Source: a virus
Length of the DNA: 39,343 nt
Direction: 5' to 3' (one strand)
IMG/VR virus record: IMGVR_UViG_3300025138_000106
Span: 1 to 39,343 of that record
The position numbers were made by a program, and so were the translations under genes. The notes below the pieces were generated by a model. That model made no database searches, had not been told where the DNA came from, and saw nothing but the letters and a program-made list of their open reading frames with translations. Positions 1 through 39,343 of this stretch are shown piece after piece (within the stretch, counting starts at the first letter, position 1; the number at the start of each line of letters is the position of its first letter).

Positions 1-770
1 TAAAATTTTGCCGTATTCCAATCTACTGGGCCCGTTTCATCTTCATACTGTACGGGATCAGGTCTACCTAATTTTATAAATGCTTCTATTCTTTCTACTG
101 ATGAAGCTGATTTATAATCAGAATTTCCTGATGGGTATGGTTTATATGATGTATTTGTTCTTTTATAAACTTCATCAAAATCAATTCTTAAACACTCACA
201 ACATGATTCTCCATCTTTTAAAATGTCAAATTTATCTCCATCTAAATAAGGTGTGTAGGATAATACTCTTTCAGAATCCCAATTACCTTCAGCAAATGCT
301 TTATAATCAGCATCTCTAAATTCTTGTCTACAATCAGGATAAATTGCATGATCACCTGCGTGAATACCCATTGCTATCTGTACAAGTGATTTTGTTTCAT
401 TGGCAATTGATAATGCTACTGATTGTATAATTGAAGAAAATATTTTATTTCTATTAGGTACTACAGTTGCTTTCATATTTGATTGTTCATAATGTCCTTC
501 AGGAACATCATCACCCCCATTTACTAATGCTGAGTTTATTAATTTAGATAAACCATCTAATTTAATTGTTTGGTATGTAACTTTTGGTATATTAGCTGAT
601 GTGTTTTTATTTAAATAGTCAACTAGTTGTTGTGCTCTTTTTAATTCTACATTATGTTTTTGACCATAATCAAAACTAAGAGCTGTTACTTTATATTCAT
701 TTGCTAATAGGTGGAGTAATAGTGTACTGCTATCCATTCCACCACTTAAACTTAATACTGCTTGTTTCAT
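1..770 (-). CDS. queC: QueC-like 7-cyano-7-deazaguanine (preQ0) synthase, 3' end cut by window edge
   Basis: QueC enzymes use ATP to convert 7-carboxy-7-deazaguanine to preQ0. The frame opens at the ATG at 768-770 and gives 256 residues inside the window. Seen: the N-type ATP pyrophosphatase P-loop SLSGGMDSS (residues 7-15), the VVPNRNKIF motif near residue 100 and the IYPDCRQEF motif, all typical of QueC. The codon crossing the left edge starts TA on the coding strand, so the protein may end there. Odd: the usual four zinc cysteines (SCY...CGxCxxC before VER) are replaced by S208, D218, S221 and S224, while a new C190-C191-E-C193 cluster lies just upstream. It follows the DpdA-like gene with no spacer, so the product is probably destined for DNA, not tRNA. 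The superfamily call is firm. The exact reaction is less sure because of the altered metal site. Confidence 0.85.
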   Translation of the reverse strand, partial: MKQAVLSLSGGMDSSTLLLHLLANEYKVTALSFDYGQKHNVELKRAQQLVDYLNKNTSANIPKVTYQTIKLDGLSKLINSALVNGGDDVPEGHYEQSNMKATVVPNRNKIFSSIIQSVALSIANETKSLVQIAMGIHAGDHAIYPDCRQEFRDADYKAFAEGNWDSERVLSYTPYLDGDKFDILKDGESCCECLRIDFDEVYKRTNTSYKPYPSGNSDYKSASSVERIEAFIKLGRPDPVQYEDETGPVDWNTAKF

Positions 771-1571
771 TTATTTGTTGTTTTTAGGTAAAAATTCTTT
801 AAATTTCTTTATATTATGTACTGCTGTATCCCAATGTTCAGCTTCTCCTTCAAATTTATCTACTTTAGTAGATACTTTATCATCTAACCCCCAATCATTA
901 TATTTTATTCCTGATAAACCATGAATAACTGGGTTTGAAGTATCTATTGTTTCTATAAAAGGCATATCTTTATACCAACTAAATTCTTGTGGTACATTAC
1001 ATCCTAGTAAGTGTACTCTGTCTGATTTTTTAATTAGACCATCTTTATAGAATTCTTTTATAACATTGTACCTACCACAGGCTTTAGTTAAGTATTTATT
1101 ATTCTTAATAGGTGTAGTACTTAATCCTTCGTCATAATACCAATCAGCCCCATAACTAAATGATATTTTTTGATAACCTTGGGTTTTTAATATTCTATAA
1201 CATTGTCTTGCTTCGCTTATGTTATTAGCTTGTACTACTGCTACAGGTATAGTTTCTTTAGGGTAAGTTTTTCCTATCCATTCTTTAGCTGATACTAATG
1301 TAGCTGTTTTATCTTGCCAGTAATCTGGTACTATAAATTCATCTGGTTTGAAATAATTCATCCAATACCATAAACGTTCAACATTATAAGGAGTTCCTAA
1401 TTCATGTAAGGAATTATCCATAATCATATAACGTTGCATTTCTTTTGAATCTATAAAATATTGAATATAATCTTTATTTTTATCTAATAAATGAGGTAAA
1501 CAATAATCATAGTCTATCATCCCTCTAACTTGTTTCATGTATGGGATAGGTGCTTCGTGTGATACTTTCAT
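771..1571 (-). CDS. dpdA: DpdA-like DNA guanine transglycosylase (TGT superfamily)
   Basis: DpdA enzymes swap guanine in DNA for a 7-deazaguanine base and are distant relatives of tRNA-guanine transglycosylase. The 266-residue protein shows the order of TGT barrel motifs: D52 in MIMDNSLHELG (position of the general acid Asp), D83 in IVPDYW, VAVVQAN (residues 110-116, like the GIVQGG strand), VHLLGCNVP (186-194, like the YLMGVGTP strand), and IETIDTSNPV (206-215), where D210 matches the nucleophilic Asp before PTR in TGT. There is no TGT zinc domain, and the length is short for a tRNA enzyme. Its ATG overlaps the upstream stop (ATGA), and the QueC-like gene begins right after its stop. That neighbour would supply the base and supports a DNA role. 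The assignment rests on motif order read by eye; the DpdA subfamily is not determined. Confidence 0.72.
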   Translation of the reverse strand: MKVSHEAPIPYMKQVRGMIDYDYCLPHLLDKNKDYIQYFIDSKEMQRYMIMDNSLHELGTPYNVERLWYWMNYFKPDEFIVPDYWQDKTATLVSAKEWIGKTYPKETIPVAVVQANNISEARQCYRILKTQGYQKISFSYGADWYYDEGLSTTPIKNNKYLTKACGRYNVIKEFYKDGLIKKSDRVHLLGCNVPQEFSWYKDMPFIETIDTSNPVIHGLSGIKYNDWGLDDKVSTKVDKFEGEAEHWDTAVHNIKKFKEFLPKNNK

Positions 1572-2080
1572 AAGTTTTTTCTTGGTCTTCCTCGTGTTTC
1601 TAATCGTTTTTGTCTTGTTTCAAACTGCTTATTACAATAATGATAAAAATCCTCTAGCGTACCTCCAAATTTATCTATTTCTTCTCTTACTTGACTGCGA
1701 GATATTTTAAATGTTAGGGGAAAATCCCTTTCTATAGATTTTAATCTTTCTTTTTCATCTTTTTCAAAATCATCCCATAAACGTTTTCTTCTAGCCCCAC
1801 CCATAGCATTTTTTTCATTAAATAAGGTATAATCTGGGTAACATTTATTATATAACTCATCTATTTCTAATTCAGCATACTTAGCTTGCCAATAATAGTG
1901 AGAAAATTCATAATCCCCATTTTGGATTTTATCTAATAAATCTGAGTATTTGTGGAGGGGTTTGTTTTTAGTATCAAATCTCCTCCACCACCTAAAAGCA
2001 TTATAATTAAGGGGTTGAAGGTGAGATATTTTTTCTAAAACTGTTTCTTTATCTACGTTGTAAATATAATGTTTAACCAT
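1568..2080 (-). CDS. Unknown basic protein upstream of dpdA-like gene
   Basis: Not recognised. About 170 residues from the ATG at 2078-2080, starting MVKHYIYNVDK. A TTG six codons upstream is open but less likely as a start, because the promoter-like element at 2083-2095 would overlap it. The protein is rich in aromatic and charged residues, with a WWRRFD patch near the start and a helical, Lys/Glu/Arg-rich middle. It ends in TRGRPRKNL, an AT-hook-like RGRP core that could bind the minor groove of DNA. The stop overlaps the start of the dpdA-like gene (ATGA), so the two are translationally coupled. Possible roles are helping the transglycosylase on DNA or further modifying the inserted base; neither is shown by the sequence. 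Confidence 0.7.
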   Translation of the reverse strand: MVKHYIYNVDKETVLEKISHLQPLNYNAFRWWRRFDTKNKPLHKYSDLLDKIQNGDYEFSHYYWQAKYAELEIDELYNKCYPDYTLFNEKNAMGGARRKRLWDDFEKDEKERLKSIERDFPLTFKISRSQVREEIDKFGGTLEDFYHYCNKQFETRQKRLETRGRPRKNL

Positions 2081-2082
2081 AC

Positions 2083-2095
2083 TTGAATATACGAA
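2083..2095 (-). promoter_or_regulatory. Early/middle-type promoter-like element TTCGTATATTCAA
   Basis: The coding strand reads TTCGTATATTCAA three bases before the ATG of the 1568-2080 gene. The same element with one or two changes lies before the polymerase-like gene (16192-16204) and the gp32-like gene (14451-14463). It has not been seen before structural genes. Role inferred from position and recurrence. Confidence 0.4.
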
Positions 2096-2110
2096 CAATA
2101 TTTACGGTAG

Positions 2111-2126
2111 CCAAGCATTTGCGTGG
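2111..2126 (-). other. Short GC-rich hairpin after the membrane-protein gene
   Basis: CCAAGC, loop ATTT, GCGTGG, with one A-G mismatch, lies in a GC-rich patch (2106-2131) of the gap between two genes. No T-run follows, so it is not a standard terminator. It may be an RNA processing or 3'-end stabilising structure, or chance. Confidence 0.25.
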
Positions 2127-2131
2127 GAGCC

Positions 2132-3202
2132 TTAATAAGTAATTGTATTATCTTCGTCTTTTAATTTTTGGATTTGGGAATTAATTTCATTAATTGCTAT
2201 GGATTTTTTTTTACCTGCACTATCTTGTCTGTTTATTTTTTTGATTTTATTTTCTAATTCTTGGATTTTATTTTCTTTATCTCCATAGTGTAATCCTTCA
2301 TTCCCATTTTGTCCTATAATATCCATTCTTTTTTCAATTTCAATTTCATCAATTATTTCTATAGTTTCTCCATATATATTTTCTTTAGTAGGTTTTCTTA
2401 ATTTAGCAAATGCAAAGTTAGCTGCTATTACTAACGCTATTGCTAAAGGATCAAATACAAATATTATAGTTAATAGTAAATAATTTATTATTTTATCCAT
2501 GGGCATCCCTGTCAACCCTGATAGGTATTTAAGAGGCCCTAATTCACTAGTAGAACCATCACCTATTCTGGCTTCTACTATTTCCGTTTCATATTCAAAT
2601 ATTTTTCCATTTAAATCATCCACTTTAGCATTCACTTCAGTTTGTCTTTCTATAGCTTGATCTAATTGTTTTGTTAATGCCTTACGTGTTGAAGATGAGG
2701 TTGAAGTAATAATTTGTCCTGTTTCTTTATCTTTCCATTGGACTTTATTATTAGATAAACCCTTTCTAAGTTCTGATATAGCTTCATTGGTTGAGTTTTT
2801 TTCTTCAGTATAGACTTCTAATTGTTCTTTTACATTGTCCCTTTTAGTTTCTATTAATACTATTCGAGCTTCAATATTACCTTCTTTATTTGCTGTGTCT
2901 TGATATGCTGAGGATAAAAAACCATATATCCCCATTGAAGTAATTAAAATTAATACTATACAGGCGATAGATAGATAAGCTTTTAATAAAAAAGGTAAAG
3001 TTTTTCTATATTGATAAAGTAAAGATGCTATTACTAATTTGGCTACTTCTAATGATGCAGCCATTACTATAACAGCAAATGCTGCTCCTGCAAACAACTT
3101 TGATAAACCACTAATTGAATAAAATGCAGCTGAAGCTGAGACTGATAATGCAGAAAGAGCTATTAAAAAAGGAAATATTCTTTCTGTTATTTTTTTAAAC
3201 AT
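2132..3202 (-). CDS. Four-helix phage membrane protein with large coiled-coil domain
   Basis: A 356-residue protein of unknown name. Hydrophobic segments lie at about residues 10-30, 35-60, 72-97 and 240-265; the last contains FDPLAIALVIAANFAF. Between helices 3 and 4, about 130 residues are charged and heptad-like (a probable coiled coil, residues 105-225). A second charged stretch follows at the C-terminus. The two loops could lie on opposite sides of the inner membrane. The gene starts 13 bases after the transpeptidase-like gene and sits beside the holin-like gene. A role in lysis, lysis timing or exclusion of other phages is therefore possible. I have an impression that similar proteins occur in other T4-like phages, but cannot name a family with certainty. 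Confidence 0.75.
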   Translation of the reverse strand: MFKKITERIFPFLIALSALSVSASAAFYSISGLSKLFAGAAFAVIVMAASLEVAKLVIASLLYQYRKTLPFLLKAYLSIACIVLILITSMGIYGFLSSAYQDTANKEGNIEARIVLIETKRDNVKEQLEVYTEEKNSTNEAISELRKGLSNNKVQWKDKETGQIITSTSSSTRKALTKQLDQAIERQTEVNAKVDDLNGKIFEYETEIVEARIGDGSTSELGPLKYLSGLTGMPMDKIINYLLLTIIFVFDPLAIALVIAANFAFAKLRKPTKENIYGETIEIIDEIEIEKRMDIIGQNGNEGLHYGDKENKIQELENKIKKINRQDSAGKKKSIAINEINSQIQKLKDEDNTITY

Positions 3203-3215
3203 AAGTTTAATTTAG

Positions 3216-3827
3216 TTAAACTATATCTTGTGATTCAATTAAAGTGTAAGTAAATGAATTCCCCCAAATTACCCTAGCTTTTCTCATTACTTTCATAAAT
3301 GCTGTCCAATCATCATTGGCAGCTATTACTTGACATCCAGCTGACCATTTATCTATTTGGGTAGATTTTCTACCTGCATATTTAGTTGCTCTATGAATAT
3401 TAATCCCATAGAGACCTTCAGTAACATTTTCTTCTATTAAATCATATGTACCATCTAGGTTTTTATCTCTATAACATTTAACGGGTTTTTGCTGACCTAA
3501 AGCTTCATATCTACCTTGGTGTAATCTTATTTTATGAGATCCTCTATATTGGCCTGGTTTTAAAATAGCAACACCATGTTTATTTAATAAATTTTCGGCC
3601 CAATGTTTACCTGGGTCAGTGGTACATTCATAACAGTGGAATTGCCATTCACCATCTATTTTATAGGATACAGTAATACAATCATCAAATTTATTTGTAA
3701 TTGCTCCATTAGTAGATGAATTTCTAATCCCTACAATGTTTACATCATAGTTTTTATCATTTGGGTCTGTGAACCATTTGTATCCTTTAGATATAACTGC
3801 GGTTTCAATTTGTTCTTTTGTATACAT
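3216..3827 (-). CDS. L,D-transpeptidase (YkuD)-like protein, candidate lysis enzyme
   Basis: 203 residues from the ATG at 3825-3827 (MYTKEQIETAVISKG). The reading frame is open further upstream, but only inside the holin-like gene, so that longer start is not used. Near the C-terminus, GINIHRAT (H145) is followed by IDKWSAGCQVI (S162, C165). The spacing and form match the H...(S/T)xGC active site of L,D-transpeptidases, which act on peptidoglycan through a cysteine; here the usual HGC is AGC. Earlier segments (FHCYECTTDPGKHW, PGQY, SHKIRLHQGRYEAL) suggest a compact beta-rich fold. It starts four bases after the holin-like stop and precedes a multi-helix membrane protein. Context and active site suggest peptidoglycan attack during lysis. 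Other possibilities are a wall-editing enzyme, or a structural relative without activity. Confidence 0.6.
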   Translation of the reverse strand: MYTKEQIETAVISKGYKWFTDPNDKNYDVNIVGIRNSSTNGAITNKFDDCITVSYKIDGEWQFHCYECTTDPGKHWAENLLNKHGVAILKPGQYRGSHKIRLHQGRYEALGQQKPVKCYRDKNLDGTYDLIEENVTEGLYGINIHRATKYAGRKSTQIDKWSAGCQVIAANDDWTAFMKVMRKARVIWGNSFTYTLIESQDIV

Positions 3828-3831
3828 AATT

Positions 3832-4104
3832 TTATTCTTCTTTATTTTTATTCCCACCAAATATTTTTCCTGCTTCCGCAATACCAAAACTGCCTAATGC
3901 TACTATAACAAATGAATTATAAATATATTCTTGAACATGAAGTTCTTTCCCATAAATTCCTGTTATAATATCTACTAAAGCAAATATTACCATCATTGCA
4001 AATGCTGCAAACCCAACAACACTCTTTTCATTAATGTCATTATCATCCTTAAACATATCTTTAAATGCCATAAGTTTTTGTTTTATATAATTTTTTATCT
4101 TCAT
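3832..4104 (-). CDS. Small two-helix membrane protein, holin-like
   Basis: 90 residues: a basic N-terminus (MKIKNYIKQK), a charged segment, two hydrophobic helices at about residues 29-50 (VGFAAFAMMVIFALVDIITG) and 60-82 (YNSFVIVALGSFGIAEAGKI), and a short charged tail ending NKEE. Size and topology fit a class II-type holin, which makes inner-membrane holes to release the lysis enzyme. The next gene downstream, four bases away, encodes a transpeptidase-like candidate lysin. An ATATTTAT element lies 31 bases before the ATG. Any small phage membrane protein could look like this, so the holin call rests on topology plus neighbours. Confidence 0.6.
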   Translation of the reverse strand: MKIKNYIKQKLMAFKDMFKDDNDINEKSVVGFAAFAMMVIFALVDIITGIYGKELHVQEYIYNSFVIVALGSFGIAEAGKIFGGNKNKEE

Positions 4105-4134
4105 AAAACTATTTTTTTTAAAACTTGGTTTACC

Positions 4135-4142
4135 ATAAATAT
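4135..4142 (-). promoter_or_regulatory. Late-type ATATTTAT element before holin-like gene
   Basis: The coding strand reads AATATTTATGG, 31 bases before the start codon, in a 46-base gap. One of a family of matching elements before structural and lysis genes. Confidence 0.5.
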
Positions 4143-4150
4143 TATAAAAT

Positions 4151-5638
4151 TTAATCTAATTCAATTAGTATGGTATCATTTGGGTTAATTAATACGTTAC
4201 CTTTATTTGTTGTGTATATTTTTTTAGAGGATCCTCCTGAGGTTGCAGGTACAGTTAAAGAATCTGAGGTTGAAAAACTTCCAGTAGTTAAATGGTGTCT
4301 ATTTTCTGCTTGCACCCTATATAAATAACTACCATCTGGTACATCTGTATCAATAAAACTAGTTATAACAGGAGTACCCATTGAAGAAGTAAAAGAATTC
4401 TGAATTACGGATCCAGATAAAGTAGATATTGGGGTATAATTAGAACCTCCATCTGAACTTCTTTCTATATTATAAATTAAATCTATTAATCTATTATCTG
4501 AGCCAGAATTTTGAGACCAATTTAAAGCTACATCATTATTAGCAACTACAGTAGTTAATAAAGATGGTGTTGGGGGAGCAGATGCAGATATCATCCCATA
4601 CATCCACCCTGCATATGCTAATAAATTTGAAGTTTCTGTTGATGAACCTTCTCCAAAAAGTCCTATTCTTAAATATTTAGTTTTAATAGGGGTACCTACA
4701 TCTAAAAAATAATATTGAAGAGGAGACATTGGGCCTTGGGTTTCTTCAAGATTTACAGTACTAACTAATTCCCAGCTATCTAATTCACCTGTATCAGATT
4801 TATAAAATTGAACTATACCCGGCATATAGACTATAGATGAATAAGATAAAAAATTTATACCCCTAAATAATTTTTTTTCATCCCCCCAATTGATATTCAT
4901 CGTTCCAATGTCATCAGTATAATAAATACCATAATTATCTCTAGGAAAAGAAGTTAATTTTTCTAAGGAAGATAAAGATGCATTATGTCCTACAAAACTT
5001 GCAGTTACATTTGCTTCATTAGGATTAAGTAAATTTATTTGATCTTTAAACAAACTTGAATCCCATCCTGTTATTCCTGCAAATCCTCCATAAGTACCAT
5101 TTCCATCTAACAGCATTATTTTATAATATCTATACGCAGTATTATTAGTAATAGTCATAGTAGCATCATAACCTGCATTTAATGGAGTTCCACTTGATAT
5201 TGGGTAATATATACTTGAAGTTAAACCTGTCCAAGAAGATCCATTATTTGAAGCACTTATTGCATACCCCCCTACTGAATAAGCTGATTGGTTTGCAGAT
5301 GATATTATAAAACTATCTAAAGCTTCTGTACGTCCTATACCTTGATCTAAATCATATGTTATACTCCCACTTCCATCTGGATCTGTATTTTGATTCCAAT
5401 ACATTAACCATGCGTTTCCAGTATCTACCCTAAATGTAGGATTTGGTAAACCTAAAGCCATACCATATTCATTAGTTTCAGCTGTAGTTGATCCTGTTGT
5501 TAATGCCCATGCATATGCTGCTGCTAAAGGGGGTGCACTTGATGTAATATGACTATCAAAAAAAACATTTACATTTCTTTGAAATGGAGACCATAGTGTA
5601 GATGATCCTGTTGTTAATAAATTTCCAAAATTTGACAT
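4151..5638 (-). CDS. Virion surface or fibre protein with fibronectin type III domain
   Basis: 495 residues, no recognised name. The N-terminal two thirds is rich in Ser, Thr, Gly and aromatic residues and looks like beta-sandwich or discoidin-like modules (for example YRYYKIMLLDGNGTYGG and TKYLRIGLFGEGSS, each resembling the last strand of a discoidin fold). Residues about 355-465 form a fibronectin III-like domain: PPTPSLLTTVVANNDVALNW, IYNIERSSDGGSNY and YLYRVQAENRHHL. The C-terminus (IYTTNKGNVLINPNDTILIE) may be a short attachment strand. It begins one base after the stop of the fibre gene, so the pair is co-expressed. A role in adsorption to the host surface is inferred. It could equally be a baseplate or head decoration; no enzymatic motif is visible. 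Confidence 0.65.
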   Translation of the reverse strand: MSNFGNLLTTGSSTLWSPFQRNVNVFFDSHITSSAPPLAAAYAWALTTGSTTAETNEYGMALGLPNPTFRVDTGNAWLMYWNQNTDPDGSGSITYDLDQGIGRTEALDSFIISSANQSAYSVGGYAISASNNGSSWTGLTSSIYYPISSGTPLNAGYDATMTITNNTAYRYYKIMLLDGNGTYGGFAGITGWDSSLFKDQINLLNPNEANVTASFVGHNASLSSLEKLTSFPRDNYGIYYTDDIGTMNINWGDEKKLFRGINFLSYSSIVYMPGIVQFYKSDTGELDSWELVSTVNLEETQGPMSPLQYYFLDVGTPIKTKYLRIGLFGEGSSTETSNLLAYAGWMYGMISASAPPTPSLLTTVVANNDVALNWSQNSGSDNRLIDLIYNIERSSDGGSNYTPISTLSGSVIQNSFTSSMGTPVITSFIDTDVPDGSYLYRVQAENRHHLTTGSFSTSDSLTVPATSGGSSKKIYTTNKGNVLINPNDTILIELD

Positions 5639-5639
5639 A

Positions 5640-7343
5640 TTATATAACTGTTATTTGTGTTACTAAACTAGCACTATATTCTAATGTATATACTTTATTA
5701 ACACCATCTGATCCTGATACAGTTACTGATAGAGGATTTCCATCTGAAAATGAACCCGAATATAGTATACTTGTTTTTTGAGTTGTTCCTGCTTCATATG
5801 ATTGGGTTACTTGTGTAACATTACTACCACTATATACTAAGCTAGCTGTTGTAAATAGGGTTCTTGATGAACCATTAACATCAAAACTATTAAATTTAAT
5901 GTGGCCTGTTTCTAATGAACCTGAGATTATATGAAAACTTCCATTTCCAATTCGAAGTTGGTTTGTCATAGAGGCAATACCCATACTACCAGAGCCAATT
6001 ATAATATTTCCATCACCTAAGTTATTATATCCTGCATAATATCCTAATAGTGTATTACCTGATCCTGCTGTTAAATTTCTTCCTGTAAAAGCCCCTAAAA
6101 GAGTATTATGAGTTTCAGTTGTTCTAGTAGCTGCTCCATATCCCGATTGATAACCTACAGACACATTATATCCTGTTGTTGGAGTAGCACCTGTTGTTCC
6201 CCATCCTCTTCCTGCATGGTATCCTATAGAAGTGTTTCCTGTTTGGTTACCTAAATATCCTGCTTCATATCCTACTAATACATTTTGATCTCCAAAATCA
6301 TTATCATTACCTCCTGCTCTACCCCCTACAAATACATTATATGATGTTTGGGCATTAGCTATTTCTCCAGCTTCTCTTCCTATTATAACATTATAAACAC
6401 TAAGTGGAGTTTTACCTGTAGGGATAAATGATCCTGATACTATTAATGAGCCTGTTATTTGAGCATCTCCTGTGAATGGGAAAGGTGTAGTTGAAATACC
6501 TGTTAATTGTGAACCATCACCTAAATAAGTTCCAAAGGATGCTGTTGAGACTGCACTTGAGGATACATTACCTGAGGCTGTTATATTTGTGCTAACATTT
6601 AAATCTCCTTTTACATCTAATGTTACATCAGAGGAACCTGTAGCTTGTAAAGTATTTGTTCCAGCAACATGTTGAAAAGAAACTAAATCTGCTACAGTGT
6701 TAGCACTCCAACCTAATTTAGCCCCACTATATAAAAACACATCTTTAAATCTTCGATTAGTAACTCCTAAATTTTTACTATTAGTAGCATTAGGTTGAAA
6801 TGTTGTACTCGACATTAAGAATTCTGTAGTACCATTTACTTCAAAACTTGCATCACTACCTATTTTAAATCCAGTACCTGTGAAACCTTTTCTTAAATGT
6901 AAATATCCTTGATTACTTCTACTTCCTATTTCTAATACAGGATCTCCATTTGAATAACTAAATTGCAATCTATTAGGTTGATCTGTATCTGGTTCGTGTA
7001 TTTCAAATACTGAACCTGTTGGCATTGATATATCTAAAGATCCACTTATATTTAATGAACCTGTTAATAAAACATCTTGTTGTAGGGGGTTTACATATGA
7101 AGCAGTATCTGCAAAATCCGCATGACTTGAAGAAACTTCCTTTATAATTTCATGAGAAGCTGAAATAGCAAAATCAGCATATGAAGCTGAAGTAGCATAT
7201 GAAGATGAAATTGATGAAGGTGGGGTATAAGTTTCCCCCCTAGCTTCTAAAGAAGGAGTAGATAAATTTCCCTCAGGAGTTTCTTCAATATTATTTGCTT
7301 GTCGGCTTATAAGTTTACCAAGTGTTAAAGGGGGTCTTGCCAT
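5640..7343 (-). CDS. Tail fibre with G-Y-x-A-G repeats
   Basis: 567 residues. The start (MARPPLTLGKLISRQANNIE) is likely the virion attachment part. Then come small-residue segments (SYATSASYADFAISASH), a beta-rich middle with repeated TGSL-NISGSL-type strands, and from about residue 320 to 465 eight copies of an N-x-x-x-G-x-x-(A/S/T)-G unit, such as NVLVGYEAGYL, NTSIGYHAGRG and NTLLGYYAGYN. Such head repeats are known from trimeric beta-helical adhesins and phage fibres. The C-terminal 90 residues are beta-rich and may bind the receptor. No chaperone-type self-cleaving peptidase domain is seen. An ATATTTAT element lies 21 bases upstream, separating this late gene from nrdA. Fibre identity is likely; position on the virion is unknown. 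Confidence 0.75.
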   Translation of the reverse strand: MARPPLTLGKLISRQANNIEETPEGNLSTPSLEARGETYTPPSSISSSYATSASYADFAISASHEIIKEVSSSHADFADTASYVNPLQQDVLLTGSLNISGSLDISMPTGSVFEIHEPDTDQPNRLQFSYSNGDPVLEIGSRSNQGYLHLRKGFTGTGFKIGSDASFEVNGTTEFLMSSTTFQPNATNSKNLGVTNRRFKDVFLYSGAKLGWSANTVADLVSFQHVAGTNTLQATGSSDVTLDVKGDLNVSTNITASGNVSSSAVSTASFGTYLGDGSQLTGISTTPFPFTGDAQITGSLIVSGSFIPTGKTPLSVYNVIIGREAGEIANAQTSYNVFVGGRAGGNDNDFGDQNVLVGYEAGYLGNQTGNTSIGYHAGRGWGTTGATPTTGYNVSVGYQSGYGAATRTTETHNTLLGAFTGRNLTAGSGNTLLGYYAGYNNLGDGNIIIGSGSMGIASMTNQLRIGNGSFHIISGSLETGHIKFNSFDVNGSSRTLFTTASLVYSGSNVTQVTQSYEAGTTQKTSILYSGSFSDGNPLSVTVSGSDGVNKVYTLEYSASLVTQITVI

Positions 7344-7363
7344 TTATATAATTTTTTCTCATT

Positions 7364-7371
7364 ATAAATAT
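7364..7371 (-). promoter_or_regulatory. Late-type ATATTTAT element before tail fibre gene
   Basis: The coding strand reads CATATTTATAA, 21 bases before the fibre ATG, in the 50-base gap after nrdA. It would restart transcription at the switch from nucleotide metabolism to virion genes. Confidence 0.5.
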
Positions 7372-7393
7372 GAAAAAAAAATATAAATTTTAA

Positions 7394-9103
7394 TTATCCA
7401 TCACAACTAACACAGTCTGCAATCCTAGACCCCAAATCACCTTTAATAACTGAATCGGTTCTTAAATAATATAATGTTTTTACCCCTAATTTCCATGCTT
7501 CCATATGCACTTGATTTATCCATTTTGGGGAATCAGTAGGGTCAAAACATAAATTTAAAGATTGGGTTTGATCTATATATTTTTGCCTAATTGCTGCTTG
7601 TTGAATTAAACCTAATTGGTTTATTTCTGAAAAAGTTAAAAATACTTCTTTGTCTTCTTCATTTAAGATTTCATTTGGTAAATTTTGTACCGAACCATTA
7701 TCTACTAAAATTTGGTCCCATATTTTTTCAGTATTGTATCCCTTTTCTTTAAGAATTTTAACTAACTCAGGGTTTTTTACAATAAAGGTACCTTTTGCTC
7801 CATTAAATGTATAAACATTAGCTGGTTGAGGTTCAATTCCTGCTGAACAACTGTTAATTCTAGAATTAGATACTGTAGGTGCTATTGCTAATAAGTGGGT
7901 ATTTCTCATTCCAGTTCCCTTACACCATAAAGGCTCACCATATTCTTTAGCTAATTGACGAGATGCAGTTTCCGCTTTTAGTTTTATTTGGGAAAAAACC
8001 GTATGTGTCCAAGCAGTTGAAGCTATAGAATTAAATGGTAAATCTTTTTGTTGTAAAAATGTATGCCAACCCATTACTCCTAAACCTAATGCTCTTCCTT
8101 TTTTAGCATGTCTGTAAGTGCGTTTCATTGCTTCTTTACCCTCAGTCTTATCAATAAATTCTTGCATTATACCATCTAGGAAATATATAGCTGTTTCTAC
8201 TACATCAGTATCTTTCCATTCATCATATTTAGCTAGATTTAAAGAAGATAAACAACATATAAATGAGTGTTCTTCATCTGTATGTAAAGTAATTTCAGTA
8301 CAAATGTTAGTCATAGATACATCTAAATTATTCATTAGATATGCCATAGGGTTATCCTTATTAATATTATCTTTAAACATTATATAAGGTTCACCAGTTT
8401 CAACTCTAGATTTTAAAATTTCTAACCAAAGTTCCATTGTTTCTTGATCTCTATCATTTAATCTCCTCATAAAGGCATCATCTACTACTACACATTGGTG
8501 AAGATTCAAACATTGTCTATTTGGATCTCCTTTTGGTCTTCTGATTTGCAGATATTCATTAATATCACCATGATTAATATCTAAATTAACACTAGCTGCA
8601 CCTCTTCGTACACTGCCCTGGTTAGTAGCTATTATAGTTGAATCATAAATTTTAGCCCAAGGAACTACCCCTTCAGATTTTCCATTCCCTTTAATTTGAG
8701 TACCTCTTTCTCTAATTCTTGATAAAGAAATTCCAACACCACCCCCCTGAGAAGTAAGTTTCATTAATTCTGCATTTGTTAATCCTATACCTCTAATTGA
8801 ATCCGGTGTATCTACCCCAAAGCATGAAATCGGTAAACCTCTATCTGTTCCTGTGTTTGATAAAACTGGTGAAGCTAAACCAATCCAACCATTCCAAATA
8901 TACTTAAAAAACTTATTTTCTAAATCTGGTCTGCCTAATCTCATAGCTACAGCGTGAGCTACTCTACGATAAGCCTTTTTTGGTGTTTCTCCAGGTAAAA
9001 GATACCCTTTTGAAATGGTTGATAAAGCTACTTCATCCATATAATCAGGGTAGTCTTTACCTCTTTCCCATTGTGTGTAATCTGCTATTAAATTATTATC
9101 CAT
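7394..9103 (-). CDS. nrdA: Ribonucleotide reductase class I, large (alpha) subunit, without ATP cone
   Basis: Reduces ribonucleoside diphosphates to deoxyribonucleotides for phage DNA synthesis. Seen in 569 residues: the first active-site cysteine C94 in LPISCFG, the catalytic loop N266-x-C268-x-E270 (MTNICTEI), the partner redox cysteine in FICCLSSLNL (C283 or C284), the radical-transfer tyrosine pair Y545-Y546 (TLYYLRT), and the C-terminal redox pair C564-x-x-C567 (DCVSCDG). The set is complete, so the enzyme should be active. It lacks the N-terminal ATP-cone that senses ATP/dATP in the cellular and T4 forms (T4 NrdA is about 754 residues), so overall activity would not be shut off by dATP. 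It follows nrdB by three bases, so the two subunits are made together. Confidence 0.97.
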   Translation of the reverse strand: MDNNLIADYTQWERGKDYPDYMDEVALSTISKGYLLPGETPKKAYRRVAHAVAMRLGRPDLENKFFKYIWNGWIGLASPVLSNTGTDRGLPISCFGVDTPDSIRGIGLTNAELMKLTSQGGGVGISLSRIRERGTQIKGNGKSEGVVPWAKIYDSTIIATNQGSVRRGAASVNLDINHGDINEYLQIRRPKGDPNRQCLNLHQCVVVDDAFMRRLNDRDQETMELWLEILKSRVETGEPYIMFKDNINKDNPMAYLMNNLDVSMTNICTEITLHTDEEHSFICCLSSLNLAKYDEWKDTDVVETAIYFLDGIMQEFIDKTEGKEAMKRTYRHAKKGRALGLGVMGWHTFLQQKDLPFNSIASTAWTHTVFSQIKLKAETASRQLAKEYGEPLWCKGTGMRNTHLLAIAPTVSNSRINSCSAGIEPQPANVYTFNGAKGTFIVKNPELVKILKEKGYNTEKIWDQILVDNGSVQNLPNEILNEEDKEVFLTFSEINQLGLIQQAAIRQKYIDQTQSLNLCFDPTDSPKWINQVHMEAWKLGVKTLYYLRTDSVIKGDLGSRIADCVSCDG

Positions 9104-9106
9104 ATT

Positions 9107-10093
9107 TTAAAATATTGCGGCTGCATCCCATTCTTTTGTTCCTTTACTATAGTTTGTTACCCTGTTGGCAAAGAAATCCGTATGTTGTTTTCCTGCTGAT
9201 AGGTGGTCAAACCATTTCATATTATTTACAGCTGTCATATCTACATCTGAAATTATTGGGTTATATCCTAAATCTCCTAATTTTGTATTAACCCTATTTT
9301 TTATAAAATTAATTAAATCATATTTTGAACATCCTTCTAAATCACCAAGCTCATAAACTTTTTCTATAAAATCAAGTTCTAATTGCAAAGATAATAAAGC
9401 TGCTTCGTTTATTGCTGCTTCTAATTCTGGGGTTTTTAATTTTGGGTTTTCTTTAATTAATGTTCTAAATAACCAACACCCTGCTTCTGAATGTAACGAT
9501 TCATCTCTAATTGACCATTCTACTATTTGCCCTACTCCCTTAAGTTTATTTCTCATTTTAAATGAAAGTAAAACTGCAAATGATGAAAATAAATTTACAC
9601 CCTCTGTAAATGCCGAAAATATAGCTAATGATTTTGCAATTTCATGTACATCTTTTTCCCCATTAAAACTATCTCTAATAGTAGTAAGATTTTCTATTTT
9701 AGCCATTGTAGCTTCATCTTCCATAAATTCAGCAAAATTTTCTAACCCTAATGTTTCATTTAATAAAGAATAAGCTTCAGCATGAATTGTTTCAAATGCC
9801 CCAAATGTTGTAGCCATCATAATAACTTCAGGTTTTCTAAACCATTTTGTTACTAAACCACTCCAATAATCATTTACAACTGTTTCTGTTTGAGCAAAAC
9901 CCTTAAGAATAGAACCTATAATATTCTTTTCTGTTTCAGTTAAATTTTGTTTCCAATCATTAACATCAGACATCATTGGTACTTCAGTATGTAACCAATG
10001 TGCTTGTTGTTGTTTTAACCAATAATCAGCTGCCTCTTGATATTCAAAAGGCTTATATATTATTCTCTCCTTAAGTAGGTTAGTTTTTGCCAT
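9107..10093 (-). CDS. nrdB: Ribonucleotide reductase class I, small (beta) subunit
   Basis: Provides the metal-radical cofactor for NrdA. The 328-residue protein carries six metal ligands in the usual order: E70 (FAQTETVV), E101 and H104 (FETIHAEAY), E164 (FTEGVNLF), and E198 and H201 (RDESLHSEAG). Y108 lies in the position of the radical tyrosine, so this looks like a tyrosyl-radical enzyme. The first ligand is Glu where many family members have Asp. The C-terminus (NYSKGTKEWDAAAIF) is the tail expected to dock on NrdA. The gene follows the helicase gene by 12 bases and precedes nrdA by three. Confidence 0.96.
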   Translation of the reverse strand: MAKTNLLKERIIYKPFEYQEAADYWLKQQQAHWLHTEVPMMSDVNDWKQNLTETEKNIIGSILKGFAQTETVVNDYWSGLVTKWFRKPEVIMMATTFGAFETIHAEAYSLLNETLGLENFAEFMEDEATMAKIENLTTIRDSFNGEKDVHEIAKSLAIFSAFTEGVNLFSSFAVLLSFKMRNKLKGVGQIVEWSIRDESLHSEAGCWLFRTLIKENPKLKTPELEAAINEAALLSLQLELDFIEKVYELGDLEGCSKYDLINFIKNRVNTKLGDLGYNPIISDVDMTAVNNMKWFDHLSAGKQHTDFFANRVTNYSKGTKEWDAAAIF

Positions 10094-10105
10094 AGTTTTT
10101 ATTTT

Positions 10106-11461
10106 TTATAGTAATTTAAATTGTGAATTTAGTTGTTGTAAATCAAAACTATCTAGATTAGAATTAGGGTTAACTGGTTTTGAAGAGGTAACTAATTCTT
10201 CATCTTCATCATAATCATGAACTTCAAAATGTCCTGTTGATGTGTCAGCTTTTACCCCATATGTTAAACCATCCATTCCGTACCTATTTTTCATTACATG
10301 AAACCTTCCAGTTCCATTTATTTTATCTTTTGCCTTTCTAGACAATGAAAGACAAAAATCAGTTATCATAATCTTATCATAAGATCCTGCTGCCTTGTCT
10401 CCTTCAATGACATCATCTTTAGCACCGGCTCTATTTACTTGTGAAACTGACCAAATTGGTATGTTTAGTTCACGAGCAAGTCCTTTTGTGCTTGTATAAA
10501 TATCATCAATTTCATACTTACGATCAACATTTTTTCTTTTTGATGAAAGTAAATCAACATAATCAATTAAAACTAAATCTGGTTTAAGTTCTAAATCTGA
10601 GCATTTTCTTATATGTGATTCTACTGTATGGATTGTAGCTTTTCCCATTGGAAATTCTTTTATTACTAATTTGCCTGGGATTTGTGGGATTATTTCTTCT
10701 ACTTTATCTATATGCTTAGTAATATGGTTTACTGGTACTTTTGTAAAAAATGCATCATATCTTCGACCTACATAATCCTCACCTAATTCTAATGTATAGT
10801 GTAAAACATTGTAACCCATTCTTACAGCATGTCCTCCTAATGCTACTAAAGACCAACTTTTACCACCCCCAGGATTACCAAATATTAAACCAAAATCACC
10901 TTGTCCTAATCCACCTTGTAATAATTCATTTATTCTAGGCCAAGGTGTAGCAACTGGATTCCTACTGTCTTCTCTATACCTAGTTTCAATATCTAAATTA
11001 TATTCGTGTCCTATATTCTTGTCAGCACCTGCTTTTAATGCTTCTTCAACCATTATTTTAATAGAATCATAGTCACCTGCTTTAAGTAAATCTACAGATG
11101 ATAGTAATGCTTTTTTTAATTGTTGGTTTTTACAAAATCCAGTAAATTCTTCTTGAACATACTTTAAATCTTCATCAGATGCTATATATGCTTCTCTAAG
11201 TTGATCTTTAATTGATAGTTGTAATACTTCATTTTCTATCTTTTTAACTTCTACTTTTAAAATATCTAATGAAGGTACTGTGTGGTATTTGTCATAATAT
11301 TTTAATATTTCTTTTACAATCCATCTATGTGCTTGATTGTTAAAATCCTCTTCATTTAAAATGTCATATATGTTTACTAAAAATTCTTTATGAGTAAGTA
11401 AAGATGATAACACTTTAACTTGGAATTTAGGACCATACTCTTGGATTGATTTTAATGTCAT
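10106..11461 (-). CDS. 41: Replicative DNA helicase, DnaB/gp41-like
   Basis: Unwinds DNA at the phage fork and recruits primase. 451 residues, against about 475 for T4 gp41. The N-terminal 150 residues are helical, as in DnaB-type N-domains. The RecA-like motor follows: Walker A GNPGGGKS (195-202), a Walker B-like strand PDLVLIDYVDLL, IWSVSQVNRAGAKDD (the helicase sensor loop), and AGSYDKIMITDFCLSLSR, typical of the DnaB family. The C-terminal tail is acidic and flexible. It sits between the 5' nuclease and nrdB in a compact replication operon. No primase or gp59-type loader is visible in this window. Confidence 0.93.
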   Translation of the reverse strand: MTLKSIQEYGPKFQVKVLSSLLTHKEFLVNIYDILNEEDFNNQAHRWIVKEILKYYDKYHTVPSLDILKVEVKKIENEVLQLSIKDQLREAYIASDEDLKYVQEEFTGFCKNQQLKKALLSSVDLLKAGDYDSIKIMVEEALKAGADKNIGHEYNLDIETRYREDSRNPVATPWPRINELLQGGLGQGDFGLIFGNPGGGKSWSLVALGGHAVRMGYNVLHYTLELGEDYVGRRYDAFFTKVPVNHITKHIDKVEEIIPQIPGKLVIKEFPMGKATIHTVESHIRKCSDLELKPDLVLIDYVDLLSSKRKNVDRKYEIDDIYTSTKGLARELNIPIWSVSQVNRAGAKDDVIEGDKAAGSYDKIMITDFCLSLSRKAKDKINGTGRFHVMKNRYGMDGLTYGVKADTSTGHFEVHDYDEDEELVTSSKPVNPNSNLDSFDLQQLNSQFKLL

Positions 11462-11468
11462 ATAACTT

Positions 11469-12500
11469 TTATTTATTTATAACTAATTTTTCAAAGTTCT
11501 CTTTTAACCAATATTCTAGGTTTCTAATCATTCCACCTAATTTATCCTCGTTATAGAGTGCTATGAACTGCTCTGGAATATATGATAGTTCATTTGATTT
11601 AACAACTTCATCTAACCATTTCTTATCATTTTCTCCAATCATTGGATTTGACAGATCCATTACTGTGTAATTTTTTTCTAAATCTTTTACACTCTGTATA
11701 ATACGGGCATATACAACATGATCTTTATATTTTTTCTCGCATATATCTAGTATATCATCAAATGTAAGAACTCCTTCTGATAGTTCTGGGAATTTTTTCA
11801 TTAGTCCCTTTTCACCTAAACCTTTAACACCTTTAATTTTATCAGAATTATCTCCTAAAAGTGTTTTATGTAATATAAAGTTTTGGGCGGGCATATTATA
11901 CTTTTCTTTTATTAAGTCTTCAGTATAATATTTTTTCTCCATTGGTCTGTAGACTATAACATTTTTGTTTACTAACTGGAGAAAATCTTTGTCACTAGAT
12001 ACTATGAATAGTTTATCGTCTTGGTGTTTTGGCAACTTATCACACAGATAAGCGATGATATCATCTGCTTCTACCTTATCTAAAATTAAGGTTTTAACTG
12101 GTAATGTTTTTAAGTAATGTATTACTCTTACTATTTGATCTACTTTAGAATCATGTTCATCATTTAAGTTATCAAATATTTCCCAATTAGTAACTCGTTG
12201 TTCATTTCTACCTGATTTATATTCTGATAGTATGTTTTTTCTACCTATTGTAGAACCAGCTCCATCAAATACAACGTAAACTTTATCAGGCTGTGTTTGA
12301 CGAATCATAGCACCTAAGGATCTAAAAAAACCACCTAACCCCCCTACATGAATACCATCGGGGTTAACCATATTCATAATAGCAAAATTTCTAAAAAACA
12401 AATTTAGACCATCTATAAGGAGTATTCGTTGACCTTTTTGCAGGGTAGTATCATTCTCTTGAGTATCATTCAGGAGATTAAGTAAATTTTTCTTATCCAT
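11469..12500 (-). CDS. rnh: 5'-3' exonuclease / flap nuclease (T4 RNase H-like)
   Basis: Removes RNA primers and flaps during lagging-strand synthesis. Seen in 343 residues: ILLIDGLNLFFRN with metal-binding D30, VYVVFDGAG, KVEADDIIAYL, IVSSDKDFLQL (a second Asp cluster) and the helix-hairpin-helix-like LLGDNSDKIKGVKGLGEKG. This order is that of FEN-1/5' nuclease enzymes including T4 Rnh (about 305 residues). All the acidic metal-binding clusters are intact. The family-A polymerase-like protein upstream has no 5' nuclease domain of its own, so this separate enzyme would supply that activity. It lies three bases after the recombinase gene. Confidence 0.93.
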   Translation of the reverse strand: MDKKNLLNLLNDTQENDTTLQKGQRILLIDGLNLFFRNFAIMNMVNPDGIHVGGLGGFFRSLGAMIRQTQPDKVYVVFDGAGSTIGRKNILSEYKSGRNEQRVTNWEIFDNLNDEHDSKVDQIVRVIHYLKTLPVKTLILDKVEADDIIAYLCDKLPKHQDDKLFIVSSDKDFLQLVNKNVIVYRPMEKKYYTEDLIKEKYNMPAQNFILHKTLLGDNSDKIKGVKGLGEKGLMKKFPELSEGVLTFDDILDICEKKYKDHVVYARIIQSVKDLEKNYTVMDLSNPMIGENDKKWLDEVVKSNELSYIPEQFIALYNEDKLGGMIRNLEYWLKENFEKLVINK

Positions 12501-12503
12501 AAT

Positions 12504-13580
12504 TTATTGGGGTTCGTCTGTATAGGATGTAATATCGTTATAAGCTTGTTCTTCTTCTACAATTTGAAAGTCAGTTCCACCTAAAATATCTTGCCATGCT
12601 TTAGCATTTTCATTTTTATAGGCTTTTAATTCCTTTTCATCATCATTAATAAATCCATGTGGTGTCATTACAATTTTACCTCTTGTAGTAACTCCATTAA
12701 TGTGATTTTTATCAATTTGTAGATTAACTCGTTTAGCAAATTCTACTTGCTTACCATCTTTAATTGCTTTAATTTTTGATGTACCTGCATTAGAAATGTT
12801 ACCAAATGTAACTACAAATGTAGAATCAAACCACATAGCAAATCCACCTTTATTCATTAATTTGGGTTTACCCATTGGGGATTCTGCTTTTGCTGTCCAT
12901 ACTTTATTAATACAAACTAAGGTATTAGTAAATGCTGATGATTCTTTTCTTGATAATGTAATTCTTTGATTAACACTATTTCCAAATTGAGTAGACATTG
13001 CACCTGCATTCCATTCATTATTATTTTTATTTGATTTTATAGACATTTCACAAGGAACTGATCCAATACTATCCCATAAGAATAATAAATCATAGGGTAA
13101 ATTACCTCGTTTTTGCTCATCCATTAAATCTAAAATAAACATAGCTACATCTTCTATACTATGGATTGTTTCTCTATCAGCATAAATAAATTCACCTTCA
13201 AAATTTGTAATTTCTCCAGTTTCTTTATCCACTATTTCATTAAATTGTAAACCCATTTGTTTAGCATGTTCCCAGTTCCATTTCATTTCAGTAATAATGA
13301 ATACAGGTAGTATGTTTCTCTTTTGGGCTGATACTGCTGCTTCTAGCAGAGCAGTTGTTTTACCTGTATCTGAATGGCCTCTAAGTAAAACAATATGTCC
13401 TGTAGGGATACCTGGTATTGATGTAACATCTTGGAATGCCTTAGATAATGGAATCCATTCTTGATCTTTAAATTTAACGTTTTGTTTAAGTCCCTTTTTT
13501 TCTTTAAAGGTGTTTAAATCAAATTTAGATTTTATTTCCTTGGAGACTGCCTCCGATAGCGATTTTTTAACTCTTGGCAT
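12504..13580 (-). CDS. uvsX: RecA-like recombinase (UvsX)
   Basis: Forms filaments on ssDNA and promotes strand exchange, used for recombination-dependent replication and repair in T4-like phages. 358 residues, close to other phage UvsX proteins. Walker A is GHSDTGKT (68-75) in IVLLRGHSDTGKTTALLEAA. A Walker B-like strand DLLFLWDSIGSV and the NAGAMSTQFGNSVNQR loop (ssDNA-contact region) follow. The C-terminus is acidic (EEEQAYNDITSYTDEP), as in RecA-type proteins. The start lies 11 bases after the stop of the gp32-like gene. The two proteins work together on ssDNA in T4. Confidence 0.93.
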   Translation of the reverse strand: MPRVKKSLSEAVSKEIKSKFDLNTFKEKKGLKQNVKFKDQEWIPLSKAFQDVTSIPGIPTGHIVLLRGHSDTGKTTALLEAAVSAQKRNILPVFIITEMKWNWEHAKQMGLQFNEIVDKETGEITNFEGEFIYADRETIHSIEDVAMFILDLMDEQKRGNLPYDLLFLWDSIGSVPCEMSIKSNKNNNEWNAGAMSTQFGNSVNQRITLSRKESSAFTNTLVCINKVWTAKAESPMGKPKLMNKGGFAMWFDSTFVVTFGNISNAGTSKIKAIKDGKQVEFAKRVNLQIDKNHINGVTTRGKIVMTPHGFINDDEKELKAYKNENAKAWQDILGGTDFQIVEEEQAYNDITSYTDEPQ

Positions 13581-13591
13581 ATAACTTTAAT

Positions 13592-14425
13592 TTAAAATGG
13601 TAAATCGTCATCCTTAAACAAATCATCAAATTCATCTGATTTTGCTTTTTTAGGAGTACCTTGGGATGATAGACTAAATGCTTTTTCTTCTTTAGCAGGT
13701 TTATCTGCTTCAAATGGAGTAGCAGGCTCTGATGAAATAGATCCTTCTTCATCTTCACCACCTGTTAAGAAACCTTGTAATTCCTCTTTTAGTTTATCGT
13801 ATGTGTATTTAAATCTTTCTTCTAGTAAGATTGGTTGATTTTCTAACCACGTTTTTATTTGATTAGCATCTTCACTTAATGGTGTTTGTTTAGGTTTTGG
13901 TCTTAAACTAAGAGCAAATCCTGGTCTGTCTACTACTTTAGAAGCATTAACAACAAAATCATAACCTTCTGCCATATTTGTAAAATCACCATAATCTTCA
14001 TCATCTGCAATTGATAGTAATTCCATGTATATAGTTTTACTAAATTCAAATAAACGAACACCTTTTTCTTCTTCTCCTCTAACAATAACAGGAGCAAATA
14101 CTCTCATTTTAGGATCTAGTTTTTTAGCTAGTCTCCAATTTTCAGAGTCACTTGTTGTTCTTAATTTTTTAGCAAAATCAACGATTGGGTCTTCCTCGCC
14201 CCAATTGTTTAATGCTACTATTGGAAATTTTCCAATCCCATAATGCATGAATATTTCTTGAAAGGGGTTTGTTTTGTTTAGTTTTGAAGGTACGAACCTT
14301 ATTTGGTATTTTCCTTCTTGTCTTGGTTTCCAGTAAATTAAAGTATAATCTTTTTTTTCTGTGTTTTTTGGTTTGGTGTCCTGATTTAAGGAGGCCAAAC
14401 GATTTTTGATCGCGTTTAAATCCAT
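13592..14425 (-). CDS. 32: ssDNA-binding protein, gp32-like, with bacterial SSB-type C-terminal tail
   Basis: Coats ssDNA and organises the replication proteins. 277 residues. The core (YTLIYWKPRQEGKYQIRFVP, FQEIFMHYGIGKFPIV, MRVFAPVIVRGEEEKGVRLF, YDFVVNASKV) matches the layout of T4 gp32. The order of genes after it (uvsX, rnh, 41) is that of a T4-like replication cluster. Odd points: there is no cysteine anywhere, so the gp32 zinc site is absent. The acidic tail ends DEFDDLFKDDDLPF, close to the DDDIPF tip of bacterial SSB, which docks many host repair proteins. That may let the phage protein recruit host SSB partners. The gene is preceded by a TTCGTATATTTAA element. Confidence 0.9.
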   Translation of the reverse strand: MDLNAIKNRLASLNQDTKPKNTEKKDYTLIYWKPRQEGKYQIRFVPSKLNKTNPFQEIFMHYGIGKFPIVALNNWGEEDPIVDFAKKLRTTSDSENWRLAKKLDPKMRVFAPVIVRGEEEKGVRLFEFSKTIYMELLSIADDEDYGDFTNMAEGYDFVVNASKVVDRPGFALSLRPKPKQTPLSEDANQIKTWLENQPILLEERFKYTYDKLKEELQGFLTGGEDEEGSISSEPATPFEADKPAKEEKAFSLSSQGTPKKAKSDEFDDLFKDDDLPF

Positions 14426-14450
14426 TTTTGTAACTTTTTAAATATAACAA

Positions 14451-14463
14451 TTAAATATACGAA
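14451..14463 (-). promoter_or_regulatory. Early/middle-type promoter-like element TTCGTATATTTAA
   Basis: The coding strand reads TTCGTATATTTAA, 26 bases before the gp32-like ATG, in a 58-base gap. It matches the elements before the polymerase-like gene and the gene upstream of dpdA. Separate expression of an abundant ssDNA-binding protein would make sense. Confidence 0.4.
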
Positions 14464-14483
14464 TTAAATAACTAATATCCAAA

Positions 14484-14954
14484 CTAAAGTTCTATTATTT
14501 TATGTATTTTGGTATTAAGTTGTTTTAACTCATTGTGTTGTGTTAGTAAAATACAATTTCTATAGTGTTGCCAATCTATTGGAAATTTGGTGTCTACTAC
14601 TCCACCATTAAGACTTTTAATAAGCTCATTTAGAGCATTTATTGTATATAAGGTATTAGTTTCTTTTTTACGATGAACTAAAATTGTGTTTTCTGGGATT
14701 TCACTTATATTACCCTGGTCAACGTTATAAGTCAGAACATATTCATTATTGCTTTTTATATATAAAGCAAACATCTTGTTATACATTATTGAGTATTTAG
14801 AAGAGAGACTTTTAACTAGTCCCTCCAACTCTTCTAATGTTGTAAAAGTGCAAAATAATTTGTTGTTCAAATCGCTAATATTATATGGATTATCAAAATC
14901 GTAATCCGACTTATACATATTAACTTTGTCCTGTAAAATCATAGTTTGTTCCAT
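14484..14954 (-). CDS. Conserved-looking protein of unknown function in replication cluster
   Basis: Not recognised. 156 residues from the ATG at 14952-14954, or about 152 from a second ATG at 14940-14942. Either start lies inside the 3' end of the polymerase-like gene, so the two overlap. The protein has a helical N-terminal part (LEELEGLVKSLSSKYSIM) and a mixed middle (NEYVLTYNVDQG). The C-terminal segment, with NTLYTINALNELIKS, FPIDWQHYRNCILL and a final helix, reads like a well-packed domain. No catalytic motif or zinc site is visible. In T4, the genes next to polymerase encode RegA and clamp-loader proteins. I see no convincing match to these, so no function is assigned. Its place between polymerase-like and gp32-like genes suggests a replication or regulation role. 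Confidence 0.7.
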   Translation of the reverse strand: MEQTMILQDKVNMYKSDYDFDNPYNISDLNNKLFCTFTTLEELEGLVKSLSSKYSIMYNKMFALYIKSNNEYVLTYNVDQGNISEIPENTILVHRKKETNTLYTINALNELIKSLNGGVVDTKFPIDWQHYRNCILLTQHNELKQLNTKIHKIIEL

Positions 14955-16188
14955 GTTTAATTTTTGTTTTTAAATCGTGTTTCTCAAACACTTTTAATAT
15001 TTTTTTTATTAATTCTTTTTCATCATTATCTATATCTAACAAAAATGCGTCATAGGTATATAATACTAATTTTGTGTTATGATTTTTTAATAACTTTATA
15101 ATCTCCCATAATATACGAACATTAGTTGACGTCTCCAAATTTTGTAGCAAATAATTAAATAACTTTTGTGGGTTCATGTTATCTAATTTATCTCTTTCAA
15201 ACCTATGTTTTGATATTGGACATTCTATAAAACCCTCATTTTGAAATTGATTCCATAATTTATCTACGTACTTTTGTATTTTTTTAAAATACGGTAGATC
15301 CTTATACTGATTAAAAACACCGCCGTAAAGCTGTTTAAATGTAAGTTCTTTAGCCTTTTTATAATCCACCCTATACATTTTAGCGAATGAGGCATGGATG
15401 TCATCAGTATCAAACTTATAATGAATAAGATGGCTGGCAAGAGTAGGATGGTAAGCAGAAATATCAATTTCAAAAAATCGATCATTACGTGGGATAAAGG
15501 CTTTACGACATTCATTTTCTTTATTTAAAGCAGCAAAGTTGACTCCTCCAAATCTATTAGAGGGTCTTGTGGTGGTTGTTCTGTAGTTATATTGTGTGTA
15601 TACTTTATTTCCCCAATCTTGGTTGAAGTGCTTTTTGAATAATTCGGGGGTAACTTGTATACCATTCCTTTCAATGGAGTTGAATACCAGTGGTACTCTG
15701 TTGTTGTAAAATTCGTTAATGGGTTCATTAAAATATTGTTTTAAATTATTATAATTTTTTTCACACGTTTCATAATGTTTAACTATAGGAATAATTCTAT
15801 TTATGTCTAATTTTTCTTTATTTTTTTGTGTTAAAATTTGATGAGCTTTTGTAGTTTCCATCTCATATTCTGGGAGATGTAAAGAAATATCTATTAAATT
15901 CTTATGCACATAAAAATGTAAAAATTCCTTTTTTCCCCAAACATATAACGTATCATAGCTATTAATTAATTCAACAATATATTCGTTATTTAAACGTAAA
16001 GTTTCACTATGGTTTATAGCTATAATATAACCCTTAGTCGCATTTAAGGGACGTATATAAACTAAACTAATAGATGTTTTTACAGGGTGGGTTTTATAAG
16101 AATATGGTATAACTTCTATATAAGCTTCTTTATAACCTTTGTTGTAAAAATCTTTTAGTTGATCTAAATTTTCAACTATATAAAACAT
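14920..16188 (-). CDS. Short family-A DNA polymerase-like protein (palm and fingers only)
   Basis: 422 residues, half the usual length. Residues about 200-385 carry the family-A core: a TTTTRPSNRFGGVNFAALNK segment (like T-x-R-L-S-S..PNLQN), RKAFIP, motif A EIDISAYHPTL with D242, DDIHASFAKMY (like DIHT.TA), motif B K280-xxx-F284-xxx-YG288-289 (AKELTFKQLYGG), and motif C TYDAFLLD with D380. The two catalytic aspartates and the K-F-Y spacing are kept. The glutamates of motif A (DYSQIELR) and motif C (HDE) are replaced by H247 and A381. The N-terminal 150 residues look like a worn 3'-5' exonuclease fold without its acidic residues (WGKKEFLHF where HNxKFD is usual). No 5' nuclease domain is present. 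It could be the replicase core, a specialised polymerase, or an inactive relative. Confidence 0.75.
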   Translation of the reverse strand: MFYIVENLDQLKDFYNKGYKEAYIEVIPYSYKTHPVKTSISLVYIRPLNATKGYIIAINHSETLRLNNEYIVELINSYDTLYVWGKKEFLHFYVHKNLIDISLHLPEYEMETTKAHQILTQKNKEKLDINRIIPIVKHYETCEKNYNNLKQYFNEPINEFYNNRVPLVFNSIERNGIQVTPELFKKHFNQDWGNKVYTQYNYRTTTTRPSNRFGGVNFAALNKENECRKAFIPRNDRFFEIDISAYHPTLASHLIHYKFDTDDIHASFAKMYRVDYKKAKELTFKQLYGGVFNQYKDLPYFKKIQKYVDKLWNQFQNEGFIECPISKHRFERDKLDNMNPQKLFNYLLQNLETSTNVRILWEIIKLLKNHNTKLVLYTYDAFLLDIDNDEKELIKKILKVFEKHDLKTKIKHGTNYDFTGQS

Positions 16189-16191
16189 TAA

Positions 16192-16204
16192 TTAAATATA
16201 CAAA
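16192..16204 (-). promoter_or_regulatory. Early/middle-type promoter-like element TTTGTATATTTAA
   Basis: The coding strand reads TTTGTATATTTAA just four bases before the polymerase-like ATG, in the 24-base gap that separates tail genes from replication genes. It matches the elements at 14451-14463 and 2083-2095. Confidence 0.4.
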
Positions 16205-16212
16205 AAATATTT

Positions 16213-17052
16213 TTAATATCCACCTCCTCCACCACTTGGAGTAAATGAAGTTAGTGATGAAGGAGATGATGAAGGTAGTGTTTGTTGGGTTCTAGTAGTA
16301 ATAATAGAAGAATTTATTTTAATTAAAGGGATATCTTTCCCTTCTCCGTGATATTTTCCAGTCATAAAATTTCCATTTTTCATTTGGTGAAAAAATCCTA
16401 CATAATTTGTTCTATTAGGAAGTAAAAATTCCCCTCCTTTAGTTTCTAAATAGTTAGGGGGGATTTGGGAAGTTGAAAAATTATTTTGAAAATAGTTTAC
16501 AAAACCAAACCAACGATACCTTTTTTCAACTAATTCAACTGTTTTTTTATTAGCTGAGATAATTTGACCCCTTAATGACCATATCAGTTTAACACTATTA
16601 TACAAATTAAAGGCAATATCTAAAGATTTTTTTTGTAACAGATTGTAATCTGATGAGGAAATTTCATAATATAAAAACTCATTATTTCTTTTAACAAAAT
16701 ACCTTTCATATTCTCCCTTTGCTAAATCTTGAGGAGATGGGGTTGATTTAATTGGATTAGGGACAGAACGAGGAGTAATTGGTTTATTATTATAGTTTCT
16801 AACATATGCAGATTGTACAATATCAGGATTACTTCCCTCAAAGTCTTCTGTGGTTTTATTAAGATTAACATTATTCCCACTAAAAGTAGTAAGTAAAACT
16901 CCCCCTGTTCCTACTGAAGTTTTTCCTGTAAACTTTTTTCCTTTTGAAGTTTCATAGTAATATCCCGTATATGATTTTCCTGTAGTAGAAAGATAATATT
17001 CTGTTCCATTAGTATATAGATTTTCTTTTATTTGAGATTTAGGATAGTACAT
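16213..17052 (-). CDS. Probable baseplate-associated protein with duplicated Y-x-G...TGK motif
   Basis: 279 residues, no recognised name. Two similar segments frame the protein: YYLSTTGKSYTGYYYET...KKFTGKTS near the N-terminus (residues about 19-46) and EFLLPNRTNYVGFFHQ...GNFMTGKYH near residues 208-236. Both have an aromatic-Thr/Val-Gly turn followed by a TGK end, suggesting a duplicated small beta-module. The middle is helical (IAFNLYNSVKLIWSLRGQII) with a YRWFGFVNYFQNNF aromatic patch. The C-terminus is Ser/Thr-rich and ends SGGGGGY. It is the last gene of the tail block, 14 bases after the hub gene, with its own ATATTTAT element. A baseplate or tail-tip role is inferred from position only. 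Confidence 0.6.
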   Translation of the reverse strand: MYYPKSQIKENLYTNGTEYYLSTTGKSYTGYYYETSKGKKFTGKTSVGTGGVLLTTFSGNNVNLNKTTEDFEGSNPDIVQSAYVRNYNNKPITPRSVPNPIKSTPSPQDLAKGEYERYFVKRNNEFLYYEISSSDYNLLQKKSLDIAFNLYNSVKLIWSLRGQIISANKKTVELVEKRYRWFGFVNYFQNNFSTSQIPPNYLETKGGEFLLPNRTNYVGFFHQMKNGNFMTGKYHGEGKDIPLIKINSSIITTRTQQTLPSSSPSSLTSFTPSGGGGGY

Positions 17053-17057
17053 TTATT

Positions 17058-17065
17058 ATAAATAT
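17058..17065 (-). promoter_or_regulatory. Late-type ATATTTAT element before 279-residue protein gene
   Basis: The coding strand reads AATATTTATAA followed closely by the ATG, six bases away. If it is a promoter box, the transcript would be nearly leaderless. Confidence 0.4.
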
Positions 17066-17066
17066 T

Positions 17067-20000
17067 TTAAGTTGGGAAACTATCATTTACCATGTTATGT
17101 ACATAATCTATTAAAATTTGTTTATCAGGGTATTGTATATGAAGGTGAATATTTGGAGAATATTTAGCTCCTGACATAAAATTAGATTGTCTAGCTAATA
17201 ATGTACCTTTTTTAACAGTATCTCCTTTATTAACAAGAGCATTATTCGTATCCATATGTAAAAGTTTATATATTTTCCCATCATGATCGGATTTAATTTC
17301 AATTGCAGAATCTTGACCATTTTTATAAAAACCTAAAAATGATATCTTTCCGTCAACTGGAGATGGAACATATGGGGATATTGTTTCTGTCCCATCTTCT
17401 GTTCTTTTTAATACCATATCATACATGTATTCTCCTCCTTGTCTTCCTGTTTTAGACCATCCCCCTGATACTTGTTTTGAGTCATCTTCCCATACAGAAT
17501 AAGAATGGTGTTTTGTTAAATCATAAGCTGAGGAAATTGCTTTGCTTCCTTTTATAACTTTCCACGCTCCTGCTTTTGTTGGAGGTGGGGTAGATTCATA
17601 TTCAGGTCCTGGTCCTTCACTTGCCGGTTTTGGATCTGAAGAATTAATAAGTTCAGCTTCTGGAAGAATTTCTTGAAGAATATCTGGGGTTGAGATTCTT
17701 TTTTGAAGTTTTCCATCTGTTGCTATTATGGATTTGCTAGTAGCTATGGTATCTAAATGAGTAACCCAATCATTACCTGAAAGTTTATGGTTAATTCCTG
17801 TTACTAAAAATTTTAAAGTTTCAGGATAATTAGTTGGTAAAAATCTTGTATCAACATTTAATCTTTGATAAATTTTAATCCCCCCTAAACCATCAAGATC
17901 AAGATTTAAATTAAAAGGTAAAAATCCTACTGAACTTTCTAACCCCTCAGATTGTTCTTCTTCTTCTGATATTTTTGCTTGACAAAATACATAAAAATTA
18001 TGAAATGTATTTTTTTGAACTTCTATAGCATCTGTATTAATTGTTAAATCTGCATTAAATCCTAAAAGTGTTACTTTGTTTGATGATTTAGTCATACTAG
18101 CATAATCTTCAATTACTTGGGCATTTTGTGTTATTAAGGAATCTGGGTCAGATATTGCATCTACTACTTCATTTTTAAACCTATCATGGATACCAACATT
18201 CCATTTTGAAAAGGCTGTTGCTTCGGCTCCAGGAATAGATCCATTAGCCGTTGCTCCTATAGTAATCATAGTAGCATAATTTTTATCAATTTGGGTATTT
18301 AAACCTACTTTTCTAATAAAATTAGAACCCTCTTCATTATATCCAAAAGTCCCTAATGTTTCTTCTTTAAATGAAGGTTCTAATCCTAATAATTTTGATA
18401 TTTTTTCTATATTTGGTATAGCAGTTTGGTCTATAATTTGAACAGTGTTTCCTGAATAAGATTTTTCATTAAAATATGATGAATCTTTTTTTGGAGTTTC
18501 ACTAGTAATTCTAGGTTCTAAATTATTTAACCCCCCCATACATTCATTAATGTCATTACATATATCTTGTAATACCTTAAAACAACTTAATTCATTGTTT
18601 GAGTCAACCCCATCAAATATTTCTTGTATTCTATTAAAATTTAAATATATATTCATTGGACTACCCCATAAACTCCATTCTCCATCTATAGGTGCCCCGG
18701 TTAGAAAATTTTTTAGTTCTGGGAAAACTTTACTTTTTTCTTTTAGATCCTTTTGCTGTTTTTTAAAATCTTCTTCATCTGCAATTTTTTTATAGAATTC
18801 ATTTTGTTCTGAATATGTTCCCTTTGATACATCTGAAGATCTAAAAGAACTATTACCCACAATCATTTTTCTTGGGTCTAATGAAATACTATTATCTACA
18901 GCATAGCATATATTTGTACTAGAATCTGTATCTATAGTTAATATAGGATTGTTAGTACCTTCTATTTTTGGGAAAATTCTTTCTTGTAAAAAATCTAAAA
19001 AAGTTCCTAATCTAATATAATAGGAATATTGAGGTTCACTTATAGTTAAAGATACAATATCAACCTGATGACTTTCTGAACGTGAATCATTGTATGGAGG
19101 AAATAAACCTGCTTCATTCCACTCTTCTATCATAGTGCTAACTATTTTCCCTCCTTCTTTTTTATTTCCAATAGTTCCCGCATATACAGGGTCAGGATCA
19201 TCTTCAGCAACTTTTAATTGACCTGCTTCAAAATCATATACTTGGGCCTCTAGGCTAGGATTAACTATAAATAAGGGTATATCCCCAGCAACAAAAGTAT
19301 TACCAGATGTTTCAAAAGTTGAATTTCTTATTTCTTCTAACCTTTGTCTTTCACTAGCTACTTTTGCTAGTTCTGTATTTGGTTTTACTGTATCAAAATA
19401 TCTAATATTGTATAAATATTCTCTTACTCTATTTTTTCCTCTTTGTTCAGTATCTAATTGAAATTGTGATTTTTCTGCAACATCATCATCTGGGACAGAA
19501 TCTGCTTCTGGGTCACCTGCAGAAAAATCATCAGAATCAGTAAAATTAACATTTAAATAAAAATATCTAAAAATTACAAAGACTAATTCCATAAATGAAT
19601 CAAAATCTATATTATTCATTAAAAACTTTTGTTGGTCAAGTTGAATAGAACGTAAATAATTATGATGTGCAACAAAAGTATAATATTTAATGTTATGTGG
19701 AAGATAATTACTATCATATACGTCTCCTTTTTCACCTATTCTGTAATAATATTGATCTAAAGAAGGAGAATAAAATAATTTTTGTCCATCACTTAAGATT
19801 TGAGCATCTGATGTCCAGGTATAAACAGGAATTCCAAGTGAATTATAATATGCTACATAATTAACTCCTTTTATTTCTTTATCTCTTTCATCCCTCAGAT
19901 TTTTTCCATCCCTAAAATTAATTGCTCTTTTTTGATCTCCTACTAAAACAGATAAGGCGGTTGCCCCCACTGTAGGGTAATTAAGGTTAGCTGCTTGTGT

Positions 20001-21323
20001 AGCTAAAATTAAAGGAAATAATACATTATTAGAATAACCTGAAATATCAGAAAAACCCCCCAAACCTTCTTGTTCTACTGCGGGTTCAAAAGTAAATTTT
20101 AGAGCATATCTGATGACATCTTCTAAAATATTATTAATTTCTTGTTGAGCTTTTTGAGGCGTAAAAGTCTGAGAGCCATCTTTATTTGGAATTTCAAAAG
20201 TAACACCCGCAGGGTACAAATAAGTCATAAAATCATTAGGAAAAGTTAAAGTAGTTAGCCAATCTGTAATTCCATCACCTAATGCATAGTCTACCATAAG
20301 AGGACCATTACCTGATTTAGCTAAATCAAACCACTCTCTTATTTGGACATCTAAATCTTGATATACAGTGTAAAATTGATCTTCTGAAAGACTTAAACCC
20401 CCACCAGTTTCAGAAATTGTTTGTTTAACTAATCTAGAAATTTCTAAAGCTTCTTGAGCAGATAAACCTTCTGTATTTGTTGGAGGAAGATTCATTTTTA
20501 ATGATTCAATAACATCTCCTAAACTCATTATTTCTAGTTTAATGTTATAAGACCCATCCGTTTCAAAGCTCCAAGTAAAATTAGATATTACTCCAAAAAC
20601 CCCTTCATAATTTCCTCCTGATCTTTCTCTTCTTTCTTCAATTTCTGGGAGCCATTTTTGGTAATCAGATTTATCAAAATTATCATCAAACCAATTTTCA
20701 TCATTTATTAGTGATTGATCTGCTGTTGTAAAAGATTCATTATTATCATAGTATTTACTATACCCAAACTCTAACATTACTGAATAACCTAATCTTAGGT
20801 ATAAAACATCAATTACATCAAATTGATATTTATTATGAGCTTTTATTGTAACTGAGGCTTTTTTAATAGAACCTCTATTTAAGGTTTTTACTTCGGCTTC
20901 TACTATTCCTGGCATTGGTGAAAAACCAAAATCACCATCATTTCCTCCAAACCCACCTACCCCATAAGCACCAAATGTTCCACCTTCAATACCTGCTCTA
21001 TCACTATATGTTGCACCCGTAGGATCAAAATCTTCAGTAAAAGTATTACTAATTAAACCATTCCATAAAATATTACCTCTTGCTAAAGATTTTCCTAAAG
21101 GTACTCCTTCTACTAAAGGGTTACCTTTAAGTAAATCCATTCTTTGTTTATCTAGGCTTACTCCTGATGCTAATTTTACCCAAGAATTTCTAGAATTAAG
21201 ATATTCAATTTCTTCTAGAGTTCTTGTGTCATTAAGTAAAGCTCCTGATCCATGAATTTTTTGTCGGACTTTTATTTGTTTTTGGACATATTCTTTAAAT
21301 GGTTCTCCTAATATATTTCCCAT
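17067..21323 (-). CDS. Large baseplate hub protein with M23-like peptidase C-terminus
   Basis: 1418 residues, the largest gene here. The first 300 residues (VKTLNRGSIKKASVTIKAHN, VLYLRLGYSVMLEFGYSKYY) and the region before residue 1220 (VTGINHKLSGNDWVTHLDTI) resemble tail hub proteins that cap the tube. The last 120 residues look like an M23/LytM endopeptidase: SPVDGKI, YKLLHMD (H1356), GDTVKKGTLLARQ and NIHLHIQYP (H1393, H1395). In M23 enzymes the first zinc motif is HxxxD; here it reads E1298-xxx-D1302 (GGEYMYD). The metal site is therefore either altered (Glu for His) or lost. In T4 the hub gp5 carries a lysozyme domain, so this would be an analogous tail-borne wall hydrolase using a different fold. 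Hub role likely; peptidase activity uncertain. Confidence 0.78.
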   Translation of the reverse strand: MGNILGEPFKEYVQKQIKVRQKIHGSGALLNDTRTLEEIEYLNSRNSWVKLASGVSLDKQRMDLLKGNPLVEGVPLGKSLARGNILWNGLISNTFTEDFDPTGATYSDRAGIEGGTFGAYGVGGFGGNDGDFGFSPMPGIVEAEVKTLNRGSIKKASVTIKAHNKYQFDVIDVLYLRLGYSVMLEFGYSKYYDNNESFTTADQSLINDENWFDDNFDKSDYQKWLPEIEERRERSGGNYEGVFGVISNFTWSFETDGSYNIKLEIMSLGDVIESLKMNLPPTNTEGLSAQEALEISRLVKQTISETGGGLSLSEDQFYTVYQDLDVQIREWFDLAKSGNGPLMVDYALGDGITDWLTTLTFPNDFMTYLYPAGVTFEIPNKDGSQTFTPQKAQQEINNILEDVIRYALKFTFEPAVEQEGLGGFSDISGYSNNVLFPLILATQAANLNYPTVGATALSVLVGDQKRAINFRDGKNLRDERDKEIKGVNYVAYYNSLGIPVYTWTSDAQILSDGQKLFYSPSLDQYYYRIGEKGDVYDSNYLPHNIKYYTFVAHHNYLRSIQLDQQKFLMNNIDFDSFMELVFVIFRYFYLNVNFTDSDDFSAGDPEADSVPDDDVAEKSQFQLDTEQRGKNRVREYLYNIRYFDTVKPNTELAKVASERQRLEEIRNSTFETSGNTFVAGDIPLFIVNPSLEAQVYDFEAGQLKVAEDDPDPVYAGTIGNKKEGGKIVSTMIEEWNEAGLFPPYNDSRSESHQVDIVSLTISEPQYSYYIRLGTFLDFLQERIFPKIEGTNNPILTIDTDSSTNICYAVDNSISLDPRKMIVGNSSFRSSDVSKGTYSEQNEFYKKIADEEDFKKQQKDLKEKSKVFPELKNFLTGAPIDGEWSLWGSPMNIYLNFNRIQEIFDGVDSNNELSCFKVLQDICNDINECMGGLNNLEPRITSETPKKDSSYFNEKSYSGNTVQIIDQTAIPNIEKISKLLGLEPSFKEETLGTFGYNEEGSNFIRKVGLNTQIDKNYATMITIGATANGSIPGAEATAFSKWNVGIHDRFKNEVVDAISDPDSLITQNAQVIEDYASMTKSSNKVTLLGFNADLTINTDAIEVQKNTFHNFYVFCQAKISEEEEQSEGLESSVGFLPFNLNLDLDGLGGIKIYQRLNVDTRFLPTNYPETLKFLVTGINHKLSGNDWVTHLDTIATSKSIIATDGKLQKRISTPDILQEILPEAELINSSDPKPASEGPGPEYESTPPPTKAGAWKVIKGSKAISSAYDLTKHHSYSVWEDDSKQVSGGWSKTGRQGGEYMYDMVLKRTEDGTETISPYVPSPVDGKISFLGFYKNGQDSAIEIKSDHDGKIYKLLHMDTNNALVNKGDTVKKGTLLARQSNFMSGAKYSPNIHLHIQYPDKQILIDYVHNMVNDSFPT

Positions 21324-21326
21324 AAC

Positions 21327-21626
21327 TTATTTATTTAATGCTTCATACTTAGAAATAATTTCTGAGTAATTTGGTGGAATCCTAATCTGAGACCCTACTG
21401 GGGGAGTTAATGAATTCTGCATTAATGTACCATTAGATATTGAAATAATCCACCAAAGGGAAGAGTCTCCATAATATTGTTGGGCTAAAGTATCAAATCT
21501 ATCACCTACTGTTGTATAAACATAAGTATCATTAAAAGACCTGGGTATTTCTGGGTAGCGTACAGTTCTATACATAATTTTACCCTCTGGGGATCTTGTT
21601 TCTGGTATAGTGCTGTATCTTTTCAT
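21327..21626 (-). CDS. 53: LysM-like baseplate protein (gp53-like)
   Basis: 99 residues. After a short N-terminal arm (RYPEIPRSFNDTYVYTT), the segment VGDRFDTLAQQYYGDSSLWW, ISISNGTLM and VGSQIRIPPNY forms a LysM-like module, as in T4 baseplate wedge gp53 and phage tail protein X. In contractile tails this kind of small protein links hub or wedge subunits, and the sugar-binding origin of LysM is probably not used. T4 gp53 is longer (196 residues), so this is a minimal form. It lies three bases before the hub gene and 20 bases after the 787-residue baseplate gene, fitting a baseplate operon. The gp53 name is by analogy. Confidence 0.7.
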   Translation of the reverse strand: MKRYSTIPETRSPEGKIMYRTVRYPEIPRSFNDTYVYTTVGDRFDTLAQQYYGDSSLWWIISISNGTLMQNSLTPPVGSQIRIPPNYSEIISKYEALNK

Positions 21627-21646
21627 TTAATTATTTTTAATTAACC

Positions 21647-24010
21647 TTAAATAGTAATTAATTCATTAGTGTCAGTAGCATTCCACATTTGAATAAAATG
21701 TTGTCCCCCAAGAGAAGCTAATTCTCCATCTGGATTATACCCATTATGTTGTTTTTCTGGTTTAAAATTATGAATTGGTGTAAAGGTAAATCCTGATACT
21801 TTAATTATGTGGGGGAGTTGAGAAATATCACCATCTTTTTCACCATTGTCTTTTATTCCTATTTCCCAAGGAGAATCTTCTGGAACTTCTAAAGTCATAC
21901 CCTCAATAAACCCTGCAAGTTCATGGCACCATCCTCCCATTGTTAAAGTAACTAAGGGTCCAGACATATATCCTGCATTTGTGTATTCTGGGGCTAGATT
22001 AGAAACTAAAAAGTTTAATTTTTTATATTGGGCTAATAATTCTTCTTTAGATTGGGCTGCTACCGTAAAACTTAGATTAATTTTTCTATCAAAACCTCCA
22101 TATTTATAAAGACTTTCTCCCCTACCCATATATTTTTGTCCTTCCCATTGAGCTGAGTATCCATCACTAAAAGAATCTATATAAGCTCTAAAATGAATAA
22201 ATTCTTTATCAAAATCACCCCCAGAAGGACCCATTTTAGTTGAAATTGCTCCTATTCTAAAAGGAATTAAGTCATCTTTACCTACCCCTTTTTCTGCATC
22301 TTGAGATAAATAAAGAGGTTGTGCATTAACTTTATCTATAGGTCCTATCCCTGATCCTTTTGTATATGAAATTAAATTTTTATTTTTTTGTCCTGGAGAT
22401 GTATAACTATTTAAATTATTTCCCGAGTTATTATCTATAACACCTTGTCCTTGATAGCTTGGAGCTATACTCATTATAGTTGATGATTTTTTACCAGGTA
22501 ATTTAAAAGGTACTTTAAAATCTTGAACTTGTCCCGTTTGTCTATAACTTGTTTGTTGATTTAATTGTGTTTGATCTAAAGTTTTAAAATTTTGATCAAT
22601 TAAGGAAGGGGTTTTTATTATATCACTAGATTCTAATGTTCCATCTTTGTATACCGAAGTTATAAAATTTTGTTCCCAAGTTAACCAGTTTTTTGCAATG
22701 TCAGTAGACCAATTTCCTTGCCCTCCTTTTCCTGATAAGGATTTATATTTTGTGGAAGCATTTATAGGATCTATAAATAAATCTTCAGGGTTGGTTTTTA
22801 ATCCTATTTGGTAAGTATTTAAATCTTTTCTGGGTGTTAAGTTTAAACCATCACTATATACTGAAGTATTAAAATTAGGATCCCAAGTAATACCCCCATC
22901 ACTAGTAAAGTTATTCGTTAATACTCCATTATATTTATCAGATACTCCTATAGGAGATTTAAACATATTCATATTAACTCTAGTATAATTTAATCCTATT
23001 TGGTAAGTATTTAAATCTTTTCTAGGTGTTAGAGTTCCTGGGTTATAAACTCCTATTTCGAAAGTTCTTGCAAATAATCCATCAGTACTATTATTTAAAG
23101 TAAGACCTTCATTTAATTTAGTATTAGGATAAATTTCATTATATTTAAAACTAACTCCTCTATTTGATGGGTTGAATCCAAATGCAGTACTACCATATTC
23201 AATAGGGTTATAATATTGAAAAGGTATTGTAGTAGGATCCCAATGTGTTTCAGATGGTAAATAACCTGAGGAATTACCTAAAAAAGTTAATGTTGATCCC
23301 TTTTGTCCTTGGGTTTCAGGAAACCTTGTATCTATTAATTTTGAATTATTAAACCCTGTTCTTAAAACTCCTCCTTGGTTATCAGTAGCAAATTTAATAT
23401 TAGTTTTTCCTACTCCTACATTAGAATTAGGACCTCCTGAATATGAATAAACATTTGGGTTATCAGAACCTAAAGATACTTGGTCTTGTGGGGAGATTTT
23501 AGTGTTATATAAAAAAGCTAATCTATTACCTTTACCATTCTCATCACCTATAATAAAAGAATTAGATGATGAATATGTAGGATCATCTTTAAAAGGAAGT
23601 AATCCTTGTTTATTAACATGACCTCCTATAAAATTAATACCAGCTTGTGCTAAAGTACTTAAGGGAGTATAAACACCCCCATTTGGTACAGTGCTTGATT
23701 GGGTTTTAACTGAAATTTGGGATAATACATTTTGTTTAGCTGTAAATAAGGCTCCACTTACTGATTTAAAATCTGTAAAATATTTAGTTAATCTAACTAC
23801 GTCTCTAGCTGTATCACGAGCAGAATTTATACCTCCTCTTAATGCAAAATCATTACTAGCTAAATTATTTCCTGTTGTTGGGGATAATGTATCTGGGATT
23901 GGGGTTTTTAAATAAGGCTGAGCACTGTTCCCACCACCTTGAACATCTGTTGCTGGAGGAGTACCAAATTTTATTGATTTAAGATCAGTTTGTAAATCTA
24001 TTAGCCCCAT
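21647..24010 (-). CDS. Baseplate or tail-tube-initiation protein with internal repeats
   Basis: 787 residues. The C-terminal 190 residues form a clear domain: HFRAYIDSFSDGYSAQWEGQ, GRGESLYKYGGFDRKINLSF, LAQYKKLNFLVSNLAPEY, MSGPLVTLTMGGW. This pattern resembles proteins at the base of contractile tail tubes (T4 gp48/gp54-like); that comparison is from memory. The long N-terminal part is low in cysteine, rich in Asn, Gly, Ser and Thr, and built of repeats. TPRKDLNTYQIGL occurs twice 64 residues apart, with WDPNFNTSVYSDG and WEQNFITSVYKDG as paired ends, and a weaker third copy (WDPTTIPFQYYNP). The repeats likely form an extended scaffold. The start codon follows an ATATTTAT element by seven bases. 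Confidence 0.7.
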   Translation of the reverse strand: MGLIDLQTDLKSIKFGTPPATDVQGGGNSAQPYLKTPIPDTLSPTTGNNLASNDFALRGGINSARDTARDVVRLTKYFTDFKSVSGALFTAKQNVLSQISVKTQSSTVPNGGVYTPLSTLAQAGINFIGGHVNKQGLLPFKDDPTYSSSNSFIIGDENGKGNRLAFLYNTKISPQDQVSLGSDNPNVYSYSGGPNSNVGVGKTNIKFATDNQGGVLRTGFNNSKLIDTRFPETQGQKGSTLTFLGNSSGYLPSETHWDPTTIPFQYYNPIEYGSTAFGFNPSNRGVSFKYNEIYPNTKLNEGLTLNNSTDGLFARTFEIGVYNPGTLTPRKDLNTYQIGLNYTRVNMNMFKSPIGVSDKYNGVLTNNFTSDGGITWDPNFNTSVYSDGLNLTPRKDLNTYQIGLKTNPEDLFIDPINASTKYKSLSGKGGQGNWSTDIAKNWLTWEQNFITSVYKDGTLESSDIIKTPSLIDQNFKTLDQTQLNQQTSYRQTGQVQDFKVPFKLPGKKSSTIMSIAPSYQGQGVIDNNSGNNLNSYTSPGQKNKNLISYTKGSGIGPIDKVNAQPLYLSQDAEKGVGKDDLIPFRIGAISTKMGPSGGDFDKEFIHFRAYIDSFSDGYSAQWEGQKYMGRGESLYKYGGFDRKINLSFTVAAQSKEELLAQYKKLNFLVSNLAPEYTNAGYMSGPLVTLTMGGWCHELAGFIEGMTLEVPEDSPWEIGIKDNGEKDGDISQLPHIIKVSGFTFTPIHNFKPEKQHNGYNPDGELASLGGQHFIQMWNATDTNELITI
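22799..22839 (-). repeat. Direct repeat, copy nearer the gene's 3' end
   Basis: This 41-base stretch matches 22991-23031 with one mismatch by eye. It encodes the repeated TPRKDLNTYQIGL segment. Spacing is 192 bases (64 codons), so the repeat keeps the reading frame. Confidence 0.85.
22991..23031 (-). repeat. Direct repeat, copy nearer the gene's 5' end
   Basis: Partner of the 41-base stretch at 22799-22839, differing at one base. The near-identity at DNA level suggests a recent duplication or gene conversion within the baseplate gene. Confidence 0.85.
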
Positions 24011-24016
24011 TTATGT

Positions 24017-24024
24017 ATAAATAT
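24017..24024 (-). promoter_or_regulatory. Late-type ATATTTAT element before 787-residue baseplate gene
   Basis: The coding strand reads AAATATTTATA, seven bases before the ATG, in a 20-base gap after the tape measure gene. Confidence 0.45.
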
Positions 24025-24030
24025 TTAATT

Positions 24031-26856
24031 TTATTGAATTTCTCGTTCTGCTTCAGCTATACCAGCTCCTACTTTTTCACCCTCCATTACTATTGTGAGA
24101 TCTTTAGCTAAGATTTGTTGGTTAATTGATATAAGTTTACTTATTCCAGATAATAAAGCTGAATTATCATTTCCACTATTAGAATCATTATTTGTTTTTT
24201 CACCCCTTTTAGCCATAGCATCTGCTGCTCCAGGTGCTGCTATAAAATCATCATTTTTAGAAAGTTCAAATATTCCTCCTTCTTTAGGTGATACCTGTGT
24301 TCTACCGTCAGCAGTGCCCATCATATCCCCTGCTGGTTTTTTAAATTTTGAATATAAAGCCATACCTCCAGCTACGGCGGCAGCAGCTGCAGCAACTGCT
24401 AATACCGGACCTATAATAGGTATCTTAGCAATAGATATAGCAGCATTAATAGCAAGTTTACCTACACTTAATAAGAAATTAGCAGCAGCTTTAGCAAAGT
24501 TTTTCATTTCTATTAACCCTTCTTGAATTTTTTTCTTATTAAATAAATTTTGGAGTATGTTTTTAGCTCCTAATAACCCATTATATACTAATGTTGCCGC
24601 ATTTATTGCTTGATCTTTTATGAATATTAAACCTTTTAAAACAAGGTTTTCTTTATTAAATCCTAAACCAATAGCTGTAAGATTATTATTAACAAGTTCA
24701 GCTGCTTGTATTGCTAAAGTTTTTGCTAGTACTGCACCTTTTGCTATAATTCCTTCTCGGGTAAATTGAAGATAAATAAGCTCATAAGCATTTTTAAGTT
24801 TTGCTTGAACATTTTCTTTAAAATATTCTAGTACTAATGCTTTTCTATAGCCTAATTCGTATTTAATATTTGCAAGATTAAGTTTACCAAATTTATCCAT
24901 TACACCTTGAGTAATACTAATACTTTTAAATAATAAATAAATACTACCTAAAACTTTAAAAAGACCACTATATTGTTTTACAAGTTTAGCTGTACCTGAT
25001 ACAGCATCTGCAATAAAGCTTACAATAGGCATAATAGCTGTTCCTATATCAACAAATATTGTTTTTAATTGTTCTACCGATGCTGCAAACCTTTCTTGGA
25101 CTGATTCTGATTCATATTGGGCTCCTAACCTTTCATCTCCTAATGCTTTAGCTGCTTCTTCAGCAGACATAGTTTGTCTTAATGTAGCATATTTTTTCTT
25201 GGCTGCATCATTATCAGCCATTCCTATTTTTTGTAAAGCTTCTCTTTCTATTAAACTTTTAGATAATTGTTCTCGTGTTAATCCTGCTGCCTTAGCAAGG
25301 GCTTCTTGCTGGATAACATTCATTTTTTCAAAATCAGCTGCTGATCCTACTTCTTTAGCTACTTCAGCTGCCGCACCTGCAATATCTCCCTTTAAAGCTA
25401 ATTGTCTTGCAGATTCTAAATTCAATTGTTTACCTGTAAGTAACTCTGCTTCTAATTCTGATTGGATTGAACCCTCAAAGTCTAATAAACTACTAGATAT
25501 ACTTTCCATTTCAGCAAAAGATAAAGCTAATTTTTTAGATGTCATTAAAGTTCTAGTTAAAGCTAGAGGTTGGTTTCTTAATGTTATTAATGTTGCTTTA
25601 CTTACTTTACTAATGTCTTCTAACATTTGTTTTTCACTAAATGTAGTGCCATTTAATGCATTCATAGCAACAAGTTCACCTTGCATAAGAGCTACATTGT
25701 TTTCTAACTCTGTACCTTGAGAACCTGTCAGTTTAGATATTTCAGCTATAGTTCCAGATGTAAATCCTGCTTGTTTAGTTAAAGCTGTAAAAGACTCTAA
25801 CATTTGGTTACTAAAATTAGTAGCCCCTCCAAATTCTTGATTTAATGAATTAAAAGATTCATTTAAGTTTTTAGAATTAACTTGTAAATGATCTGAATCT
25901 ATTGCTACTTGATTAAATTGTTCTTGAAATTTTAGTGATTCTTTATAACTTACACCTATATTTTTTGCTAATTGTCCAGTTAATCTATCTACTGACATCA
26001 TAGCTGATACAAGAAAGGTAAAGGCTCCTTGTATAAGATTAGCTGATGATAAAACCCCTTTTAAATTACCTGCTACACCCTTTAATGTATCTTTTAAAAC
26101 ACTAGATTCACCCTTTGTTTTTATGAAATTTTTTCTAGCTCCATCAATAGCATCAGCTATTCCTAGTGCAGGGATTCCTACTTTTTGTAAAGCTTTATCT
26201 AACCCTTTAGCTAATTGACCCCCAAAACCTATTTTTTTATTAAATTCATCTTCTAAATCAATTCTATCTTCAATTTTATCTAGTACATCTTTTTGAATAT
26301 TATTTTCGTCTCTTAAAATACCAAGGGCAGATCTAGCTTTTGCTCTATCCTCTGCCTTCATTCGGCCTATCTTTAAACCATCCTTTTGTTGTACTTTTCC
26401 ATCTTGGGTTCTAATACCCATTTGCTGCAATAAAGCAGCAGCACTATCTTTAGCTAATCTTGAAGAAGCTCTAGCTCTTTCTTGGATTGCTTTTAATTGT
26501 TTTTTAGATAAATTACCTATATCTTCTTCTTCATTTGCTAGTTTTTGGGCTTCTTTAATAAGGCCCTTCATCCCTTTTTCTAAATCTTTTGTAGCATTTA
26601 TTCCTTTAGGATTAATTTCACTAACTACAGCTTTTAAGGTTTTTTCTAAATCATCAAAAGAAGAGTTTACTCTTCTAACCTGGGATTCAACTCCGTCTAA
26701 ACCTACTTCTAATTGTTGGATTGTATCATTAACATCCTTTATTTTATTAGGATCTATCCCCCTAAAAGGATTTTTCTTTCCTAATTGGTTGTAATTTTTT
26801 TGGATTTGATCCAAAAGATCTTTTATTTCCTGTAGTTTTTTAGGATCTGCGGCCAT
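24031..26856 (-). CDS. Tail tape measure protein (gp29-like role)
   Basis: Sets tail length and is ejected ahead of the DNA. 941 residues; T4 gp29 is about 590, so the tail may be longer than that of T4. The N-terminal 260 residues are charged and coiled-coil-like (LQEIKDLLDQIQKNYNQLGK, VESQVRRVNSSFDDLEKTL). The middle has Ala-rich helices with hydrophobic stretches. Near residues 825-855 lies a very hydrophobic segment (IAKIPIIGPVLAVAAAAAAV) fit to cross a membrane. It is followed by a Gly/Asp-rich segment (GGIFELSKNDDFIAAPGAAD) common in tape measure C-termini. Its position directly after the tail chaperone gene pair is the standard order in tailed phages. Confidence 0.88.
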   Translation of the reverse strand: MAADPKKLQEIKDLLDQIQKNYNQLGKKNPFRGIDPNKIKDVNDTIQQLEVGLDGVESQVRRVNSSFDDLEKTLKAVVSEINPKGINATKDLEKGMKGLIKEAQKLANEEEDIGNLSKKQLKAIQERARASSRLAKDSAAALLQQMGIRTQDGKVQQKDGLKIGRMKAEDRAKARSALGILRDENNIQKDVLDKIEDRIDLEDEFNKKIGFGGQLAKGLDKALQKVGIPALGIADAIDGARKNFIKTKGESSVLKDTLKGVAGNLKGVLSSANLIQGAFTFLVSAMMSVDRLTGQLAKNIGVSYKESLKFQEQFNQVAIDSDHLQVNSKNLNESFNSLNQEFGGATNFSNQMLESFTALTKQAGFTSGTIAEISKLTGSQGTELENNVALMQGELVAMNALNGTTFSEKQMLEDISKVSKATLITLRNQPLALTRTLMTSKKLALSFAEMESISSSLLDFEGSIQSELEAELLTGKQLNLESARQLALKGDIAGAAAEVAKEVGSAADFEKMNVIQQEALAKAAGLTREQLSKSLIEREALQKIGMADNDAAKKKYATLRQTMSAEEAAKALGDERLGAQYESESVQERFAASVEQLKTIFVDIGTAIMPIVSFIADAVSGTAKLVKQYSGLFKVLGSIYLLFKSISITQGVMDKFGKLNLANIKYELGYRKALVLEYFKENVQAKLKNAYELIYLQFTREGIIAKGAVLAKTLAIQAAELVNNNLTAIGLGFNKENLVLKGLIFIKDQAINAATLVYNGLLGAKNILQNLFNKKKIQEGLIEMKNFAKAAANFLLSVGKLAINAAISIAKIPIIGPVLAVAAAAAAVAGGMALYSKFKKPAGDMMGTADGRTQVSPKEGGIFELSKNDDFIAAPGAADAMAKRGEKTNNDSNSGNDNSALLSGISKLISINQQILAKDLTIVMEGEKVGAGIAEAEREIQ

Positions 26857-26871
26857 TTAAGTTGGTTTGTT

Positions 26872-26879
26872 ATAAATAT
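26872..26879 (-). promoter_or_regulatory. Late-type ATATTTAT element before tape measure gene
   Basis: The coding strand reads AATATTTATAAC, 16 bases before the ATG, in the 35-base gap after the chaperone extension. Confidence 0.5.
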
Positions 26880-26891
26880 TAAAAAAATTAA

Positions 26892-27236
26892 CTATTTATA
26901 ACTACTTTTACCCTTAAAGGGGTTTGATGTTGGTGATGTTTTATTTTGGGTTGATTTTGAAGCTTGAGCAAATGCTGGGGTGTTGACAGTACCATCAGAA
27001 TTTATAAGATTAGTTTCACCTTGGCCTTTATTTGCTTTATCATATTCTTTCTTTTCATCATCATAGTGTTTTTTAATTTCTGAAAAAGTATATTTTCTTA
27101 ACCATAAAGGCATGTTGTAGATAGTATGAAAATCATATCCACCTTTTCCATGAAATACTATTTGGTGTATTTGGTTAAATACAGAAAGTCTAACTTGTGA
27201 GGCTATCTGAGTAGTCAGGCCAAAAAAAGTTAAGTC
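26892..27236 (-). CDS. Frameshift extension of the tail assembly chaperone
   Basis: The open frame runs without a stop from 27236 to the TAG at 26892-26894 and overlaps the 3' end of the 27190-27933 gene by 47 bases. The only ATG is at 27111-27113 (73 residues: MPLWLRKYTFSEIKKHYDDE...). No ATG, GTG or TTG occurs in frame before it. Yet the 36 residues upstream, including VFNQIHQIVFHGKGGYDFHT then IYN, look coding and run smoothly into MPLWLRKYTF. This fits a product made only by frameshifting from the upstream gene at the T7 run, giving a protein of about 346 residues. The C-terminal part is charged, then Ser/Thr/Asn-rich. Analogous G/GT-type chaperones load the tape measure protein, which is the very next gene. 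A separately started 73-residue protein is the alternative. Confidence 0.65.
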   Translation of the reverse strand, partial: DLTFFGLTTQIASQVRLSVFNQIHQIVFHGKGGYDFHTIYNMPLWLRKYTFSEIKKHYDDEKKEYDKANKGQGETNLINSDGTVNTPAFAQASKSTQNKTSPTSNPFKGKSSYK

Positions 27237-27933
27237 CTATAGGGACTCTCACCTCCTCTCCATCATCCATCATATAGTTTAAATCTACATCTGGTTGGTT
27301 TTGATTTATATATTCTCTTAGGGCTCTAGAATCTCTTGCTAATAAGTAATTATCGACAAATTCTCTTATTGTTTTTGAATCAGTTTCTCCTTCAACTGAT
27401 GTTATTAAATGTTTTAATCTAGTAGTAAGATCAGGAGAAGCATTTTTATTCATTTTTTTAAGACCTGCTAATTCTTTTTCTATTTTAGTATCATCATGGC
27501 CTGTTAAAATCTTAAATGTAATGTTAGTTCCACTATGAGGTAACTTAAAACTAAATTCATTTTTACTTTCTGTTATTAAAGAAGTATCAAATTCTTTATT
27601 ATCTAATTCAGATAAATCAATAGTTTCTTCTTCTCCATTATATTCAAATTTGTAATCTTTACCATACCCCAAAATACGAGTTGCTATTAAAACAGCATTT
27701 TTATCTCCTATTATTAAATCTTTTGGGTTTATCTTTGACACTATTACAGATTCTAGTAATTTATCTAGAACTGTTCCTTTTTGAATATATCCTTGGTTTG
27801 TTAGTATATCTTCTTCTTTAGCAGTCATATATTTTATTTCTATTTTACCGCTTGAAAGTGGACTGTCTTTTGGGTATACTAAACCCTTTGATGGTAATTC
27901 TACTTCTTCTGAAGGGAATTTAAATTCTGCCAT
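27190..27933 (-). CDS. Tail assembly chaperone / baseplate gp26-like protein, frame-0 product
   Basis: 247 residues: FKFPSEEVELPSKGLVYPKD, KIEIKYMTAKEEDILTNQGY, LDKLLESVI and NAVLIATRILGYGKDYKFEY at the N-terminus, then a helical region (LTTRLKHLITSVEGE, IREFVDNYLLARDSRALREY). The LPSKGLVYP...MTAKEEDIL pattern is that of T4-like proteins often labelled baseplate hub gp26. Its position between tail tube and tape measure genes is where tailed phages keep the tail chaperone with its frameshifted longer form. The end of the gene holds a run of seven T that could shift ribosomes into the downstream frame. A terminator precedes it and a GTATTTAT element lies 36 bases before its ATG, so it starts a new transcription unit. 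Confidence 0.75.
   Translation of the reverse strand: MAEFKFPSEEVELPSKGLVYPKDSPLSSGKIEIKYMTAKEEDILTNQGYIQKGTVLDKLLESVIVSKINPKDLIIGDKNAVLIATRILGYGKDYKFEYNGEEETIDLSELDNKEFDTSLITESKNEFSFKLPHSGTNITFKILTGHDDTKIEKELAGLKKMNKNASPDLTTRLKHLITSVEGETDSKTIREFVDNYLLARDSRALREYINQNQPDVDLNYMMDDGEEVRVPIGLNFFWPDYSDSLTS
27222..27228 (-). promoter_or_regulatory. Candidate slippery site, seven T, for +1 (or -2) frameshift
   Basis: In the coding strand, AAC TTT TTT TGG CCT is frame 0, reading N-F-F-W-P. Slipping forward one base on the T run gives TTT TTT GGC CTG, reading F-F-G-L and entering the 26892-27236 frame. The run lies inside the window (27193-27236) where both frames are open. Slippage could be ribosomal, or could arise in RNA polymerase on the T tract. 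Confidence 0.6.
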
Positions 27934-27968
27934 AATCTTTTATTTGTTGATAACTTATTTTATTTGTA

Positions 27969-27976
27969 ATAAATAC
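27969..27976 (-). promoter_or_regulatory. Late-type element, variant GTATTTAT, before tail chaperone gene
   Basis: The coding strand reads GGTATTTATTAC, one base off the ATATTTAT core, 36 bases before the ATG and immediately after the terminator of the tube gene. A terminator followed at once by this element supports a promoter role. Confidence 0.45.
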
Positions 27977-27982
27977 CAATAT

Positions 27983-28012
27983 AAAAAAGGAGCTTGACAT
28001 AGCCAAGCTCCT
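27983..28012 (-). terminator. Rho-independent terminator after tail tube gene
   Basis: The coding strand has a perfect 9-bp stem AGGAGCTTG / CAAGCTCCT (28012-28004 and 27996-27988) with a 7-base loop, followed by six T (the last stem base and five more). It sits 24 bases after the tube stop codon. Confidence 0.92.
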
Positions 28013-28035
28013 CTCTAGAAATATTAATTTTTTTA

Positions 28036-28524
28036 TTAGAAATTTAATACACAGTAATCTGGTTGTACTGTTAATGAAATTTCTTTTGCTTCATTTTCAG
28101 TATCCCAATTATAATCACCAAATGTTGCTTCTGTAATTAATGCACCTTTGATTACCCATTCTGAAACTATATCTCCTACAGGTCCTAAAATATTTACTGT
28201 AAGATCTTTTTTATAAAAATCAGAATAACCATCTCTACCTGTTACAGATTCGTGATGTAGTCTTACCCACTCCATTACTGCTTGAGCTCCTGATGGTGTA
28301 ATCGGATCAAATAATGTCATTGATATTGGTCCCCAAGTGGTTTTACCTTTAACAAATCTTTGAACATTAATGTGGTTTAAAGCTACTGTACCTTGGGCTA
28401 CATTTACTGCTGCAACTCCTTTAATAATGAAGCTTGGTATACCATCCATATAAAGGATGAATCGGTTCGCTTGTTTGGGTTCAAACGCGGTGAAAAATAT
28501 TTCGTTGGGATCTAATACTGCCAT
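28036..28524 (-). CDS. 19: Tail tube protein (gp19-like)
   Basis: Hexamers stack to form the inner tube through which DNA leaves. 162 residues, nearly the T4 gp19 length of 163. Family-like features are the start (FFTAFEPKQANRFILYMDGI), the beta-rich core (VKGKTTWGPISMTLFDPITP, QAVMEWVRLHHESVTGRDGY) and the end (WVIKGALITEATFGDYNW, EAKEISLTVQPDYCVL). The acidic-aromatic GDYNWDTE before the final strand is typical. It is placed directly after the sheath gene, as in T4 (18-19). It ends in a strong terminator and has its own ATATTTAT element, fitting a protein needed in many copies. Confidence 0.92.
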   Translation of the reverse strand: MAVLDPNEIFFTAFEPKQANRFILYMDGIPSFIIKGVAAVNVAQGTVALNHINVQRFVKGKTTWGPISMTLFDPITPSGAQAVMEWVRLHHESVTGRDGYSDFYKKDLTVNILGPVGDIVSEWVIKGALITEATFGDYNWDTENEAKEISLTVQPDYCVLNF

Positions 28525-28546
28525 TTTTTATTGTTTATTTTCAATT

Positions 28547-28554
28547 ATAAATAT
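28547..28554 (-). promoter_or_regulatory. Late-type ATATTTAT element before tail tube gene
   Basis: The coding strand reads GATATTTATAATTG, 23 bases before the ATG, in a 45-base gap after the sheath gene. The spacing matches the element before the sheath gene. Confidence 0.5.
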
Positions 28555-28569
28555 CTAATTCTTTGGTTT

Positions 28570-30309
28570 TTATGATGGGAAAGTAGCCCCTGTTGGTAAA
28601 ACATTAAAATCTAAGTAAATAAATTCTGCTGTTTTAGTTGGTTGTAAATAAATTTGACCTACTAATTGATTTCTATCGATAGTATCTGGTGTATTATTAC
28701 TCTCATCCATTACTACTTGGTAAGCAAATAAACCTTGTCTTTGTTGTACACTTGCTAAGTATGGGTTAACTTGGCTTAAGAAGTTATTTCTTGTAGCTAT
28801 AGTGTTTTGCTCAAATACTAAGTTGTCTGCAATTTGTGAAATAAATCCTTTAAGAGCAATTAACAACCTTCTAACATTTACCCTATCTAAAGCACTTGCT
28901 TTTTTCTGAAGTGTTTTCTGACCAAATACTACTACACCTGTGTTAGGGAAGGTAGCAATTGGATTAACATTACCTGTATATAATGTATCTCTATTTCCAT
29001 TAGTTAATTTTCTTTCTGCTCTAATCACTGTACTTAACCCACCTCTATTTAAACCTGCAGGTGCAAACCATGCTGCACTAGAAGCATCAGTAAAGGCATA
29101 AACAGCTGGAATAAGTGTTGATGCTGGAACCCAACATTGGTTTCCTAAATCAGGGCAAATTGTTTGAACCCAAGGCCAATAAGTAGCCGCATATGAAGAA
29201 TCAATTCCACTTGCTTCTGTTGTTACATCACCAATATTTTTAGAATAAGCTACCATATCAACTACTGCAATAGCATCTCCTCTTTCTTGACAATTATCAA
29301 TTACTGTTGTTACTGTTGAAGAATAATCATCTTTATAGATACCTGGAACAGATAAAACATTATATTGAAATTCATCTACATTTGCTAATAAATTAAGTGC
29401 TGTGGTATAATTAGCAGCTACAACTCCTTGAGTATTTGCAGCAGTTCCTGTACCACCATTAATAGTATTATAAAAATTAGCTTCTATTCCATCAAATGGT
29501 GTTCCCGTTGCTCCTCCAAATGAACCTGAACCCACTACTGGGACAGAAGATGTAAGTGCTGTTTTTGCAGTTCCATTATTATCAAAATAATTTAATGCAG
29601 GTGTATCTACAGATGATACTCTTACTAATTGGCTTCTGTTTGGATAAGATCCAGTTATTTGAAGATAATAAGTAGAACCATCACTCTGTACTGTTTGGGT
29701 TTGATCTCCAATTACTTTTGATACAAAATTATCTGAATTTGGATCCATAGAAACATCAGTATATTGTTCTAATACTGTTTTTCTAGTAATAGTATCATCT
29801 CCTCTTCTAATAAGAAGACTAAAAGTACCTGATCCTGAATTTACTCCTGTAACTTCCCATCTTAAATTATTTTTAGTACCATTTGATAAGGTGTTATTAA
29901 CACCTTCAGATCCAGTACTATTTGTTATTGTTCCTACATCTAATGTTTCTAATTTAAATGCTGATACAGAATCACCATTTACAATTCCATCTGTTCCACC
30001 ACTTTCGGCGCTTGCTCCAGTAAATGAACCACTTGCAACTCTAGTCACTAGAAGTGAATCTCCTCCTTGTTGGAAGAAATTATAAGCAGCTAATGAAGTG
30101 AAGTAAGTATATTCAAGACTTCCACTTTCTACAATAGCTCCAAATTTATTTTTATAGTCACTATATGAAGTAACTATTGTTGGAATGTTTACTGGGCCTT
30201 TTACTGTAGGGCCTGCTATAGCTGCACCCGCTGGTATAGGGGTTGATGCTATAAATGATTGGTCGTTTTCTCTAGCTAATACACCGGGAGATAATAATAC
30301 TTCTGCCAT
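28570..30309 (-). CDS. 18: Tail sheath protein (gp18-like)
   Basis: Forms the contractile outer sheath. 579 residues, against 659 in T4. The start LLSPGVLARENDQSFIASTP is the classic sheath N-terminus. The C-terminal third holds the conserved core: NPIATFPNTGVVVFGQKTLQ, RVNVRRLLIALKGFISQIAD, LVFEQNTIATRNNFLSQVNP and YQVVMDESNNTPDTIDRNQL, ending with KTAEFIYLDFNVLPTGATF. The middle region (about 95-290) is Ser/Gly/Thr-rich and variable, as expected for the outward-facing domain. It is followed by the tube gene in T4 order. This is one of the firmest calls in the window and establishes a contractile tail. Confidence 0.96.
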   Translation of the reverse strand: MAEVLLSPGVLARENDQSFIASTPIPAGAAIAGPTVKGPVNIPTIVTSYSDYKNKFGAIVESGSLEYTYFTSLAAYNFFQQGGDSLLVTRVASGSFTGASAESGGTDGIVNGDSVSAFKLETLDVGTITNSTGSEGVNNTLSNGTKNNLRWEVTGVNSGSGTFSLLIRRGDDTITRKTVLEQYTDVSMDPNSDNFVSKVIGDQTQTVQSDGSTYYLQITGSYPNRSQLVRVSSVDTPALNYFDNNGTAKTALTSSVPVVGSGSFGGATGTPFDGIEANFYNTINGGTGTAANTQGVVAANYTTALNLLANVDEFQYNVLSVPGIYKDDYSSTVTTVIDNCQERGDAIAVVDMVAYSKNIGDVTTEASGIDSSYAATYWPWVQTICPDLGNQCWVPASTLIPAVYAFTDASSAAWFAPAGLNRGGLSTVIRAERKLTNGNRDTLYTGNVNPIATFPNTGVVVFGQKTLQKKASALDRVNVRRLLIALKGFISQIADNLVFEQNTIATRNNFLSQVNPYLASVQQRQGLFAYQVVMDESNNTPDTIDRNQLVGQIYLQPTKTAEFIYLDFNVLPTGATFPS

Positions 30310-30331
30310 TGGTTACAAATTAATTTTGTTT

Positions 30332-30339
30332 ATAAATAT
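30332..30339 (-). promoter_or_regulatory. Late-type ATATTTAT element before tail sheath gene
   Basis: The coding strand reads TAATATTTATAAAC, 23 bases before the sheath ATG. Confidence 0.5.
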
Positions 30340-30362
30340 TATAAAAATTGTTAAAAATACAT

Positions 30363-30611
30363 TTAATGTTTTATAAACTCACCATTTTCTAAATTTACCG
30401 TTCCTACACCGTATTTTTCTTCAAGTGTTTTAGATAATTCAAATTGTTGAGTTTCTAAAGATTTAATATTATCTTTAATATTTTTTCTTTGTTGGTCTAG
30501 TAATTCTTTTTGGTACTCAATTTGACCTAATTGAATTACAAAGTTTTGTTGTTGTTGTTGAAACGAAGATAATGTATTTAATTCTTCTTCTGATAAAACT
30601 ATTTTTTCCAT
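30363..30611 (-). CDS. Small coiled-coil protein before tail sheath gene
   Basis: 82 residues, no recognised family. Almost the whole protein is one predicted amphipathic helix: LSEEELNTLSSFQQQQQNFV, then QLGQIEYQKELLDQQRKNIK and SLETQQFELSKTLEEKYGVG, with a short NLENGEFIKH tail. Heptad spacing of Leu/Ile/Phe suggests a dimeric or trimeric coiled coil. It has its own ATATTTAT element and sits between the gp15-like and sheath genes. A tail-assembly or tail-completion helper is possible. The short tail could also be a phage peptide that binds another protein, but nothing in the sequence decides this. Confidence 0.75.
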   Translation of the reverse strand: MEKIVLSEEELNTLSSFQQQQQNFVIQLGQIEYQKELLDQQRKNIKDNIKSLETQQFELSKTLEEKYGVGTVNLENGEFIKH

Positions 30612-30632
30612 GTTATTTACTTTTTTATAGTT

Positions 30633-30640
30633 ATAAATAT
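30633..30640 (-). promoter_or_regulatory. Late-type ATATTTAT element before coiled-coil protein gene
   Basis: The coding strand reads TAATATTTATAAC, 22 bases before the ATG, in a 52-base gap. Confidence 0.5.
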
Positions 30641-30663
30641 TATATTTTTATTGAAAGATACAT

Positions 30664-31566
30664 TTATTTTGTAGGAGAATCAAATAAATTTGAAACAGTT
30701 TCCATAGGAAAAATTACTTTTGATTTAGAGTTTAGTTTTTTAATAGCTTTTATATCCTTTTGTATAACATCAGGTACTATATACCCATACATTTTTATAT
30801 CAAATGTACCTCTTACTAATCTTTCTTGGCTTTGTTGTAATTCTGTAACTGTAGTAAAATTATCTATTCGAGCCCTAAATTTAAATCTTTCGGGATTACC
30901 CCAGTATGAATCAGAAGCATAGTTTATTGCCTCAATAACTTTATTTAATTGTTCTACATAGTATGTTTGTATTATACAACTATAAGTTAAATTAACATAA
31001 TCTGGTACTACATTAGCTATAAATTGTTTTGTAGGAATTCTATTATTTAATAATTTAAAATTACTATAAATTTCTTTTTGATTATATGCTTTTTGCCAAA
31101 AGGTATATAAATTAGGTTCGTTTGCATCTAATTTTCTTGATAATGCTCTATTTTTTTCTAAAGAATTTCTTTTAAACATTATTATGGGATTCATTATAGC
31201 ACCTTTTTTATCTCTATAATAAGCATCTTTTTGGATTGATTTCCATCTTTCGGGAGATCCATATATTATAGGAACTGCTATTCTTTCTCCATTTTGTATT
31301 ACTGTAGGTTTAATAACATTCTGAAAATAATACATTATAGATTCATCTATATCTTGTATCCCAATTGAAAAAGGTTTAACCGTATCCCCTTTAAAGGACA
31401 TCTTAGTAGACCTATTAAAATCTATATTTGCTTCATTTATTGGTGGTGTTTGGGGTCCTGGAGTAGCATTATTAGGATTACCCATATGAATATCCTGAGC
31501 ATTTTGTAAGTCCTCAGATATTTTTCTTTGTGTTTTAGGAACGGGTTTTTTATATTTTTTATCCAT
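30664..31566 (-). CDS. 15: Tail terminator / sheath stabiliser (gp15-like)
   Basis: 300 residues, against 272 for T4 gp15, which caps the tail and links it to the neck. After a flexible, basic N-terminus (MDKKYKKPVPKTQRKISEDL), the core reads IDESIMYYFQNVIKPTVIQN, RIAVPIIYGSPERWKSIQKD, YYRDKKGAIMNPIIMFKRNS, then YVNLTYSCIIQTYYVEQLNK and TVTELQQSQERLVRGTFDIK. The VPIIYGSPERW...RDK.G...NP motif is typical of T4-like gp15. The start overlaps the end of the gp14-like gene, and the preceding two genes are gp13- and gp14-like, so the neck order of T4 (13-14-15) is kept. Confidence 0.82.
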   Translation of the reverse strand: MDKKYKKPVPKTQRKISEDLQNAQDIHMGNPNNATPGPQTPPINEANIDFNRSTKMSFKGDTVKPFSIGIQDIDESIMYYFQNVIKPTVIQNGERIAVPIIYGSPERWKSIQKDAYYRDKKGAIMNPIIMFKRNSLEKNRALSRKLDANEPNLYTFWQKAYNQKEIYSNFKLLNNRIPTKQFIANVVPDYVNLTYSCIIQTYYVEQLNKVIEAINYASDSYWGNPERFKFRARIDNFTTVTELQQSQERLVRGTFDIKMYGYIVPDVIQKDIKAIKKLNSKSKVIFPMETVSNLFDSPTK

Positions 31567-32122
31567 TTATTCTTGCTTTTTCTAGTTGAACTTTATCCGC
31601 TGGTTGATAATGTGTTTTACATATAATAGATAAATCACTACCAAAATTTTCTAATCCTGGGTTAATGGGATTTTCATCATAATTATAATCTGGATCTTTA
31701 CCTACAAAATATTGATTACTTATTATATCATCTACTTCATAATAGCCTCCATAGTAAAATATTATATCTCCTACTTCAGGTACTAAATCAGCTCCAAAAT
31801 AATCTCCTTGATCAAAATTTTCATTAAAGTCTAAATTTCTTTCTAGTAAATCATCCCTCAAAAATTTAAAATCGACATTTCTATAATACTGTACACCAAA
31901 TTCATCATCTGGGTATTCTTGGGGTTGTCTTTCAATTAAACAGCTTAATATAACTCCAGTATAATAATATTTTGCCCCTGAAGATTCACCATATAAGTTT
32001 ACTTTTGTTTCATCTAATTTAAATTTATAATAAACACATTCTTGAGAAACAATATTACCTATTAATTCTCTATTTACATGTCTAAATAAACTTATATCTC
32101 TTGCTGCTCCGTATAAAGCCAT
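31559..32122 (-). CDS. 14: Neck protein (gp14-like)
   Basis: Head-completion or neck protein needed to join head and tail. 187 residues, shorter than T4 gp14 (256). The start (YGAARDISLFRHVNRELIGN) and the following strand (QECVYYKFKLDETKVNLYGE) resemble gp14 relatives. The acidic, Tyr-rich C-terminal half (EVGDIIFYYGGYYEVDDIIS, DPDYNYDENPINPG) is probably exposed. It begins right after the gp13-like gene and overlaps the gp15-like gene by eight bases. The name leans on both sequence pattern and 13-14-15 order, not on a firm match. Confidence 0.75.
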   Translation of the reverse strand: MALYGAARDISLFRHVNRELIGNIVSQECVYYKFKLDETKVNLYGESSGAKYYYTGVILSCLIERQPQEYPDDEFGVQYYRNVDFKFLRDDLLERNLDFNENFDQGDYFGADLVPEVGDIIFYYGGYYEVDDIISNQYFVGKDPDYNYDENPINPGLENFGSDLSIICKTHYQPADKVQLEKARING

Positions 32123-32123
32123 A

Positions 32124-33272
32124 TTATCCTATAAAAATTGTGTAAGGAACTTTATTTAATTCCTTTTGTAAAAAATCATTTTCGTTTGCTTTTCTTTCTA
32201 ATAAACTACTTCTTGATGTTTCATCAAAATATGTTCTTAATCTTTCTATTAAAGCATTTTTGTCTGCTGTTGCAGATGATAACAAATCAGCTTGATTTAA
32301 TGTTACATCTGAATCTGGGATTGGTATAGTAGAATATTTACCCCTAATATATCCTAACATTTCTTTAGCTATAGATAAAGTATATTCAAATATCCATTGT
32401 CTACCTATAGAATTAATTTGTGTATAAGTTGGGTTTTGGAAAGGTACATTACCTACATCAGTTATTACATTAGTACCATCTTTGTAAGGATTATTTCTTT
32501 CCGATTTTTTTATGTATTGAAAATAAAGTTTTGTAACGCTACCGTTAGGGATTGGAAAAATTTTTAATTGATTATTTACTAATTCAAAAGAATAATTTGA
32601 TTTTCTTATCTGGTCATTAAATTCTATTGCTTGAATGGTTTGTAAATCATAGTTAATTGGCATCATTAAGAAATTAATTGCAGGTGAATAGCTACCCCAA
32701 CCAAATGAGTCCATTAAATCAATCATTCCCGTACCTGTACCAGCATATGGATCAAAATATCTTGTTATTGCTGGTGGTGCTTCATAAAATATTTTTTTTA
32801 ATTCTATTGAGTCACTTGAACTAATGCTAGCACTTGCTTGTGCCCAAGCATTCATATCATAATCTTGTTTACCGCTTGTTAAATTTATTGAACCCGAATA
32901 CCATGTTACGTCACCACCTACTCCTGCTTCTACTCCATATTGTTCTGAGATCCTAACAACTCCAGCTAGATTTGGTGATATTAATTGATTATTAGGAACT
33001 GTTAATGAAGATGCTCCTTCTAAAGACAAATAATTTTCTCTTACTTTATAAGCATATAATTCATTTCCATATGTTGTAATTGCTTCTTCAAAAGCCGTAT
33101 AAAAAGATCCTGATTGTAATTCAACATCTGCTAAAGGATAACCTAAACGTCTTGCACAAAAGTCTGATACCTTATCTGAGTCTGTTTTAAAATCTAAATC
33201 ATTATCATAAAAACCAAAGGGTGTTTGGCCTACTGCAAATGTTGATGTACCTGTCCAAATTGGAATGTTCAT
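32124..33272 (-). CDS. 13: Neck protein (gp13-like)
   Basis: 382 residues, against 309 in T4. The N-terminal region contains SDFCARRLGYPLADVELQSG and FYTAFEEAITTYGNELYAYK, which matches the LG-x-P...VEL...AI..A...Y start of gp13-type head-completion proteins. Then come beta-rich parts (QLKIFPIPNGSVTKLYFQYI) and a helical C-terminus (EYTLSIAKEMLGYIRGKYST, SATADKNALIERLRTYFDET). Position before gp14- and gp15-like genes supports the call. It follows the small beta-rich 141-residue gene with an 11-base gap. Confidence 0.78.
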   Translation of the reverse strand: MNIPIWTGTSTFAVGQTPFGFYDNDLDFKTDSDKVSDFCARRLGYPLADVELQSGSFYTAFEEAITTYGNELYAYKVRENYLSLEGASSLTVPNNQLISPNLAGVVRISEQYGVEAGVGGDVTWYSGSINLTSGKQDYDMNAWAQASASISSSDSIELKKIFYEAPPAITRYFDPYAGTGTGMIDLMDSFGWGSYSPAINFLMMPINYDLQTIQAIEFNDQIRKSNYSFELVNNQLKIFPIPNGSVTKLYFQYIKKSERNNPYKDGTNVITDVGNVPFQNPTYTQINSIGRQWIFEYTLSIAKEMLGYIRGKYSTIPIPDSDVTLNQADLLSSATADKNALIERLRTYFDETSRSSLLERKANENDFLQKELNKVPYTIFIG

Positions 33273-33283
33273 AATATTTTAAA

Positions 33284-33709
33284 TTAAGTTGTTGCTATAA
33301 AATATTCTACTTTAGCAGAACTTCCTGAGGGTTCTACAAATACCGAGTTTATATCATTATAAGTAAAAGTATTAGTTAAACTGCCTGTTATGTCACTTGT
33401 TGATAACATAAATGTACCTCCAGCATCTATTTTAAAATTCATAAGTTCTGAAGATGAAGATACTTTTAAATTTATTGGTGTTGTTGTTGAATAATTTGAT
33501 ATTCTACCATATTTAAAACTTCCTGAGGTAAATGTACCTGCTCCTGGGGTGTTACTATATTGGAATATTGTAGTTTCACTTCCTGAGGGTACTGTAACTA
33601 TTCTATTATCGTAATTTTCTATATTAGGAATAGTTAAAACATAATCAGTACCTCTTTCAGTACCATTAAGTAATACTCGTTCTTTTAATAAAAGGGTAAA
33701 ATCAGCCAT
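33284..33709 (-). CDS. Small beta-rich virion protein, possible capsid decoration
   Basis: 141 residues, not recognised. The sequence is almost wholly beta-like and Ser/Thr-rich (TIPNIENYDNRIVTVPSGSE, YSTTTPINLKVSSSSELMNF, SSAKVEYFIATT) with no cysteine and little helix. It is expressed separately from the capsid gene: the capsid terminator lies just upstream, and an ATATTTAT element sits 12 bases before its ATG. Small beta proteins next to a major capsid gene are often decoration or cement proteins on the head. A neck or tail accessory is an equal alternative, because gp13-like follows. Confidence 0.65.
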   Translation of the reverse strand: MADFTLLLKERVLLNGTERGTDYVLTIPNIENYDNRIVTVPSGSETTIFQYSNTPGAGTFTSGSFKYGRISNYSTTTPINLKVSSSSELMNFKIDAGGTFMLSTSDITGSLTNTFTYNDINSVFVEPSGSSAKVEYFIATT

Positions 33710-33720
33710 AGCATTTTGTC

Positions 33721-33728
33721 ATAAATAT
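33721..33728 (-). promoter_or_regulatory. Late-type ATATTTAT element after the capsid terminator
   Basis: The coding strand reads TAATATTTATGAC, 12 bases before the ATG of the beta-rich gene and 20 bases after the end of the capsid terminator. This restarts transcription for the neck genes. Confidence 0.5.
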
Positions 33729-33747
33729 TAGAAAAATAAGGTAAGAT

Positions 33748-33778
33748 AAAAAAAGACCTGACTAAAAAGCCAGGTCTT
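33748..33778 (-). terminator. Rho-independent terminator after major capsid gene
   Basis: The coding strand has an 8-bp stem AAGACCTG / CAGGTCTT (33778-33771 and 33760-33753) with a 10-base loop, followed by a run of seven T overlapping the stem end. It lies 31 bases after the capsid stop. Confidence 0.9.
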
Positions 33779-33808
33779 AATTTTATGAATTTACTTTAAA
33801 AGTAATTA

Positions 33809-35479
33809 TTAAATCAAATCAGTGTTTGATACAAATACTCTACCGTAAAATTCTGGTCTGATCATCTTCTTAGCATATCTCGTTAATAGACCTTTTCTTG
33901 GTGTGAAAGTGTCTGGATCATATACTAATGGAGTCATAATCAATGGAATGTAAGGAGCAAATACAGCACCAGTTTCTAAGAATTGGTTACCTCTATATCC
34001 CATTAAAATAACATTTTCAGTCATGTAAGGGTTTTTATAGACATCGTATCTACTATTCATTTGTCCCATTTTCTGGATACCAAATGCAAATTTTCCTTTT
34101 GTAGCATCACCATCAGCATTTGAAGCAAATCCTGGGATTGATTCAATGATAGTAGCAACAGTTGGAGAAATAACTACAAAATTAGCACCACCTCTAAGAG
34201 TTTTCTGGTGAATTTTATTAGATACTTTTTGCATTTTAGTTCCTAAAGTTTGGAACCATTGTCCTTGTGTATTATAGAATCCTAGGTCTGTATATCCATC
34301 TTTATCTGAATTTAAGCCTTGGTTGTTTTTAGCATTCCAATACTCATCAGCAGCTGATGCATCTTGAATTAACATATCTAGAATTTCTAAATCAATTTCT
34401 AATGAAATATATTCACTCATGATTGAAGTAAGCTCAGCTTCAGCATCTAGTGCTTGGTAAGCATTCAAATCTTGTGCAAATTCTGGAGTCCATTGTGCTT
34501 TTAACTTTCTAGTTTTAGCAACAATTGCTTCAGATTTCATTTTGATATCAATTTGTGGGATAGCTAATGCATCCGCAGAAGTTGACTCTGCATTTGGTCT
34601 ACCAGCACCATTAGCATCTTCAAAATCACCTCTGTGATTATCTGATGGTTGTTGGTTATACAATACAAGGTTATCTCCTCCATTCAATGGTAAGTCTGTA
34701 CCATTAACTGAACCTGTAAAGATAAAGTTAATAGTTGTACCACTAACTGCAGTGTATTCTGGGAGTAATAAAGCTGTTGAAGCTTTACTAACAGCTGAAC
34801 CTGAAGATACAACAAATGCTCTAGCACCCTTATAATCAGGTCTTGATAAACTACCACCTGCAATTGCAACTTTGGTAAATTTACCAGCAGCAACTGAAGC
34901 AGATAATTCAGCTTTATAGTCTACATCAGACCAAGAAGCTGTTGTACATGTTGTTGAAAGAGAAGCTGAAAATTGATTTACTGAATAAGCAAATCTACCA
35001 GCACCATAAAGACCATTTGCTGGGTCTGCACCTGCACCTGGGTTTGTATCGCCGTACATTGAAGCGCTAGCTGCATATACATCTCCGGCAGGTCCGAAAT
35101 TTAATTCTTTTCCTTGTCCGTATTGGAAATCTAGGAAAAATACTAGACCAGAAGGTAAGTTCATTGGCTGAACTGAAACGAATTCTTTAGAAGCAATTTG
35201 TCCGAATACTTTTCTTACCAATGGTAAAGCAACACCTGCCCACTGTGCACCTTGGCCTACAGTAAATGTAGCACCACCTTGGTTAGTAGCAGATTGCTCA
35301 ACAACTAATTGCTTAGCTTGGTTTTCAAGTATCATAGACATATTATTCTTATGAACTTCGCTGTCGAATCCTTCTAATAGTCCTGTTTTTTCCCACTTGC
35401 CTGCTAATCTAGCAGCATCACTCTGAACATTTTTCCAATTGTTCGCAGAGCTTTCTAAAAGTGAATTTAATTGTGACAT
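33809..35479 (-). CDS. 23: Major capsid protein (gp23-like)
   Basis: 556 residues, against 521 in T4. Family features: the helical N-terminal arm (MSQLNSLLESSANNWKNVQS, MSMILENQAKQLVVEQSATN), then GVALPLVRKVFGQIASKEFV and LPSGLVFFLDFQYGQGKELN, and in the C-terminal half QWTPEFAQDLNAYQALDAEA... as KAQWTPEFAQDLNAYQALDA, ISLEIDLEILDMLIQDASAA and GGANFVVISPTVATIIESIP. It ends with LTRYAKKMIRPEFYGRVFVS. The N-terminal arm holds sites of the L-x-E type cut by T4-like prohead proteases (for example LLE before GF). Strong terminator downstream; scaffold gene upstream by 26 bases. Confidence 0.95.
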   Translation of the reverse strand: MSQLNSLLESSANNWKNVQSDAARLAGKWEKTGLLEGFDSEVHKNNMSMILENQAKQLVVEQSATNQGGATFTVGQGAQWAGVALPLVRKVFGQIASKEFVSVQPMNLPSGLVFFLDFQYGQGKELNFGPAGDVYAASASMYGDTNPGAGADPANGLYGAGRFAYSVNQFSASLSTTCTTASWSDVDYKAELSASVAAGKFTKVAIAGGSLSRPDYKGARAFVVSSGSAVSKASTALLLPEYTAVSGTTINFIFTGSVNGTDLPLNGGDNLVLYNQQPSDNHRGDFEDANGAGRPNAESTSADALAIPQIDIKMKSEAIVAKTRKLKAQWTPEFAQDLNAYQALDAEAELTSIMSEYISLEIDLEILDMLIQDASAADEYWNAKNNQGLNSDKDGYTDLGFYNTQGQWFQTLGTKMQKVSNKIHQKTLRGGANFVVISPTVATIIESIPGFASNADGDATKGKFAFGIQKMGQMNSRYDVYKNPYMTENVILMGYRGNQFLETGAVFAPYIPLIMTPLVYDPDTFTPRKGLLTRYAKKMIRPEFYGRVFVSNTDLI

Positions 35480-35505
35480 TTTAGTTTTTGTTTTTTATTA
35501 TTAAT

Positions 35506-36726
35506 TTATTTTAAACCTGCCAATTTTTGAAACCTTGCCACCATTGGGTCAGTTTTAATAATTGGGTTTTTAGTTTTAAAGTTTCCGGTTGGTCTTGATG
35601 CAGCACCTAAAGATTCTTTAATTGGGGATTTTTTAGTCTTTAAACCTTCGTTTAAAGTTTCAAATACCAATTTAGTTTCTTTAACTGTACCTGCTTTATC
35701 AAAAGCACCTAATACTTTGACTTTTTGACTCTCTGTCAAATTTTTACCTTTGAAGATTTTGTTTGTGTAAAGTAATTTTGCATTAAGCAAGTTTACTTCA
35801 GTTAAACTAGATTTAAGAGTATTAATAGTAGCATACGCTTCTTTTAATTCTTTTTCTTTTTCTTCTTCTAAACCTAAGAATCCTTTACCAGGTCTTGTAG
35901 CGGCTTTTTTACCAGATGAAGCATATTTTTTATTTTTTTCAAAATCCTCAGACCAATTTTTAATTGCGTCTAATGCTTTTGAACCTAAAGCTTTAAGGTC
36001 TACACCTGCTTGAGCTAAAGATTTCATTAAATCACCTCCAACTGATTTTTCACCAGTATCGTATGGGTTACCTTTTGAATATGTTCCACTTCCTGGAGTG
36101 CCAACTGCGGCCTCATCCATGTCTTCTTTTGATTCAGAAATTTCTACTTCTTCATCAGTTTCAACTTCAACGTCTACTTTATCTTCAACGTCTTCGTCTT
36201 CTTCGAAATTATCACCTGCTTCTAGCTCACCTGAGCTTACCATATCTGCAATTACGTCTTCGATAAAGTCTTTAAGGTCGTCGTCAGTCATGTCTTCAAG
36301 ATCAATTTCTTCATCTTTGTCTTCCATGTCTTCTTTTTCATCTTCCATACCATCTTCATAGCCTTCTTCCTCGGCATCTGTTCTGGCATCTTCGTCGATG
36401 TCCTCTTTTTCTTCGTCTAATTCGATTTCTGCTAAAATTTCGTCTAAGTTGATTTCATCTACATTTTCAGATTCTCTCATGTCCTCTGTTTCTTTTTCGA
36501 TTTTATCATCTTTACGATCGTCACCTTCAGCTTTTTCTTTCTTAGTCATCTCATCGATGTCTTCTTTCTCTTCATCTAATTCCATTTCTTCTAACTTTGC
36601 AGATAGCATAGATTTAAGTTGAGGAGTGAAAGCTTCTTCCAGTGCTGCTTTAGCATTTGCGATAGCGGTTTCTTTGACGGCTTTAGCGTCAGCGATAGCT
36701 TCTTTGAGAATGTCTCTCTTTGCCAT
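35506..36726 (-). CDS. 22: Prohead core scaffold protein (gp22-like), very acidic
   Basis: Internal scaffold around which the capsid forms, later degraded by the protease. 406 residues, longer than T4 gp22 (269). Begins MAKRDILKEAIADAKAVKET, a helical start. Residues about 45-205 are extremely rich in Glu and Asp, with LDEEKEDIDE occurring twice. Then a Gly/Ser-rich linker, a helical region (LKSLAQAGVDLKALGSK, ...EKELKEAYATINTLKSSLTE), and a C-terminus ending DPMVARFQKLAGLK, similar to the RFQKLAG-type ends of gp22 proteins. Position directly before the capsid gene is as in T4. The 143-base leader upstream carries two inverted repeats. Confidence 0.88.
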   Translation of the reverse strand: MAKRDILKEAIADAKAVKETAIANAKAALEEAFTPQLKSMLSAKLEEMELDEEKEDIDEMTKKEKAEGDDRKDDKIEKETEDMRESENVDEINLDEILAEIELDEEKEDIDEDARTDAEEEGYEDGMEDEKEDMEDKDEEIDLEDMTDDDLKDFIEDVIADMVSSGELEAGDNFEEDEDVEDKVDVEVETDEEVEISESKEDMDEAAVGTPGSGTYSKGNPYDTGEKSVGGDLMKSLAQAGVDLKALGSKALDAIKNWSEDFEKNKKYASSGKKAATRPGKGFLGLEEEKEKELKEAYATINTLKSSLTEVNLLNAKLLYTNKIFKGKNLTESQKVKVLGAFDKAGTVKETKLVFETLNEGLKTKKSPIKESLGAASRPTGNFKTKNPIIKTDPMVARFQKLAGLK

Positions 36727-36754
36727 TATCCTAAAATTTAATTGTTTGGGAAAT

Positions 36755-36772
36755 ACGTTTATTATGAAACGT
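36755..36772. repeat. Inverted repeat in scaffold leader
   Basis: ACGTTT, six-base spacer, AAACGT lies 29 bases before the scaffold start codon. It may be an operator or an RNA hairpin. Confidence 0.45.
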
Positions 36773-36793
36773 AATAGATTTATTTATTGTCTA

Positions 36794-36813
36794 ATACTAT
36801 ATAGAGATAGTAT
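36794..36813. repeat. Inverted repeat ATACTAT...ATAGTAT in scaffold leader
   Basis: A 7-bp stem with a six-base loop in the 143-base gap between the secreted protein gene and the scaffold gene. No T-run follows on the coding strand, so it is not a standard terminator. A short palindrome ATACGTAT lies at 36825-36832. Confidence 0.5.
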
Positions 36814-36869
36814 ATTTTACGATTATACGTATGTAAGAAATATTAAAGGTTAATGTTATTAATAAAAAT

Positions 36870-37466
36870 TTATTTTAAAAAACTTATTGTGTATATTGTT
36901 AATGTACCTAATATAGAACCTAAAAATGCAGCTTTACTATGTTTTCCCTTTTTTACTTGGTAAAATCCTACTCGTGTATATGGGTTAGTTATGTCTTTCA
37001 TTCCTATGTTTGTTCTTATAGTTAATGCACTTACAAATACTACATTCATAAAAAGTCCACCTATTGTTGGGTTTCGGGTAAGATTTCTTGTATTATATAA
37101 TGTATATCCAAATCCTAACCCATATCCTATAACTGCTATAGGAAAAGATTTTACTTTTTTATAAGCTAATGTTCGGCCTTCCATATATAATTCCATTTCT
37201 GGAATAGTATATACATTTCCTATTATTGGTTGGGGTTTGTATCTTATAATTCTAATACCCTTTTTTGTATATGAATATACATCTTGTTTGTATATTGAAT
37301 ATGTTGTAGGGATATTTATACGTGCATTTGTACTTTCTAATGTTAAGTTAACTTTATTTTCATAAAGAATTTTACCATATAAAGGAGGTTTATCGTATCT
37401 AATAATTATATCTTGGGATTTAAGTGTATTAGTAAATAATACTAATAGAAATAATAATTTTTTCAA
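36870..37466 (-). CDS. Secreted or membrane protein with Bacteroidetes-type signal peptide (cargo gene)
   Basis: 198 residues from a TTG start at 37464-37466. The only in-frame option further up is blocked by a stop (TGA at 37476-37478), and the signal peptide begins right at the TTG. Residues 1-18 (MKKLLFLLVLFTNTLKSQ) form a textbook signal peptide, ending SQ as often in Flavobacteriia. The mature part starts with a beta-rich segment (IIIRYDKPPLYGKILYENKV, IYKQDVYSYTKKGIRIIRYK). It later has hydrophobic stretches, FPIAVIGYGLGFGYTLYN, TIGGLFMNVVFVSALTI and AAFLGSILGTLTIYTISFL, that could be membrane helices. It lies between protease and scaffold genes, where T4 has none. A role at the host envelope, such as exclusion of other phages or masking of receptors, is possible but not shown. 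Confidence 0.7.
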   Translation of the reverse strand: MKKLLFLLVLFTNTLKSQDIIIRYDKPPLYGKILYENKVNLTLESTNARINIPTTYSIYKQDVYSYTKKGIRIIRYKPQPIIGNVYTIPEMELYMEGRTLAYKKVKSFPIAVIGYGLGFGYTLYNTRNLTRNPTIGGLFMNVVFVSALTIRTNIGMKDITNPYTRVGFYQVKKGKHSKAAFLGSILGTLTIYTISFLK

Positions 37467-37557
37467 GTTTAGCTTTCATTTAAATTGTGGATAAAAACTA
37501 ATTAAAAAAACCTATTCGCAGATACATATGTGGGGTAAATTCAACAATAAGTAATTT

Positions 37558-38157
37558 TTAAAATAGGGGGCAATTACCATTTGCACATAGTATTTCTGTT
37601 ACTATGCTGTTTGCTTTTGTGTAAGGGTTTGTTTGGATTTCTTTTCCTTCTCTTAATGGTGACATATATGAACCTGGATTAGATGGTGTTGAAACAAAAT
37701 CCCAACATAATAGTTCAAAATCATCTTGTACTTCCATCACACCATTACTTTCTTCTAACGAACCCATCCCTCGTGATGATACGCCTACGGTAATACCACT
37801 TTCAATTAATGCTTTTAATATATTTCCAGATGGTGTAGGTAATATTTCTATTTTACCCATTACATTATCTCCATCCCAATACATATCTTTTATATTGTGT
37901 GAAACATTTTTTAAATTAATTACCTGAGATTCTGGGTGGTCTAATTCACCTGTTGCTCTGTTTTCTCTAATTAATTCTTGGTACTTATCTATTTCTCTAT
38001 CCCATAATTCTTTAGAATAGTATCTACCATTACCATTTTTTATTTCAGCTGTAGCTAGTATACCTTCTACTAAGGGTAATCCTCTATCAGATTTGCCTTC
38101 GGTTAGTGAAATTGGGTTTGTTTTAAATGTTTGTGTTTCAATAAGTACTTGTTTCAT
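37558..38157 (-). CDS. 21: Prohead core protease (gp21-like)
   Basis: Serine protease that matures the head by cutting the scaffold, core and capsid proteins. 199 residues, against 212 in T4. Seen: the substrate/core strand LPLVEGILATAEIKNGNGRY, catalytic His74 in ATGELDHPES, and the catalytic Ser in ITVGVSSRGMGSL (S127 or S128), the order of T4 prohead proteases. The N-terminus contains SLTE-GKS (cut possible after E20), and later SPLREGK, both matching the L-x-E cleavage pattern, so self-processing is likely. It lies two bases before the start of the previous gene's stop region and 91 bases from the secreted-protein gene. Confidence 0.93.
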   Translation of the reverse strand: MKQVLIETQTFKTNPISLTEGKSDRGLPLVEGILATAEIKNGNGRYYSKELWDREIDKYQELIRENRATGELDHPESQVINLKNVSHNIKDMYWDGDNVMGKIEILPTPSGNILKALIESGITVGVSSRGMGSLEESNGVMEVQDDFELLCWDFVSTPSNPGSYMSPLREGKEIQTNPYTKANSIVTEILCANGNCPLF

Positions 38158-38158
38158 A

Positions 38159-39052
38159 TTATCCCATTTTAAGTCCTAAATGCTGTTCTATAAAACTCAT
38201 TATTTCATCTATTTCCATTCCTGCCTCATATGCTGCTTCAGCTGCGTCTGCTAAAGCTTCTATATGTATTGGAGCATTATCTTCAAATAATTCAGTATCA
38301 CCTATTTCTTTAGCTGCTGCTGCTGCTCTTTCCATTTCATCTGCTGTTGTTTTAGCATCATCAACATCACCATCAGCTTCATTTAAACCAAAATAATCCA
38401 TATAATTCATAGGTGAAAATCCACCTCCTGTTACTATACCACCTGCTATTGAAATTGAATGTTCTTTAAGTTTACCATAACCACTTGATTTATGTGGTCC
38501 TTTAGGTTCTTTAGGTTCGCCTAAAGCAACACTATCATCTGTGTATCCTATTTCTTCTCCAAATTGGCCATTTTTAGTATAATATATAGGATCTTTAGCT
38601 AAGTTTTTATAAACAATCTCTAGTAATTCTTGATCCGTTTTTCCTTCGTTTTTTGGTTCTTTTAATTCACAATAATAACCCATTTGAACTTGACCAAAGA
38701 TCATATTATTAGGATCTTTTTTATCTTTATAATCATAATTCTTTTCAGCATCTTCTTCTACTTCTTTAGATACTTTTTTTTCTTCAGCTTTTGCTTCTGC
38801 TTCAGCTAAGAATTTTTCAAATGCATTTTCGTATGATTCTTTTTTTCTACCTCCAAATGGATTACCTATCATAGGAGTGCCAACAAAATTCTCGGAGATT
38901 ATGTTTTTTTGTTTTAAAATAGTTGATGCCTCTTTAAAAGTTGAGTTAGATTTAATCAAATTAGGAAATTTCTTTTTTGCTTCTTTAAGGAAAACACCCT
39001 TATTTCCTTTATCTTCTTTAATTAATCTGTATTGTTCGGTTAGCGTTTTCAT
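38159..39052 (-). CDS. Probable prohead core or internal head protein, unknown
   Basis: 297 residues, no recognised name. The N-terminus is basic and helical (MKTLTEQYRLIKEDKGNKGV, FLKEAKKKFPNLI). Then an Ala/Glu/Lys-rich helix (FEKFLAEAEAKAEEKKVSKE), a middle domain (FGQVQMGYYCELKEPKNEGK, LLEIVYKNLAKDPIYYTKNG) and a Gly-rich SISIAGGIVTGGGFSPM. The C-terminal part is acidic and Ala-rich (HIEALADAAEAAYEAGMEID). The gene sits just before the prohead protease, the place where T4 keeps core proteins gp67 and gp68. Several L-x-E sites (LKE-A, LAE-A) could be cut by that protease. It overlaps the upstream gene's stop (ATGA). Confidence 0.65.
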   Translation of the reverse strand: MKTLTEQYRLIKEDKGNKGVFLKEAKKKFPNLIKSNSTFKEASTILKQKNIISENFVGTPMIGNPFGGRKKESYENAFEKFLAEAEAKAEEKKVSKEVEEDAEKNYDYKDKKDPNNMIFGQVQMGYYCELKEPKNEGKTDQELLEIVYKNLAKDPIYYTKNGQFGEEIGYTDDSVALGEPKEPKGPHKSSGYGKLKEHSISIAGGIVTGGGFSPMNYMDYFGLNEADGDVDDAKTTADEMERAAAAAKEIGDTELFEDNAPIHIEALADAAEAAYEAGMEIDEIMSFIEQHLGLKMG

Positions 39053-39343
39053 TTGTCTTGTACTTGTTTTAATTTCAATTCTACTTCGTCTAATATTTCT
39101 AGTATGTAATCTGTTGGGACTACTATTGCATATGAACCAGGATTTTCATTATAAAATTCTGCTGTTTCGTTTTTAGCATTTGATAACATTGGTAAAATGT
39201 TATTTATTCTATCTTCTATTTCTCCAAATACATTAATTCTTTTTTGTTGAAAATTGCTGTATTCAAATAATTGTTTTACTATTGTACCTGCTCCTTTGAT
39301 TTTTTTAGGTACTAATTTATATCCATATTGGCTAGTATATGGA
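39049..39343 (-). CDS. C-terminal part of an unrecognised protein, 5' end beyond window
   Basis: An open frame enters from the right edge and ends in TGA at 39049-39051, overlapping the next start (ATGA). About 97 residues are visible: YGYKLVPKKIKGAGTIVKQL, FQQKRINVFGEIEDRINNIL, and an end in VPTDYILEILDEVELKLKQV-QDK. It is helical and charged, with no motif that names it. By T4 order, the portal (gp20) or a small core protein would be expected here. The sequence does not look like a portal end, so it is left unnamed. Confidence 0.65.
   Translation of the reverse strand, partial: PYTSQYGYKLVPKKIKGAGTIVKQLFEYSNFQQKRINVFGEIEDRINNILPMLSNAKNETAEFYNENPGSYAIVVPTDYILEILDEVELKLKQVQDK

Follow-up and report, generated by a model that had tools for sequence, protein, structure and literature searches.

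A conserved site for probable +1 frameshifting in the tail chaperone gene of a T4-superfamily phage branch

Two overlapping frames between the tail tube and tape measure genes

The window analyzed here, a 39,343-nucleotide stretch of viral DNA (IMG/VR virus record IMGVR_UViG_3300025138_000106, positions 1 to 39,343), carries tail genes in the order tail sheath, tail tube, tail assembly chaperone (TAC) locus and tape measure. The TAC locus lies on the minus strand together with the two genes that border it: a gp19-like tail tube gene immediately upstream (28036..28524; phrog_4542, E 3e-21) and the tape measure gene immediately downstream (24031..26856; phrog_2854, E 6.4e-9). These phrog hits match the position that the original prediction had assigned to the locus.

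The first gene of the locus, TAC-N (27190..27933, minus strand), encodes a gp26-like protein of 247 aa, which its phrog_150 match and, weakly, its AlphaFold2 model point to as the gpG-like N form of a tail assembly chaperone. A second ORF of 114 codons (26892..27236, minus strand) overlaps its end in the +1 frame and would encode the C-terminal T domain of a long form, TAC-NC (gpGT-like). The overlap (27193-27236) contains the candidate shift site (27220..27228, minus strand), which consists of TTT (27228-27226), TTT (27225-27223) and TGG (27222-27220) followed by a C, and the zero frame across it reads AAC TTT TTT TGG CCT GAC. Its run of seven T (T7; 27228-27222) is preceded by a C (27229). 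A TAG (27237..27239) closes the +1 frame shortly ahead of the first TTT, and the zero-frame stop of TAC-N (27190..27192) follows 36 nt past the start of the site. Skipping one base at the T7 run yields a fusion of 346 residues with its junction at F237-G238, for which the portion 26892-27221 of the +1 ORF would be translated. The sole ATG of the +1 frame (27111..27113) starts a mechanically called ORF of 73 aa, lies within the conserved T domain after its first helix and is preceded by 41 open codons. The overlap, codon counts and fusion originally predicted were thus all correct.

Kinship of the N domain, and probably of the T domain, to T4 gp26 and gp51

The window N protein matches phrog_150, annotated as 'baseplate hub' (E 1.2e-9), a family that also takes in T4 gp26 (6.7e-71) and gp51 (2.6e-84). 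Both of these T4 proteins fall in Pfam family PF12322, and blastp aligns one with the other (E 1.7e-6), as expected of paralogs; the shared families and the mutual match argue that gp51 is built from a gp26-like domain followed by a second, C-terminal one. For PF12322 (T4_baseplate), the window N protein gave no hit at E<1, and the corresponding protein of Rhodothermus phage RM378 passes the family cut-off (37.6 vs 24.5 bits), arguing for the window clade as a divergent branch, related to gp26 by kinship rather than by strict Pfam family membership. When the N and T domains were folded separately with AlphaFold2, the N-domain model reached a pLDDT of 90, and its best phage match in the PDB—at rank 2, and weak—was the HK97 tail assembly chaperone 2ob9 (prob 0.60, E 0.53, TM (target) 0.47). 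Sequence searches against solved chaperone structures returned no significant match.

The T-domain model consists of three helices; a fold search of the PDB with it returned nothing, and the window T domain had no significant Pfam match. Profile comparison did connect this domain to others: T domains read in the +1 frame are homologous to those found in a −1 frame behind gp26 in other phages (hhalign E 2.1e-6, score 35.9), a score reached by none of 200 column-shuffled decoys (maximum 18.8). The −1 T profile in turn matches the C-terminus of T4 gp51 (26.6 bits). The window T profile had no direct match to T4 gp51, and the link therefore runs through the −1 T domains. Two of 72 T domains also matched phrog_634, which represents the gp51 C-terminus, albeit weakly (best E 0.007), and 15 of 72 frameshift T domains (L005-L255, alignment A5) matched Pfam DUF6760 (PF20546; best E 3.6e-5). 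DUF6760 is a small family of unknown function, found in contractile injection system clusters beside gp19-type tube genes, and in such settings the T domain may occur as a free-standing protein.

The +1 frame is coding ahead of its ATG

Relatives of the locus were gathered from IMG/VR and phage records. The +1 frame is open for at least 35 codons beyond the gp26 stop in all complete cases of the two subclades of the window's branch (93/93 and 63/63), which exceeds chance, as only 22 of 455 other gene ends on the same contigs are open to this extent. From the zero-frame stop to the M position, the rate of nonsynonymous change relative to neutral was 0.063 (620 pairs), and it was 0.168 for the 20 codons after the M position. 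The best-conserved part of the domain, FFGLT..R..LF.QIHEIVFHGKGGYD..TIYNMPIWLRKF, spans the ATG region and the stretch leading up to it, and the entire first helix of the T-domain model (residues 9-29) precedes M42. The 41 codons ahead of the ATG do encode protein, and purifying selection on them is stronger than on those that follow it. This agrees with the initial impression that the stretch reads like real protein, and where stops or a loss of conservation in relatives would have spoken against it, we found the opposite.

A shift site pinned to a pair of Phe codons

The site TTT TTT TGG C is present in 148 of 161 relatives, although these are related to each other and all our site counts ignore kinship, so that figures based on the 161 overstate independence. 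The remaining sites are TTT CTT TAC (4), CTT TTT TGG (3), TTT TTT TTC (2), TTT TTT TAC (2), TTT CTT TGG (1) and TTT CTA TTC (1; L085). The A-site codon is UGG in 152/161 and UAC or UUC in the remainder. Phe codons at the site are always TTT (313/313), whereas 22% of Phe codons elsewhere in these genes are TTC. The T7 run singled out in the original prediction is likewise intact in 152 of the 161. In 30/161 relatives, the +1 frame opens just one codon ahead of the first TTT; the distance from the site start to the zero-frame stop is 15-36 nt. Together, the upstream +1-frame stop in some relatives and the nearby zero-frame stop pin the switch to the site.

The base in front of the site is also constrained. 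It is a T in merely 2/161 members of the +1 clade, whereas 62% of the codons used elsewhere for the same residues end in T. Asn codons illustrate this, with 470 AAT and 157 AAC elsewhere versus 1 AAT and 45 AAC at the site. The X_XXY_YYZ heptamer of −1 sites, which here would take the form of a T before TTT TTY, is accordingly found in no more than these two members. Judging from its codon choice, the +1 branch avoids a preceding T, which would create a −1 heptamer. Among relatives with a −1 T domain, by contrast, this base is a T in 84 of 85.

Probable ribosomal +1 slippage and its alternatives

Comparative evidence supports the notion that the T run is where a frameshift links the two parts of a tail chaperone pair, and we consider it highly probable, on sequence grounds, that the locus encodes the TAC-N/TAC-NC pair of a T4-superfamily myovirus, expressed through a +1 ribosomal shift on a Phe codon. 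Most ribosomes would then stop at 27190 and release TAC-N (247 aa). In a minority, Phe-tRNA would be paired with the second UUU while UGG waits in the A site (the slip could also come earlier, on the first UUU); moving ahead by one base onto UUU, these ribosomes would read GGC and yield TAC-NC (346 aa). By analogy to lambda, TAC-N would coat the tape measure protein, whereas TAC-NC would use its T domain to recruit tail tube subunits.

All site variants are compatible with this scheme: each has a YUU codon in the P site followed by a base permitting one-base-forward re-pairing, such that a Phe or Leu tRNA could re-pair in +1 at every one of them. This includes the distant members Bacillus phage SP-15 (TTT TTT CAC), Listeria phage LIS04, phage GXN1 (TTC TTT CGT) and Streptomyces phage BRock (CTG TTT CGC), where the slip would occur at UUU_C or UUU_U. 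We found no signal for a stimulatory RNA structure after the site (mean z −0.4 and −1.0, vs −1.7 in a control region), and a Shine-Dalgarno-like element, which not all +1 sites require, was not enriched upstream (14/161 vs 6.7% background). Given these two results, the efficiency of the shift could be low.

The original prediction had left open a −2 slip, which would produce the same fusion with one extra Phe if the Phe-tRNA moved from T4-6 to T2-4. Such slippage is known in Mu (PMC5009743), and at TTT TTT TGG and CTT TTT TGG the re-pairing would be perfect, hence as good as +1 at the majority T7 site. However, at TTT CTA TTC and at the GXN1 and BRock sites, all of which allow +1, a −2 slip would either not re-pair or leave a mismatch, and known cases mostly reach the +1 frame by a +1 shift (PMC5009743). 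Of the two directions, +1 is hence favored and −2 appears unlikely.

Could the T domain instead be a separate gene, translated as a 73-aa protein from the ATG or from a non-ATG start near the junction? An in-frame ATG does exist in the window, and annotators have called such small genes in relatives (36 aa in Flavobacterium phage immuto, 58 aa in RM378). Yet the strongest conservation precedes this ATG, initiation there would forfeit the first T-domain helix, and the M is replaced in roughly 30 of 151 relatives (an approximate, regular-expression count)—meaning that its description as the only ATG of the frame is right for the window but does not carry over to these relatives. As for other starts, half of the late-opening frames (15/30) lack ATG, GTG or TTG in their first 20 codons, and the CTG after GGC is CTA, CTT, CTC or CAG in 47/161. 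Internal initiation thus does not explain the T-domain frame, and we regard two independent genes as very improbable.

Polymerases, too, can slip on T or A runs, and mRNAs of altered length could place both ORFs in one frame, as the T7 run in 152/161 relatives might suggest. But in nine of 161 relatives, including immuto, the run is broken by a C and the frame is still kept; GXN1 and BRock lack any run; and the T that would extend the run to eight is avoided (2/161). Transcript slippage is hence less probable still, and the broken runs together with the distant UUU_C sites argue against both this explanation and −2 slippage, and in favor of the +1 ribosomal shift. Finally, the window is a metagenomic viral contig, but a sequencing error or decayed gene is already refuted by the relatives, given the same offset in 161 contigs and in the isolates immuto, Mel-JY01, RM378, SP-15 and LIS04, and the purifying selection on the frame.

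A probable change of shift direction within one homologous gene

A T domain in the −1 frame follows gp26 in cyanophages and in rhizobial, Vibrio, Cronobacter, Methylophilales and Desulfovibrio phages, with T TTT TTC or a near variant as the site. The +1 branch comprises the window clade, immuto, Microcystis phage Mel-JY01 and RM378, with SP-15, LIS04, GXN1 and BRock as further +1-type members. RM378 groups with the window clade in the tree (95/90). A single origin of the +1 state received support of 96/89 before SP-15, LIS04, BRock and Atu_ph07 were added; thereafter, it was neither shown nor rejected (p-AU 0.149).

The T4-superfamily phages of the −1 group (loci L090-L175, L260-L263) resemble the window clade in their homologous N and T domains and in having their Phe-Phe pair at the same position near the end of the gene. 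They differ in that they shift by −1 with a T before the site, whereas the window clade would shift by +1 and avoids this T. Probably, one homologous TAC gene has had its shift direction reversed at the same Phe-Phe pair (T_TTT_TTC for −1, [not T]_TTT_TTT_TGG for +1), with the +1 branch under selection against the base that would recreate a −1 site, and with T4 having swapped the shift for a gene duplication.

Two relatives deserve separate mention. GXN1 (L084, PQ819873.1), recorded from Streptococcus agalactiae, has SP-15 and LIS04—both classed as Thornevirus—as the nearest relatives of its TAC gene, and a +1 slip could occur at either of two points in its site, TTC TTT CGT CCC CGA: at UUU_C or at CCC_C. 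A gp26 homologue of a huge phage (L086, LR756511.1) keeps the FFFP motif, its zero frame continues for ~20 codons, and a T-like domain is present in a −1 frame only.

Comparison with known frameshift systems

E. coli prfB has a +1 site, CUU_UGA, with an upstream Shine-Dalgarno-like stimulator. The window site resembles it in the slip from YUU_U onto UUU, with CUU_U in some variants, but has a sense codon (UGG/UAC) in the A site, and the Shine-Dalgarno-like element was not found. Tail chaperone shifts of +1 or −2 are known or proposed in Mu, HSTV-2 and HF1-type haloviruses, and UUU_CGU serves as a +1 site in influenza A. The window clade would share with HSTV-2, the HF1-type haloviruses and influenza A a +1 slip at UUU, and the distant GXN1 and BRock have UUU_CGN itself; unlike these systems, the window clade has UUU_UGG and belongs to bacterial T4-superfamily phages. 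UUU_CGN is a known +1 site, and TTT-CGC has been proposed for the TAC gene of HF1-type haloviruses (PMC7230728).

Frameshifted TAC genes, typified by lambda gpG/gpGT, are present in most long-tailed phages (Xu, Hendrix & Duda 2004, as summarized in PMC5009743), and the shift may be −1, −2 or +1 depending on the phage (PMC5009743). The window pair is similar to lambda gpG/gpGT in having two forms with a common N-terminus, encoded between tail tube and tape measure, and a conserved second ORF that lacks its own start and shares the last part of the first ORF in a different frame, with a conserved slippery site inside the overlap. It differs in that lambda shifts by −1 and the window pair would shift by +1, and in showing only the weak fold match to HK97 2ob9.

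T4 has long been named as the exception to a chaperone frameshift otherwise considered conserved among long-tailed phages (PMC5009743). The T4-type TAC-N/TAC-NC pair has been equated with gp26/gp51 (Vladimirov, Gautam & Davidson 2022, as cited in PMC12846349 and PMC10274946), and a short and a fused long copy in some T4-like phages have been published (Vladimirov 2022, as cited in PMC10274946 and PMC12846349). For phage 0305phi8-36, too, a form with two genes has been put forward (PMC2147016). The window N domain belongs to the same family as gp26/gp51 (phrog_150), and the C-terminal domain of gp51 is related to the −1 T domains; however, T4 uses two separate genes and no frameshift, while the window pair would be joined by +1.

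What looks new is the clade-wide +1 site in about 160 related viruses, a shift direction in a homologous gene that is the reverse of that in the rest of the T4 superfamily, and the finding that the +1 and −1 branches treat the base ahead of the site in opposite ways. A published description of the clade-wide +1 site or the direction change was not found in the literature searched, which covered few subscription papers. The shift appears to be +1 in one large, aquatic branch of T4-superfamily phages and −1 in other branches. Its place in the gene does not change and the bases that decide the direction can be read directly, which amounts to a natural experiment on how the direction of frameshifting at a Phe-Phe pair is determined.

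Annotation of relatives and other window genes

These comparisons also correct the annotation of several sequenced phages, in which the T domain is missing or entered as a separate small gene. Among these phages (L081, L083, L090-L095, L257-L264), it is absent from the annotation of S13, VmeM-32 and LIS04, and it appears as a small hypothetical or 'gp51' gene in immuto, RM378, P-SSM5, Melnitz-3 and phi-Grn1. Elsewhere in the window, a 99-aa protein (21327-21626, minus strand) matches baseplate wedge and baseplate hub families (phrog_7145, E 4.3e-9). A 495-aa protein (4151-5638, minus strand) contains an F5/8 type C (galactose-binding-like) domain (E 1.1e-7) and is perhaps a receptor-binding part of the tail.
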